Program-made: the position numbers and the translations under genes
Assembly (NCBI RefSeq): GCF_023115465.1
Contig: NZ_CP096034.1
Span: 124,001 to 188,000 of the forward strand
Origin: Gottfriedia acidiceleris
Lineage (GTDB): Bacteria > Bacillota > Bacilli > Bacillales > Bacillaceae_G
Reading direction: 5' to 3'
DNA length: 64,000 nucleotides
The notes under the pieces: model-generated
Told to the model about the DNA's origin: nothing
Databases searched by the model: none
Seen by the model: only the letters and a program-made list of their open reading frames with translations
In this document: positions 1 through 64,000 of the stretch, piece by piece
Layout of the letters: every line of letters begins with the position of its first letter
Numbering within the stretch: position 1 is the first letter of the stretch

Positions 1-410
1 TCGTAGGCGATGCTGACATGATTAACAAAATCCAACAAGGTTGGTTCGATTTTGATGTAGTAGTAGCAACTCCAGACATGATGGCTGAAGTTGGTAAATT
101 AGGACGTGTATTAGGACCTAAAGGTTTAATGCCAAACCCGAAAACAGGTACAGTTACATTTGACGTAACAAAAGCTGTTAACGAAATCAAAGCTGGTAAA
201 GTTGAATACCGTGTTGATAAAGCTGGTAACATTCACGTACCAATCGGTAAAGTATCTTTCGAAAACGAAAAGTTAGTAGAAAACTTTACAACAATCTTTG
301 AAACTATGGTAAAAGTTAAACCTGCTGCTGCTAAAGGAACATACATGAAGAATGTTGCAATCACTTCAACTATGGGCCCTGGTATCAAAGTAGATCCAGC
401 TAGTTTCTAA
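1..410 (+). CDS. rplA: Ribosomal protein L1, C-terminal part (5' end outside window)
   Basis: L1 binds 23S rRNA at the mobile stalk beside the E site and represses its own operon by binding the mRNA. The reading frame is open from base 3, so the gene runs in from upstream and about 135 of the usual ~230 residues are visible. The strongly conserved L1 motif [15 protein letters not shown] follows about 35 residues into the visible part, and the protein ends in a typical SxxGPGIKVD tail. The in-frame ATG at 18 is internal. The next gene, rplJ, has its own promoter. Confidence 0.97.
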
Positions 411-424
411 GATAAAAAACAAAG

Positions 425-453
425 TTGACAATTCGACAAGAACTCTCTATAAT
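425..453 (+). promoter_or_regulatory. Consensus sigma-A promoter of rplJ-rplL
   Basis: TTGACA at 425-430, a 17-nt spacer and TATAAT at 448-453 match both hexamers perfectly. It starts 14 nt after the rplA stop and drives the L10 leader and rplJL. Confidence 0.9.
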
Positions 454-459
454 GGAGAT

Positions 460-590
460 TGTCTTGCTAATTAAATAGACTACCGTAGACAGTAGGTGCT
501 TAAGCTTAATATCCTACCGAGGTGTATAACTGATAAATTCGTGCATATACAACCTCCATGTCTTTTTTTGAAAAATTCGTGGAGGTTTTG
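460..590 (+). promoter_or_regulatory. L10 (rplJ) autoregulatory leader with attenuator hairpin
   Basis: The 5' UTR contains the conserved L10-leader core, with ACCGTAGACAGTAGGTGC near 482 pairing towards ATCCTACCGAGGTGTA near 510. This is the kink-turn-like region bound by the L10(L12)4 complex in Firmicutes. A hairpin follows with arms AACCTCCA (551-558) and TGGAGGTT (580-587), then a short T run, as expected for a transcription attenuator. The pattern matches a known family; that this copy acts by attenuation is inferred. Confidence 0.85.
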
Positions 591-643
591 CTATGGTTAC
601 ACTTTTGCGGTATATACACTAAAATCCACAGGAGGTGTAATAA

Positions 644-1144
644 ATGAGCGCAGTATTAGAAGCTAAAAAACAAGTTGTAACTGAAGTAGCTGCAAAATTA
701 CGTGATAGCAAAGCAACAGTTGTTGTTGACTACCGTGGTTTAAATGTTGCTGAAGTAACTGAATTACGTAAGCAATTACGTGAAGCTGGCGTTGAGTTCA
801 AAGTTTACAAAAACACTTTAACTCGTCGTGCTGCTGAAGAGGCTGGTTTAGTTGGTTTAAATGAATCATTAACTGGTCCAAACGCAATCGCGTTTAGCAT
901 GGAGGATGTAATTGCTCCTGCTAAAGTAATCAACGATTTCGCTAAAAAACATGAAGCTTTAGAAATTAAAGCTGGTGTAATCGAAGGAAACGTTGCTACT
1001 GTTGAAGAAGTTAAAGCTCTTGCTGAACTTCCATCTCGCGAAGGTTTACTTTCTATGTTGCTTAGCGTGCTACAAGCACCAATCCGCAACTTCGCTCTTG
1101 CAACTAAAGCAGTTGCAGAACAAAAAGAAGAACAAGGCGCTTAA
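644..1144 (+). CDS. rplJ: Ribosomal protein L10
   Basis: L10 (166 aa) is the base of the ribosomal stalk: it anchors L7/L12 dimers to the L11 region of 23S rRNA for recruitment of translational GTPases. The N-terminal rRNA-binding domain contains the typical [20 protein letters not shown] stretch, and the C-terminal helix ([20 protein letters not shown]) is the L12-binding tail. The ATG has CAGGAGGTG eight bases upstream. rplL follows 56 nt later. Free L10-L12 complex probably feeds back on the leader at 460-590. Confidence 0.98.
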
Positions 1145-1200
1145 TGCCAAGATCGCTTAAAATATATAATTTAAAGGTATAAACAAGGAGGAAATTAACA

Positions 1201-1560
1201 ATGACTAAAGAACAAATCATTGAAGCAGTTAAAAACATGACTGTATTAGAATTAAATGACTTAGTAAAAGCAATCGAAGAAGAGTTCGGCGTAACTGCTG
1301 CTGCTCCTGTAGCTATGATGGGTGGCGCTGTTGAAGCTGCTGCTGAGCAAACTGAATTTGATTTAGTATTAGCTAGCCCTGGCGACCAAAAAATCAAAGT
1401 AATCAAAGTTGTTCGTGAATTAACTGGTTTAGGATTAAAAGAAGCTAAAGAATTAGTTGACAACACTCCTAAAGCAATTAAAGAAGGAATCAGCAAAGAA
1501 GAAGCTGAAGAAATGAAAGCTAAACTTGAAGAAGTTGGCGCTAACGTAGAAGTTAAGTAA
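1201..1560 (+). CDS. rplL: Ribosomal protein L7/L12
   Basis: An acidic, Ala/Glu-rich 119-aa stalk protein present as multiple dimers on L10; it recruits and stimulates EF-Tu, EF-G and IF2. The N-terminal helical dimerisation domain (about residues 1-35) is joined by an Ala/Met-rich hinge (about 36-52) to the globular domain with the conserved [20 protein letters not shown] segment. AAGGAGG precedes the ATG. A strong terminator at 1578-1607 ends the rplJL unit. Confidence 0.98.
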
Positions 1561-1577
1561 TTTCTAAAAGTTTTTAG

Positions 1578-1607
1578 AAAAGCTCGCATTTATGCGAGCT
1601 TTTTTTG
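1578..1607 (+). terminator. Rho-independent terminator after rplL
   Basis: Hairpin AAGCTCGCAT / ATGCGAGCTT followed by seven T residues. Confidence 0.9.
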
Positions 1608-1670
1608 TACATATGGGATTACTTTTGGAAAGACTGTTGATAAGTATATTTATGGAAGAAGGATTTTTTT

Positions 1671-2270
1671 ATGGCAGATCATTATTTTACAAATCAACCG
1701 AATAGTAAAACTGATAAAAAGGTATTTTCGTTTACTCTGAGAGGTAATGATTTGAAATTCCAATCTGATTCGGGTGTTTTTTCTAGGAATGAAGTTGACT
1801 TTGGATCCCGTGTTTTAATTAACGCATTCACATTTCCAGAAATTGAAGGTAATATTTTAGATGTTGGATGTGGGTACGGCCCAATAGGATTATCAATCGC
1901 AAAAGATTGTACTAGTCGAATCGTGGAAATGGTTGATGTGAATTTAAGGGCAATTGAATTAGCGAAAGAAAATGCGAATGTAAATAAAATAGAAAATGTA
2001 AAAATCTATGAAAGTAGCATCTATGAAAATGTAATAGGTGAATATGCGGCTATTTTAACAAATCCGCCAATTCGTGCTGGAAAAAGTGTTGTTCATGAAA
2101 TTTTAAAAGGGGCTCATGATAAATTACTTCCTGGTGGAGAGTTATGGGTAGTTATACAAAAGAAGCAAGGAGCGTCATCAGCTCTTGATTTATTAAAAGA
2201 GACTTTCGACGAGGTTGAGGTAGTAAAAAAGGATAAAGGATATTATATCATAAAAAGTAAAAAAGATTGA
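1671..2270 (+). CDS. Class I SAM-dependent methyltransferase, RsmC/YbxB type
   Basis: A 199-aa methyltransferase homologous to the C-terminal half of RsmC (16S rRNA m2G1207 methyltransferase); it is the ybxB equivalent between rplL and rpoB. The SAM-binding motif I DVGCGYGPIGLS is near residues 64-75 and the catalytic NPPI tetrapeptide of N-methyltransferases is at about 131-134. AGAAGGA lies upstream of the ATG. The position in the rRNA/RNA-polymerase cluster supports an rRNA substrate, but the modified base is inferred from family membership only. Confidence 0.85.
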   Translation: MADHYFTNQPNSKTDKKVFSFTLRGNDLKFQSDSGVFSRNEVDFGSRVLINAFTFPEIEGNILDVGCGYGPIGLSIAKDCTSRIVEMVDVNLRAIELAKENANVNKIENVKIYESSIYENVIGEYAAILTNPPIRAGKSVVHEILKGAHDKLLPGGELWVVIQKKQGASSALDLLKETFDEVEVVKKDKGYYIIKSKKD

Positions 2271-2400
2271 CTGTAATTTTTGCTTGTGATAGTATTATTA
2301 AATGCCAATATATATTTATTTTCAAAAATGATTTTTTGAAAGTGGGTATATTTCTATATTCTTTGGAAATGATAGTAAAATGACTGTCGTTGAGTTTAAT

Positions 2401-2435
2401 AAATGGTTTTCATTTTGAAACCATTTTATTTTTTG
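2401..2435 (+). terminator. Hairpin plus T tract between ybxB-type gene and rpoB
   Basis: Arms AAATGGTTTTCA / TGAAACCATTT followed by an ATTTTTTG run. It could terminate the methyltransferase transcript or act as an attenuator in the rpoB leader (2271-2512). No clear promoter hexamer pair could be chosen in this leader by eye. Confidence 0.6.
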
Positions 2436-2512
2436 TTTAACAAGTAAGGGATGTTTTCTGCTTATTTGTTACTATTTTTTTGTTTTAAATACTCTTGATT
2501 TAAGGGGTGAAT

Positions 2513-5500
2513 ATGTTGACAGGTCAACTAGTTCAATATGGACGACACCGCCAACGCAGAAGTTATGCTCGTATCAGTGAAGTTTTAGAGTTACCTAACT
2601 TAATTGAAATTCAAACAGCATCTTACCAATGGTTCTTAGATGAAGGTTTGAGAGAAATGTTCCAAGACATTTCACCAATTGAGGATTTCACAGGTAATCT
2701 ATCATTAGAATTCATTGATTACAGCCTAGGTGAGCCGAAGTATGTTGTAGAAGAATCGAAAGAGCGTGACGTAAACTACGCTGCTCCACTTCGAGTGAAA
2801 GTTCGCCTATTAAATAAGGAAACTGGCGAAGTTAAGGAGCAAGACGTTTTCATGGGGGATTTCCCACTGATGACGGACACAGGCACATTCATTATTAATG
2901 GTGCTGAACGTGTAATCGTTTCACAATTAGTACGTTCTCCAAGTGTGTACTATAGTGGAAAGATCGACAAAAATGGTAAAAAAGGTTTTACGGCTACAGT
3001 TATTCCGAACCGTGGTGCTTGGTTAGAATACGAAACGGACGCGAAGGATGTAGTTTATGTACGTATTGACCGTACAAGAAAATTACCTGTAACGGTACTA
3101 CTACGTTCGCTTGGGTTTGGTACAGACCAAGAGATTCTAGACTTATTAGGCGAAAACGAATACCTACGTAATACTCTTGAAAAAGATAACACAGATAGCA
3201 CTGAAAAAGCGCTTCTTGAAATCTATGAAAGATTACGTCCAGGTGAACCACCTACAGTAGAAAACGCTAAAAACCTATTAATTACTCGCTTCTTTGATCC
3301 GAAGCGTTATGACTTAGCTAGCGTTGGACGCTACAAAATAAATAAAAAATTACACATTAAAAATAGACTGTTTAACCAACGTATTGCAGAAACATTAGTG
3401 GATCCAGAAACTGGTGAAATTATTGTAGAAAAAGGGACAACTCTTGATCGCCGTACGTTAGACCGTATTCTTCCATTCTTAGAAAAGAATATCGGTGAAA
3501 AAGTTGCTCACCCTGCTGGTGGTGTATTAGAAGATGAGATTACTTTACAATCTATTAAAATTTACGCTCCTGTAGAAGATGGTGAACAAGTTATTCAAGT
3601 TATTGGAAATGCGAATGTAAGCAAAAGTGTGAAAAACATTTCACCTGCGGACATCATCGCTTCAATTTCTTACTTCTTTAACCTGCTACATAACGTAGGT
3701 GACACTGACGATATTGACCATTTAGGAAATCGTCGTTTACGTTCAGTTGGTGAATTACTTCAAAACCAATTCCGTATCGGTCTATCTCGTATGGAACGTG
3801 TAGTACGTGAACGTATGTCAATTCAAGATACAAACGCAGTTACTCCACAGGCATTAATTAATATTCGCCCTGTAATTGCTTCGATTAAAGAATTCTTTGG
3901 TAGTTCACAGCTATCTCAATTCATGGACCAAACAAATCCTCTTGCTGAATTAACTCATAAACGAAGACTATCAGCACTTGGACCAGGTGGTTTAACACGT
4001 GAACGTGCAGGATTTGAAGTGCGTGACGTTCATTACTCACACTATGGTCGTATGTGTCCGATTGAAACGCCTGAGGGACCAAACATCGGATTAATTAACT
4101 CACTTTCTTCTTATGCAAAAGTAAATCAATTTGGTTTCATTGAAACTCCATATCGTCGTGTAGACCCTGAAACAGGTCGTCTAACTGATAAAATTGACTA
4201 TTTAACTGCTGATGAAGAAGATAACTATGTAGTTGCCCAAGCGAATGCTCGTTTAGGTGAAGATGGTAGTTTCTTAGATGAAGATGTAGTTGCTCGTTTC
4301 CGTGGAGACAACACTGTTGTAAAACGTGAGCGTATTGACTACATGGATGTATCTCCTAAACAAGTAGTATCAGCTGCGACAGCATGTATTCCTTTCTTAG
4401 AGAACGATGACTCAAACCGTGCCCTAATGGGAGCGAACATGCAACGTCAAGCAGTACCATTATTAAACCCTGAATCTCCAATCGTAGGTACAGGTATGGA
4501 ATACGTTTCAGCAAAAGACTCAGGTGCTGCAGTAATTTGTAAACACCCAGGTATCGTTGAACGTGTTGAAGCGAAAGAAGTTTGGGTACGTCGCTACTTA
4601 GAAGTAGATGGACAAAAAGTTAAAGGTGACCTTGATAAATATCGTATGTTAAAATTCGTACGTTCTAACCAAGGTACTTGTTATAACCAACGCCCAATCG
4701 TAAGTGTTGGTGACGAAGTAGTAAGAGGCGAAATTCTTGCAGATGGACCTTCAATGGAAAAAGGTGAATTAGCACTAGGACGTAACGTATTAGTAGCGTT
4801 CATGACATGGGATGGTTACAACTACGAGGATGCGATCATTATGAGTCGCCGTCTTGTTAAAGAAGATGTTTACACTTCAGTTCATATTGAAGAATATGAA
4901 TCAGAAGCTCGTGATACAAAATTAGGACCTGAAGAAATCACTCGTGATATTCCAAACGTTGGTGAAGATGCACTTAAAAATCTTGATGAGCGTGGAATTA
5001 TCCGAATTGGTGCAGAAGTAAAAGATGGCGATTTATTAGTTGGTAAAGTAACGCCTAAAGGTGTAACTGAATTAACTGCTGAAGAACGTCTTCTACATGC
5101 AATCTTCGGTGAAAAAGCTCGTGAAGTTCGTGATACCTCTTTACGTGTTCCACACGGTGGAGGCGGAATTATTCTTGATGTGAAAGTATTCACTCGTGAA
5201 AACGGTGATGAATTACCACCAGGAGTAAACCAACTTGTTCGTGTTTATATCGTTCAGAAACGTAAAATCTCTGAAGGGGATAAAATGGCTGGACGACATG
5301 GTAATAAAGGGGTTATCTCTCGTATTTTACCAGAAGAAGATATGCCATTCTTACCTGATGGAACGCCAGTTGATATCATGTTAAATCCTTTAGGGGTACC
5401 TTCTCGTATGAACATTGGTCAGGTATTAGAGCTACACTTAGGTATGGCTGCAAGATATCTTGGCATTCATGTTGCTTCTCCAGTATTTGACGGAGCGCGT

Positions 5501-6046
5501 GAGGAAGATGTTTGGGGAACAATTGAAGAAGCTGGTATGGCACGTGATGCGAAAACTGTACTTTATGATGGACGTACAGGTGAGCCATTCGATAACCGTG
5601 TATCTGTTGGTGTCATGTATATGATTAAACTTGCACACATGGTTGACGATAAGCTACATGCTCGTTCAACAGGACCTTACTCACTTGTAACACAACAACC
5701 ACTTGGTGGTAAAGCGCAATTCGGTGGACAACGTTTTGGTGAGATGGAGGTTTGGGCACTTGAAGCATACGGTGCTGCTTACACATTACAAGAAATCTTA
5801 ACAGTTAAATCTGATGACGTTGTTGGACGTGTGAAAACATATGAAGCAATCGTTAAAGGTGAAAATGTACCAGAACCAGGTGTTCCTGAATCATTCAAAG
5901 TATTAATTAAAGAATTACAGTCACTTGGTATGGATGTTAAGATGATGTCTGCTACAGACGAAGAAATTGAAATGCGTGATACTGAAGATGATGATGATCA
6001 AACTTCAGAACATTTAGCGATGGATATGGAATACGTAAAAGAATAA
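2513..6046 (+). CDS. rpoB: RNA polymerase beta subunit
   Basis: The beta subunit (1177 aa) forms, with beta', the catalytic cleft of RNA polymerase. The rifampicin region (about residues 462-488) reads [18 protein letters not shown] then THKRRLSAL, the drug-sensitive form with Asp, His and Ser at the classical positions. [13 protein letters not shown] near 920 is a conserved active-centre segment. The start is ambiguous: ATG at 2513 or the next codon TTG at 2516, which would give the MTGQL start used in B. subtilis. The SD AAGGGGTGA (2502-2510) favours the TTG on spacing. The tail is acidic ([11 protein letters not shown]). Confidence 0.98.
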
Positions 6047-6092
6047 GTATTATATAGGGTAAAACCTTAGGACAGAAAGGGAGGTAGGCCCC

Positions 6093-9000
6093 TTGATAGA
6101 TGTAAATAATTTCGAGTATATGAAGATCGGACTTGCATCGCCTGACAAAATTCGCTCGTGGTCATACGGGGAAATTAAAAAACCTGAAACAATTAACTAC
6201 CGTACATTAAAACCTGAAAAAGATGGTCTTTTCTGTGAACGCATTTTCGGTCCTACGAAAGATTGGGAATGTCACTGCGGAAAATATAAACGTGTACGTT
6301 ATAAAGGTGTAGTTTGTGATCGTTGTGGAGTTGAAGTAACTCGTGCAAAAGTACGTCGTGAGCGTATGGGTCATATCGAATTAGCTGCACCAGTATCACA
6401 TATTTGGTATTTCAAAGGTATTCCAAGCCGAATGGGACTTGTTTTAGACATGTCCCCTCGTGCTCTGGAAGAAGTAATCTACTTTGCTTCTTACGTAGTA
6501 ACAGAAGCTGGGGATACTCCTTTAGAAAAGAAACAATTGCTTTCTGAGAAAGAGTTCCGTGCTTATCGTGAGCGTTACGGTCAAACTTTCCAAGCATCTA
6601 TGGGTGCTGAGGCAATTAAAAAACTATTAAGCGATATTAATCTTGAAAAAGATGTTGATTCATTAAAAGAGGAGTTAAAAACTGCTCAAGGTCAACGTCG
6701 TACAAGAGCAATTAAACGTTTAGAAGTTTTAGAAGCATTCCGTAACTCTGGTAATGAGCCTTCTTGGATGATCTTAGATGTGCTACCAGTAATCCCACCT
6801 GAATTACGACCAATGGTTCAATTAGATGGTGGACGTTTTGCAACTTCTGATCTAAACGATTTATATCGTCGTGTAATTAACCGTAACAACCGTTTAAAAC
6901 GTTTATTAGACCTTGGTGCACCAAGCATTATCGTACAAAACGAAAAACGTATGCTTCAAGAGGCAGTTGATGCGTTAATTGACAATGGTCGCCGTGGCCG
7001 TCCAGTTACTGGACCAGGTAACCGTCCATTAAAATCTCTTTCTCACATGCTTAAAGGTAAGCAAGGACGTTTCCGTCAAAACTTACTTGGTAAACGTGTT
7101 GACTACTCTGGCCGTTCGGTTATCGTTGTAGGACCAAACTTACAAATGTATCAATGTGGATTACCAAAAGAAATGGCAATTGAATTATTCAAGCCATTCG
7201 TGATGAAAGAATTAGTAGAGCGTGGATTAGCACATAACATTAAGTCTGCGAAACGTAAAATTGAGCGTTTACACCCTGAAATTTGGGATGTATTAGAATC
7301 AGTTATTCGTGAGCATCCGGTGTTACTAAACCGTGCCCCAACTCTGCACAGACTTGGTATCCAAGCGTTCGAACCTACATTAGTAGAAGGCCGTGCAATC
7401 CGTCTACATCCACTTGTATGTACTGCATACAATGCCGATTTTGATGGTGACCAAATGGCTGTTCACGTACCGTTATCAAGTGAAGCACAAGCAGAAGCTC
7501 GTATCCTAATGCTTGCAGCACAAAACATCCTGAACCCGAAAGATGGTAAACCAGTAGTTACACCATCTCAAGATATGGTACTAGGTAACTATTACTTAAC
7601 TCTTGAGCGTGCAGGCGCAGTCGGTGAAGGTATGGTATTTAAAGATATCAATGAGGCGTTAATTGCATATCAAAATGGTTATGTACATTTACATTCTCGT
7701 GTTGCTGTTGCAGCAAATTCGTTAAATAACGAAACATTTACTGAAGAACAAAATAATTCATTATTAATCACAACGGTTGGTAAGCTAATCTTCAATGAAA
7801 TCTTGCCTACTTCGTTCCCATATATTAATGAACCTACTCAGAGTAACCTTGAGAAGGAAACTCCTCAAATGTATTTCGTGGCTAAAGGTGCGAATATTAA
7901 AGAGATTATTGAAAGTAGAGAAGAAATTGCTCCTTTCAAAAAGAAAATACTTGGAAATATCATCGCTGAAGTATTTAAACGTTTCAAAATTACTGAAACA
8001 TCTAAAATGCTAGACCGCATGAAGGATCTTGGATTTAGACACTCTACTAAAGCTGGTATTACAGTTGGTGTATCCGATATCATCGTATTACCTGAGAAGC
8101 AATTAATTATTGCTGAAGCTCAAGAAAAAGTAGATAAAGTTCTAAAACAATTCCGCCGTGGTTTAATCACAGAAGATGAGCGTTACGATCGTGTAATCGC
8201 AATTTGGAGTGATGCAAAGGATGTTATTCAAGGCAAACTGATGGCTTCCCTAAATAAACGTAACCCAATCTTTATGATGAGTGACTCTGGTGCCCGTGGT
8301 AACGCATCAAACTTTACTCAGCTTGCTGGTATGCGTGGTCTAATGGCCAACCCGGCTGGTCGTATTATTGAGTTACCAATCAAATCTTCATTCCGTGAAG
8401 GTCTGACGGTACTTGAATACTTCATCTCTACACACGGTGCACGTAAAGGTCTTGCCGATACAGCACTAAAAACTGCCGATTCAGGTTACTTAACTCGTCG
8501 TCTAGTTGACGTTGCACAAGATGTAATCGTTCGTCAAGATGATTGTGGTACTGACCGTGGATTACACGTTAAAGCAATTAAAGAAGGTAACGAAATTATT
8601 GAGGGATTATACGATCGTTTAGTAGGTCGTCATTTACGTTCAACGATACGCCACCCAGAAACAGGTGTGTTACTTGCTCAAGAGAACGATTTAATCACAG
8701 AAGACTTAGCTCGTGAAATTATTGATGCTGGTATTGAAGAAGTTAATATCCGTTCTGCGTTCACATGTAATACTAACCATGGAGTATGTAAAAAATGTTA
8801 TGGCCGTAACTTAGCTACAGGTGCTGAGGTTGAAGTTGGTGAGGCAGTAGGTATTATCGCTGCACAATCAATCGGTGAACCTGGTACACAGTTAACGATG
8901 CGTACATTCCATACAGGTGGGGTAGCAGGAGACGATATTACTCAAGGTTTACCTCGTATTCAAGAGCTATTTGAAGCACGTAATCCTAAAGGTCAAGCGG

Positions 9001-9701
9001 TTATTTCTGAAATTGATGGTATTATTTCAATTTCTACTGACGCGAAAGATAAACAAGAAATTATTGTTCAAGGCTCAGTAGAAACTAGAAACTACCCAGT
9101 TCCTTATGGCGCAAGACTAAAAGTTCAAGAAGGTGAAACGATTGAACGCGGTCAAGTAATGACTGAAGGTTCAATTGATCCTAAAGAACTTCTAAAAGTA
9201 AAAGGTACAAATGCTGTTCAAGAATACTTACTACGTGAAGTACAAAAAGTATACCGTATGCAAGGGGTAGAAATTGGTGACAAGCACGTAGAGGTAATGG
9301 TACGTCAAATGTTGAAGAAAGTTCGTGTAATGGATGCAGGCGAAACTGATTTATTACCTGGTACATTATTAGAGCTTCACCAGTTTACTGAAGCAAATAA
9401 AGAAGCTTTATATGCAGGTAAACAACCAGCTACTGCACGCCCATTATTACTAGGTATTACAAAAGCTTCATTAGAAACAGACTCATTCCTTTCTGCTGCA
9501 TCATTCCAAGAAACAACGCGTGTATTAACAGACGCTGCGATTAAAGGAAAACGTGATGAGTTGCTAGGATTGAAAGAGAATGTTATTATAGGTAAGTTGG
9601 TTCCAGCTGGTACTGGTATGAACAGATACCGTAAAGTAGATCTTGTTAAAGATTTAAATGAATCAGTTGAAATGAACGAAGAAGTATTAGTTGAAAAATA
9701 A
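6093..9701 (+). CDS. rpoC: RNA polymerase beta' subunit
   Basis: The 1202-aa beta' subunit carries the catalytic Mg-binding loop [12 protein letters not shown] at about residues 447-458. An N-terminal zinc ribbon (CHCG...CDRCG, about 60-78) and a second zinc site formed by Cys near 817 and the [11 protein letters not shown] segment near 893 are intact. Translation starts at TTG 6093 after GGGAGG, as in B. subtilis (start [10 protein letters not shown]). It is 46 nt downstream of rpoB in the same transcript. In B. subtilis a ybxF gene follows; here none does. Confidence 0.98.
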
Positions 9702-9725
9702 TCTTAAAATATTTTAAAACTTGAG

Positions 9726-9755
9726 TTGACATCATTTGATGAAAAATGATATTAT
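9726..9755 (+). promoter_or_regulatory. Sigma-A promoter of rpsL-rpsG
   Basis: TTGACA (9726-9731), an 18-nt spacer and TATTAT (9750-9755) lie 25 nt after the rpoC stop, giving the str-type cluster its own transcription start. The roughly 190-nt leader that follows (to 9946) contains short inverted repeats, for example ACCAC/GTGGT around 9900-9918, but no protein gene. Leader function is unknown. Confidence 0.75.
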
Positions 9756-9946
9756 ATTCAAGGTTGCTCCTAGACAATAGCACTGCTAATCTAAGCAGGT
9801 TAGATCCGGGGCTAATTTAGGAATATACAGTTAAAACTGTTTTTGTGAGAGGGGAGGCTTCTTCCTTCTTGCAAAAACTTTGTTTTCAACTTATTATGAA
9901 CCACCTGGATGTGTGGTCTTATAAATATTTGAAGGGAGGAAAACTC

Positions 9947-10369
9947 ATGCCTACTATTAACCAGTTAGTGCGTAATGGACGTACTTCTAAAGTATGGAAA
10001 TCAAAATCACCAGCATTAAATAAAGGTTTCAACTCATTAAAGAAAAAATCAACTGATTTATCAGCTCCACAAAAACGTGGTGTTTGTACTCGTGTTGGTA
10101 CTATGACTCCAAAGAAACCGAACTCAGCATTACGTAAATATGCTCGTGTACGTTTAACAAACCAAATCGAGGTAACTGCTTATATCCCAGGTATCGGACA
10201 CAACTTACAAGAGCACAGTGTTGTTCTTATCCGTGGTGGACGTGTAAAGGATTTACCGGGGGTACGTTACCATATCGTTCGTGGTGCATTAGATACTGCA
10301 GGTGTTGACAAACGTATGCAAGGTCGTTCTAAATACGGAACTAAGAGACCAAAAGCAGCTAAGAAGTAA
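9947..10369 (+). CDS. rpsL: Ribosomal protein S12
   Basis: S12 (140 aa) sits at the 30S decoding centre and affects tRNA selection accuracy. The motif [15 protein letters not shown] holds the Lys of the streptomycin-sensitive wild type (KKPNSA), and the second conserved loop ([14 protein letters not shown]) is also unaltered. The start at 9947 is chosen because GGGAGGA lies just upstream and the family begins MPTINQLVR. An open frame extends upstream to a GTG at 9845, but its 34 extra residues do not resemble S12. Confidence 0.98.
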
Positions 10370-10401
10370 TAAATTACAACTAGCCGAAAGGAGGAAATAA
10401 C

Positions 10402-10872
10402 ATGCCACGTAAAGGTCCTGTTGCAAAAAGAGATGTATTACCAGATCCGCTTTATAATTCAAAGTTAGTTTCTCGTTTAATCAACAAAATGATGATTGAC
10501 GGAAAAAGAGGAAAATCTCAAGCTATCTTATACGGAGCATTTGAATTAATCCAAGAACGTTCTGGTAAAGAACCAATGGAAGTATTCGAAGCAGCTCTTA
10601 AAAATATCATGCCAGTTCTAGAAGTAAGAGCTCGTCGTGTTGGTGGTTCTAACTACCAAGTACCAGTTGAGGTACGTCCAGAGCGTCGTACTACTCTAGG
10701 TCTACGTTGGTTAGTAAACTATGCTCGTCTTCGTGGAGAAAAAACGATGGAAGAGCGTTTAGCTAACGAAATTCTTGACGCAGCTAACAACTCAGGTTCT
10801 GCAGTTAAGAAACGTGAAGATACACATAAAATGGCAGAAGCGAACAAAGCGTTTGCTCACTACCGTTGGTAA
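10402..10872 (+). CDS. rpsG: Ribosomal protein S7
   Basis: S7 (156 aa) is the primary assembly protein of the 30S head; it binds the 3' major domain of 16S rRNA and contacts E-site tRNA. It begins [16 protein letters not shown] and ends KAFAHYRW, both highly conserved. AAGGAGG precedes the ATG and rpsL ends 32 nt upstream, so the two are co-transcribed. Confidence 0.98.
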
Positions 10873-10921
10873 GATTAAAAGCAATTTAGTTATTTCTGCA
10901 CATAATGAATGTTGGTTAAGT

Positions 10922-10967
10922 CGTTCACCTATTTCTAATTTAGCTTGCTAGATTAAATAGGTGAACG
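10922..10967 (+). other. Long imperfect hairpin in the rpsG-fusA intergenic region
   Basis: CGTTCACCTATTTCTAATTT and its near-perfect reverse complement ending at 10967 form a stem of about 20 bp closed by a tiny TT-type loop. No T tract follows, so it is not a standard terminator. It could be an RNA-processing or regulatory element in the str transcript. Confidence 0.6.
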
Positions 10968-11105
10968 TCGGATTACATAACTTAGGATCATAATTGTTCT
11001 TTGATTGTAGTGCTTGCTTAACTTAATAACATGAGGTATGTATAGGAATAACTTTTTCTTGTACTAAAAAATCCTAACTAATACTGGAAGGGAGAAAGAA
11101 CCCTG

Positions 11106-13184
11106 ATGACAAGAGAGTTCTCCTTAAATAACACTCGTAATATCGGGATCATGGCTCACATTGATGCTGGTAAAACAACAACAACTGAGCGTATCCTTTA
11201 TTACACAGGTCGTATTCACAAAATTGGTGAAACTCATGAAGGAGCTTCACAAATGGACTGGATGGAGCAAGAGCAAGAACGTGGTATCACTATCACTTCT
11301 GCTGCTACAACAGCTCAGTGGAATAACCACCGTGTAAATATCATTGACACTCCAGGTCACGTAGACTTCACTGTAGAAGTTGAACGTTCACTACGTGTAC
11401 TTGATGGCGCAGTAGCAGTACTTGATGCACAATCAGGTGTTGAGCCTCAAACTGAAACAGTTTGGCGTCAAGCAACTACTTACGGAGTTCCACGTGTAGT
11501 ATTCGTTAACAAAATGGATAAAATCGGCGCGGATTTCTTATACTCTGTAGGTACTTTACATGACCGTTTACAAGCTAACGCACACCCAATCCAATTAGCG
11601 ATGGGTGCTGAAGATAACTTCTGGGGCATTGTTGACCTAGTTGAAATGAAAGCTATTAAGTACAATAACGACTTAGGAACTGACATTGAAACTATCGAAA
11701 TTCCAGAAGAATATCAAGAACTAGCTGAAGAGTACCGTGGTCGTTTAGTCGAAGCGGTAGCTGAACTTGACGAAGAATTAATGATGAAATATCTTGAAGG
11801 TGAAGAAATCACAATTCCTGAATTAAAAGCTGCTATTCGTACAGCTACATGTTCAGTACAATTCTACCCAGTAGTATGTGGTTCTGCTTTCAAAAACAAA
11901 GGTGTTCAATTAATGCTTGACGCAGTAATTGATTACTTACCATCTCCATTAGATGTACCAGCTATCAAAGGAACATTACCTGATACTGATGAAGAGAGAG
12001 TAGTTCCATCAAGTGATGAAGAGCCTTTCGCAGCATTAGCTTTCAAAATCATGACTGATCCTTATGTTGGTAAATTAACGTTCTTCCGAGTATACTCAGG
12101 TACGTTAGAATCTGGTTCATACGTTCAAAACTCTACAAAAGGTAAGCGCGAGCGTGTAGGTCGTATCCTACAAATGCATGCTAACTCTCGTCAAGAGATT
12201 TCGAAAGTATATGCTGGAGATATCGCAGCAGCTGTAGGTCTTAAAGATACTACAACTGGTGATACTTTATGTGATGAAAAGAATCTAGTAATTCTTGAGT
12301 CTATGGAATTCCCTGATCCAGTTATCTCAATTGCGATTGAGCCAAAATCTAAAGCTGACCAAGATAAAATGGGTCAAGCATTAGTAAAATTAACTGAAGA
12401 AGATCCAACATTCCGTGCACATACTGACCAAGAAACTGGTCAAGTAATCATTGCTGGTATGGGTGAGCTTCACCTTGATATCATCGTTGACCGTATGCGT
12501 CGTGAATTCAAAGTAGAAGCTAACGTAGGTGCTCCTCAAGTAGCATACCGTGAAACTTTCCGTTCTTCTGCACAAGTAGAAGGAAAATTCGTTCGTCAAT
12601 CAGGTGGACGTGGACAATTCGGACACGTTTGGATTGAATTCTCACCAAACGAAGAAGGAAAAGGCTTCGAATTTGAAAACGCAATCGTTGGTGGTGTTGT
12701 TCCTCGTGAATACATCCCAGCTGTAGCTGCAGGTCTTGAAGATTCTCTTAAAAATGGTGTATTAGCTGGATTCCCACTAATTGACATTAAAGCGAAATTA
12801 TTCGATGGATCATACCATGATGTTGACTCAAACGAAATGGCGTTTAAAGTAGCTGCTTCATTAGCTCTTAAAAATGCTGTTAAGAAATGTAACCCAGTTC
12901 TACTTGAACCATTAATGAAAGTAGAAGTTGTTATCCCTGAGGAATACTTAGGAGATATCATGGGTGATATTACTTCTCGTCGTGGACGCGTTGAAGGTAT
13001 GGAAGCACGTGGAAACGCTCAAGTTGTACGTGCAATGGTACCTCTTTCTGAAATGTTTGGTTATGCAACTTCATTACGTTCTAACACTCAAGGTCGTGGA
13101 ACGTTCTCAATGGTATTTGACCATTACGAAGATGTACCAAAATCAATCTCAGAAGAAATTATCAAAAAATATAAAGGTGAGTAA
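11106..13184 (+). CDS. fusA: Elongation factor G
   Basis: EF-G (692 aa) is the GTPase that drives translocation. The G1 motif AHIDAGKT is at about residues 17-24, G3 DTPGH at 81-85 and G4 NKMD at 135-138. Domains II-V follow, with the domain IV segment [13 protein letters not shown] and the fusidic-acid region unbroken. The start has AAGGGAG upstream. A 233-nt gap with a strong hairpin separates it from rpsG. tuf follows after 121 nt. Confidence 0.98.
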
Positions 13185-13224
13185 TTGATTATTTAGTTCT
13201 CATCATGTATAACTATTTATGTTA

Positions 13225-13253
13225 GCTACAAAGGGTGTTTCACCCTTTGTGGC
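13225..13253 (+). other. Perfect hairpin between fusA and tuf
   Basis: The ACAAAGGGTG / CACCCTTTGT arms enclose TTT. No T run follows (ATAATAATAAAA), so it is probably a processing or stability element separating the fusA and tuf parts of the transcript rather than a terminator. Confidence 0.55.
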
Positions 13254-13305
13254 ATAATAATAAAACTAAAAATTAATTTTCTTAATTATAAGGAGGATTT
13301 TTACA

Positions 13306-14493
13306 ATGGGTAAAGCTAAATTCGAACGTGTAAAACCACACGTTAACATTGGTACAATCGGACACGTTGACCATGGTAAAACTACATTAACTGCTGCTAT
13401 TACAACTGTATTAGCTAAAGTAGGTGGAGCTGAAGCTCGCGCTTACGATCAAATCGATGGTGCTCCAGAAGAAAGAGAGCGTGGTATCACAATCTCTACT
13501 GCACACGTTGAGTACGAAACAGAAACTCGTCACTATGCACACGTTGACTGCCCAGGACACGCTGACTATGTTAAAAACATGATCACTGGTGCTGCTCAAA
13601 TGGACGGCGGTATCTTAGTAGTATCTGCTGCTGATGGTCCAATGCCTCAAACTCGTGAGCACATTCTTTTATCTCGTCAAGTAGGTGTACCTTACATCGT
13701 AGTATTCATGAACAAATGTGATATGGTTGACGACGAAGAATTACTTGAATTAGTTGAAATGGAAATCCGTGATCTATTATCAGAATACGAATTCCCTGGC
13801 GATGACATTCCTGTAATCAAAGGTTCTGCACTTAAAGCTCTTGAAGGAGATGCTGAGTGGGAAGCTAAAATCCATGAATTAATGGCTGAAGTTGATTCTT
13901 ACATTCCAACACCAGCTCGTGAAACTGACAAGCCTTTCTTAATGCCAGTTGAGGACGTATTCTCAATCACTGGTCGTGGAACAGTTGCTACTGGTCGTGT
14001 TGAGCGTGGTATCGTTAAAGTTGGTGACGTAGTAGAAATCATCGGTCTTGTTGAAGAACCAAAATCAACTACTGTAACAGGTGTTGAAATGTTCCGTAAA
14101 CTTCTTGACCAAGCAGAAGCTGGAGATAACATCGGTGCACTTCTTCGTGGGGTTGCTCGTGACGATATCCAACGTGGTCAAGTTTTAGCTAAACCAGGTT
14201 CAGTTAAACAACACACTAAGTTCAAAGCTGAAGTTTACGTTTTATCTAAAGAAGAAGGTGGACGTCACACTCCATTCTTCGCTAACTACCGTCCACAATT
14301 CTATTTCCGTACAACTGACGTAACTGGTATCATCCAATTACCAGAAGGCGTTGAAATGGTTATGCCTGGCGACAACATCGAAATGACTGTTGAGTTAATC
14401 AACGCAATCGCTGTTGAAGAAGGAACTAAGTTCTCTATCCGTGAGGGTGGACGTACTGTAGGCGCTGGCGTAGTTGCTACAATCGTTGAATAA
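13306..14493 (+). CDS. tuf: Elongation factor Tu
   Basis: EF-Tu (395 aa) delivers aminoacyl-tRNA to the ribosome. GHVDHGKT (residues 19-26), DCPGH (81-85) and NKCD (136-139) form the GTP site; domains II and III follow with the tRNA-binding [10 protein letters not shown] segment. AAGGAGG precedes the ATG. It is the last gene before a strong terminator at 14502-14538, and is abundantly translated judging by the strong SD and biased codons. Confidence 0.98.
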
Positions 14494-14501
14494 TTAAACT
14501 T

Positions 14502-14538
14502 AAAAGCTTAGAAGATCTATTCTTCTAAGCTTTTTTTT
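14502..14538 (+). terminator. Rho-independent terminator after tuf
   Basis: AAAAGCTTAGAAG / CTTCTAAGCTTTT arms followed by eight T residues. Confidence 0.92.
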
Positions 14539-14669
14539 ATAAGTAAATTGGAAATATTTAAAATATGCATTAAAACCGTTTCTTGCTTGATTTTAACAAT
14601 TGAAGATAATATAATAACTAAGTACTGAAGACGACGAGAACATTATTTATCTAAACTTATAACAAATGC

Positions 14670-14698
14670 TTGCAATAGCATTATTTTTTATGTATAAT
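14670..14698 (+). promoter_or_regulatory. Sigma-A promoter of the S10 operon
   Basis: TTGCAA (14670-14675), a 17-nt spacer and TATAAT (14693-14698). Upstream, 14539-14669 is AT-rich with no gene. Confidence 0.85.
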
Positions 14699-14715
14699 AG
14701 ATGATGTTGGTCTTT

Positions 14716-14790
14716 GACTGCGTAGAAATGGAAGGTTGCTGATACACCCGGCCGCTTTGCCATGGCGAGTGTAAGGAAATTTCCATGGAG
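14716..14790 (+). promoter_or_regulatory. S10 operon leader, structured and probably autoregulatory
   Basis: The leader contains nested pairings: ATGGAA (about 14728) with TTCCAT (14781-14786), and ACAC with GTGT around a GC-rich core (CCCGGCCGCTTTGCCATGGCGAG). I recognise this as the conserved Bacillus S10 leader, by analogy with the L4-controlled leader in enterobacteria. The ligand is inferred; the structure is seen. The 14494-14830 gap thus holds terminator, promoter and leader only. Confidence 0.65.
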
Positions 14791-14806
14791 TATGTCTATT
14801 ATTTAA

Positions 14807-15139
<333 letters not shown>

Positions 15140-15172
15140 TAACATTATATATAAATTCAGGAGGTGTGACTT

Positions 15173-15802
15173 ATGACTAAAGGAATCTTAGGGAAAAAGA
15201 TCGGTATGACACAAGTATTTGCTGAAAACGGCGAGTTAATTCCAGTAACTGTAATCGAAGCTACTCCAAACGTGGTTTTACAAAAGAAAACTACTGAAAC
15301 TGATGGCTACGAAGCTATCCAAATCGGTTTCGCTGACAAACGTGAAAAATTAGCTAACAAACCAGAAAAAGGGCACTCTGCTAAAGCAAACACTGCACCT
15401 AAGCGCTTCGTTCGTGAACTTCGCAACGCTGACGTATCGGCTTATGAAGTTGGTCAAGAAGTCAAAGTAGATATTTTTGCAAATGGTGACATCGTTGATG
15501 TAACTGGAACTTCAAAAGGTAAAGGATTCCAAGGTAGCATTAAGCGCCACGGACAATCTCGTGGACCAATGTCTCACGGTTCTCGTTACCACCGTCGTCC
15601 AGGTTCAATGGGTCCTGTTGCTCCGAACCGTGTATTCAAAAACAAAGCTTTACCTGGTCAAATGGGTGGAGAAAAAGTAACTGTACAAAACCTACAAATC
15701 GTTAAAGTTGACGTTGAACGTAACTTACTTTTAGTAAAAGGTAATGTACCAGGTTCTAAAAAATCTTACGTAACAATCCGTACTGCGGTTAAATCTAAAT
15801 AA
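15173..15802 (+). CDS. rplC: Ribosomal protein L3
   Basis: L3 (209 aa) starts 50S assembly and reaches towards the peptidyl-transferase centre. The family start [15 protein letters not shown] and the central extension with the conserved [20 protein letters not shown] region are present. The SD is AGGAGGTG. It lies between rpsJ (33 nt) and rplD (27 nt). Confidence 0.98.
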
Positions 15803-15829
15803 TTAATTTAGAAGAAAGGAGGAAATAAA

Positions 15830-16453
15830 ATGCCTAAAGTTACTATGTTTAATCAAACAGGCGTTCAAGTAGGAGAAATCGAATTAGCTGATGCTGTATT
15901 CGGAATCGCTCCAAACGAACATGCTTTATTTGATGCTGTAATGATGCAACGTGCATCTTTACGTCAAGGTACTCACAAAGTTAAAACACGTTCTGAAGTA
16001 CGTGGTGGTGGTCGTAAACCATGGAGACAAAAAGGAACTGGACGTGCTCGTCAAGGTTCAATCCGTTCTCCACAATGGCGTGGTGGTGGTATCGTATTCG
16101 GTCCAACTCCAAGATCATATTCTTATAAATTACCTAAAAAGGTACGTCGCTTAGCGATTAAATCTGCATTATCAACTAAAGTATTAGAACAAAATATGTT
16201 AGTTCTTGAAGATTTAGCGTTAAACGCACCAAAAACAAAAGATATGGTTACTGTATTAACTGGCTTATCAGTTGCTAAGAAAGTTTTAATCGTAACAGCT
16301 GACCTAAATGAAAACGTAGCTTTATCTGCTCGCAATATTCCTGGAATCACAGTTCTTGCAGCAAATGAAGTAAACGTAATCGACGTTTTACATCATGATA
16401 CATTAATCATGACTAAAGCTGCGGTGGAAAAAGTAGAGGAGGTGCTTGCGTAA
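15830..16453 (+). CDS. rplD: Ribosomal protein L4
   Basis: L4 (207 aa) lines the polypeptide exit tunnel and is the autogenous repressor of the S10 operon in enterobacteria. The basic loop [20 protein letters not shown] (about residues 44-63) is the tunnel-constriction extension where macrolide-resistance changes occur; it looks wild type. The stop overlaps the rplW start (TAATG), indicating translational coupling. Confidence 0.98.
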
Positions 16454-16743
16454 TGAAGGATCCTCGTGATATTATCAAACGCCCAGTTATCACTGAAGCT
16501 TCTATGGAAGCAATCGCTGAAAAAAAATACACTTTTGAAGTAGATGTAAGAGCTAATAAAACTGAAGTTAAAGATGCTGTTGAAGCAATCTTCGGTGTTA
16601 AAGTAGAAAAAGTTAACGTAATGAACTACAAAGGTAAGTTTAAACGTATGGGTAAACATGCTGGTTACACAAACCGTCGTAGAAAAGCAATCGTTAAATT
16701 AACTGCTGATAGCCAAGAAATTACATTATTCGAAGGCGTTTAA
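16453..16743 (+). CDS. rplW: Ribosomal protein L23
   Basis: L23 (96 aa) sits at the tunnel exit and docks trigger factor, SRP and the translocon. It starts [15 protein letters not shown] and includes the conserved [14 protein letters not shown] hairpin. GAGGAGGTG lies inside the end of rplD, and the start overlaps the rplD stop by one base. Confidence 0.98.
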
Positions 16744-16774
16744 TACTAACTACTAGAAAAGGAGGGAAATTACG

Positions 16775-17605
16775 ATGGGAATCAAAAAGTATAAACCAAC
16801 CACTAACGGTCGCCGTGGTATGACTACTAATGATTTTGCTGAGATCACTACTGACAAACCAGAAAAATCATTACTAGCTCCACTTAACAAAAAAGCTGGC
16901 CGTAATAACCAAGGTAAAATTACTGTTCGTCACCAAGGTGGTGGACACAAACGTCAATACCGTATCATCGATTTCAAACGAGATAAAGATGGTATACCAG
17001 GACGCGTTGCTACAATCGAGTACGATCCAAACCGTTCTGCAAACATTGCGTTAATTAACTACGCTGATGGAGAAAAACGTTACATCCTAGCTCCTAAAAA
17101 CTTAGTAGTAGGAATGGAAATCGTTTCAGGTCCTGAAGCTGATATTAAAGTAGGTAACGCTTTACCACTTGTTAACATTCCAGTAGGTACTACAATCCAC
17201 AACATCGAGTTAAAACCAGGCCGTGGAGGACAATTAGTACGTTCAGCTGGTACTTCTGCTCAAGTATTAGGTAAAGAAGATCGTTATGTACTAGTTCGTT
17301 TAAACTCTGGTGAAGTACGTATGATATTAGCAACTTGCCGCGCGACAGTAGGTCAAGTTGGTAACGAGCATCACGAACTTATTAACATCGGTAAAGCAGG
17401 TCGTTCTCGTTGGATGGGTAAACGCCCAACTGTACGTGGATCTGTAATGAACCCAGTTGATCACCCACACGGTGGTGGTGAAGGACGTTCTCCAATCGGA
17501 CGTAAATCACCAATGTCTCCATGGGGTAAACCAACTCTTGGTTATAAAACTCGTAAGAAAAACAAAGCGTCAGACAAGTTTATCGTTCGTCGTCGTAAAA
17601 AATAA
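16775..17605 (+). CDS. rplB: Ribosomal protein L2
   Basis: L2 (276 aa) is needed for subunit association and peptidyl-transferase assembly. The C-terminal signature [13 protein letters not shown] (about residues 225-237) with the critical His is intact. AAAGGAGGG precedes the ATG. A 57-nt gap to rpsS contains a small GC-containing hairpin (ACGGTTC / GAACCGT). Confidence 0.98.
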
Positions 17606-17662
17606 CGCGATTGTGCTACGGTTCACTAGAACCGTAGGTCAATCACGAAGGGAGGTACCACA

Positions 17663-17941
17663 ATGGGACGCAGCCTGAAAAAAGGTCCATTTATTGATGA
17701 TCACTTATTAGCTAAAGTTGAGAAATTAAACGAGACTGACTCTAAGCAAGTTGTTAAAACTTGGTCACGTCGTTCGACTATTTTCCCACAATTTATCGGA
17801 CATACTATTGCAGTATACGATGGTCGTAAACACGTACCTGTATATGTATCGGAAGATATGGTAGGTCACAAACTTGGTGAATTTGCTCCAACTCGTACTT
17901 ATAAAGGTCACGATGCGGATGACAAGAAAACTAGAAGATAA
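17663..17941 (+). CDS. rpsS: Ribosomal protein S19
   Basis: S19 (92 aa) is a 30S head protein near the A-site finger and intersubunit bridge. It contains the S19 signature ([20 protein letters not shown] then [11 protein letters not shown]) and begins [18 protein letters not shown] precedes the ATG. The last base of its stop overlaps an ATG that belongs to the SD region of rplV rather than to its start. Confidence 0.98.
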
Positions 17942-17958
17942 TGAGAGGAGGCACTCCA

Positions 17959-18300
17959 ATGCAAGCTAAAGCTGTACTGAGAACAGTTCGTATCGCTCCT
18001 CGTAAAGTTCGTCTAGTAGTCGATTTAATCCGAGGTAAACAAGTTGGCGAAGCGATCGCAATCCTTCGACACACACCGAAAACTGCTTCTCCTGTTGTAG
18101 AAAAATTATTAAAATCTGCTATTGCTAACGCAGAGCATAACTATGATATGGATGTTAATAACTTATACATCGAAAAAGTATTCGTTGATGAAGGTGCTAC
18201 TTTAAAACGTTTCCGCCCTCGTGCACAAGGACGTGCTAGCGCAATCAACAAACGCACAAGCCACATTACAATCGTGGTATCAGAGAAGAAGGAGGGATAA
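17959..18300 (+). CDS. rplV: Ribosomal protein L22
   Basis: L22 (113 aa) extends a beta-hairpin into the exit tunnel ([19 protein letters not shown] region). The start at 17959 ([14 protein letters not shown]) is chosen because GAGAGGAGG at 17943-17951 is an ideal SD and the length equals the B. subtilis protein; an upstream ATG at 17941 overlaps that SD. The GAAGGAGGGA within the gene's end serves rpsC. Confidence 0.97.
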
Positions 18301-18303
18301 TCG

Positions 18304-18963
18304 ATGGGACAAAAGGTAAATCCAGTCGGACTTCGTGTTGGTATTATTAAAGATTGGGAATCTAAATGGTACGCTGAAAAAGATTACGCTGATCTTTTAC
18401 ATGAAGACATCAAAATTCGTGAGTACATCAGCACTCGTTTAAAAGATTCTGCTGTTTCTAAAGTAGAAATCGAAAGAGCTGCTAATCGTGTAAACATTAC
18501 AGTTCACACTGCAAAACCAGGTATGGTAATCGGTAAAGGTGGTTCGGAAGTTGAAGCTCTTCGTAAAGCTTTAAACAACCTTACTGGCAAACGTGTTCAT
18601 ATCAACATCATTGAAATTAAAAGAGCAGATCTTGATGCTAAATTAGTAGCTGAAAACATCGCTCGTCAATTAGAAAACCGTGTTTCTTTCCGTCGTGCTC
18701 AAAAGCAAGTACTTCAACGTGCTATGCGTGCTGGTGCACTAGGTATTAAAACACAAGTTTCTGGTCGTCTTGGCGGAGCAGATATTGCTCGTGCAGAATC
18801 ATATAGTGAAGGTACAGTGCCACTTCATACATTACGTGCGGATATCGACTATGCAACTGCAGAAGCAGATACAACATACGGTAAACTAGGCGTAAAAGTA
18901 TGGATCTACAAAGGTGAAGTTCTTCCTACAAAAAAGAAAGCTTCTGAGGAAGGAGGAAATTAA
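18304..18963 (+). CDS. rpsC: Ribosomal protein S3
   Basis: S3 (219 aa) lines the mRNA entry channel and contributes to mRNA helicase activity. It starts [17 protein letters not shown]; a KH domain with [12 protein letters not shown] is at about residues 76-87, and the C-terminal domain includes RAIRAG-like [11 protein letters not shown]. rplV ends three bases upstream. Confidence 0.98.
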
Positions 18964-18965
18964 TT

Positions 18966-19590
<625 letters not shown>

Positions 19591-19611
19591 TGATGAGGGG
19601 AGGTTTGCACA

Positions 19612-19875
19612 GTGAGCGAACGTAACCAACGTAAAGTTTACACAGGGCGTGTAGTTTCTGATAAGATGGATAAGACAATTACTGTTGTAGTTGAAACTTA
19701 TAAAACACATAAACTATACGGAAAACGCGTTAAATATTCTAAGAAATATAAAGCGCACGATGAGCTAAACACTGCAAAAGTTGGCGATATCGTAAAAATC
19801 ATGGAGACTCGTCCATTATCAGCTACAAAACGTTTCCGTTTAGTTGAAATCGTAGAAGAAGCTGTTATTATCTAA
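19612..19875 (+). CDS. rpsQ: Ribosomal protein S17
   Basis: S17 (87 aa) is an early 16S rRNA-binding OB-fold protein. GTG start at 19612 after GGGGAGG. The conserved [16 protein letters not shown] stretch and the KYKAHDE segment are present. It is 22 nt downstream of rpmC. Confidence 0.98.
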
Positions 19876-19921
19876 TAGATGATCGGATATCATTCTTAAT
19901 CCGAAAGGAGGTCAATTTGAC

Positions 19922-20290
19922 ATGATCCAACAAGAAACTCGTTTAAAAGTTGCTGACAATTCAGGTGCACGTGAATTACTTACTATTAAAGTATTAGGTG
20001 GTTCAGGCCGTAAAACTGCTAACATCGGTGATATCATCGTATGTTCAGTAAAACAAGCAACACCAGGTGGCGTTGTTAAAAAAGGTGATGTAGTTAAAGC
20101 TGTTATCGTTCGTACGAAACGCGGTGTTCGTCGTCCAGACGGTACTTACATCAAATTTGATGAAAACGCAGCTGTTATCATTAAAGATGATAAGAGCCCA
20201 CGTGGTACTCGTATTTTCGGACCAGTTGCACGTGAATTACGTGATAGCAACTTCATGAAAATCGTATCATTAGCTCCAGAAGTACTTTAA
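19922..20290 (+). CDS. rplN: Ribosomal protein L14
   Basis: L14 (122 aa) forms intersubunit bridges and is the binding site of the silencing factor RsfS. It starts [19 protein letters not shown] and ends [12 protein letters not shown], both canonical. AAAGGAGG is upstream. Confidence 0.98.
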
Positions 20291-20346
20291 TTAATGTACT
20301 TTAATAAATACTTCAGAAAGCCTTATTAAGGAGGTGCACGAAGAAG

Positions 20347-20658
20347 ATGCATGTAAAAAAAGGTGATAAAGTTCAAGTTATCTCTGGTAAAGACAAAGGA
20401 AAACAAGGTGTTATCCTTGCTGCTTTTCCAAAGAATAACCGCGTACTAGTTGAAGGTGTTAACATCATTAAAAAACACTCAAAACCTACTCAAGCTAACC
20501 CACAAGGTGGCATCATCGAGAAAGAAGCACCAATCCATGTTTCTAATGTTATGGCATTAGATCCAAAAACTGGAGTACCTACACGCGTAGGTTACCAATT
20601 AGTGGATGGTAAAAAAGTACGTATTGCAAAAAAATCAGGCGAATTACTTGATAAATAA
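20347..20658 (+). CDS. rplX: Ribosomal protein L24
   Basis: L24 (103 aa) is a 50S assembly initiator. The N-terminal KOW motif ([20 protein letters not shown]) is at residues 4-23. The start is MHVKKGD, with AAGGAGGTG 12 bases upstream. Confidence 0.98.
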
Positions 20659-20686
20659 TAGAAATTTATGAAAGGAGGTCAACTGA

Positions 20687-21226
20687 ATGAACCGCCTAGT
20701 CGAGAAATATCAAAATGAAATCACTCCTGCTCTAATGAGCAAGTTTAACTATAAATCAGTTATGCAAGTGCCAAAAATTGAAAAGATCGTCATCAACATG
20801 GGTGTTGGTGAGGCTGTTTCAAATTCAAAAGCATTAGATACTGCTGTTGAGGAATTAACTTTAATCGCAGGTCAAAAACCTGTTGTAACTAGAGCTAAAA
20901 AATCAATCGCACAATTCCGTCTTCGTGAAGGAATGCCTATCGGTGCTAAAGTTACATTACGCGGTGAGCGTATGTATGAATTCTTTGAGAAATTAGTTTC
21001 TGTAACATTACCTCGTGTACGTGACTTCCGTGGAATCTCTAAAAAAGCATTCGATGGCCGTGGAAACTACACTTTAGGTGTTAAAGAGCAATTAATCTTC
21101 CCAGAGATCGATTATGATAAAGTAAACAAAGTACGTGGTATGGACATCGTTATTGTAACTACTGCAAATACTGATGAAGAAGCTCGTGAAATGCTAACAT
21201 TATTCGGAATGCCTTTTCAAAAATAA
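20687..21226 (+). CDS. rplE: Ribosomal protein L5
   Basis: L5 (179 aa) binds 5S rRNA and contacts P-site tRNA. Conserved segments: [39 protein letters not shown] and the [20 protein letters not shown] loop. AAAGGAGGTC precedes the ATG. Confidence 0.98.
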
Positions 21227-21242
21227 TGAAAGCCAGCGCTAA

Positions 21243-21446
<204 letters not shown>

Positions 21447-21479
21447 TTCTATAGATATTAGGAAGGAGGTTATCTGAAC

Positions 21480-21878
21480 ATGGTCATGACAGATCCTATT
21501 GCAGATATGCTTACTCGCATTCGTAATGCGAACATGGTACGTCACGAGAAATTAGAATTCCCAGGTTCTAACCTAAAGAAAGAGGTTGCTGAAATTCTAA
21601 AACGTGAAGGTTTCATCCGTGACGTTGAGTACATTGAAGATGATAAACAAGGTATCATCCGTATTTTCTTAAAATATGGTGTGAACAACGAACGTGTTAT
21701 CACTGGATTAAAAAGAATTTCTAAGCCTGGCTTACGTGTATACGCGAAAGCTGACGAAGTACCTCGCGTACTTAACGGTTTAGGTGTTGCTATTGTATCA
21801 ACATCTAAAGGTGTAATGACAGATAAAGAAGCTCGTCAAGCAAAAACTGGTGGCGAAATCTTAGCATACGTTTGGTAA
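21480..21878 (+). CDS. rpsH: Ribosomal protein S8
   Basis: S8 (132 aa) binds the central domain of 16S rRNA and represses the spc operon in E. coli. It begins [17 protein letters not shown] and has the C-terminal signature ([13 protein letters not shown] ... GGEILAYVW). GGAAGGAGG precedes the first ATG at 21480; a second ATG two codons later is possible. Confidence 0.98.
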
Positions 21879-21908
21879 TATAACACAGAGAGAATGGAGG
21901 TGTAGTGA

Positions 21909-22445
21909 ATGTCTCGTGTTGGTAAAAAAGAACTTGTAATTCCAGCTGGAGTTACTCTTACTAATAACAACAATACTATTACAGTAAAAGGACCTAAAGG
22001 TGAGTTAACTCGTACTTTTAGCCCTGATATGACAATCGAAGTTAACGAGAACGTATTATCAGTTGCACGTCCAACTGATAACAAAGAGCACCGTGCTCTT
22101 CATGGTACAACTCGTGCTATCTTAGGTAACATGGTTGAAGGTGTAACTAATGGTTATACTCGTAACCTTGAATTAGTTGGGGTAGGTTACCGTGCAACTA
22201 AAACAGGTGACAAACTTGTTCTAGCTGTTGGTTATTCTCACCCAGTTGAGATCACTCCTGAAAAAGGTGTTGAAATCGAAGTACCTTCAAATACTAAGAT
22301 CAGTATTAAAGGTATCGACAAAGAACGTGTAGGCGCTCTTGCTGCTTACATCCGTCAAGTACGTCCACCAGAGCCTTACAAAGGTAAAGGTATTCGTTAC
22401 GAAGGCGAAATGGTTCGTCGTAAAGAAGGTAAAACTGCTAAGTAA
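21909..22445 (+). CDS. rplF: Ribosomal protein L6
   Basis: L6 (178 aa) lies near the sarcin-ricin loop and the factor-binding site. The C-terminal motif [16 protein letters not shown] (about residues 153-168) is diagnostic. GGAGGTG precedes the ATG by 10 bases. Confidence 0.98.
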
Positions 22446-22478
22446 TCTATAACTAGATAAGAGAAAGGAGTGACCAAG

Positions 22479-22841
22479 ATGATCTTTAAGGCTGATAAAA
22501 ATGCAGTACGTAAAAAGAGACATGCTCGTGTTCGTACTAAATTATCTGGTACTCAAGAACGTCCACGTTTAAACGTTTACCGTTCAAACAACCATATCTA
22601 TGCTCAAATCATTGATGATGTTAATGGTGTGACATTAGCAAGTGCATCAACTTTAGATAAAGAATTAACTTTAAATGGTACTGGTAATATCGAAGCAGCA
22701 ACATTAGTAGGTAGCTTAGTTGCAAAACGCGCTACTGAAAAAGGTGTTACTGAAGTTGTATTCGACCGCGGTGGTTACTTATATCATGGTCGCGTAAAAG
22801 CTTTAGCTGAAGCTGCTCGTGAAGCTGGTTTACAATTTTAA
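22479..22841 (+). CDS. rplR: Ribosomal protein L18
   Basis: L18 (120 aa) binds 5S rRNA with L5. It includes [35 protein letters not shown] and the [20 protein letters not shown] tail. ATG 22479 is chosen: the upstream GTG at 22470 overlaps the SD GAAAGGAG (22463-22470), and 120 aa equals the B. subtilis length. Confidence 0.96.
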
Positions 22842-22861
22842 TAAAAGAAGGAGGGACATAC

Positions 22862-23362
22862 ATGCGTCGCATTGATCCTAATAAATTAGAGCTTGAAGAA
22901 CGCTTAGTTACGATCAACCGTGTTGCTAAAGTTGTAAAAGGTGGTCGTCGTTTCCGCTTTGCAGCATTAGTAGTTGTTGGTGACAAAAACGGTCATGTAG
23001 GTTTTGGTACTGGTAAAGCTCAAGAAGTACCTGATGCTATTCGTAAAGCTGTTGAAGATGCTAAGAAAAATCTAATTAATGTACCAATCGTTGGAACTAC
23101 AATTCCTCACGTAATTACTGGTCGTTTTGGAGCTGGTGAAGTATTCTTAAAACCTGCTTCTGAAGGTACTGGAGTTATCGCTGGAGGTCCTGTTCGTGCG
23201 GTATTAGAACTTGCTGGGGTACATGATATTTTATCTAAATCTCTTGGTTCTAACACACCAGTAAACATTGTACGTGCTACTATCGAAGGTTTAAGTAACT
23301 TAAAACGTGCGGATGAAGTTGCTAAATTACGTGGTAAATCTGTAGAAGAATTACTAGGTTAA
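22862..23362 (+). CDS. rpsE: Ribosomal protein S5
   Basis: S5 (166 aa) takes part in mRNA entry and decoding fidelity. [14 protein letters not shown]-type segment ([20 protein letters not shown]) is at about residues 19-38, and the C-terminal fold has the [17 protein letters not shown] motif. AGGAGGG is upstream. Confidence 0.98.
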
Positions 23363-23377
23363 TAAGGAGGGATAACG

Positions 23378-23560
23378 ATGGCTAAACAGTTAGAAATTAC
23401 CCTTACTCGCAGTGTAATTGGTCGTAAACAAGATCAAATTGCAACAGTTCGTGCTTTAGGTATTACTAAAACAAACCAAACTGTTGTTAAAGAAGATAAC
23501 GCTGCAATGCGTGGGATGATTAACAAAGTTTCTCACCTTGTATCTGTAAAAGAAATTTAA
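23378..23560 (+). CDS. rpmD: Ribosomal protein L30
   Basis: A 60-aa L30 with the typical [20 protein letters not shown] opening and ending [18 protein letters not shown] precedes the ATG and the gene sits 15 nt after rpsE. Confidence 0.97.
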
Positions 23561-23590
23561 TTGAACATGAATAAGTAAGGAGGTGCCCTA

Positions 23591-24031
23591 ATGAAACTTC
23601 ATGAATTAAAACCTACAGAAGGTTCTCGTAAAGTATCTAAACGTATCGGTCGTGGTATTGGTTCAGGTACTGGTAAAACTGCAGGTAAAGGTCATAAAGG
23701 ACAAAACGCTCGTTCAGGTGGCGGTGTTCGTCTTGGATTTGAAGGTGGTCAAACTCCTTTATTCCGTCGTTTACCAAAACGTGGTTTCACTAACATCAAC
23801 CGTAAGGATTATGCAATCGTTAATGTTGAAACGTTAAATCGCTTCGAAAACGGAACTGAAGTAACTCCTGAGTTACTGATCGAAACTGGTATTGTTCGTA
23901 AAGAATTAGCTGGTATTAAGATTTTAGGTAAAGGTAAGTTAGAAGTTAAACTTACTGTTAAAGCTCACAAGTTCTCATCTTCTGCAGTAGAGGCAATCGA
24001 AGCAGCTGGTGGAAATGCTGAGGTGATCTAA
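23591..24031 (+). CDS. rplO: Ribosomal protein L15
   Basis: L15 (146 aa) is a late-assembly 50S protein. The Gly/Arg-rich N-terminal extension ([20 protein letters not shown]) and [18 protein letters not shown] are diagnostic. AAGGAGGTG precedes the ATG; secY starts one base after the stop. Confidence 0.98.
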
Positions 24032-24032
24032 A

Positions 24033-25337
24033 ATGTTCCGGACAATCTCCAACTTTATGCGCATTGCAGATATTAGAAAAAAAATATTCTTTACGTTATT
24101 AATGTTAATTGTATTTCGTATTGGAACGTTTATACCTGTTCCAAACGTCAACGCCGATGTATTAGCATCTCAAGATAGCTCAAGCATCTTTGGGGTACTA
24201 AACACATTCGGTGGAGGAGCTCTTAAACAGTTCTCGATTTTTGCAATGGGTATAATGCCTTACATTACTGCTTCAATCATTATTCAGTTACTTCAAATGG
24301 ACGTTGTTCCGAAGTTAACTGAATGGTCGAAGCAAGGTGAGATTGGTCGACGTAAATTGACTCAACTGACTAGATACATCACAATTATTCTTGGATTCGT
24401 AGAAGCAATTGGATTATCAATCAGTATGAATAATATTACTGGCGGAATGTTAATTGAAAATCCAGGTTGGTCAACCTATCTTTATATAGCAATTGTACTA
24501 ACAGCTGGAACATCTTTCTTATTGTGGTTAGGTGAGCAGATTACTGCTAAAGGTGTAGGGAACGGTATATCAGTTATCATCTTTGGTGGTATAGTTGCTG
24601 CTATACCTAATACATTAAGTCAAGTTTATCAGCAACAATTTAAAGGTGCTGGTGACGCGCTATTTTTAAACATCGTGAAAGTTGGCCTAGTGTTTTTAGT
24701 TTTACTATTAGTAATCGTAGCTGTAATTTACATCCAACAAGCTAATCGTAAAATTCCAATTCAATATGCTAAACGTAACAATGGTAATAATAGCTATGTC
24801 GGAGGACAATCTACTCACTTGCCATTAAAAGTAAATGGCGCTGGGGTTATTCCGGTAATCTTCGCTGTTTCATTTTTAATTACTCCTTCAACAATTGCAT
24901 CGTTCTTACCAAGTAACAATGTGACTGAATGGATTAAAACGCATTTTACGTATAACAATCCATGGGGAATGGCATTTTATTTAATCTTGATCATTGCTTT
25001 CACATATTTTTATACTTTTGTTCAGGCTAATCCAGAGCAAATGGCTGAAAATCTTCAGAAGCAAGGTGGCTACATCCCGGGTATTCGCCCAGGTAAGAGC
25101 ACTCAAGAATATATCATTAAAGTCTTATATCGTTTAACTTTCGTAGGAGCAATTTTCTTAGCTGTCATCGCTTTATTACCAATCATATTTGGTAAATTTG
25201 CGAACTTACCACCTTCAGCTCAAATTGGAGGAACAAGTTTACTAATCGTAGTCGGAGTTGCGCTTGAAACAATGAAACAATTAGAAAGTCAGCTTGTTAA
25301 GAGAAACTACAAAGGCTTTATTAAAGAACGAGCATAG
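24033..25337 (+). CDS. secY: Protein translocase channel subunit SecY
   Basis: The pore subunit of the SecYEG translocon (434 aa) in the cytoplasmic membrane, with ten predicted hydrophobic membrane spans. It begins MFRTISNFMRIADIRKKIFF, and the second SecY signature region (TYFYTFVQANPEQMAENLQK, cytoplasmic loop) plus GKSTQEYI are clear. The SD (GAGGTG) lies within the end of rplO, so the two are translationally coupled. Confidence 0.98.
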   Translation: MFRTISNFMRIADIRKKIFFTLLMLIVFRIGTFIPVPNVNADVLASQDSSSIFGVLNTFGGGALKQFSIFAMGIMPYITASIIIQLLQMDVVPKLTEWSKQGEIGRRKLTQLTRYITIILGFVEAIGLSISMNNITGGMLIENPGWSTYLYIAIVLTAGTSFLLWLGEQITAKGVGNGISVIIFGGIVAAIPNTLSQVYQQQFKGAGDALFLNIVKVGLVFLVLLLVIVAVIYIQQANRKIPIQYAKRNNGNNSYVGGQSTHLPLKVNGAGVIPVIFAVSFLITPSTIASFLPSNNVTEWIKTHFTYNNPWGMAFYLILIIAFTYFYTFVQANPEQMAENLQKQGGYIPGIRPGKSTQEYIIKVLYRLTFVGAIFLAVIALLPIIFGKFANLPPSAQIGGTSLLIVVGVALETMKQLESQLVKRNYKGFIKERA

Positions 25338-25374
25338 GGAAATGCATAATTCCCTATTGCTCACCTAATTTTGA

Positions 25375-26037
<663 letters not shown>

Positions 26038-26139
26038 TAATTGAACGATAAGATCGTCGTTCCTTGTGTATGACGTATTGTTGTTTCGTCAAAACTGATA
26101 CTGTTATTAAAGCTTAAACATAGCTTTGCTTGGAACGAT

Positions 26140-26148
26140 TGATATAAT
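26140..26148 (+). promoter_or_regulatory. Extended -10 promoter candidate upstream of infA
   Basis: TGATATAAT is an extended -10 element 117 nt upstream of the infA start; no good -35 is visible at 17 nt. The gap 26038-26264 otherwise holds a short inverted repeat (GAACGA / TCGTTC at about 26043-26062) and no gene. Confidence 0.5.
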
Positions 26149-26264
26149 ATAGGTCTTTAGTAGGCCAAAAAATCTCCAACATATCAGAGCACTTTGGCTT
26201 AATGTTCCTAAGCGTATGTTTGCCTACAAGCAAGCTACTGATTTGAAGAAAGGAGAATGCCCTA

Positions 26265-26635
<371 letters not shown>

Positions 26636-26656
26636 TAAAGAAGGAGGTGCACTAGA

Positions 26657-27022
26657 ATGGCTCGTATTGCTGGTGTAGATATTCCTCGCGATAAACGCGT
26701 GGTTGTTTCTTTAACTTATGTATACGGAATCGGTCGTGCAACTTCTGAAAAAATCTTAGCTGAAGCTGGTATTTCAGAAGACACTCGTGTACGTGATTTA
26801 ACAGAAGAAGAATTAGGTAAAATTCGTGAATTAATCGATAAGTTGAAAGTTGAAGGGGATCTTCGTCGTGAAGTTTCTTTAAACATTAAACGTTTAATCG
26901 AAATCGGTTCATATCGTGGTATTCGCCACCGTCGTAGCTTACCTGTTCGTGGTCAAAACACTAAAAACAATGCTCGTACTCGTAAAGGCCCACGCCGTAC
27001 AGTAGCGAACAAAAAGAAATAA
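26657..27022 (+). CDS. rpsM: Ribosomal protein S13
   Basis: S13 (121 aa) bridges the 30S head to the 50S and contacts P-site tRNA. It begins [20 protein letters not shown] and has the [20 protein letters not shown] signature and a basic tail. AAGGAGGTG upstream. Confidence 0.98.
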
Positions 27023-27036
27023 TATTTTTTAAGTAA

Positions 27037-27441
<405 letters not shown>

Positions 27442-27607
27442 TTTGTCTGTATAAGTTTTCAAAAATTGTCTATAATGGATTATGATATATGTTTGGCAAA
27501 TATTAACAGACATCTCTTGTTGTGCACAATTAGGAACTGCCTAATAGGGACTTTCGGTTAGCTTGGTCTAACCGAGGGTTTCGACGTTTTGAAGGAGGGT
27601 TTAAAAA

Positions 27608-28552
27608 ATGATTGAAATCGAAAAGCCGAAAATCGAAACGGTTGAGATCAGTGACGATTCCAAATATGGTAAATTCGTTATTGAACCACTTGAGCGTGGA
27701 TATGGTACAACGCTAGGTAACTCCTTACGTCGTATCCTTTTATCCTCACTTCCTGGTGCCGCTGTAACTGCTATTCAAATTGATGGCGTGTTACATGAGT
27801 TCTCTACAGTTGAAGGTGTTGTAGAAGACGTTACAACAATTATCCTTAATGTTAAAAAACTTGCTCTGAAAATTTATTCAGACGAAGAAAAAACATTAGA
27901 AATTGATGTACGCGGTGAGGGGCCAATTACTGCAGCCGATATTACGCATGATAGCGATGTTGAAGTTCTAAATCCAGATCTTCATATTGCAACTCTTGCT
28001 AAAGATGCTCATTTACGTATGCGTCTAACTGCTAGACGTGGACGTGGATACATCCCTGCAGATGGTAACAAAAGAGAGGATCAAGCAATAGGTGTTATTC
28101 CTATCGACTCGATTTACACTCCAGTGTCTCGTGTCACATACCAAGTTGAAAATACACGTGTGGGACAGGTTTCAAATTTCGATAAGTTAACACTTGATGT
28201 TTGGACTGACGGAAGTATTGGACCAAAGGATGCTATCGCACTAGGTTCAAAAATTCTTACTGAACACTTAAACATTTTTGTAGGTTTAACTGACGAAGCT
28301 AAAAATGCAGAAATCATGGTCGAAAAAGAAGAAGATCAAAAAGATAAAGTCCTTGAAATGACGATTGAAGAACTTGATCTTTCTGTTCGTTCATATAACT
28401 GCTTAAAGCGAGCTGGTATTAATACTGTACAAGAGCTTGCGAATAAGACAGAAGAAGACATGATGAAAGTACGTAACTTAGGTCGTAAGTCTTTAGAAGA
28501 AGTAAAACATAAGTTAGAAGAGTTAGGTCTTGGCCTACGTAAAGAAGACTGA
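27608..28552 (+). CDS. rpoA: RNA polymerase alpha subunit
   Basis: Alpha (314 aa) dimerises to nucleate RNA polymerase assembly. The N-terminal domain shows [20 protein letters not shown] at about residues 32-51. The C-terminal domain (about 245-314) with [20 protein letters not shown] and [11 protein letters not shown] binds UP elements and activators. GAAGGAGGG precedes the ATG. Confidence 0.98.
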
Positions 28553-28636
28553 TTGTAGCTTCGATAAAGGGAGAGGCGTTCTCTTCATGTCTATATGACC
28601 CAATTTTGATACTACTTACAAAGGAGGGAACTAGAA

Positions 28637-28999
28637 ATGGGATACAGAAAATTAGGACGTACTAGCTCACAACGTAAAGCTATGTTACGTGACTTAGCTA
28701 CTGATTTAATTATCAACGAACGTATTCAAACAACTGAGACTCGTGCGAAGGAGTTACGTTCTGTTGTTGAAAAAATGATTACATTAGGTAAACGTGGAGA
28801 CTTACACGCTCGTCGTCTAGCTGCTGCTTACATCCGTAATGAAGTTGCTAACGCTGAAAACGGTCAAGACGCTTTACAAAAATTATTTGCTGACATCGCT
28901 CCTCGTTACACTGAGCGTCAAGGTGGATACACTCGTATCGCAAAAATTGGTCCTCGTCGCGGAGACGCAGCACCAATGGTTGTTATCGAATTAGTTTAA
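28637..28999 (+). CDS. rplQ: Ribosomal protein L17
   Basis: L17 (120 aa), near the tunnel exit. It begins [20 protein letters not shown] and ends [23 protein letters not shown] upstream. It is the last gene of the S10-spc-alpha cluster, followed by a terminator. Confidence 0.98.
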
Positions 29000-29010
29000 T
29001 ATTCGAATAC

Positions 29011-29055
29011 AAAAGGGCTCGACGTTTCTTGTAAACATGTCGTTGCCCTTTTTTT
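29011..29055 (+). terminator. Terminator after rplQ
   Basis: AAAAGGGC pairs with GCCCTTTT around an inner CGAC / GTCG stem, followed by seven T residues. Confidence 0.85.
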
Positions 29056-29112
29056 CTGTTTACTTTTAGACTATTATATATCTATAAACAATGAGAAATT
29101 ATAGGTGAACAA

Positions 29113-29955
29113 ATGAGAAAAGATAGTATTAAAGTAGATAACATCTCTTTTAAATATCCACAGGCACAATCAAATGCAATTCATTCTGTATCATTCAATA
29201 TAAAAGAAAATGAATGGATCGCTATTGTAGGTAGAAACGGATCAGGAAAGTCAACATTAGCTAAACTTTTAAATGGACTAATATTACCTGAAGAGGGCCA
29301 AATTGTGATTGATGAGGAAATTAGCTTATCAGAAAAAACAATATGGGACGTGCGAAAGAAAATAGCGATGGTATTTCAAAATCCTGATAATCAGTTTGTA
29401 GGTACAACCGTAATAGACGATATTGCATTTGGATTAGAGAACCATGGAATAGAGAAAAAAGAAATGGATCGTCGAATTGAAGAAGTTTTAAACATTGTTA
29501 ATATGAACGAATTTGTGCTCCATGAGCCACACTCTCTTTCTGGTGGCCAAAAACAAAGAGTAGCAATAGCAGGAGCATTAGCAATTCAACCTAGTATTTT
29601 AATATTGGATGAAGCTACATCGATGCTAGATCCTTTCGGTAGAAAAGAAGTAATCGAGACAATACGTGATTTACATAAAGATATTAATATGACTGTTATT
29701 TCAATTACTCATGATATAGAAGAAGCAATACATGCAGACCGTATTTTAATTATGCATGATGGTCATTTAATTCAAAGTGTAACTCCAGAAGAACTTTTAA
29801 AAACAGAGTTTTCTCTAGAGTCGCTTGGATTAGCATCTCCCTTTACAAATAACCTTTCTAGTTTATTAATCGAAAAAGGTTTACCTTTAAGACAAGACCA
29901 TCTAGAGCAAGAAAGCTTGGTGAGCGAATTATGCAAATTACTTTTGAAAAAGTAG
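29113..29955 (+). CDS. ecfA1: ECF transporter ATPase EcfA1
   Basis: One of two ABC ATPases (280 aa) powering energy-coupling-factor vitamin/metal uptake. Walker A GRNGSGKST is near residues 37-45, signature LSGGQKQRVAIAGAL near 140-154 and Walker B ILILDEATSMLD after it. The substrate-binding S-component is not encoded nearby; class II ECF modules share EcfA1A2T among several. The ORF overlaps ecfA2 by 25 nt. Confidence 0.95.
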   Translation: MRKDSIKVDNISFKYPQAQSNAIHSVSFNIKENEWIAIVGRNGSGKSTLAKLLNGLILPEEGQIVIDEEISLSEKTIWDVRKKIAMVFQNPDNQFVGTTVIDDIAFGLENHGIEKKEMDRRIEEVLNIVNMNEFVLHEPHSLSGGQKQRVAIAGALAIQPSILILDEATSMLDPFGRKEVIETIRDLHKDINMTVISITHDIEEAIHADRILIMHDGHLIQSVTPEELLKTEFSLESLGLASPFTNNLSSLLIEKGLPLRQDHLEQESLVSELCKLLLKK

Positions 29956-30797
29956 GCTATACTTATCAGCCGAAGACACCTTTTGAGCATCGTGCTCTTT
30001 ATGATATTGATGTTACGATCCCAGATGGGTCATATTATGCTGTAATTGGTCACACAGGCTCAGGTAAATCTACTTTTCTGCAACATTTAAATGGCCTCTT
30101 ACAACCAACAGAGGGCATCGCCAAAATAGACGATATTACCCTTTTATCAGATAAGAAAAACAAGAATTTAAAATCATTAAGAAAAAAAGTAGGATTAGTT
30201 TTTCAGTTTCCTGAGCAGCAATTATTTGAAGAAACTGTAGAGAAAGATATTTGCTTTGGTCCAATGAATTTTGGTGTATCTCAAGATGAAGCAAAAAAAA
30301 GAGCTAAAGATTTAATTGAAAAAGTAGGATTAAGTGAAGAATATTTAATGAAGTCACCATTTGAACTAAGTGGTGGGCAAATGAGAAGGGTTGCTATTGC
30401 AGGTGTTTTAGCAATGGAGCCAGAAGTTTTAGTTTTGGATGAACCAACTGCTGGTCTTGATCCAAGTGGTCAAAAAGCGCTAATGGATATGTTTTACGAA
30501 TTGCATAAAGAAAAGGGCCTGACGATCATTTTGGTGACGCATAGCATGGAAGATGCAGCGAGATATGCTGATACAATCCATGTGCTTCAAAAAGGGACTA
30601 CGTATTTAAAGGGAAGCCCTTTAGAAGTGTTCTCATATGAAAAGGAACTAGAGGAAATTGGATTACAAATTCCACTTTCTTTAAAATTCCACCAAGAACT
30701 AAATCAAAAATTAGGCATTAATGACAAAGCTACAAGTTTAACAATCGAACAACTCGCAAATTATATAGCGAATCTTTATAATGGGGAAACAAAATGA
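29931..30797 (+). CDS. ecfA2: ECF transporter ATPase EcfA2
   Basis: The second ABC ATPase (288 aa) of the ECF module. Walker A GHTGSGKSTFLQ, signature LSGGQMRRVAIAGVLA, Walker B VLVLDEPTAGLDP and switch His in THSMEDA are intact. It starts inside the end of ecfA1 (SD GGTGAG) and its stop overlaps the ecfT start (ATGA), so the three genes are translationally coupled. Confidence 0.95.
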   Translation: MQITFEKVGYTYQPKTPFEHRALYDIDVTIPDGSYYAVIGHTGSGKSTFLQHLNGLLQPTEGIAKIDDITLLSDKKNKNLKSLRKKVGLVFQFPEQQLFEETVEKDICFGPMNFGVSQDEAKKRAKDLIEKVGLSEEYLMKSPFELSGGQMRRVAIAGVLAMEPEVLVLDEPTAGLDPSGQKALMDMFYELHKEKGLTIILVTHSMEDAARYADTIHVLQKGTTYLKGSPLEVFSYEKELEEIGLQIPLSLKFHQELNQKLGINDKATSLTIEQLANYIANLYNGETK

Positions 30798-31588
30798 ATA
30801 GTCTAATTATCGGAAAATATATTCCAGTCGATTCACTTATTCATCGTCTAGATGCTAGAGCAAAACTTCTTACAATGTTCATTTTTATTTGTATCGTTTT
30901 CTTAGCAAATAATTTTATAACATACGGTATTTTATTTTTATTTTCAATTGTAACAGTATTGTTATCAAGAGTACCTCTTAATTATTATTTAAAAGGATTA
31001 AGAGCAATCTGGTTGTTAGCATTGTTTACGTTTTTATTGCATGTTTTTACAAATAAAGAGGGACCACTAATTTATCATTTTGGATGGGTCGAAATTCATA
31101 AAGAAGGAATTATTCAAGGTATTTATATATCTTTGAGATTTTTTCTTTTAGTTTCAATTACTACCTTACTAACATTAACAACAAATCCAATCGAAATTAC
31201 CGATGGACTTGAGTCATTATTTAACCCATTTAAACGGTTTGGTCTACCAGTGCATGAAATGGCTTTAATGATGTCAATTTCACTACGATTTATTCCAACG
31301 CTTATGGAAGAGACTGAAAAGATTATGAAGGCACAATCGTCTCGAGGAGTGGATTTCTCTTCAGGACCTATAAAAGACAGGTTAAAAGCATTAGTTTCTT
31401 TACTTGTTCCATTATTTATTCATTCATTTAAACGAGCTGAGGACTTAGCAGTTGCGATGGAAGCTAGAGGTTACCAAGGCGGAGATGGAAGATCAAAGTT
31501 TCGTATTATGAAGTGGCATTTACGGGATACAGCATGTTTTGTTGTATTATTAATATTATTTTTACTATTATTGTTTTTACGTAAGTAA
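30794..31588 (+). CDS. ecfT: ECF transporter transmembrane subunit EcfT
   Basis: The 264-aa membrane scaffold that couples ATPase motion to the S-component. It begins MNSLIIGKYIPVDSLIHRLD, has several hydrophobic spans, and carries coupling-helix motifs with Ala-Arg-Gly signatures (AQSSRG near 180 and MEARGY near 220). It is followed 12 nt later by truA. Confidence 0.94.
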   Translation: MNSLIIGKYIPVDSLIHRLDARAKLLTMFIFICIVFLANNFITYGILFLFSIVTVLLSRVPLNYYLKGLRAIWLLALFTFLLHVFTNKEGPLIYHFGWVEIHKEGIIQGIYISLRFFLLVSITTLLTLTTNPIEITDGLESLFNPFKRFGLPVHEMALMMSISLRFIPTLMEETEKIMKAQSSRGVDFSSGPIKDRLKALVSLLVPLFIHSFKRAEDLAVAMEARGYQGGDGRSKFRIMKWHLRDTACFVVLLILFLLLLFLRK

Positions 31589-31600
31589 TGGAGATAATTT

Positions 31601-32344
31601 ATGAATCGAATTAAGTGTATAATATCATATGATGGCACACTATTTAATGGATACCAAGTTCAACCTAATCAGAGAACAGTCCAAACAGATTTTGAGAAGG
31701 TTCTAACAAAAATGCACAAAGGTAATCCAATAAGAATCCATGCCTCAGGTAGGACAGATACAGGGGTACACGCAGTAGGACAAGTAATACATTTTGATAG
31801 TGAATACGCCCTTCAACCAGAGCAATGGAAAAGAGCATTAAATGCACAATTACCTAAAGATATTAATGTTAGATTTGTAGAGATTGTTGATGATAATTTT
31901 CATTCTAGATTTGACGTCGTTCGGAAAGAATACCGTTATTTTATTTGGAATGAAAAAGACGAAAATGTTTTTTCTAGAAACCATCATTATTTTTTTCCTT
32001 TTGATCTAAATATTGTTAAAATGCAAGAAGCATTAGATTGCTTACTAGGTACACATGATTTTAGTTCATTTTGTGCCTCAAATACGGATATTAAGGACAA
32101 AGTACGAACGATTTATAAAGGAAGTATTAATAAAACAGATCAGGGGATTGTCATCGCTCTTGAAGGAAATGGTTTTCTTTATAATATGGTAAGAATTATT
32201 GTTGGAACATTAATTGAAGTAGGGCAAGGAAAGCGTGATGTAAAAAGCGTTAAAAACGCATTATTAGCACGTGATCGAGCCAAGGCTGGCAAGACTTCAC
32301 CGCCTAATGGGCTGTTTTTATGGAAAGTTGATTATAACAACTAA
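31601..32344 (+). CDS. truA: tRNA pseudouridine(38-40) synthase TruA
   Basis: Converts U38-U40 in the anticodon arm of tRNAs to pseudouridine. The catalytic Asp lies in HASGRTDTGVHAVGQV (about residues 46-61), the universal TruA motif, and FLYNMVRIIVGTLIEVG is in the C-terminal half. 247 aa, family length. Weak SD GGAGAT. It ends the ecf transcript, upstream of the rplM promoter. Confidence 0.96.
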   Translation: MNRIKCIISYDGTLFNGYQVQPNQRTVQTDFEKVLTKMHKGNPIRIHASGRTDTGVHAVGQVIHFDSEYALQPEQWKRALNAQLPKDINVRFVEIVDDNFHSRFDVVRKEYRYFIWNEKDENVFSRNHHYFFPFDLNIVKMQEALDCLLGTHDFSSFCASNTDIKDKVRTIYKGSINKTDQGIVIALEGNGFLYNMVRIIVGTLIEVGQGKRDVKSVKNALLARDRAKAGKTSPPNGLFLWKVDYNN

Positions 32345-32362
32345 TCCTGGTGTAACATTTGC

Positions 32363-32391
32363 TTGACATTAGAAGGTATAAAGTTTAATAT
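32363..32391 (+). promoter_or_regulatory. Sigma-A promoter of rplM-rpsI
   Basis: TTGACA (32363-32368), 17 nt, TAATAT (32386-32391), just after truA. Confidence 0.85.
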
Positions 32392-32404
32392 TAAATACGG
32401 TATT

Positions 32405-32455
32405 GTTTTAAGAACCACGATTAGCCCCGGAACCAGTCGTGTTAAAGATAAACAA
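32405..32455 (+). promoter_or_regulatory. L13 leader RNA
   Basis: The CACGA / TCGTG stem capped by TTAGCCCCGGAACCAG (core 32411-32445) matches the conserved L13 (rplM) leader of Bacillales that is believed to bind L13. Family recognition is by eye. Confidence 0.8.
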
Positions 32456-32501
32456 TAAAAACAATTTTACTTTATGTATATTGTATTAGGAGGAAAATAG
32501 A

Positions 32502-32939
32502 ATGCGCACAACTTATATGGCAAAAGCTAGCGAAGTTGAACGTAAGTGGTTCGTTGTAGACGCTGAAGGAAAAACTTTAGGTCGTCTTGCAACTGAAGTA
32601 GCTACTTTACTTCGCGGTAAGCACAAACCAACTTTCACACCACACGTTGATACAGGTGATAACGTAATCATCATCAATGCTGAGAAAGTTGAATTAACAG
32701 GAAACAAATTAAACGATAAAATTTACTACCGTCATACAATGTATGCTGGTGGTTTAAAAGAGCGTACAGCTTTAGAAATGCGTACTAACTACCCAGTTAA
32801 AATGCTTGAGTTAGCTGTTAAAGGTATGCTTCCAAAAGGACGTCTTGGACGTGCTCAAATTAAAAAGTTACACGTGTATGCTGGTAACGAGCATCCACAC
32901 CAAGCACAAAAACCAGAAGTTTACGAACTTCGCGGATAA
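32502..32939 (+). CDS. rplM: Ribosomal protein L13
   Basis: L13 (145 aa), an early 50S assembly protein. It begins [20 protein letters not shown] and contains [20 protein letters not shown] and the [20 protein letters not shown] segment. AGGAGGA upstream. 21 nt separate it from rpsI. Confidence 0.98.
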
Positions 32940-32960
32940 TTATAAAAGGAGGGCATTCAC

Positions 32961-33353
32961 ATGGCACAAGTACAATACTATGGCACAGGACGTCGTAAAA
33001 GCTCAGTAGCTCGTGTACGTTTAGTTCCTGGCGAAGGACGCGTTATCATTAACGGTCGTGATTTTGAAGATTACATCCCATTCGCTGCATTAAGAGAAGT
33101 TGTTAAACAACCACTTGTTGCAACTGAAACATTAGGTAGCTATGATATTTTAGTAAACGTTAACGGTGGTGGATACACTGGTCAAGCTGGTGCAATTCGT
33201 CACGGTATCTCAAGAGCATTATTACAAGTTGATCCTGAATACCGCGGAACTTTAAAACGCGCTGGATTATTAACTCGTGATGCACGTATGAAAGAGCGTA
33301 AAAAATACGGTCTTAAAGGTGCACGTAGAGCTCCTCAGTTCTCAAAACGTTAA
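32961..33353 (+). CDS. rpsI: Ribosomal protein S9
   Basis: S9 (130 aa), whose C-terminal tail (RRAPQFSKR) reaches the P-site tRNA anticodon. [14 protein letters not shown] near the start and [19 protein letters not shown] are diagnostic. AAGGAGGG upstream. It is the last gene of the conserved translation block; a terminator follows. Confidence 0.98.
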
Positions 33354-33370
33354 TTTTTATTTATACGTTC

Positions 33371-33406
33371 AAAACTCCTCTCCACTTTGTGGACAGGAGT
33401 TTTTTA
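33371..33406 (+). terminator. Terminator after rpsI
   Basis: AAAACTCCT / AGGAGTTTT outer stem with a TCCAC / GTGGA inner stem and a T run. From here to 33581 the sequence is pyrimidine-rich on the top strand with no gene. Confidence 0.85.
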
Positions 33407-33581
33407 TTTTGTGGATTTATTTCTTCATGCGTCAATTCAGCTATTTTCAGTTCTTTCCCTTACTACACTTCCTTTTCCTATCTTCCTTTGATTATGGACA
33501 GACTTTTTCTTTTTATCTATTCCTTGTGAAATCCGCTTGACCATTTAACGTATTGAAACTTTTTATAATTATTTTAAAAGT

Positions 33582-33617
33582 GTTTGTAGGTTTTTGTATT
33601 GTTTTGTAGGTTTGCAT
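33582..33617 (+). promoter_or_regulatory. Direct-repeat array matching a GlnL-type binding site
   Basis: Four boxes at 10-bp spacing: GTTTGT (33582), TTTTGT (33592), TTTTGT (33602) and a degenerate TTGCAT (33612), separated by AGGT, ATTG and AGGT. B. subtilis GlnL is known to bind TTTTGT-N4-TTTTGT; boxes 2-3 match exactly. The array lies just upstream of a promoter with TATATT at 33644-33649 but no good -35, the layout of an activator-dependent promoter. A GlnL-like gene lies in the same cluster at 39750. Confidence 0.7.
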
Positions 33618-33648
33618 TTAGAATTAGTTATGTATTTCATTTATATAT

Positions 33649-33663
33649 TTGAAAGCGTTAACA
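33649..33663 (+). promoter_or_regulatory. CcpA-binding (cre) site upstream of the symporter gene
   Basis: TTGAAAGCGTTAACA fits the cre consensus WTGNAANCGNWNNCW at every fixed position. It sits between the presumed -10 (33644-33649) and the SD (AAGGGGG at 33663), a position typical for repression by CcpA. Confidence 0.8.
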
Positions 33664-33675
33664 AGGGGGATTTAT

Positions 33676-34947
33676 ATGAAGAAGTTTGGATTAGCTACGC
33701 AAATCTTTGTTGCTCTTATATTAGGTATTGTTGTAGGAGCTTTAGTATACGGAAATGAAAAGGCAATATCTTATATTCAACCGATTGGTGATATCTTTAT
33801 TCATTTAATTAAAATGATCGTTATGCCAATTGTAATTTCAGCTCTTGTAGTAGCTGTAGCAGGTGTTGGGGATATAAAAAAGCTAGGGAAACTTGGAGGA
33901 AAAACACTTCTTTATTTTGAAATCATTACGACGATTGCGCTTGGTATTGGAATGATTGCAGCGAATTTATTCCACCCAGGTAAAGGCGTAGATATGACTC
34001 ATTTGCAAAAAGGTGATATTTCAGCATATGAACAAACAGCAACTGCAACTCAACAAAGTGGTTTTGCAGAGACAATTGTTCATATTTTCCCGAAAAATGT
34101 GTTTGAATCAATGGCACAAGGTGATTTATTGCCAATTATTTTCTTCTCTGTTCTATTTGGTTTAGGAGTAGCAGCGATTGGTGATAAAGGAAAGCCTGTT
34201 CTTGGATTTTTTGAAGGCATTTTAGAAGCGATGTTTTGGGTTACAAATCAAGTTATGAAAACTGCTCCGTTTGGGGTTTTCGCGTTAATTGCTGTAACAG
34301 TTGCAAAGTTTGGTGTAAGTACTTTATTACCACTTGGTAAACTTGTTTTAGCTGTTTATATAACTGTAGCATTTTTTGCTATTGTTATTTTAGGTATTAA
34401 TGCTAAAATGACAGGGACGAATATTTTTACACTTATGAAGATTTTAAAGGAAGAGCTGATTCTTTCTTTTACAACAGCAAGTTCGGAAGCTGTACTTCCA
34501 AACATTATGAAAAAAATGGAAGACATGGGTTGTCCAAAAGCAATAGTATCTTTTGTAATACCGACAGGGTACTCGTTTAATTTAACGGGTTCAGCTATTT
34601 ACCAAGCTCTTGCTGCATTATTTGTTGCTCAGATGTACAATATTCACATGTCATTTATGGAGCAGGTAACATTATTATTTGTACTAATGCTTACATCAAA
34701 AGGTATGGCTGGTGTCCCTGGTGCATCGTTCGTAGTAGTACTGGCTACACTAGGTTCAATGGGATTACCTTTAGAAGGAATCGCATTAATTGCAGGTATT
34801 GATCGTATTTTAGATATGGTTCGTTCTGCAGTAAATGTATTAGGAAACTCATTAGCAGCCATTACGATGGCGAAATGGGAAGGCGAATACGATAAAGATA
34901 AAGCGCAACAATATATTGATTCGATTAAGGAGTCAAAAGTTGCGTAA
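33676..34947 (+). CDS. Dicarboxylate/amino acid:cation symporter (GltP/DctP family)
   Basis: A 423-aa secondary transporter of the DAACS (SLC1) family that imports glutamate, aspartate or C4-dicarboxylates with H+ or Na+. Multiple hydrophobic spans, the serine-rich re-entrant loop (TTASSEAVLP, about residues 267-276) and the substrate-binding helix with MAGVPGASFVV and DRILDMVRSAVNVLGN are intact. ATG 33676 is chosen for the SD AAGGGGGA; an upstream TTG at 33649 overlaps the cre site. Aspartase 18 nt downstream makes aspartate a likely substrate; fumarate/malate is equally consistent with the malic enzyme. Confidence 0.9.
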   Translation: MKKFGLATQIFVALILGIVVGALVYGNEKAISYIQPIGDIFIHLIKMIVMPIVISALVVAVAGVGDIKKLGKLGGKTLLYFEIITTIALGIGMIAANLFHPGKGVDMTHLQKGDISAYEQTATATQQSGFAETIVHIFPKNVFESMAQGDLLPIIFFSVLFGLGVAAIGDKGKPVLGFFEGILEAMFWVTNQVMKTAPFGVFALIAVTVAKFGVSTLLPLGKLVLAVYITVAFFAIVILGINAKMTGTNIFTLMKILKEELILSFTTASSEAVLPNIMKKMEDMGCPKAIVSFVIPTGYSFNLTGSAIYQALAALFVAQMYNIHMSFMEQVTLLFVLMLTSKGMAGVPGASFVVVLATLGSMGLPLEGIALIAGIDRILDMVRSAVNVLGNSLAAITMAKWEGEYDKDKAQQYIDSIKESKVA

Positions 34948-34965
34948 AGATGGGAGAAAAAACAA

Positions 34966-36402
34966 ATGGCGGCTATTGAAAGTAAACCAAACATACGCAT
35001 TGAAAAAGATTTTTTAGGGGAAAAAGAAATTCCAGCAGATGCCTACTATGGTGTCCAAACATTACGCGCAGTTGAGAATTTTCCTATTACTGGTTATAAA
35101 ATTCACGAAGAGCTTATTAAAGCTTTAGCAATTGTAAAGAAGGCAGCAGCACTTGCTAACGTAGAAACAAAACGCCTTTATGAGGGAAATGGTAAAGCGA
35201 TTGCAGAGGCAGCTCAAGAAATTATTGAGGGCAAATGGCACGATCAGTTCATTGTTGATCCGATTCAAGGTGGAGCAGGGACATCAATGAATATGAATGC
35301 AAATGAAGTTATTGCAAATCGTGCGCTTGAAATACTAGGTAAAGAAAAAGGCGACTATTTCTGCATTAGTCCAAATACCCATGTAAATATGTCGCAGTCT
35401 ACAAATGATGCATTCCCAACTGCAATTCATATCGCGACTTTAAATATGTTAGAAAAATTATTAAACACAATGAATTATATGCGTGATGTATTTGAGTTAA
35501 AGGCAAAAGAATTTGACCATGTAATTAAAATGGGTCGTACTCACTTACAAGATGCAGTACCTATCCGTTTAGGACAAGAATTCGAAGCATATTCTCGAGT
35601 GCTTGGTCGTGATATAAAACGTATCGAACAATCTCGTCAGCACCTATATGAAGTAAATATGGGAGCTACAGCGGTTGGAACGGGTTTAAATGCAGATCCC
35701 CGCTATATTGAACTAGTTGTTAAGCAACTTGCCGAAATCAGCGGCTTATCACTTGTAGGAGCTGAGCATCTTGTTGATGCTACTCAAAACACTGATGCTT
35801 ACACAGAAGTATCGGCTGCTCTAAAAGTATGTATGATGAATATGTCTAAGATTGCGAATGATTTACGTTTAATGGCTTCTGGCCCACGCGCTGGACTTGG
35901 TGAAATTTCATTACCAGCACGTCAACCTGGTTCATCTATTATGCCTGGTAAAGTAAATCCTGTAATGGCAGAAGTAATTAACCAAGTGGCATTCCAAGTA
36001 ATCGGTAATGATCATACAATCTGTTTAGCGTCTGAAGCAGGACAATTAGAATTAAACGTTATGGAGCCTGTTTTAGTATTTAATTTACTTCAATCAATTA
36101 ACATCATGAATAATGCATTCCGTGTATTCACAGATAATTGTTTAAAAGGAATTGAAGCTAATGAAGACAGAATGAAGGAATATGTAGAAAAGAGCGTTGG
36201 TCTAATTACAGCTGTTAATCCACATATCGGTTATGAAGTTGCTGCGAGAATAGCAAGAGAAGCTATTTTAACAGGAAAGCCAATTCGTGAACTTTGCTTA
36301 AAATATGACGTATTATCTGAAGATGAGCTCGATCTTATTTTAGATCCATTTGAAATGACTCACCCTGGTATTGCTGGTGCAGTTCTTTTAGAACGTCAAT
36401 AA
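34966..36402 (+). CDS. aspA: Aspartate ammonia-lyase (aspartase)
   Basis: Catalyses L-aspartate to fumarate + NH3. The 478-aa sequence begins with RIEKDFLGEKEIPADAYYGV (aspartase rather than class II fumarase). The superfamily signature GSSIMPGKVNP with the catalytic-loop Ser is at about residues 323-333, and TSMNMNANEVIANRA and GRTHLQDAVP are present. SD GGGAG. It lies 18 nt behind the symporter, so the two are co-transcribed and subject to the same cre and repeat array. Confidence 0.93.
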   Translation: MAAIESKPNIRIEKDFLGEKEIPADAYYGVQTLRAVENFPITGYKIHEELIKALAIVKKAAALANVETKRLYEGNGKAIAEAAQEIIEGKWHDQFIVDPIQGGAGTSMNMNANEVIANRALEILGKEKGDYFCISPNTHVNMSQSTNDAFPTAIHIATLNMLEKLLNTMNYMRDVFELKAKEFDHVIKMGRTHLQDAVPIRLGQEFEAYSRVLGRDIKRIEQSRQHLYEVNMGATAVGTGLNADPRYIELVVKQLAEISGLSLVGAEHLVDATQNTDAYTEVSAALKVCMMNMSKIANDLRLMASGPRAGLGEISLPARQPGSSIMPGKVNPVMAEVINQVAFQVIGNDHTICLASEAGQLELNVMEPVLVFNLLQSINIMNNAFRVFTDNCLKGIEANEDRMKEYVEKSVGLITAVNPHIGYEVAARIAREAILTGKPIRELCLKYDVLSEDELDLILDPFEMTHPGIAGAVLLERQ

Positions 36403-36420
36403 AACAGTCAGCCTACTGAT

Positions 36421-36545
36421 AAACGCTCACTTTCTATTTGCTTAGCCTGTTTGTGGTGCTTAAAGTGCCATGTATGTAAATTTAGCACCACTTCTGGCCT
36501 TGCGGATTGAAAGATACATCGGTTTCAATCAGTCTGACAATTAAT
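36421..36545 (+). repeat. Divergent single copy of the intergenic repeat found at 45101-45400
   Basis: AAACGCTCACTTTCT opens the segment and TTTCAATCAGTCTGACAAT closes it, mirroring AAACGCTCGCTTTCT and TTTCAATTAGTTTGAAAAT in the tandem repeat near 45100. The middle differs but retains the capacity to fold (GTGGTGCTTAAA 36453-36464 with TTTAGCACCAC to 36491). Homology is likely but was judged by eye. Confidence 0.5.
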
Positions 36546-36557
36546 ACTTTCAAAGTA

Positions 36558-36577
36558 AGGGCGAAAAGCCCTTTTTT
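36558..36577 (+). terminator. Terminator upstream of the malic enzyme gene
   Basis: GGGC-GAAAA-GCCC followed by TTTTTT; ends the symporter-aspA transcript. Confidence 0.8.
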
Positions 36578-36628
36578 GCTTAACAAAAAAAGATAAAAAT
36601 AAATTAGATAGAAAAGGGATGGGATTAT

Positions 36629-38323
36629 ATGCATAAATTCAAGGTAGGTTCGAATGGAGAAGTGGAGACTACCTTGCGTGGTGCCGAATTATTAGGTGTG
36701 CCAATGCTTAATAAAGGAGTTGCATTTACTCAAGAGGAACGAAAAGAATTAGGTTTAACAGGATTATTACCGCCAGCTGTACTGACGCTTGAGGAGCAAG
36801 CTAAACGAGCTTACGCGCAATTTTCGTCACAACCGACTGATTTGCATAAAAATGTTGCATTATCAGCTTTACATGATCGTAATGAAACATTATTTTATCG
36901 AGTACTAACTGATCACTTACCTGAAATGCTTCCGGTTGTTTATACACCTACAGTTGGGTTAGCAATTCAACGTTATAGCAATGAATATAGAAGACCTCGT
37001 GGTATATATCTTTCAATTAATGAAGAAGATGGTATTGCGCAAGCATTTGATAATTATGGCGCAAATTCAGATGAAATTGATTTAATCGTTATTACTGACG
37101 GTGAAGGAATATTAGGAATTGGTGACTGGGGAGTTGGCGGTATTAATATCGCAATTGGTAAATTAGCTGTATATACAGCTGCGGCAGGTATTGATCCAAC
37201 ACGAGTATTGCCAGTCGTTTTAGATGTTGGTACTGATCGCGAAGAGCTACTAGATAATCCATTTTATGTTGGAAACCGTCATCCTCGCGTTCGCGATAGT
37301 CGATATGATGCGTTCATTGATAAGTTTGTAACAACTGCTGTAGAAAAATTCCCAAATGCATTACTTCATTGGGAGGATTTTAGCTCTAAAAATGCACGAA
37401 ACATATTAGATAAGTATCGTCACCAAGTTTGTACTTTCAATGATGATATTCAAGGCACAGGAGCTGTGTCACTTGCAGCTGTGCTAGCAGCAGTGAATGC
37501 ATCTGGTATTCCGCTTAGTGAACATCGTGTAGTTGTATTTGGTGCAGGAGCGGCTGGTATTGGAATCGCAGATCAAGTACGTGATGCAATGGTACGTGAA
37601 GGCCTTTCATTCGAATTAGCAAACCGCAGATTCTGGTGTATTGACCGAAATGGATTGCTTGCAGAGGATATGGAAGGGTTGTTCGACTTCCAACAACCGT
37701 ATGCACGCCCAATCGAGGAAAATAACTCAGGTGCAAGCTTAGCTGAAGTTGTAAGCCAAGTTCATCCTACAATCTTAATCGGTACTTCAACTGTTGCCGG
37801 CGCTTTCACAGAAGAGATTGTAAAAGATATGGCAGCACATGTTGAACGACCTGTAATTTTACCGATGTCCAATCCTACACCACTTGCAGAAGCAAAACCT
37901 TCTGATTTAATCAAGTGGACTGAAGGAAGAGCATTAGTAGCAACAGGAAGTCCTTTTGCTCCAGTAACATATAACAAAACGGTTTATGTAATTGGTCAAT
38001 CAAATAACGCGCTTATTTTCCCAGGCTTAGGACTTGGAACAAATGTTTCACGTGCTAGTATTATTACTGATGGAATGTTTGCAGCGGCTGCAGAAGCTGT
38101 AGCGGAAATGATTGATGTAAGTAAATTAGGTGCACCTTTACTTCCTCAAATCGAGAATCTACGTACTATTTCTGAAGTAGTTGCGATTGAAGTAGCAAAA
38201 GCAGCAGTTGCAGATGGAGTAGCTCGAGTTGTACACGACGATATTGAGCAAGCAGTACGAAACGCAATGTGGGAGCCTGCTTATCGTCAAATTAAAGCTG
38301 CAAAAGAATTAGTCACTATATAA
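36629..38323 (+). CDS. maeA: NAD-dependent malic enzyme
   Basis: Oxidatively decarboxylates malate to pyruvate (564 aa, large-type malic enzyme). [17 protein letters not shown] and the signature [15 protein letters not shown] (about residues 270-284) are present, followed by the NAD-binding [12 protein letters not shown] near 304. AAAGGGATGGG precedes the ATG. With aspartase upstream, carbon from aspartate would go to fumarate, malate and pyruvate. Cofactor preference (NAD) is inferred from similarity to MaeA-type enzymes. Confidence 0.93.
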
Positions 38324-38333
38324 AAAAACAAAA

Positions 38334-38364
38334 AATACAGCTTGTATTATCAAGCTGTATTTTC
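38334..38364 (+). terminator. Terminator after maeA
   Basis: AATACAGCTTG / CAAGCTGTATT followed by TTTCTT; glnK-type gene begins 31 nt later, so read-through or a separate promoter must supply it. Confidence 0.75.
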
Positions 38365-38394
38365 TTATGAAATTTAGTAGTATGGAGGATCATT

Positions 38395-39753
38395 GTGTTA
38401 ATAACAACAAGGCGATATACTAGTAGCAAAAATCAGGAAGTGGCGGATTTGAAATCTAAAGGATTGCAAGGTAAAGATTTCTGGATTGTTATTGCACTTA
38501 TGGTTATAGTTCCAATAGCGGGTGAACTGAACTTTCATCCATTTGATAATATATTCCGCGTTAGTTTTGGAACCCCAATTTTTTTCTTTTCTTTATTGTA
38601 TTTTAGGAATTATCATTCTGTTTTAATAGGACTATTGATAGGCATATCTGTCTTTGTATTCCGTGTTGGACTAGATTGGTTAGTATTGACCGATTTTAAT
38701 CTTGCTTCATCTTTTTCGGTTAGATTTCCTACTTTCTTATATTATTTTTCATATTCCGTTTTATTTTATTTACTGAAGGTGAATCGGTTTCAGCATCCTT
38801 TACTAATAGGAATCTTCGGTATTACGATTGAAATCACTTCTAGTTTAATCGAATTAATACTTCAACTATATGGAATGGGTTCTTCACTTACAGTCGACGA
38901 GTTAAACAAAATTATTATTATTGCGGTGTTTAGAAGCTTCTTTGTATTAGCGTTTATCAATATGATGAAACTTTATGAGCTAAAACTGAAGGAATCACAA
39001 ACTCGTAAAGAAAATGAAAATATGCTTATGCATTTATCCAATTTATATGTAGAATCTGTATATTTGAAAAAGACATTACAAAATGCCGAAACAATAACAA
39101 AAGAATCTTACAATTTATATCGAGACATGAGTAAGTACAAACAGGATTTAGGTGTTCCTATTGAAAAATGGGGGAGAAATTCTTTAAGAATTGCAGGAGA
39201 GGTACATGAAATAAAAAAGGATAACCAAAGAATTTTTGCAGGACTTTCTAAACTTATTACAAGTGAAAGTTTGCCTGAATATATGAGTGTAAATGATTTA
39301 GTGACGATGGTTATCCGAATTAATCAAAAATATGCAGGCATGCTAGGAAAGAAAATTGAGTTTATTTCTCAAATAAAGGGACAACATCCACACTATCATA
39401 TCTATCTAATGCTTTCGTTTATTAATAACCTAGTTGCGAACGCAGTTGAAGCTATAGAGCATAAAGGGACGATTCTCTTGTCAATAGAAAGAGTTGAAGA
39501 TTGGATTGAATGTAAGGTTATTGATAATGGACCTGGAGTTCCTTCAAAATATATGAAGCTTATTTTTAAACCTGGATTTACGTCTAAATATAGCGATGAT
39601 GGAACTCCATCTACAGGAATTGGTTTATCCTATATCAAAGAAATGGCAGAAGAACTGGGAGGAGAAGTTATTCTCAATCAAACAGAGAGTGAATGTATTT
39701 TTACGATTCGACTACCAATCGGAGCTCTCGTCTTAGAAAGGATGAATTTATGA
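38395..39753 (+). CDS. glnK: Sensor histidine kinase, GlnK (YcbA) type
   Basis: A 452-aa membrane sensor. The N-terminal ~200 residues form several hydrophobic spans without a large extracellular domain. A linker with a candidate phospho-acceptor His in GEVHEIKKDNQRI (about residue 272) follows. The ATPase domain has N box SFINNLVANAVEAIE (about 342-356), DNGPGVPSKY near 377 and TGIGLSYIKEMAEELGGE near 407. GTG start at 38395, six bases after GGAGG. Its stop overlaps the response-regulator start (ATGA). In B. subtilis GlnK responds to glutamine; here aspartate or dicarboxylates are equally plausible. Confidence 0.82.
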   Translation: MLITTRRYTSSKNQEVADLKSKGLQGKDFWIVIALMVIVPIAGELNFHPFDNIFRVSFGTPIFFFSLLYFRNYHSVLIGLLIGISVFVFRVGLDWLVLTDFNLASSFSVRFPTFLYYFSYSVLFYLLKVNRFQHPLLIGIFGITIEITSSLIELILQLYGMGSSLTVDELNKIIIIAVFRSFFVLAFINMMKLYELKLKESQTRKENENMLMHLSNLYVESVYLKKTLQNAETITKESYNLYRDMSKYKQDLGVPIEKWGRNSLRIAGEVHEIKKDNQRIFAGLSKLITSESLPEYMSVNDLVTMVIRINQKYAGMLGKKIEFISQIKGQHPHYHIYLMLSFINNLVANAVEAIEHKGTILLSIERVEDWIECKVIDNGPGVPSKYMKLIFKPGFTSKYSDDGTPSTGIGLSYIKEMAEELGGEVILNQTESECIFTIRLPIGALVLERMNL

Positions 39754-40682
39754 ATTTTTATATCACAGATGATGATGAAGTCTTTCGATCGATGTTATCA
39801 CAAATTATAGAGGATGAAGAGTTAGGTGAAGTTGTTGGTGAGGCGGAAGACGGCTTTTTTTTAGATGCAAATACGCTTGAAATAAATCATGTTGATATAT
39901 TATTTATCGATTTATTAATGCCCCTTCAGGACGGTATCGAAACAATACGGAGAATGGGCTCCTCTTTCAAAGGGAAAATTATTATGATTTCTCAAGTGGA
40001 GTCTAAAGAATTAATTGGAGAAGCTTATTCTCTCGGTATTGAATATTACATTACTAAGCCATTGAACAAAATTGAAGTAATATCGGTCGTTAGAAAGGTC
40101 ATGGAACGAATTCGACTAGAGCGATCGATTCTTGATATTCAAAAATCATTAAGTAATGTTTTTGATGTAAATTCAATCAATCAACATAATCCAATGTCTG
40201 ATAAAAAGAAAATTACGGATTGGGGACAGGTTCTATTATCAGAACTTGGCATAGCGGGAGAAAATGGGAGCAAAGACTTGCTTGATATGCTCAATTACCT
40301 ATATGAGTATGAAACAAGTTTTGGTTTAGAGGCAGGATTTCCTACATTAAAGGATATATACACGCACATCAGTTTGAAAAAGCTAGGGGTTGTAAATTCT
40401 CAAGAAGACGTTGAGCGGGAAAGGAAATCAACAGAACAACGAGTTCGTAGAGCAATTTATCAATCATTAAACCATATAGCATCAATAGGACTGGCGGATT
40501 TTGCGAACCCTAAATTTGAAAATTATGCTTCAAAGTTTTTTGATTTTGAAACAGTTCGTCAAAGAATGAGTGAATTGAAGCAAGTATCCTTGACTTCCTC
40601 AACACATACTCGCATTAATGCAAAGAAATTTATACAAGTTTTATACTTTGAATCGAAACAGCTTTTAGTTGAAAGATATTAA
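39750..40682 (+). CDS. glnL: Response regulator, GlnL (YcbB) type
   Basis: A 310-aa regulator. The receiver domain (about residues 1-120) has acidic pocket DDDE near 7-10, phospho-acceptor Asp54 in ILFIDLLMP and Lys in YYITKPLNKIE. The rest (about 130-310) is the YcbB-type DNA-binding domain of GlnL, with the basic stretch RERKSTEQRVRRAIYQSLNH. The start at 39750 (AGAAAGGATG SD) gives the four-base overlap with the kinase; an upstream in-frame start at 39693 lies within the kinase gene. Likely target: the TTTTGT array at 33582. Confidence 0.82.
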   Translation: MNFYITDDDEVFRSMLSQIIEDEELGEVVGEAEDGFFLDANTLEINHVDILFIDLLMPLQDGIETIRRMGSSFKGKIIMISQVESKELIGEAYSLGIEYYITKPLNKIEVISVVRKVMERIRLERSILDIQKSLSNVFDVNSINQHNPMSDKKKITDWGQVLLSELGIAGENGSKDLLDMLNYLYEYETSFGLEAGFPTLKDIYTHISLKKLGVVNSQEDVERERKSTEQRVRRAIYQSLNHIASIGLADFANPKFENYASKFFDFETVRQRMSELKQVSLTSSTHTRINAKKFIQVLYFESKQLLVERY

Positions 40683-40696
40683 AAATAAATTTTATT

Positions 40697-40727
40697 AGGC
40701 CCTCAAGCTTTTAGGTGAGGGTCTTTT
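40697..40727 (+). terminator. Terminator after glnL
   Basis: GGCCCTCA / TGAGGGTC arms with TTTT; the following 175 nt to the portal gene are AT-rich without another gene. Confidence 0.75.
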
Positions 40728-40903
40728 AGCATGTGATTACTTTTTGGAATAAACTAATAGTATACTCATAGTCTAAAATAACAAATAATTAAAAAATTCT
40801 AATAATTAAAGCTTAAATTGTAGCATAGATGAGTTTTAAAAGAATAAAATAATATACCTTAATAAATTATACCTATGGCCATCTACGTTAGGGGTGATGT
40901 ACA

Positions 40904-42229
40904 TTGGGCTTAATCCACTGGATAATGGGCAAAATGAATTTTCAATCAAGTACTAGTTCTTTTGAGTTATTAAATGATGAAGGGGATGGCCAATTAACAT
41001 TAGGCAATACATTATTTAAGAATGATGTGATTAGGGCATGTATTAGACCTAAAGCCAATGCTATTGGAAAACTAAAAGTAACGCATGTTAGAGAAAATAA
41101 TAGAGAATGCAAGAGTAACCCTGATCCATGGATTTATAATGTGCTTCAAGAACCAAATCCATTTATGTCTAGGCAATTACTCTTAGAGAAAATGGTAACT
41201 CAGCTTGACCTAAACAGTAATGCGTTTGCATTTATAAGGCGAAATGATTTTGGTTATCCTACCGCTATTTTTCCTATTCCTTGTACGAAAGTTGAAGTGC
41301 TTGAAAATAATCAAGGTTTGATCTTTTTAAAATTCACATTCAAAACCAAAAATGTACTAATTTTACCTTATAGCGATATCATTCATTTAAGACAAGATTT
41401 TAATAGTAATGATGTATTTGGTACACCACCATATGATCCTTTACTTCCGTTATTAGAAGTGATTGATTCGGTAGATGACAGCATCGTCCGAAATGTAAAT
41501 AATAATCGCTTTATAAATTGGCTATTGAACTTTAAGGAAGTACTGGATCAAGAAGATATGATTGAGAATACGAATGAATTTGTAAATAATTATATGAAAT
41601 TTACAGGTGATGGTATAAAAGCAGGTTTTTCAGAGCCTTCATATACTTTGCAACAAGTACCCATAAGTAATTATGCTCCTGAGGCACAAAGAACGAATGA
41701 TGCGATCAGTCGGATCTATAGTTTTTTTAATACGAACGAAAAAATCGTTCAAAGTACATTTAACGAGGTTGAATGGAATACCTACAATGAAGCTGTAATT
41801 AATCCTTTAGTCATCCAACTAAATAATGAATTTACACGAAAATTCTTCACCCCAGCCGAACGAAAAAATGGTAATCGTATTGTTTTTGAAGCATCAAACT
41901 TAGAATTTGCATCTATTGCGACAAAATTAGCCTTTTCCGTAATGGTAGAACGAGCTTCCTTAACTCCTAATGAATGGCGTTCCTTAATGGGAATAGGGCC
42001 AATCCAAAGAGGAGATGTTCCACTTCTAAAAACTGATACTGCTCCAATCGATCAGAAAGAAAGAGATAGAGAATTTGAGTTACGCGTTGAAAGAGAAAAG
42101 AAACGCGAAGAAGAAATTGAAAAATGCAAACAAGAGTGTATTGAAGAATGTAAAAAATTTAAAGAATTTTGTATGGAAGAACAGAAGAAACTTTTAGAAA
42201 AACCAGAAACAGATGGAAAAAATAATTAA
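40904..42229 (+). CDS. Orphan phage portal protein (HK97/SPP1-like portal fold)
   Basis: A 441-aa protein resembling HK97-family phage portals, the dodecameric ring through which DNA enters the capsid. Typical features: early CIRPKANAIGKLKVTHV, PNPFMSRQLLLEKMVTQLDL, the NAFAFIRR segment, IIHLRQDF and the late LEFASIATKLAFSVMVERASLTPNEWR-type region (about residues 330-365). No terminase, protease or capsid gene is nearby. The C-terminal ~45 residues are a highly charged helix with four cysteines (CKQECIEECKKFKEFC), unusual for portals. TTG start at 40904 after AGGGGTGAT. A domesticated relic is the simplest reading. Confidence 0.8.
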   Translation: MGLIHWIMGKMNFQSSTSSFELLNDEGDGQLTLGNTLFKNDVIRACIRPKANAIGKLKVTHVRENNRECKSNPDPWIYNVLQEPNPFMSRQLLLEKMVTQLDLNSNAFAFIRRNDFGYPTAIFPIPCTKVEVLENNQGLIFLKFTFKTKNVLILPYSDIIHLRQDFNSNDVFGTPPYDPLLPLLEVIDSVDDSIVRNVNNNRFINWLLNFKEVLDQEDMIENTNEFVNNYMKFTGDGIKAGFSEPSYTLQQVPISNYAPEAQRTNDAISRIYSFFNTNEKIVQSTFNEVEWNTYNEAVINPLVIQLNNEFTRKFFTPAERKNGNRIVFEASNLEFASIATKLAFSVMVERASLTPNEWRSLMGIGPIQRGDVPLLKTDTAPIDQKERDREFELRVEREKKREEEIEKCKQECIEECKKFKEFCMEEQKKLLEKPETDGKNN

Positions 42230-42240
42230 TTAGATAAAAT

Positions 42241-42279
42241 AGAGCTATTAACTAATTATTAGTTAGGCTTTTTTTTTTT
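42241..42279 (+). terminator. Terminator after the portal gene
   Basis: AACTAAT / ATTAGTT stem with outer AGC / GCT pairing and eleven T residues. Confidence 0.8.
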
Positions 42280-42393
42280 CAATATGAAAGTTAGCATAGG
42301 TTAGATAGACAGGATACTTGTCCGAACACTTTTTCCATTGGTTCATATAGTAAAGTAAAAGCTAATATTAAACCAATTTATGGAGTTGTTTAT

Positions 42394-43662
42394 ATGTTTG
42401 AAAAAGATGCGATTATTACCCTATTAGGTAGTTCTGGCGGAGTGGCAAAAGCAGTACTTTCTATATTTAATAAAGCGGCAAAGGATCCAAAAGATCCGAT
42501 CCATCAGATAATGAAAAATACCAGGTTTCATTTAATTGATTTGAAACAGAAAGAACTATCCTATTTTGAAAGGATTATTCCTAACTTAATAAAAAATGTT
42601 ACATTTCATGAAATGAATGTTAATAATATTGATTTAATGAAAAAACATCTTATTGAGAGTAATACAGTGATTGTAGTTGATGTATCTAGAGCGGATTCTG
42701 TTGAAATGTTGCGCTGTTGTAATGAGTTTGGTGTGAAGTATGTCAACACAGCTTTAGAAAGTGAAATTGTAGATGAAGATGAAAGTATTAGTTCTGGGTT
42801 CCCACTTAAAGAACGCATACGTATCTTCGAGGAAAATAAACGAAAGTTTAAAAATACTACAGCAATTATTGGTTCAGGCATGAATCCTGGAATTGTACAA
42901 TGGATGGCAATCGATTTAATGAACCAATTCCCTTCCGAGAAACCTCTTGCATGTTACATTGTTGAACATGATAATTCTTTTTATGAAAACCCTTCAATAG
43001 CTCAAAAAGAAACAATTTACACCACATGGTCCCCAGATTGCTTCCTAGAAGAGGCAGTCACCAGCTTTCCTATGTTTGTTAAACATAATATTCCAATCTT
43101 CTTGTATGATGATGTTTATTCTGTTGAATTTAAAGTATCGTTAGGGGAAAAAGTCTTTTATGGTTGTCTTATGCCACATGAAGAAGTATTTATTATTGGC
43201 AAATTGTTCAACTTAGAAAGTGGTTTTGTGTATCGTGTTAATGAGCATACAACAAATCTAATTAGAAATAATTTAAAAAACACTGACGAAATATTGGGTT
43301 TTGATAAAAAGCTTCTAGATCCTTCAACAGCTCCCTTGGTAGGAGAGGACGTAGTTGGAGTTTTACTTGTGTACGAAGATAAAGAACGTTATATCTATAA
43401 TGTTATGAACAATAAAGATTCATTCGCTAATTACGGTACAAATGCAACCTATCTTCAAGTCGCGTGCGGAGTTTATGCAGGAGTTGCAAGTTTATTTTTG
43501 GATACTGTAGTAAAAGGTGCCTACTTTGTAGATGAATTAGTATTAAATACAAACAGTAAATATGGAGAGTATTTAAAATATCATATGCCTCAGTTTGTAT
43601 ATGGAGAAAATGAAAAAAGCGATGGATTACTTTTACAAAGAATGAAATCATTCGATAATTAA
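42394..43662 (+). CDS. Saccharopine dehydrogenase / homospermidine synthase-like oxidoreductase
   Basis: A 422-aa NAD(P)-dependent protein. A Rossmann start ITLLGSSGGVAKAV lies at residues 8-21. TTAIIGSGMNPGIVQWMAID (about 156-175) resembles the motif of homospermidine synthases, as do LVGEDVVGVLLV and NATYLQVACGVYAGVAS. Homospermidine synthase joins aminobutyl units from putrescine/spermidine; substrate here is not proven. It stands alone between terminators and has a short leader. Alternatives are a carboxynorspermidine or lysine-pathway dehydrogenase. Confidence 0.65.
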   Translation: MFEKDAIITLLGSSGGVAKAVLSIFNKAAKDPKDPIHQIMKNTRFHLIDLKQKELSYFERIIPNLIKNVTFHEMNVNNIDLMKKHLIESNTVIVVDVSRADSVEMLRCCNEFGVKYVNTALESEIVDEDESISSGFPLKERIRIFEENKRKFKNTTAIIGSGMNPGIVQWMAIDLMNQFPSEKPLACYIVEHDNSFYENPSIAQKETIYTTWSPDCFLEEAVTSFPMFVKHNIPIFLYDDVYSVEFKVSLGEKVFYGCLMPHEEVFIIGKLFNLESGFVYRVNEHTTNLIRNNLKNTDEILGFDKKLLDPSTAPLVGEDVVGVLLVYEDKERYIYNVMNNKDSFANYGTNATYLQVACGVYAGVASLFLDTVVKGAYFVDELVLNTNSKYGEYLKYHMPQFVYGENEKSDGLLLQRMKSFDN

Positions 43663-43669
43663 AAATACG

Positions 43670-43707
43670 AAAGAGGGTAGGAAGTTTTTTTAAAACCCCT
43701 CTTTTTT
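43670..43707 (+). terminator. Terminator after the homospermidine-synthase-like gene
   Basis: AAGAGGGT / ACCCCTCTT arms followed by TTTTTT. Confidence 0.75.
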
Positions 43708-43874
43708 ATTTTATTTAAGTACATGTTGACCTTTTTAGTCTTGAAAATTTTCTATTATATAAAATCTTTGTTTTTTATGAAAATTACTTTTTTTTTATGG
43801 AAGAAATTAAGTATGTAGTTTTTGAATGAAGCACACCTTTTCGTCTTAGACTATGGCTACGGGGAGGTTTCATC

Positions 43875-44306
43875 ATGAATCTTATAACAAATTTCCGAGA
43901 AAAAAGAAGAGCAAAGCAGATTAAATTTGAAAAGAGCTTATTAAAAGAACTAAAAATAATGCAATTAAAAGCCCAATTAAAGGATTCATTTTCATACTGT
44001 ATAGACGCAGATATCAACCAAAGAAAAGCAAGAGAAGATTACTGTTTAGAGCTAGCAGTAGAAACATACTTATTGGGTGCAAGATATAGCCGATTTGGTT
44101 TTTATGGTGAACCAATTGAGAATGTTAAACAAAGATCAGCTAAAGAATCTGAATGGTTAGCTTATTTATTTTATTCATCTGTATTTGGTCGTAAGGATGA
44201 TATTCAAACAGAACCATTTGACCGATGTAAATCCTTTTTAAATAGTTGGTGGTTAGATGGATATGTAAAAGGAGAAAGAAGACATAGACTTCGTTTATCA
44301 AAGTAA
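43875..44306 (+). CDS. YbaK-type DUF2521 protein
   Basis: A 143-aa hypothetical protein equivalent to B. subtilis ybaK, which likewise lies immediately upstream of cwlD. The N-terminal 35 residues are a basic amphipathic helix (FREKRRAKQIKFEKSLLKEL), then CIDADINQRKAREDYCLELA and a Trp-rich C-terminal region (LNSWWLDGYVKGERRHRLR). No membrane span or catalytic motif is visible. SD GGGGAGG. Function unknown; sporulation context only. Confidence 0.85.
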   Translation: MNLITNFREKRRAKQIKFEKSLLKELKIMQLKAQLKDSFSYCIDADINQRKAREDYCLELAVETYLLGARYSRFGFYGEPIENVKQRSAKESEWLAYLFYSSVFGRKDDIQTEPFDRCKSFLNSWWLDGYVKGERRHRLRLSK

Positions 44307-44364
44307 GTCATATTCTTCCTAGTTGTCCCATATATTTTTTATAGGACAATCAGGGGGAGAAAAA

Positions 44365-45075
44365 ATGAAAAGATGGCATTTAATCGTTATCATTGTAACC
44401 TTTGTTTTTTTGATTTTGAGTATACCTTTATTACAAAAAACGTCAAAGACCTGGAATTTTAGAGGACTACCTCTAGACGGAAAAGTAATTGTTTTGGATG
44501 CTGGGCATGGTGGACCAGATGGAGGTGCTTCAGGTGGTGATGTTATTGAAAAAGTTGTTGCTCTATCGATAACAAACAAACTAAGGGATTATTTACAAGG
44601 TCAAGGCGCAACGGTTATTATGACAAGAGATGGAGATTACGATCTAGCAGAGGATGGAATGAAAGGATATAGTAGAAGAAAAAGCGTTGATTTAAGGAAA
44701 AGGGTAGAAATTATTAATGGATCAAACGCAGACCTATACATATCAATTCATTTAAACTCCTTACCAAGAACATCTTCAAAAGGTGCACAAACATTCTATT
44801 ATGGTTCATTAATTGAAAATGAGCGTTTTGCAAAATACGTCCAAGCTGAGTTAAGGGAAAGTCTAAATAATACTCATCGATTAGCGAAAATTATTAATCA
44901 TGTTTATTTGATGAAATATGCCAAAGTACCAGGTGCGCTTGTAGAAGTTGGCTTTTTATCAAATTATGAAGAAACTCAGCAGTTAAGAGATGAAGAATAT
45001 CAAGATAAACTTGCTGCAGCTATATATAGAGGGGTTATTAGATATTATACAGATAAAAATGAACCGCCAAATTAA
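44365..45075 (+). CDS. cwlD: N-acetylmuramoyl-L-alanine amidase CwlD (spore cortex)
   Basis: Cuts the stem peptide from muramic acid so PdaA can form the muramic-delta-lactam of spore cortex, required for germination. 236 aa: a signal anchor (residues 5-24), then an Amidase_3 domain with zinc ligands in VIVLDAGHGGPDGGASG, Glu in EKVVALS, SIHLNS and catalytic Glu in GALVEVGFLSN. ATG 44365 is chosen for SD CAGGGGGAG. The 3' end GAACCGCCAAATTAA lies in one copy of a duplicated terminator stem (see 45400). Confidence 0.95.
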   Translation: MKRWHLIVIIVTFVFLILSIPLLQKTSKTWNFRGLPLDGKVIVLDAGHGGPDGGASGGDVIEKVVALSITNKLRDYLQGQGATVIMTRDGDYDLAEDGMKGYSRRKSVDLRKRVEIINGSNADLYISIHLNSLPRTSSKGAQTFYYGSLIENERFAKYVQAELRESLNNTHRLAKIINHVYLMKYAKVPGALVEVGFLSNYEETQQLRDEEYQDKLAAAIYRGVIRYYTDKNEPPN

Positions 45076-45100
45076 TCGGTGTTTCAAACTATTGGCAAAC

Positions 45101-45400
45101 GCTCGCTTTCTTCGTTACTTCGTCTGCTTACGGTGCTCATTACCTTTTAGGGTAACTCCGCTCCGCACAGACTTTGTGCCTCGAAAGACAAACGTTTTCA
45201 ATTAGTTTGAAAATCAAATTTTTTGGACTTCGTCTACGATAAGGAACAGCAAAGGCTCGCTTTCATTGTTACTTCGTCTGCTTACGGTGCTCATTACCAT
45301 TTAGGGTAACTCCGCTCCGCACAGACTTCGTGCCTCGAAAGACAAACGTTTTCAATTAGTTTGAAAATCATATACTTTGGACTTCTTCTACGATAAGGAA
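45101..45400 (+). repeat. Two tandem copies of a 154-bp structured repeat between cwlD and salA
   Basis: Copy 1 starts at 45101 (GCTCGCTTTC) and copy 2 at 45255; CGATAAGGAA ends them at 45237-45246 and 45391-45400, giving a 154-bp period with about ten mismatches. Each copy can fold: GTCTG...GTGC...TTACC pairs with GGTAA...GCAC...AGAC, followed by a TTTTCAA/TTGAAAA hairpin. Flanks GAACCGCCAAATTAATCGGTG (45061) and GAACCGCCGAATTATTCGGTGG (45398) are near-identical. No coding capacity is credible. Confidence 0.85.
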
Positions 45401-45430
45401 CCGCCGAATTATTCGGTGGTTTTCATTTTT
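45400..45430 (+). terminator. cwlD terminator, displaced by the tandem repeat
   Basis: ACCGCCGAA / TTCGGTGGT stem followed by TTTCATTTTT. A decayed version of the same stem overlaps the cwlD stop codon at 45062-45082, so the repeat lies between two copies. Confidence 0.75.
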
Positions 45431-45511
45431 ACTAACTAATTAATGTTACTTAAGACTAACTATGAGACATGTGTTATACTATTTAGTATATTAAGATAAC
45501 GAGGTGTAAAT

Positions 45512-46573
45512 ATGCTTACTAATGAACAAGTATTATCACTTTTAGGTACAATTAATGAGCCATTTTTAAATAAATCATTAGCAGATTTAGATGCTGTTAA
45601 AGAAATATCGATAAAAGAAGAGAAGAAACATGTAAGCGTTAAAATTGCATTGTTGAAAACGGGCACAGCTGAACAAATGCAAATTCAAACACAAATTGTT
45701 CAGCTATTAAAGCAGAATGGTGCTGATACAGTTGGAATTCGATTTACTGAATTAACAGAAGAAGAAAAAGGTCAGTTTATTGAAGGCAATGAAGAAAACT
45801 CAACACTTTCACTTTTAGATAATAAAAAAGTACAATTTTTAGCGATCGCAAGCGGAAAAGGTGGAGTAGGAAAATCAACTGTTTCTGTAAACTTAGCTGT
45901 TTCTTTAGCAAGATTAGGTAAAAAAGTTGGTATTATTGATGCTGATATTTATGGCTTTAGTGTACCGGATATGATGGGAATTACGACAAGACCTGTGATC
46001 AGGGGTGAGCGTATTATTCCAGTTGAACGTTTTGGAGTAAAGGTTATATCAATGGGATTTTTTGTAGAAGATAATTCACCAATTATTTGGAGAGGTCCAA
46101 TGCTTGGTAAAATGCTACAACAGTTTTTCACAGAAGTTGAATGGGGAGATTTAGACTATTTATTATTAGATTTACCACCAGGTACTGGAGATGTAGCGTT
46201 AGACGTTCATAGCATGTTACCATCTTGTAAGGAAATAATTGTAACAACACCACATCCTACAGCTTCAATTGTTGCAGCTAGAGCGGGAGTAATGGCATTA
46301 AAAACAAACCATGAAATTATTGGTGTTGTAGAAAATATGAGTTATTATGAAAGTAAAAAAACTAGCGAAAAAGAGTATGTTTTTGGTAAAGGTGGAGGAG
46401 AAAGGCTTGCAAAAGAGCTTCAAACAACTCTATTAGGACAACTACCTTTACAGCAGCCCGATTGGGATGAAGAGGACTTTGCTCCTTCAATATATGATAA
46501 AGATCACCCAACTGGTAAAATCTATACGTCGATTGCTGAGCAAGTAGTCGAAAAAATCGTATTAAATAAATAA
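45512..46573 (+). CDS. salA: Mrp/ApbC-type P-loop ATPase SalA
   Basis: In B. subtilis SalA represses scoC and thereby promotes protease expression; the wider Mrp family carries Fe-S clusters. 353 aa: an N-terminal MIP18/DUF59 domain (about 1-85), then a deviant Walker A ASGKGGVGKST (about 113-123), LLLDLPPGTGDVAL and a VENMSYY segment. The CxxC that binds Fe-S in most Mrp proteins is absent (SKKTSEKEY instead), as in SalA. GAGGTG SD. In B. subtilis gerD comes next; here it does not. Confidence 0.9.
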   Translation: MLTNEQVLSLLGTINEPFLNKSLADLDAVKEISIKEEKKHVSVKIALLKTGTAEQMQIQTQIVQLLKQNGADTVGIRFTELTEEEKGQFIEGNEENSTLSLLDNKKVQFLAIASGKGGVGKSTVSVNLAVSLARLGKKVGIIDADIYGFSVPDMMGITTRPVIRGERIIPVERFGVKVISMGFFVEDNSPIIWRGPMLGKMLQQFFTEVEWGDLDYLLLDLPPGTGDVALDVHSMLPSCKEIIVTTPHPTASIVAARAGVMALKTNHEIIGVVENMSYYESKKTSEKEYVFGKGGGERLAKELQTTLLGQLPLQQPDWDEEDFAPSIYDKDHPTGKIYTSIAEQVVEKIVLNK

Positions 46574-46610
46574 TAAACAATACCCTTTTAATTTGTATGC
46601 TTGTTTTTTG

Positions 46611-46641
46611 TTAGTAATGGTTATACGATAACCATTGCTAA
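46611..46641 (+). other. Perfect hairpin downstream of salA
   Basis: TTAGTAATGGTTAT / ATAACCATTGCTAA around ACG. No T run on the top strand follows, but TTTTTTG precedes it, so it may be a terminator remnant for either strand. It occupies the position where gerD is expected. Confidence 0.5.
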
Positions 46642-46765
46642 TATTTAGACATGAATTAAATTATTAGGGTATTTATATTGATTAAATAGTTAATAAAGTT
46701 TTATATGAATCGTTAATTTAAGAAGAAAATCAGAAGCTTTGTGAAAACGGGGGATTAAGAAACGA

Positions 46766-47353
46766 ATGACGAGTCGGAAATTGGTTCGATTATTTTTTAC
46801 AACATTACTAGTTGGTGGAATCGCAACAATTATAACAGGTATTCTTTATGGTTATAAAGAGTACTTAGGTTACGTTCAAGATGGTAGATTTATTAAGCTG
46901 CTAGTAGAAGTATCATTTTTATTTATATTAGGATTAGTATTCAGTGCAGTAAGTCAGATGGGATTCTTTGCATATTTGACAATACATAGATTTGGATTAG
47001 GCTTATTTAAGTCTTTATGGAATACAGTTCAAATTGTATTAATCATATTAGCTTTATTTGATCTAGCTTATTTTCGATTTAAAGAGTATGCGCATGGAGA
47101 AGCTTTTACTGTATATTTAATATTCCCAATAGTGCTTTTAGTAGGTAGTTTAATTGTTTCTTATATAAAAATGAAAGAAACAAACAAAGGGGCGTTTATT
47201 CCAGCATTATTTTTTATGATTGTCGTTACAATCGTTGAATGGGTTCCTGCATTAAGACAGAATGATCTTTCGTGGTTAATTCTAATGTTAGTACCGTTAT
47301 TTATTTGTAATGCGTATCAGTTATTAACTCTACACAAAATACTAAAAAGCTAA
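46766..47353 (+). CDS. kbaA: KinB-signalling pathway activation protein KbaA
   Basis: A 195-aa integral membrane protein needed for activation of the sporulation kinase KinB in B. subtilis. About six hydrophobic spans; conserved opening RKLVRLFFTTLLVGGIATII and SQMGFFAYLTIHRFGLGLF. SD CGGGGGAT. It is convergent with pdaB, sharing a bidirectional terminator. Confidence 0.88.
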   Translation: MTSRKLVRLFFTTLLVGGIATIITGILYGYKEYLGYVQDGRFIKLLVEVSFLFILGLVFSAVSQMGFFAYLTIHRFGLGLFKSLWNTVQIVLIILALFDLAYFRFKEYAHGEAFTVYLIFPIVLLVGSLIVSYIKMKETNKGAFIPALFFMIVVTIVEWVPALRQNDLSWLILMLVPLFICNAYQLLTLHKILKS

Positions 47354-47376
47354 GAGAAATATCTCTTAGCTTTTTT
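47344..47376. terminator. Bidirectional terminator between kbaA and pdaB
   Basis: AAAAAGCTAAGAGA / TCTCTTAGCTTTTT is nearly symmetric with A and T tracts on both sides, serving both convergent genes. Confidence 0.88.
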
Positions 47377-48142
47377 ATTTTACAATTTTAATATTTGTTT
47401 TAGTATTAGATATCATTTGAGAAACAGTTATATTTTTATATCCTTCGTCTTTTAAGTAGGACCAAATTAATGGCAATGCTTTTGGAGTTTGAAGTGCGGA
47501 ATCACTTGCATGAAGCAAAATGATGGCGCCTGGATCAGTATTATTTTCTACGCTTTTAACAATTTTATTTGTCCCAGGATTTCTCCAGTCTTCAGTATTA
47601 ACACTCCAATGAATCACAGAAAGATTGTTCCGTGCAGCAAGTTTTATAACTTCTTTATTATATTCACCATTTGGTGGTCTAAATAACTTAACGTCTTTTA
47701 CGCCTAGACGATTAAATACTTCTGCTGAATTATTTAAATCTCTTTGCATTTCAACTGGAGTTAGTTGAGTGTAGCTTTTATAACGATATCCAAGTGTTCC
47801 AATTTCGTGACCTTGTTTAACGATGGTTTCAACGATCTCTGGATGTCGCTCTGCCCATGATGCAGATAAGAAAAAAGTGGCATTCGTAATTTTTTGATTT
47901 CGTAATACGTCCAAAACTTTGAGTACATTTTCATCGCCCCAGCTTATATCAAAAGTAAGAGCGACATTTTTTTGTGAGGCATCACCTTTGTAAATTGCCA
48001 TTGGCCCCTTGTTGGTTGAAAAAGTTGAAAATGTTTTAGGTGCTTGTATATAAACTAAGCAAGCTGTGAAAAATGCAATAATAGTAATTAAAGAAAACTG
48101 CTTTAATTTCCTTTTTGAAGTGATGTAAAAGTAAAAAAGCAT
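47375..48142 (-). CDS. pdaB: Polysaccharide deacetylase-family sporulation protein PdaB
   Basis: A NodB-fold protein required for stable spores in B. subtilis. 255 aa: a membrane anchor (about residues 12-32), then the deacetylase domain with ALTFDISWGDENV in place of the usual TFDD (typical of PdaB), ATFFLSASW, GHEIGTLGYR, RPPNGEYN and a final ILLHAS. The start at 48142 (MLFYFYITSKRK) follows an AGAAGGCGAT SD; 35 further in-frame residues upstream have no SD. Family length about 254 aa. Confidence 0.93.
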   Translation of the reverse strand: MLFYFYITSKRKLKQFSLITIIAFFTACLVYIQAPKTFSTFSTNKGPMAIYKGDASQKNVALTFDISWGDENVLKVLDVLRNQKITNATFFLSASWAERHPEIVETIVKQGHEIGTLGYRYKSYTQLTPVEMQRDLNNSAEVFNRLGVKDVKLFRPPNGEYNKEVIKLAARNNLSVIHWSVNTEDWRNPGTNKIVKSVENNTDPGAIILLHASDSALQTPKALPLIWSYLKDEGYKNITVSQMISNTKTNIKIVK

Positions 48143-48294
48143 AAAATCGCCTTCTTTCTTGTCCAAGTTCTTATATAAAGGATATGAGATTAAGTAAGCT
48201 TGTATGCTACAAAACGAAATGATTAAATGTTCTAAGTATTGGAACAATAAAATCGGGATTTGCTTAAAGACGAAAGTAACATGGAGTTGGGTTT

Positions 48295-48471
48295 ATGTTT
48301 GGAATACTTTTAAATAAGGAGCATGTATTAGAGATTGAGTCGCTCATAATACGCTCGCTATTCGAATTAGATAAAGAGTTATCATCGCATAACTTAAATG
48401 AAAGAGTAAAAAATGAAATTGTCCAAAAGAAGAAAATCTTATATGACGTGTATAATAGATTACCGCTATAG
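48295..48471 (+). CDS. Small hypothetical protein, 58 aa
   Basis: ATG at 48295 with GGAG nine bases upstream opens a frame ending TAG at 48471. The product is helical and charged: MFGILLNKEHVLEIESLIIR at the start and KKKILYDVYNRLPL at the end, with hydrophobic heptad-like spacing. It is divergent from pdaB and just upstream of the rrn promoters. Function unknown; coding status is inferred from SD, composition and amphipathic pattern. Confidence 0.65.
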   Translation: MFGILLNKEHVLEIESLIIRSLFELDKELSSHNLNERVKNEIVQKKKILYDVYNRLPL

Positions 48472-48591
48472 GAGCTTATCCCTTTATTAATCGTATAGGG
48501 GGTAAAAAGCATAATTGCACTCCATTTTCGCAATAATAAAAGGCCGTTCACTTAGTCCATGAAAAGATTTTAAAAAAAATCATATTTTGTG

Positions 48592-48621
48592 TTGACGTTA
48601 TATTTGAATACGTGGTATATT
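48592..48621 (+). promoter_or_regulatory. rrn promoter P1
   Basis: TTGACG (48592-48597), 18 nt, TATATT (48616-48621), behind an A-tract (UP-like) region. Confidence 0.75.
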
Positions 48622-48684
48622 ATTTCTTGTCTTCAACGACAACAAAAACTGATTCAACAAATTAAAAAATATTTTTTTAAAATG

Positions 48685-48714
48685 TTGACAGGCTATATTA
48701 CAAAATGGTAATAT
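48685..48714 (+). promoter_or_regulatory. rrn promoter P2
   Basis: TTGACA (48685-48690), 18 nt, TAATAT (48709-48714), preceded by an A/T tract. The 48472-48820 gap holds these two promoters and the 16S leader. Confidence 0.8.
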
Positions 48715-48748
48715 TAAAAAGTCGCTTACGGGCGATTAAGTGAACTTT

Positions 48749-48770
48749 GAAAACTAAACAAAACATGAAG
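48749..48770 (+). other. 16S rRNA processing stem, 5' strand
   Basis: AAAACTAAACAAAACATGAAG is complementary to 50414-50435 with a one-base bulge, closing the loop that contains 16S rRNA. Such stems are cut by RNase III. Confidence 0.75.
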
Positions 48771-48820
48771 TAAACGTCAATTATTAGTTTTTTTGAGCAA
48801 TACAAGATTTAAACTTAACT

Positions 48821-53458
<4,638 letters not shown>

Positions 53459-53528
53459 AACAAGTTTGATGATGACATTATCTAGTTTTGAAGGTACAAA
53501 AATTATTATAAAAAACTTCAAAAAGTTA

Positions 53529-53556
53529 TTGACTTTTTAAAGAAATTTGATATAAT
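53529..53556 (+). promoter_or_regulatory. Promoter between 23S and 5S rRNA
   Basis: TTGACT (53529-53534), 16 nt, TATAAT (53551-53556), 24 nt before 5S. It could transcribe 5S and the tRNA cluster independently of the rrn promoters. Confidence 0.7.
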
Positions 53557-53580
53557 AATTAATGTCTTAAAGAAAATGAA

Positions 53581-53696
53581 TCAAGTGATGATAGCGAAGA
53601 GGTCACACCCGTTCCCATACCGAACACGGCAGTTAAGCTCTTCAGCGTCGATGGTAGTTGGGGGTTTCCCCCTGTGAGAGTAGAACGTCGCTTGGT
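53581..53696 (+). rRNA. rrf: 5S ribosomal RNA
   Basis: The terminal helix CAAGTGATG / CGTCGCTTG closes the gene; internal CGAAGAGGTCACACCCGTTC and CCCATACCGAACACGG are typical. About 116 nt. Confidence 0.95.
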
Positions 53697-53707
53697 TTTA
53701 AGATTAT

Positions 53708-53782
53708 TCCGCAGTAGCTCAGTGGTAGAGCACTCGGCTGTTAACCGAGTGGTCGTAGGTTCGAACCCTACCTGCGGAGCCA
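53708..53782 (+). tRNA. tRNA-Asn (GUU)
   Basis: 75 nt with acceptor TCCGCAG / CTGCGGA, anticodon loop CTGTTAA (GTT) and encoded CCA. First of nine tRNAs after 5S. Confidence 0.96.
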
Positions 53783-53795
53783 TTTTCAACTTAAT

Positions 53796-53868
53796 GCTTC
53801 CATAGCTCAGCAGGCAGAGTACTTCCATGGTAAGGAAGAGGTCACCGGTTCGAGCCCGGTTGGAAGCT
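53796..53868 (+). tRNA. tRNA-Thr (GGU), no encoded CCA
   Basis: Acceptor GCTTCCA / TGGAAGC, anticodon loop ATGGTAA (GGT). After the discriminator T the sequence is TAGG, so CCA must be added by tRNA nucleotidyltransferase. Confidence 0.93.
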
Positions 53869-53884
53869 TAGGAAAAATTGTACT

Positions 53885-53959
53885 GGCCCGTTGGTCAAGC
53901 GGTTAAGACACCGCCCTTTCACGGCGGTAACACGGGTTCGAGTCCCGTACGGGTCACCA
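53885..53959 (+). tRNA. tRNA-Glu (UUC)
   Basis: Acceptor GGCCCGT / ACGGGTC, anticodon loop CTTTCAC (TTC), encoded ACCA end. Confidence 0.96.
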
Positions 53960-53969
53960 TTTATTTTAC

Positions 53970-54045
53970 GGAGGATTAGCTCAGCTGGGAGAGCACCTGC
54001 CTTACAAGCAGGGGGTCGGCGGTTCGAGCCCGTCATCCTCCACCA
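53970..54045 (+). tRNA. tRNA-Val (UAC)
   Basis: Acceptor GGAGGAT / ATCCTCC, anticodon loop CTTACAA (TAC), encoded ACCA end. Confidence 0.96.
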
Positions 54046-54063
54046 TTTAATTTAATAAATACC

Positions 54064-54148
54064 GGAGGGGTAGCGAAGTGGCTAAACGCGGCGGACTGTA
54101 AATCCGCTCCCTGTGGGTTCGGCGGTTCGAATCCGTCCCCCTCCACCA
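54064..54148 (+). tRNA. tRNA-Tyr (GUA)
   Basis: 85 nt with a long variable arm; acceptor GGAGGGG / CCCCTCC, anticodon GTA in ACTGTAAAT, encoded ACCA. Confidence 0.96.
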
Positions 54149-54156
54149 TTTATTGT

Positions 54157-54231
54157 TGGGCTATAGCCAAGCGGTAAGGCAACGGATTTTGATTCCGTCA
54201 TGCCCTGGTTCGAATCCAGGTAGCCCAGCCA
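54157..54231 (+). tRNA. tRNA-Gln (UUG)
   Basis: Acceptor TGGGCTA / TAGCCCA, anticodon loop TTTTGAT (TTG), encoded GCCA. Confidence 0.95.
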
Positions 54232-54261
54232 TTTTTTTTTATTTTATCGTAATTTTATTGC

Positions 54262-54334
54262 GAGCCATTAGCTCAGTAGGTAGAGCATCTGACTTTTAAT
54301 CAGAGGGTCGAAGGTTCGAATCCTTCATGGCTCA
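54262..54334 (+). tRNA. tRNA-Lys (UUU), no encoded CCA
   Basis: Acceptor GAGCCAT / ATGGCTC, anticodon loop CTTTTAA (TTT). The discriminator A is followed by CTC, not CCA. Confidence 0.94.
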
Positions 54335-54350
54335 CTCTTTTTTTTTATGT

Positions 54351-54425
54351 GCGGAAGTAGTTCAGTGGTAGAATACAACCTTGCCAAGGTTGGGGTCGCG
54401 GGTTCGAGCCCCGTCTTCCGCTCCA
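54351..54425 (+). tRNA. tRNA-Gly (GCC)
   Basis: Acceptor GCGGAAG / CTTCCGC, anticodon loop TTGCCAA (GCC), encoded TCCA. Confidence 0.96.
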
Positions 54426-54445
54426 TTCGCATATACATAAATAGT

Positions 54446-54521
54446 GGGGCCTTAGCTCAGCTGGGAGAGCGCCTGCCTTGCACGCAGGAGGTCAGCGGTT
54501 CGATCCCGCTAGGCTCCACCA
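54446..54521 (+). tRNA. tRNA-Ala (UGC)
   Basis: Acceptor GGGGCCT / AGGCTCC (with one wobble pair), anticodon loop CTTGCAC (TGC), encoded ACCA. Last tRNA before the terminator. Confidence 0.96.
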
Positions 54522-54535
54522 ATATACATAAAGTT

Positions 54536-54564
54536 AAACCTTAGTCAAATGACTAAGGTTTTTT
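54536..54564 (+). terminator. Terminator of the rrn-tRNA operon
   Basis: AACCTTAGTCA / TGACTAAGGTT followed by TTTTG. Confidence 0.9.
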
Positions 54565-54715
54565 GTTGTATATAATCATATGATATAGTATCTCAAAAGC
54601 CAAAAATGCATATGTATACAAAAAAATGTCGAGTTGACCCATTTGTTTCAAAAGATTTAAACTATTAATATAATTAATAACTTTAACAGTCAAAAAATTA
54701 TATTTTTTCAAAAAC

Positions 54716-54730
54716 AAGTAAGCGTTTTCT
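54716..54730 (+). promoter_or_regulatory. Possible cre (CcpA) site upstream of arginase
   Basis: AAGTAAGCGTTTTCT matches WTGNAANCGNWNNCW at all but one fixed position. It lies 32 nt upstream of the arginase ATG. Confidence 0.4.
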
Positions 54731-54762
54731 TTTATGAATTTCAATAGATGGGGGAAATAAAA

Positions 54763-55662
54763 ATGTTAAAAGATATTTCAATTATTGGAGTACCACTAGA
54801 TTTAGGACAAACTAGACGTGGAGTAGATATGGGGCCAAGTGCAATTAGATATGCACAATTACACGAACGTATTGAAAGAATGTCTTATCAAGTAGAAGAC
54901 TTAGGTGATATTTTAGTAGAACGTACACCAGTTATAGAAGATAATTCAGAACATAATTTAAAGAACTTAAAATCTGTAAAAGAAACATGTGAAAAGCTTG
55001 CTGCTGAAGTAGATGAAGTTATTAAAAGAAACAGAATGCCACTAGTACTTGGCGGTGATCATAGTATCGCAATCGGTACATTAGCAGGTGTATCAAAACA
55101 TTATAATAATCTAGGATTAATTTGGTTTGATGCACATGGAGATTTAAATACTGCTGAAACATCACCTTCTGGTAATATTCATGGTATGTCATTAGCTGTT
55201 TCTTTAGGTCATGGTCACGATTTATTAACGAAAATAGGTGGATACTTCCCTAAAGTAAAACCAGAGAACGTGATCATTATTGGCGCACGTGATCTTGATG
55301 AAGGCGAAAGAGCAATTATTAAAGAACTAGGAATTAAAGTTTATACAATGCATGAAATTGATAAATTAGGAATGACAAAAGTAATGGAAGAAAGCATTGA
55401 CCACTTAAAAGGTTGTGATGGTGTACACTTATCTTTAGATCTTGATGGTCTAGATCCAATTCACGTTCCTGGAGTAGGTACACCTGTTCCTGGAGGTATC
55501 ACTTATAGAGAAGGTCACTTAGCGATGGAAATGTTATCTGATGCTGATATCATTACTTCAATTGAATTCGTAGAAGTTAATCCAATCTTAGACGAAAGAA
55601 ATAGAACAGCAATCGTAGCCGTTGCATTAATAGGCTCATTATTAGGTGAGAAGTTACTTTAA
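54763..55662 (+). CDS. rocF: Arginase
   Basis: Hydrolyses arginine to ornithine and urea with a binuclear Mn centre. 299 aa. Metal-binding motifs GGDHS (about residues 97-101), DAHGDLN (about 123-129) and DLDGLDP (about 226-232) are complete, and the start (DISIIGVPLDLGQTRRGVDM) is typical. ATG 54763 is preferred over 54748 because the SD GATGGGGG lies between them. It stands alone, with a terminator directly after it, and precedes the c-di-AMP genes as in the B. cereus lineage. Confidence 0.95.
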   Translation: MLKDISIIGVPLDLGQTRRGVDMGPSAIRYAQLHERIERMSYQVEDLGDILVERTPVIEDNSEHNLKNLKSVKETCEKLAAEVDEVIKRNRMPLVLGGDHSIAIGTLAGVSKHYNNLGLIWFDAHGDLNTAETSPSGNIHGMSLAVSLGHGHDLLTKIGGYFPKVKPENVIIIGARDLDEGERAIIKELGIKVYTMHEIDKLGMTKVMEESIDHLKGCDGVHLSLDLDGLDPIHVPGVGTPVPGGITYREGHLAMEMLSDADIITSIEFVEVNPILDERNRTAIVAVALIGSLLGEKLL

Positions 55663-55675
55663 TTATTTCAAAAAT

Positions 55676-55704
55676 AAAAAAGCTAGCATTCGCTAGCTTT
55701 TTTG
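55676..55704 (+). terminator. Arginase terminator (copy 1 of a duplicated 29-bp hairpin)
   Basis: AAAAAAGCTAGC-ATTC-GCTAGCTTTTTTG. An identical 29-bp sequence occurs at 57914-57942 beyond the IS element. Confidence 0.9.
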
Positions 55705-55766
55705 CATGCTGTTGAAAAACTACTTGTCAATTAATTATCAAATTTTCGTAAAAGGAGTAGAGTGAT

Positions 55767-55829
55767 GTTGATTTCCATTACAGGATGCTCGCTTTCCATG
55801 GGGCGAGACCTGAGCCTCCTCGGCAAGCC
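55767..55829 (+). repeat. Left half of an interrupted palindromic repeat
   Basis: Starts GTTGATTTCCATTACAGGAT, includes GCTCGCTTTCCATGGGG and ends GGCAAGCC. Its arms complement the half at 57517-57586 (reverse complement starts GTTGATTGGAATGGAGGGAT). It resembles a palindromic repeat of the form GTTGATT...AATCAAC that I recall from other Bacillus genomes. Confidence 0.75.
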
Positions 55830-55857
55830 GAGGCCACTGAAAAAGTCCTTGTGATTA

Positions 55858-55906
55858 AAAAAAGTGAAGGCTTTCTCGATTTCATCGAGGAAGCCTTCAC
55901 TTTTTT
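55858..55906. terminator. Inward-insulating hairpin at the left end of the IS
   Basis: GTGAAGGCTTTCTCGAT / ATCGAGGAAGCCTTCAC around TTC, with A and T tracts on both sides; it would stop read-through into the transposase. Confidence 0.8.
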
Positions 55907-55945
55907 CTTGTATAATTGTTGTATCAAGTAACGGTGGTGTATCGA

Positions 55946-57406
55946 ATGATCTCAAATCAAGAATCTTTTACTCTCAGTCCTTTCATGGCTTTATACGATT
56001 TAATTGTTCCGAAAGATAATATACTTCGTCAAATAAATGAATTAGTAGATTTTACGTTTGTTTTAGAAGAATTAAAAAATAAATATTGCCTTGATAACGG
56101 CCGGAATGCAGTGCCGCCTATTCGTATGTTCAAATATTTGTTACTAAAATCGATCTTTGATTTATCAGATGTTGATGTTGTTGAACGATCAAAGTATGAT
56201 ATGTCTTTTAAATATTTTCTTGATATGGCTCCGGAAGAATCAGTGATCAATTCAAGTTCTTTAACGAAATTTCGTAAGCTTCGTTTAAAAGATGTTGAAT
56301 TATTAGACATGTTGATCAATAAAACAGTCGAAATCGCACTTGAAAAAGAACTAATTAAAAGTACTTCCATTATAGTTGATGCAACTCATACAAGATCGCG
56401 ATATAATCAAAAATCACCAAAAGAATTTTTAATGGAAAAGTCAAAGCTTCTTCGAAAAGCTGTTTATCAAATCAATGAGGGAATGAGAGGAAAATTCCCA
56501 CAAAAGCCAACAACGAATGATTTAATCGATGAAATTAAATATAGTCAAAAAGTCATCCAATCTGTGGAAAAAGAAGAATCAATCCGTGAATATCCAAAAG
56601 TCAAAGAAAAACTAAACTATCTAAAAGAAATTGTAGAAGATTACGAGGGCAACCTAGAATTTTCACATGATCCTGACGCAAAAACTGGTCACAAATCAGC
56701 TGATACCTCATTCTTTGGTTATAAAACACATATTGCGATGAACGAAGAGCGTCTTATTACAGCTGCATTGGTTACTACTGGTGAAAAAAATGATGGAAAG
56801 TACCTACAAACATTGATTGAAAAAAGTTGTGAAACAGGAATGGAAATTGATACAGTCATTGGTGATACAGCTTATTCAGAGATTGATAATCTTCAATACG
56901 TAAATGAAAATGAATTAAAATTAGTTTCGAAATTAAACCCAACGATTACACATGGAACACGTAAAAAAGAAGATGAATTTCAATATAATAAGGATGCGGG
57001 TATGTACGTTTGCAAGGCAGGTCATATGGCAATCCGAAAAAGAAGACAAGAAAGAAAAAATCAGAAAAAAAATCCGCGAGATATGTATTACTTTGATATT
57101 GAAAAATGTAAAAAATGTCCCTTTAAAGATGGATGTTACAAAGAAGGTGCCAAAAGTAAATCATATAGTGTAACAATTAAATCAACTGAACACAAAGAGC
57201 ATGCACAATTTCAAGAAAGCGAATATTTCAAAGAGAAATCAAAAGAACGCTATAAAATTGAAGCAAAAAATAGTGAATTAAAACACAGACACGGGTACAA
57301 TGTAGCAAATTCCACGGGTCTATTAGGCATGGAAATGCAAGGGGCAATGGCCATATTCGCAGTTAATTTAAAACGAATACTGACCTTAATGAAGGAAGAA
57401 AAATAA
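55946..57406 (+). CDS. IS1182-family transposase
   Basis: A 486-aa DDE transposase, apparently intact. The N-terminal domain (about 1-110, DUF772-like: PPIRMFKYLLLKSIFDLSDV) is followed by the catalytic core with candidate DDE residues in SIIVDATHTRSR, VIGDTAYSE and KIEAKNSELKHRHG. A zinc-like Cys cluster (CKAGH ... CKKCPFKDGCY, about 355-400) is typical of the family. ATG 55946 follows GGTGGTG; an upstream TTG at 55916 is less likely. Confidence 0.9.
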   Translation: MISNQESFTLSPFMALYDLIVPKDNILRQINELVDFTFVLEELKNKYCLDNGRNAVPPIRMFKYLLLKSIFDLSDVDVVERSKYDMSFKYFLDMAPEESVINSSSLTKFRKLRLKDVELLDMLINKTVEIALEKELIKSTSIIVDATHTRSRYNQKSPKEFLMEKSKLLRKAVYQINEGMRGKFPQKPTTNDLIDEIKYSQKVIQSVEKEESIREYPKVKEKLNYLKEIVEDYEGNLEFSHDPDAKTGHKSADTSFFGYKTHIAMNEERLITAALVTTGEKNDGKYLQTLIEKSCETGMEIDTVIGDTAYSEIDNLQYVNENELKLVSKLNPTITHGTRKKEDEFQYNKDAGMYVCKAGHMAIRKRRQERKNQKKNPRDMYYFDIEKCKKCPFKDGCYKEGAKSKSYSVTIKSTEHKEHAQFQESEYFKEKSKERYKIEAKNSELKHRHGYNVANSTGLLGMEMQGAMAIFAVNLKRILTLMKEEK

Positions 57407-57420
57407 AAATGTATAAAGGA

Positions 57421-57457
57421 AAAGGCGATTTTCCGTTCAATTCTGAACGAAAAATCG
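57421..57457 (+). terminator. Terminator after the transposase
   Basis: AAGGCGATTTTCCGTTCA / TGAACGAAAAATCGCCTT followed by TTTT. Confidence 0.88.
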
Positions 57458-57516
57458 CCTTTTTTAGATCATATATAGATTACAGTAAATAAAATTGACT
57501 GTTTTTCAGTGGCCTC

Positions 57517-57586
57517 GGCAAGCCTGCGGGGTCTCAGCCTTCCCGCTTATCCCATAGGAGTCGAGCATCCCTCCATTCCAATCAAC
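57517..57586 (+). repeat. Right half of the interrupted palindromic repeat
   Basis: Begins GGCAAGCCTGCGGGGTCTCA and ends CCATTCCAATCAAC. It pairs with the left half at 55767-55829, so the IS sits at the apex of the palindrome. Confidence 0.75.
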
Positions 57587-57913
57587 TTATTCATCTAAAA
57601 ATGTCTGCGATAAACCCTAATCAAAAAGCCTTTACTTAGAGTAAACTAAGTTTAATCAGATTGTAGATCAATTAATATTGAACATTTATTAAACTAAAAA
57701 ATCTAATTTGTTTTCTAAAAAAAGCTCATAATATTTTTTTAACTTTTAAAAAAATCATTTCTAGTGTTATTGAAATAATGAAATTGCTCAGACATATTAA
57801 CATTTATAACCATTAAAAGATCATTCAAAAAATGCTAATTTTATAATTATGAAATGTTCACTTAAAGTCCGTTTTCTCTATTGACGTTTTTATATTTCAA
57901 CACTCTGTAAAGT
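57587..57913. other. AT-rich non-coding stretch
   Basis: No credible reading frame, RNA gene or strong hairpin other than a weak TTTACTTAGAGTAAACTAAG inverted repeat near 57630. I see nothing else in it. Confidence 0.6.
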
Positions 57914-57942
57914 AAAAAAGCTAGCATTCGCTAGCTTTTTTG
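57914..57942 (+). terminator. Second copy of the 29-bp arginase terminator
   Basis: Identical in all 29 bases to 55676-55704, though no gene ends immediately upstream of it. Confidence 0.85.
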
Positions 57943-58133
57943 TTTTTATCAAAAAATTCTTGAGAACTATCCTTCAAAAAATTCAAAATTAAATATGAAT
58001 TGATGGTCATTCTCCTATTAATACAGAGAGCCAACATATATATATCTGTAATTTTGTTTAATATAATTAAAATAGTCGTTAAAGTATTGTTAATATAATT
58101 AATAACTCACAAATTTTGTGTATTGCAAAAATA

Positions 58134-58142
58134 TGGTATAAT
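58134..58142 (+). promoter_or_regulatory. Extended -10 promoter candidate of cdaA
   Basis: TGGTATAAT 44 nt upstream of the cdaA ATG fits an extended -10 element; the -35 (TTTTGT at 58114) is weak. The rest of 57943-58185 is AT-rich without a gene. Confidence 0.55.
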
Positions 58143-58185
58143 ACTCAAGATACAGTTTTATTCTATAGAATTTGGAGGGTAAAAG

Positions 58186-59004
58186 ATGCCTTCTTTACAT
58201 ATAAATTTTTTACAGTATTTACAGAATGGATTAGATATCCTAATAGTTTGGTTTGTTATTTATAGATTAATTATCATTATTCAAGGGACGAAGGCTGTCC
58301 AACTCTTAAAGGGTGTTACAATCATTATTGTTGTAAAAGTATTAAGCAGCCTATTTGGACTGCATACCTTACAATTTTTAATGGATCAAGCATTAACATG
58401 GGGATTCTTGGCGGTTATTATTATCTTTCAACCTGAATTAAGGAGAGCACTAGAACAGCTTGGACGTGGCCGTTTCTTCTCTAGAACGACAGGTAGTGGG
58501 ATTAATGACCGAAATGATATTGTTGAAAACATTGCAAAGGCCACTGAATACATGGCTAAACGAAGAATAGGTGCACTTATTTCATTTGAGAGACAAACAG
58601 GTATGGGTGACTACATAGAGTCCGGTATTCGTATGAATGCTAATTTATCATCAGAATTATTGATTAATATCTTTATACCAAATACACCACTACATGACGG
58701 AGCGGTAATTATACAAGGTGAAAAGATTACAGCAGCAGCCTGTTATTTACCTTTGTCTGAGAGTGCATTTATTTCAAAGGAATTAGGAACGAGACATCGA
58801 GCGGCAGTTGGTATCAGTGAAGTTACTGACAGTATTACGATTGTGGTTTCCGAGGAAACAGGTGCAGTTTCAGTAGCAAGGAATGGAAATCTATACAGAG
58901 AATTATCAAAAGACGAGCTTATAAATTTATTAAATACTGAACTAAAATCACCAGAAGAGTCCACTACATCTAAATGGAATTGGAAGGTGAAACGTAATGG
59001 ATAA
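58186..59004 (+). CDS. cdaA: Diadenylate cyclase CdaA
   Basis: Makes c-di-AMP from two ATP at the membrane; the messenger controls potassium and osmolyte uptake. 272 aa: three N-terminal membrane spans (about 13-85), then a DisA_N (DAC) domain with DGA (LHDGAVIIQ, about 170-173) and RHR (GTRHRAAVGISE, about 202-204) active-site motifs. GGAGGGT upstream of the ATG. It overlaps cdaR by 8 nt, consistent with a complex of the two proteins. Confidence 0.96.
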   Translation: MPSLHINFLQYLQNGLDILIVWFVIYRLIIIIQGTKAVQLLKGVTIIIVVKVLSSLFGLHTLQFLMDQALTWGFLAVIIIFQPELRRALEQLGRGRFFSRTTGSGINDRNDIVENIAKATEYMAKRRIGALISFERQTGMGDYIESGIRMNANLSSELLINIFIPNTPLHDGAVIIQGEKITAAACYLPLSESAFISKELGTRHRAAVGISEVTDSITIVVSEETGAVSVARNGNLYRELSKDELINLLNTELKSPEESTTSKWNWKVKRNG

Positions 59005-60286
59005 TTTTATGGATAATCGATGGATATTAAGAGGAATCGCTTTATTAGTAACATTATTACTTTTCATGTCTGTCAATCTAGTTCCACAATCTAGTACATC
59101 GGGATTAGGAGACATACCGTTTGTTAATAATAAAGAATTAGTACGAGATGTACCAGTAACTCCTATTTACGATCAGCGCAATCTAATTGTAACTGGAATT
59201 CCAAAGAATGTTTCAGTGCAATTAGATGGACCTAATAGCATTGTAAAAACGGCTGAAATGAAGAAGGATTTTGAAGTATATTTGGACCTAACTTCTTATG
59301 CTTTAGGTACATATGAAGTTCCTTTAAAAATTAGAAATATTTCAGATAAAATAAAAGCGACTATTAAACCAAGAACTGTTAGAGTAACAATTAATGAAAA
59401 AATTGAAAAAGCAGTTTCAGTTAAAGTTGTTTATTTAAATGAAAAAAAGATTAAACATGGCTATAAGGCAGAAAATGCGATTGTTAAACCAGGTTTAGTT
59501 TCAATTGTAGGATCAAGAGATGAAGTATCACAAGTGGCATATGCAAGTGTTGGTGTGGATGTTACTGATGCGAATCAAACATTTAGTCAGGTGTTACCTG
59601 TTAGATTATACAATAAAAAAGGTATTCAACTTCCGTTCACTACAAGTCCAAGAAAAGTTGAAGTAACTGTTCCTATTGTTTCTGAAAGTGCTAGCTTCCC
59701 GATTAAGTTAGTGCAAACAGGAACACTTAAAGAAGGTTTAAAACTAAGTAGTCTTGCTAGTAAAGTTGATGCAGTAAGAATTTATGCGTCTAAAGATTGG
59801 TTGGACAAGTTTAACGGACCTATAGAAGTGCCAGTTGACATCTCTTCATTTGATCAAAGTGGTACATATGAAGTTAATGTACCTACTCCAAATGGAGCAT
59901 TTAGAGTTGACTCAAGTACGATTAATGTAGACGTTAATTTTGATCAAGAAACGGAAAAGAAATTTAGTAATATCCCTATTAATTTAGTGGGTGAAAATAA
60001 TCAATTTGAATATAAGTTTACTAAGCCTCCATTAGGAAAAGTAGTAGTTACTGCCAAGGGATTTAAGGAAGACTTGGATGCGATTAATCCAAGCGATTTA
60101 AATATTACAGCAAAAGTTAATGGGTTAGATCCAGGAACTAGAGATGTAGCGCTTACTATTACCGGCCCAAAAGGAGTTATATATAGTTTAGAGTTTGATA
60201 AAATAACGATTGAAATTACTGATAAAAAATCTGCTCAAACTGATGAAAATGAGAATTCAGGCGATGTAGGACAGTCATCGAATTAG
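58997..60286 (+). CDS. cdaR: CdaA regulatory protein CdaR (YbbR)
   Basis: A 429-aa membrane-anchored regulator of CdaA. One N-terminal span (about residues 8-27) is followed by four extracytoplasmic YbbR repeats (roughly 45-125, 135-215, 220-300, 310-400), seen from recurring beta-rich segments with VxVTIN, VEVTVP and INVDVN endings. The C-terminal tail is acidic. The start overlaps cdaA; glmM begins 13 nt after the stop. Confidence 0.93.
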
Positions 60287-60299
60287 AAGGAGAGTTAAA

Positions 60300-61643
60300 A
60301 TGGGTAAATATTTTGGTACTGATGGTGTACGAGGAGTTGCAAATAAAGAGTTAACTCCTGAATTAGCATATAAAATTGGACGATGTGGCGGTTATGTATT
60401 AACTAAAAACAATGTCAAACCTAAAATTATTGTTGGGCGTGATACACGTGTATCAGGACATATGCTTGAAGGAGCACTAGTTGCAGGTTTATTATCAATT
60501 GGTGCTGAAGTTATGAGATTAGGTGTTATTTCTACTCCAGGTGTTGCCTATTTAACAAAAGCTCTTGGCGCACAAGCGGGTGTTATGATTTCAGCTTCGC
60601 ATAATCCTGTTGCAGATAATGGAATTAAGTTTTTTGGTCCAGACGGTTTTAAATTGTTGGATGAGCAAGAAGATGAAATTGAAGAACTAATGGATGCTGA
60701 AGTTGATCGTCTACCAAGACCAACTGGAAATGATTTGTGTCAAGTTAGTGATTATTTTGAAGGTGGTCAAAAATACCTACAATTCCTTAAAAACACAATT
60801 GATGAAGATTTCTCAGGCCTATTAGTTGCTCTAGATTGTGCACACGGTGCTACTTCTTCATTAGCGCCGTATTTATTCGCAGATTTAGAAGCAGATATTG
60901 TTACAATGGGAACGAATCCTAATGGATTTAATATAAACGATGGTGTAGGTTCTACACATCCTGAAGCTTTAGCAGCTCTTGTAAAGGAAAAAGGTGCTGA
61001 CATCGGTTTATCATTCGATGGAGATGGAGATCGTCTAATTGCAATCGACGAAAATGGTGAAATCGTTGATGGTGACCAAATAATGTATATTTGTGCAAAA
61101 TATTTAAATGAAAAAGGTCGTCTAAAACAAAACACAATCGTATCAACAGTTATGAGTAACTTAGGATTCTACAAAGCAGTAGAAACGAATGGGATGAAAA
61201 GTGCAGTAACAGGTGTTGGAGACCGTTATGTAATGGAAGAGATGAGAAAGAATGGTTTCAATCTTGGCGGTGAGCAATCTGGTCACATCATCTTTTTAGA
61301 TCATATTACGACTGGTGATGGTATGTTAAGTGCAATTCAGCTCGTAAGTATTGTTAAGGAAACAGGTAAAACTTTATCACAATTAGCTGGAGAAATGAAA
61401 AAGTATCCGCAATTATTAATTAATGTACGTGTTACAGATAAAAATGAAGCACTTAATAACGAACGGATTAAAGCAATCATTTCAGAGGTAGAAGAAGAAA
61501 TGAACGGCAATGGTCGTATTTTAGTTCGTCCTTCTGGTACTGAGCCACTTATTCGTGTAATGGCTGAGGCTCCTTCTGAAGCAGAATGTAAAGAATATGT
61601 AGAACGTATTGTTGCTGTTGTAAAAGAAGAAGTTGGAGAATAA
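60300..61643 (+). CDS. glmM: Phosphoglucosamine mutase GlmM
   Basis: Converts glucosamine-6-phosphate to glucosamine-1-phosphate for UDP-GlcNAc and peptidoglycan. 447 aa. Catalytic Ser100 in SASHNP, Mg-binding DGDGDR (about 240-245), GEQSGH sugar loop near 325 and phosphate-binding [11 protein letters not shown] near the end are intact. GGAGAG SD. Forms one transcript with cdaA and cdaR, linking c-di-AMP to aminosugar synthesis. Confidence 0.97.
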
Positions 61644-61652
61644 TTTAAATTA

Positions 61653-61702
61653 AAAAAATATGCATTGATGAGCACTTTTGTGTAAGTCTATGCATATTTT
61701 TG
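61653..61702 (+). terminator. Terminator after glmM
   Basis: AAATATGCAT / ATGCATATTT arms followed by TTG and further T residues, with a 25-nt loop. Confidence 0.7.
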
Positions 61703-61743
61703 TTATATACAGCTATTCTATAACTTTTTTTCAACATTTTTTG

Positions 61744-61773
61744 TTGACCAGTTTAAATACAGTATAGTATAGT
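61744..61773 (+). promoter_or_regulatory. glmS promoter
   Basis: TTGACC (61744-61749), 18 nt, TATAGT (61768-61773), about 55 nt before the ribozyme cleavage site. Confidence 0.75.
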
Positions 61774-61828
61774 TGTTTTATTGTTTTCCTAACAAGGAAG
61801 GAGTATAGAAATAATAAAATATTACAAA

Positions 61829-61985
61829 AGCGCCAGAACTACACTAGACGTGAATGTGTAGTTGACGAGGTGGAGTTTTATCGAAGTTTCGGCGGATGAC
61901 TCCCGGTTGCTGTATCACAACCGAAATTATTTATGAAAAACACATGGGTGACTGTGTGCACAAACGTAAATAATCTGATACACCG
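61829..61985 (+). ncRNA. glmS ribozyme/riboswitch
   Basis: The self-cleaving RNA is activated by glucosamine-6-phosphate and lowers glmS expression. Expected cleavage is between A61829 and G61830 in AAAGCGCCAGAACT. The core motifs GTTGACGAGG, TATCGAAGTTTCGGCGG and GGGTGACTGTGTG are present, with paired arms ACTACAC / GTGTAGT, CGGTTG / CAACCG and ATTATTT / AAATAAT. The match to the family is strong by eye. Confidence 0.95.
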
Positions 61986-62024
61986 TTTAAAACAAAAAAT
62001 GAACTCGCTAATGAGCGGAATATG

Positions 62025-62175
62025 AAAGGTAGGTGGATATTGCTTGTAAGTCCTCTACCATTATTAAACATGACGAGGGAATAGAAAAATAAATAGTTAA
62101 ACGGTTAGGAAAACAGCATTCCATTCCTATACATTTTGTATGTCTTGTTTTTGGACTTACTAAGCAATAGTAATT
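62025..62175 (+). promoter_or_regulatory. Long-range hairpin between a distant Shine-Dalgarno and the glmS start
   Basis: AAAGGTAGGTGG (62025-62036) is the only good SD-like sequence after the ribozyme, 140 nt from the ATG. ATTGCTTGTAAGTCC (62039-62053) and GGACTTACTAAGCAAT (62153-62168) are complementary over 15 bp with one bulged base. Folding would leave two bases plus seven bases, nine in all, between the SD and ATG 62176. The sequence next to the ATG (CAATAGTAATT) is not SD-like. The function is inferred. The TTG at 62040 opens a 14-codon frame ending 62084, an alternative explanation for the SD. Confidence 0.55.
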
Positions 62176-63978
62176 ATGTGTGGAATCGTTGGATATATTG
62201 GAAATGATAATGCGAAAGAAATTTTATTAAAAGGTTTAGAGAAATTAGAGTATCGTGGTTACGATTCTGCTGGGATTTCTCTTTTAACTGACAAAGGTGT
62301 AGAAGTTTACAAAGAAAAAGGTAGAATTGCAGTATTACGTAAATCAATCCCTACAAAAGCGGACGGACACGTTGGAATTGGTCATACAAGATGGGCAACA
62401 CATGGTGCTCCAAGTAAACGTAATGCGCATCCTCACCAAAGCTCTACTGAACGTTTTACACTTGTTCATAATGGCGTTATCGAGAACGATGTACAATTAA
62501 AAAACGATTATTTAAATGATATTGAATTTACAAGTGATACAGATACTGAAGTAATTGTTCAGTTAGTTGAATTGCATATTAAAAAAGGTTTATCTGTGCT
62601 AGATGCTTTTAGAGAAACACTTAAGCTTCTTAAAGGATCATATGCAATTGCATTATTAGATAAACAAAACGATGATGTAATTTATGTAGCAAAAAACAAA
62701 AGTCCATTACTAGTTGGTGTTGGTGAAGAGTTTAATGTTATTGCATCTGATGCGATGGCAATGTTACAAATTACTGATCAATTTATTGAATTAATGGATA
62801 AAGAGGTTATTTTAGTTACTAAAGATCGAGTTCAATTAATGGACCTTAACGGAAATATAAAAGAACGTTCTCCATATACAGCAGAAATTGATGCTAGCGA
62901 TATCGAAAAAGGAACTTATCCTCATTTCATGTTAAAAGAAACAGATGAGCAACCTCTAGTAATCCGTAATATTATCCAAAAGTACCAAGATGAAAATGGC
63001 GAGCTTGTAATCGATTCAAAAATTAAAGCGGCTTTAGCAGAAGCTGACAGATTATATATTGTTGCTTGTGGAACTAGTTATCATGCTGGTCTTGTTGGTA
63101 AACAGTTTATTGAAAAAATGGCGGGATTACCTGTAGAAGTACATGTTGCAAGTGAATTTTCTTACAATATGCCACTGCTTTCAGAAAAACCATTATTCAT
63201 TTATATTTCACAAAGCGGTGAAACTGCTGATAGTAGAGCATGTTTAGTACAAACAAATAAATTAGGTCATAAAGCAATTACACTGACAAACGTTCCAGGA
63301 TCAACATTATCACGTGAGGCTGATTTCACTCTTCCTTTACATGCAGGTCCTGAAATCGCTGTTGCATCAACGAAAGCATACACTGCACAATTAGCAGTAC
63401 TTGCAATTGTTGCAAATGCTCTTGCAAAAGAAAAAGGAAAAACAGTTAACTTTAACCTAGTTAAAGAACTTGGAATTGTAGCAAATGCAATGGAATCAAT
63501 TACAAACCAAAAAGAAGAGTTTGAAAAAATTGCTACAGAATATTTAGCTACAACTCGTAATGCTTTCTTCATCGGTCGTAACGTAGATTACTTCGTTTGC
63601 CTAGAAGGCGCATTAAAACTAAAAGAAATTTCTTACATCCAAGCAGAAGGATTTGCTGGTGGAGAGTTAAAACACGGTACAATTGCTCTAATCGAAGAAG
63701 GGACTCCAATCTTCGCATTAGCAACACAAGAATCAGTAAACTTAAACATTCGTGGAAATGTAAAAGAGGTTGTTGCACGTGGTGCTAATCCTTGTATCAT
63801 TTCTATGGAAGGATTAAATATGGAAGGCGATCGCTTCATTTTACCAAGAGTACAAGAAGAATTATCTCCAATCCTTTCAGTCGTACCATTACAATTAATT
63901 TCTTACTATGCTGCTTTACATCGTGGTTGTGATGTTGATAAACCACGTAATCTTGCAAAATCAGTTACTGTTGAATAA
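62176..63978 (+). CDS. glmS: Glutamine--fructose-6-phosphate aminotransferase (isomerizing) GlmS
   Basis: Makes glucosamine-6-phosphate from fructose-6-phosphate and glutamine, the entry step of UDP-GlcNAc synthesis. 600 aa. MCGIVGYIG gives the N-terminal nucleophile Cys after Met removal; the class II glutaminase domain (about 1-220) has GHTRWATHG and NGVIEN; two SIS domains follow (about 285-425 with SQSGETADS, and 455-595), ending in the invariant KSVTVE. No canonical SD is adjacent to the ATG. Product feedback operates through the ribozyme upstream. Confidence 0.97.
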
Positions 63979-64000
63979 TCAAATTTGAAAATAAAAACTG

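Follow-up and report, generated by a model that had tools for sequence, protein, structure and literature searches.

Translation of glmS in Gottfriedia acidiceleris probably starts from a structure-bridged, or split, ribosome binding site. A strong Shine-Dalgarno (SD) sequence lies ~140 nt 5' of the glmS ATG, and a long-range helix, termed P1 here, would bring the two together; the same SD-helix-ATG layout was found in 19/19 genomes examined from the Gottfriedia family as defined by GTDB (4 genera). In the window, that is, the whole 64,000-nt stretch of DNA that was analysed, the glmS ribozyme ends at 61983, and the bridging device thus sits 3' of the ribozyme. The features of the region are as follows.

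61744-61773, plus strand: promoter-like TTGACC-18-TATAGT 5' of the glmS leader, from a consensus scan
61818-61983, plus strand: glmS ribozyme (RF00234), cmscan 130.5 bits against a gathering score of 37, E 1.6e-31
62024-62036, plus strand: distal SD GAAAGGTAGGTGG with the core AGGTGG at 62031-62036, anti-SD duplex -16.8 kcal/mol
62038-62053, plus strand: P1 5' arm (UAUUGCUU-GUAAGUCC), from pairing, folds and cross-lineage comparison
62050-62059, plus strand: candidate SD-pairing strand GUCCUCUACC, predicted to form a local hairpin (62028-62038 with 62050-62059) that is exclusive with P1
62054-62152, plus strand: loop domain within P1, 99 nt, conserved in the genus and of other length and sequence in other genera
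62153-62169, plus strand: P1 3' arm (GGACUUAC, bulged U at 62161, AAGCAAUA), from pairing, folds and cross-lineage comparison
62176-63978, plus strand: glmS coding sequence

The glmS start is fixed at ATG 62176 by two arguments. The sequence reads an in-frame TAA at 62161-62163, five codons 5' of this ATG, which excludes a longer GlmS N-terminus, and enzymes of the GlmS class require a Cys after the initiator Met as the N-terminal nucleophile; ATG 62176 opens a full-length GlmS of 600 aa that begins M-C-G-I-V-G. The preliminary description had remarked that the bases before this ATG, unlike those before nearly every other gene, are not SD-like. Indeed, the adjacent anti-SD duplex was +0.4 kcal/mol, whereas 50 other ORFs of the window had a median of -12.9 and none was weaker than -5.5. 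This control leans towards SDs, because strong SDs were favoured when its starts were chosen and 15 of the 65 listed ORFs were left out (ORFs in 47-54 kb, minus-strand ORFs, several with starts other than ATG, one at the edge of the window and a mis-started glmS). The mis-start is instructive, in that a simple SD-leaning start caller put the glmS start at 62596 instead of ATG 62176; start callers that rely on an adjacent SD can miss genes of this type. Further upstream, the promoter-like match is weak evidence by itself, as the consensus occurred at 2 sites in comparison with 4.1 expected in shuffles. A small hairpin, TCGCT-AATG-AGCGG at 62005-62018, was also seen between the ribozyme and the distal SD, and its version in locus L115 has changed bases with the TCGC/GCGA pairing retained.

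The AGGTGG at 62031-62036 and the complementary arms at 62039-62053 and 62153-62168, on which the preliminary description had built its proposal, were all found in place, and one further pair, 62038-62169, extends the helix to 16 bp (8 bp, a 1-nt bulge at T 62161, and 8 bp). P1 starts 2 nt after AGGTG, and its 3' end stops 6 nt short of ATG 62176. The duplex formed by the two arms has an energy of -21.9 kcal/mol, which was equalled by none of 2000 dinucleotide shuffles (Euler-path), and P1 is present in the minimum free energy (MFE) fold of the window's glmS leader. Among the 50 other ORFs of the window, no upstream SD-like site was accompanied by a duplex of -16 kcal/mol or lower, the best being -14.0. 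The fold energy of the whole leader was unremarkable (z of -0.34 for 61984-62200, -1.72 for 62020-62180 and -1.47 for 61801-62230); the signal resides in the pairing arms and in how they co-vary. Within the looped-out domain, a motif ACGGTTAGG(A/G)AAACA...TTCCTA at 62101-62130 was strongly conserved in the genus, and inspection by eye showed no counterpart outside it in the family.

The arrangement extends across the family as sampled. The block was present in 13/13 Gottfriedia genomes examined, all with an invariant distal SD; among named relatives, a near-identical glmS is found in Gottfriedia species or strains, some of which are still filed as Bacillus sp. In the six genomes from the other three genera, the leader 3' of the ribozyme differs in sequence and keeps the same layout, with a GAGAGGAAGGTG-like SD followed by an arm, a stretch of variable length and a partner arm 7-9 nt 5' of the ATG. 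An adjacent SD was missing in 19/19 family genomes, where the best duplex ranged from +0.4 to -4.9 kcal/mol. In 18/19, a distal SD of -15.6 kcal/mol or better was detected within -180 to -30, and in the single exception, L122, the SD (-18.2) was cut by the edge of this search interval; the distal SD is thus kept in every lineage, with strengths of -15.6 to -18.2 kcal/mol at the eight loci scored. The glmS ribozyme was identified in 6/6 further family loci scanned, one of them Gottfriedia (118-134 bits), and no Rfam match to the bridging element was obtained in the window or in these six loci. As a separate observation, the 36 nt from the SD through the SD-pairing strand (62024-62059) were invariant in 13/13 genomes of the genus, including one with 77 percent regional identity.

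Because the arms are near-invariant in Gottfriedia, with changes confined to the bulge and the outermost pair, that genus alone supplies no covariation, and the arms were compared between lineages. When the 3' arms were permuted among six lineages, the true assignment gave the lowest summed duplex energy of all 720, and it was again the lowest of 120 when Gottfriedia was omitted. The true pairing was not the best in every row and column, in that another lineage's arm pairs better in L121. This permutation is independent of a second comparison, a table of 16 pair columns in seven sequences with looped and bulged bases omitted, which was made by hand because automated alignment misplaced the arms of different genera. 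In the table, 101 of the 103 filled cells were standard pairs, G-U counted, with both misses in L121. Two-sided changes were seen in 16/16 columns, in 14/16 without L122, the inner half of which is loosely aligned, and in 13/16 without Gottfriedia. As the table was aligned by eye for pairing, it is more open to bias than the permutation.

The exact form of the helix varies among lineages. The arrangement of 8 bp, bulge and 8 bp recurs in L118 and L123; L119 and L120 have 8 bp, a 2-nt bulge and 5 bp, plus one more bulge on the 5' side, L121 has 6 bp, mismatches and 8 bp with a bulge inside and two mismatched outer positions, and L122 retains the outer half-helix and only part of the inner half. 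The strength of the arms relative to shuffles varied as well. Of 2000 shuffles per locus, none reached the observed arm energy in L105, L115, L116 and L117, 2 did so in L123, 4 in L118, 11 in L120, 12 in L122, 96 in L121 and 466 in L119, showing that P1 is not significant by this measure in L119 and marginal in L121. Single lineages can thus be weak, and it is the between-lineage comparison that carries the case. Across 12 loci, the arms covary and the loop varies, from 79 to 144 nt within the outer half-helix, which is the outcome that the preliminary description had named as favouring a helix. Judging from this comparative pattern, P1 is almost certainly a conserved RNA helix, and the natural compensatory changes stand in for the usual helix proof.

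P1 (6 or more pairs) was recovered in the MFE fold of the SD-to-ATG leader at 19/19 family loci, with only 9 P1 pairs in L122. With the context from -40 to +15, it was present in 17/19 MFEs (lost in L122 and L123), and with 60-nt flanks on each side in 14/19 (lost in L113, L117, L121, L122 and L123); it was also absent when L024 was folded in a wider context. In the leader alone, the SD was unpaired with probabilities of only 0.20-0.90 and the AUG with 0.34-0.96. At 12 loci measured, the distance from AGG to the helix was 4-5 nt and that from the helix to the AUG 6-9 nt, so that bridging gives an SD-AUG spacing of 10-13 nt, as opposed to 109-172 nt unbridged. For T4 gene 25, the bridged distance is given as 11 nt (PMC3014915), which may be counted otherwise than here. 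The family leaders thus combine a remote SD, a structure that would restore the spacing, both predicted and backed by covariation, and phylogenetic conservation, as a split ribosome binding site should.

These findings speak for the bypass hairpin that the preliminary description had proposed for the glmS start, since the arms change and yet pair, and the bridged spacing is 10-13 nt. The anatomy, the conservation and the co-variation of the arms can be read from the aligned leaders themselves, and we infer from them that ribosomes use the bridge. The 30S subunit would bind the strong distal SD, P1 would take up both arms and loop out the 99-nt domain, and the start codon, with 10-13 nt then between it and the SD's AGG, would come within reach of the P site. 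Placed 3' of the ribozyme, the bridge would act at translation, and it would replace the adjacent SD that other Bacillales keep 3' of a leader hairpin.

Outside the family, glmS leaders were sampled from 66 other families, and the SD was adjacent in 80/80. Sixty of these leaders came from the same order, drawn from 144 matching genomes with at least one from each of 46 other families, and 20 of 73 came from other orders of the class (20 families); in both sets every leader had an adjacent SD of -9.3 kcal/mol or better (60/60 and 20/20). A distal SD of -15.6 kcal/mol or better within -180 to -30 was found in 0/60 of the order outgroups. Likewise, when 78 named loci were scored, 11 of them Gottfriedia, an SD-like word of at least 5 bases lay within 22 nt of the ATG in 66 of the 67 others. 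The exception, L095 (Lacticigenium), has GAGGG near the ATG, and the AGCGCC ribozyme motif was absent from the sequence examined.

The order outgroups (L124-L183) carry a long hairpin right 5' of the adjacent SD, at about -70 to -15. In 60/60, a hairpin with 8 bp or more closed no further than 20 nt (median 5) 5' of the adjacent SD, with a median of 17 bp, small bulges allowed, and a span of 45 nt. The 8-bp threshold is lenient by itself, as 616/1200 shuffles passed it; at 12 bp or more the counts were 55/60 and 282/1200, and only 14/1200 dinucleotide shuffles folded as stably as the real outgroup stretch. The outgroup hairpin thus exceeds what composition would give. The E. coli thrS mRNA, in which the SD is reportedly still adjacent to the start, with a single-stranded region beyond the hairpin, resembles these outgroup leaders more than it does the family bridge. 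As to the direction of evolutionary change, we infer that the simplest origin is an ancestor with the order ribozyme, hairpin, SD and AUG that gained an SD 5' of the hairpin and lost the 3' SD, and that the family hairpin would be homologous to the outgroup hairpin. In 26/60 outgroups, a simple pattern search also found a set of three strands complementary to one another, GGGGCAAG ... GCCCC ... CTTGCCCC, and the SD GGGAGG is a further potential partner of the third. Such a pattern might represent an unrecognised translational switch 3' of the glmS ribozyme.

Beyond bridging as such, the split site may also be regulated, which would be the second layer of control suggested in the preliminary description. 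We consider only tentatively that a local hairpin pairing with the SD (OFF) competes with P1 (ON), and with the same reserve that the balance is set, through the loop domain or the bulge, by temperature or by a ligand, protein, sRNA or polyamine. Several features are consistent with such competition. The 36-nt stretch that runs from GAAAGG to CTACC and includes the SD-pairing strand is invariant in 13/13 genomes of the genus, even where L117 diverges directly after it; the probability that the window SD is unpaired was 0.22 with a transcript ending before the 3' arm and 0.59 with the complete one; P1 was missing from 5/19 MFEs in the wider context; and, by eye, the 3' strand was seen to bulge by 1-2 bases between the half-helices or inside one of them in the window, L118, L119, L120, L121 and L123. 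Other features are not. Completing the transcript did not free the SD in L118, L119, L120 and L122 and hardly did so in L114, by eye no loop motif common to the genera was noticed, and no ligand is suggested.

The local SD-sequestering hairpin was also considered as a proof of switching and was rejected, as it fails against shuffles except in L123. There it is strong (15/1000 shuffles), whereas in 9/10 loci tested it was no better than shuffles (58-110/1000 in the four Gottfriedia loci and 151-615/1000 in the other five); in the window, the value of 71/1000 was not significant. Regulation through the recurring bulge and the competing hairpin is plausible, and it is somewhat doubtful that the element is a family-wide cis-regulatory RNA in which formation of P1 frees the SD and also moves it across more than 100 nt to meet the start codon. 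If it were, a signal read by the looped-out domain, for which a metabolite, a protein, a polyamine or temperature are candidates, would then gate an essential enzyme separately from the ribozyme.

A different reading keeps the structure and dispenses with the bridge. The helix would close the domain of a second structured regulator, initiation would be independent of an SD, and the distal SD would be incidental. The loop domain is indeed conserved in the genus, and the closing helix of any structured RNA would covary too. This reading is nevertheless unlikely, because a strong distal SD (-15.6 to -18.2 kcal/mol at the eight loci scored) occurs in every lineage and is missing in 60/60 outgroups, and the distances from SD to helix and from helix to AUG are constrained. 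Far less probable still is a leader peptide, in which the GTG inside AGGTG would open a short ORF that controls glmS. G-rich, SD-like bases lie just 5' of this GTG, at only ~3 nt, a spacing that counts against the case, and the peptide VDIACKSST common to the four Gottfriedia loci translated is encoded by the stretch that forms the invariant arm. The frame itself is not conserved, ranging from 1 to 58 codons at the 10 family loci translated: a stop follows directly after GTG in L118, L119 and L120, and the frame has 7 codons in L122, 9 in L121 and L123, 10 in L117, 19 in the window and L116, and 58 in L115. In the Gottfriedia leader L115, which shares its genome with L020 (G. solisilvae type), the 58-codon GTG frame was observed to overrun the glmS ATG out of frame, unlike the frames of 1-19 codons at the other nine loci. 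Finally, the inserted mobile element with inverted ends that the preliminary description had offered as its alternative, by which SD and start codon were parted, would fit the inverted arms that border the block and the adjacent SD of glmS elsewhere, but is scarcely credible, as the block is single-copy in its own genome (next match E 0.1, 20 bp) and hence belongs to no mobile repeat family, 13/13 genomes of the genus are filled, 0/19 family leaders have an SD directly before the ATG, unrelated sequence takes the same layout in other genera, and outgroups already bear a hairpin at about the same place.

We thus return to the split ribosome binding site and its known relatives. To our knowledge, most reported cases of structure-bridged initiation come from a small number of phage and E. 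coli mRNAs. For genes 25 and 38 of T4, RNA structure is described to cut the SD-AUG distance from 27 to 11 nt and from 22 to 5 nt, respectively (PMC3014915). The likeness is that an SD too distant to function is brought to a working distance by the intervening RNA structure. The difference is that the T4 genes are phage genes with a stretch of 22-27 nt, whereas glmS is a chromosomal housekeeping gene with 109-172 nt and a sizeable inner domain, and, unlike the T4 cases as there described, its bridge occurs in all 19 family genomes examined, has compensatorily turned-over arms and stands behind a ribozyme. In the E. coli mRNAs of the polyamine modulon, oppA, rmf, rpoE and cpxR, the SD is said to be obscure or distant and the initiation region to contain bulged stems, and in cpxR a bulged stem is described that has the SD at one end and the AUG at the other (PMC4191411). 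Members of that modulon are defined by their response to spermidine, whereas the glmS bridge is likened to them by sequence and structure, and it probably spans a much larger distance than their stems. For the split ribosome binding site of E. coli thrS, the ribosome is described as making room for a long hairpin that stays folded (PMC3936740). The glmS ribozyme/riboswitch RF00234 has its own mechanism, outlined in PMC3997798, and the bridge is an element separate from, and 3' of, this ribozyme.

In the open-licence literature, judged from titles and abstract openings apart from the papers cited here, nothing on split, distal or looped-out SDs, or on glmS with an SD or a leader hairpin, was recognised as this arrangement, and no paper combined Gottfriedia and ribozyme. 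The principle of bridging is known; what seems new within that literature is its family-wide occurrence at a housekeeping gene, its size, the compensatory turnover of its arms and its place behind a ribozyme. The family leaders form a natural series that bears on the size of the structure that a 30S subunit can accept between an SD and its AUG, and also on how an SD can change sides of a hairpin in evolution. For the family itself, bridged initiation looks like a standing arrangement for an essential cell-wall gene.
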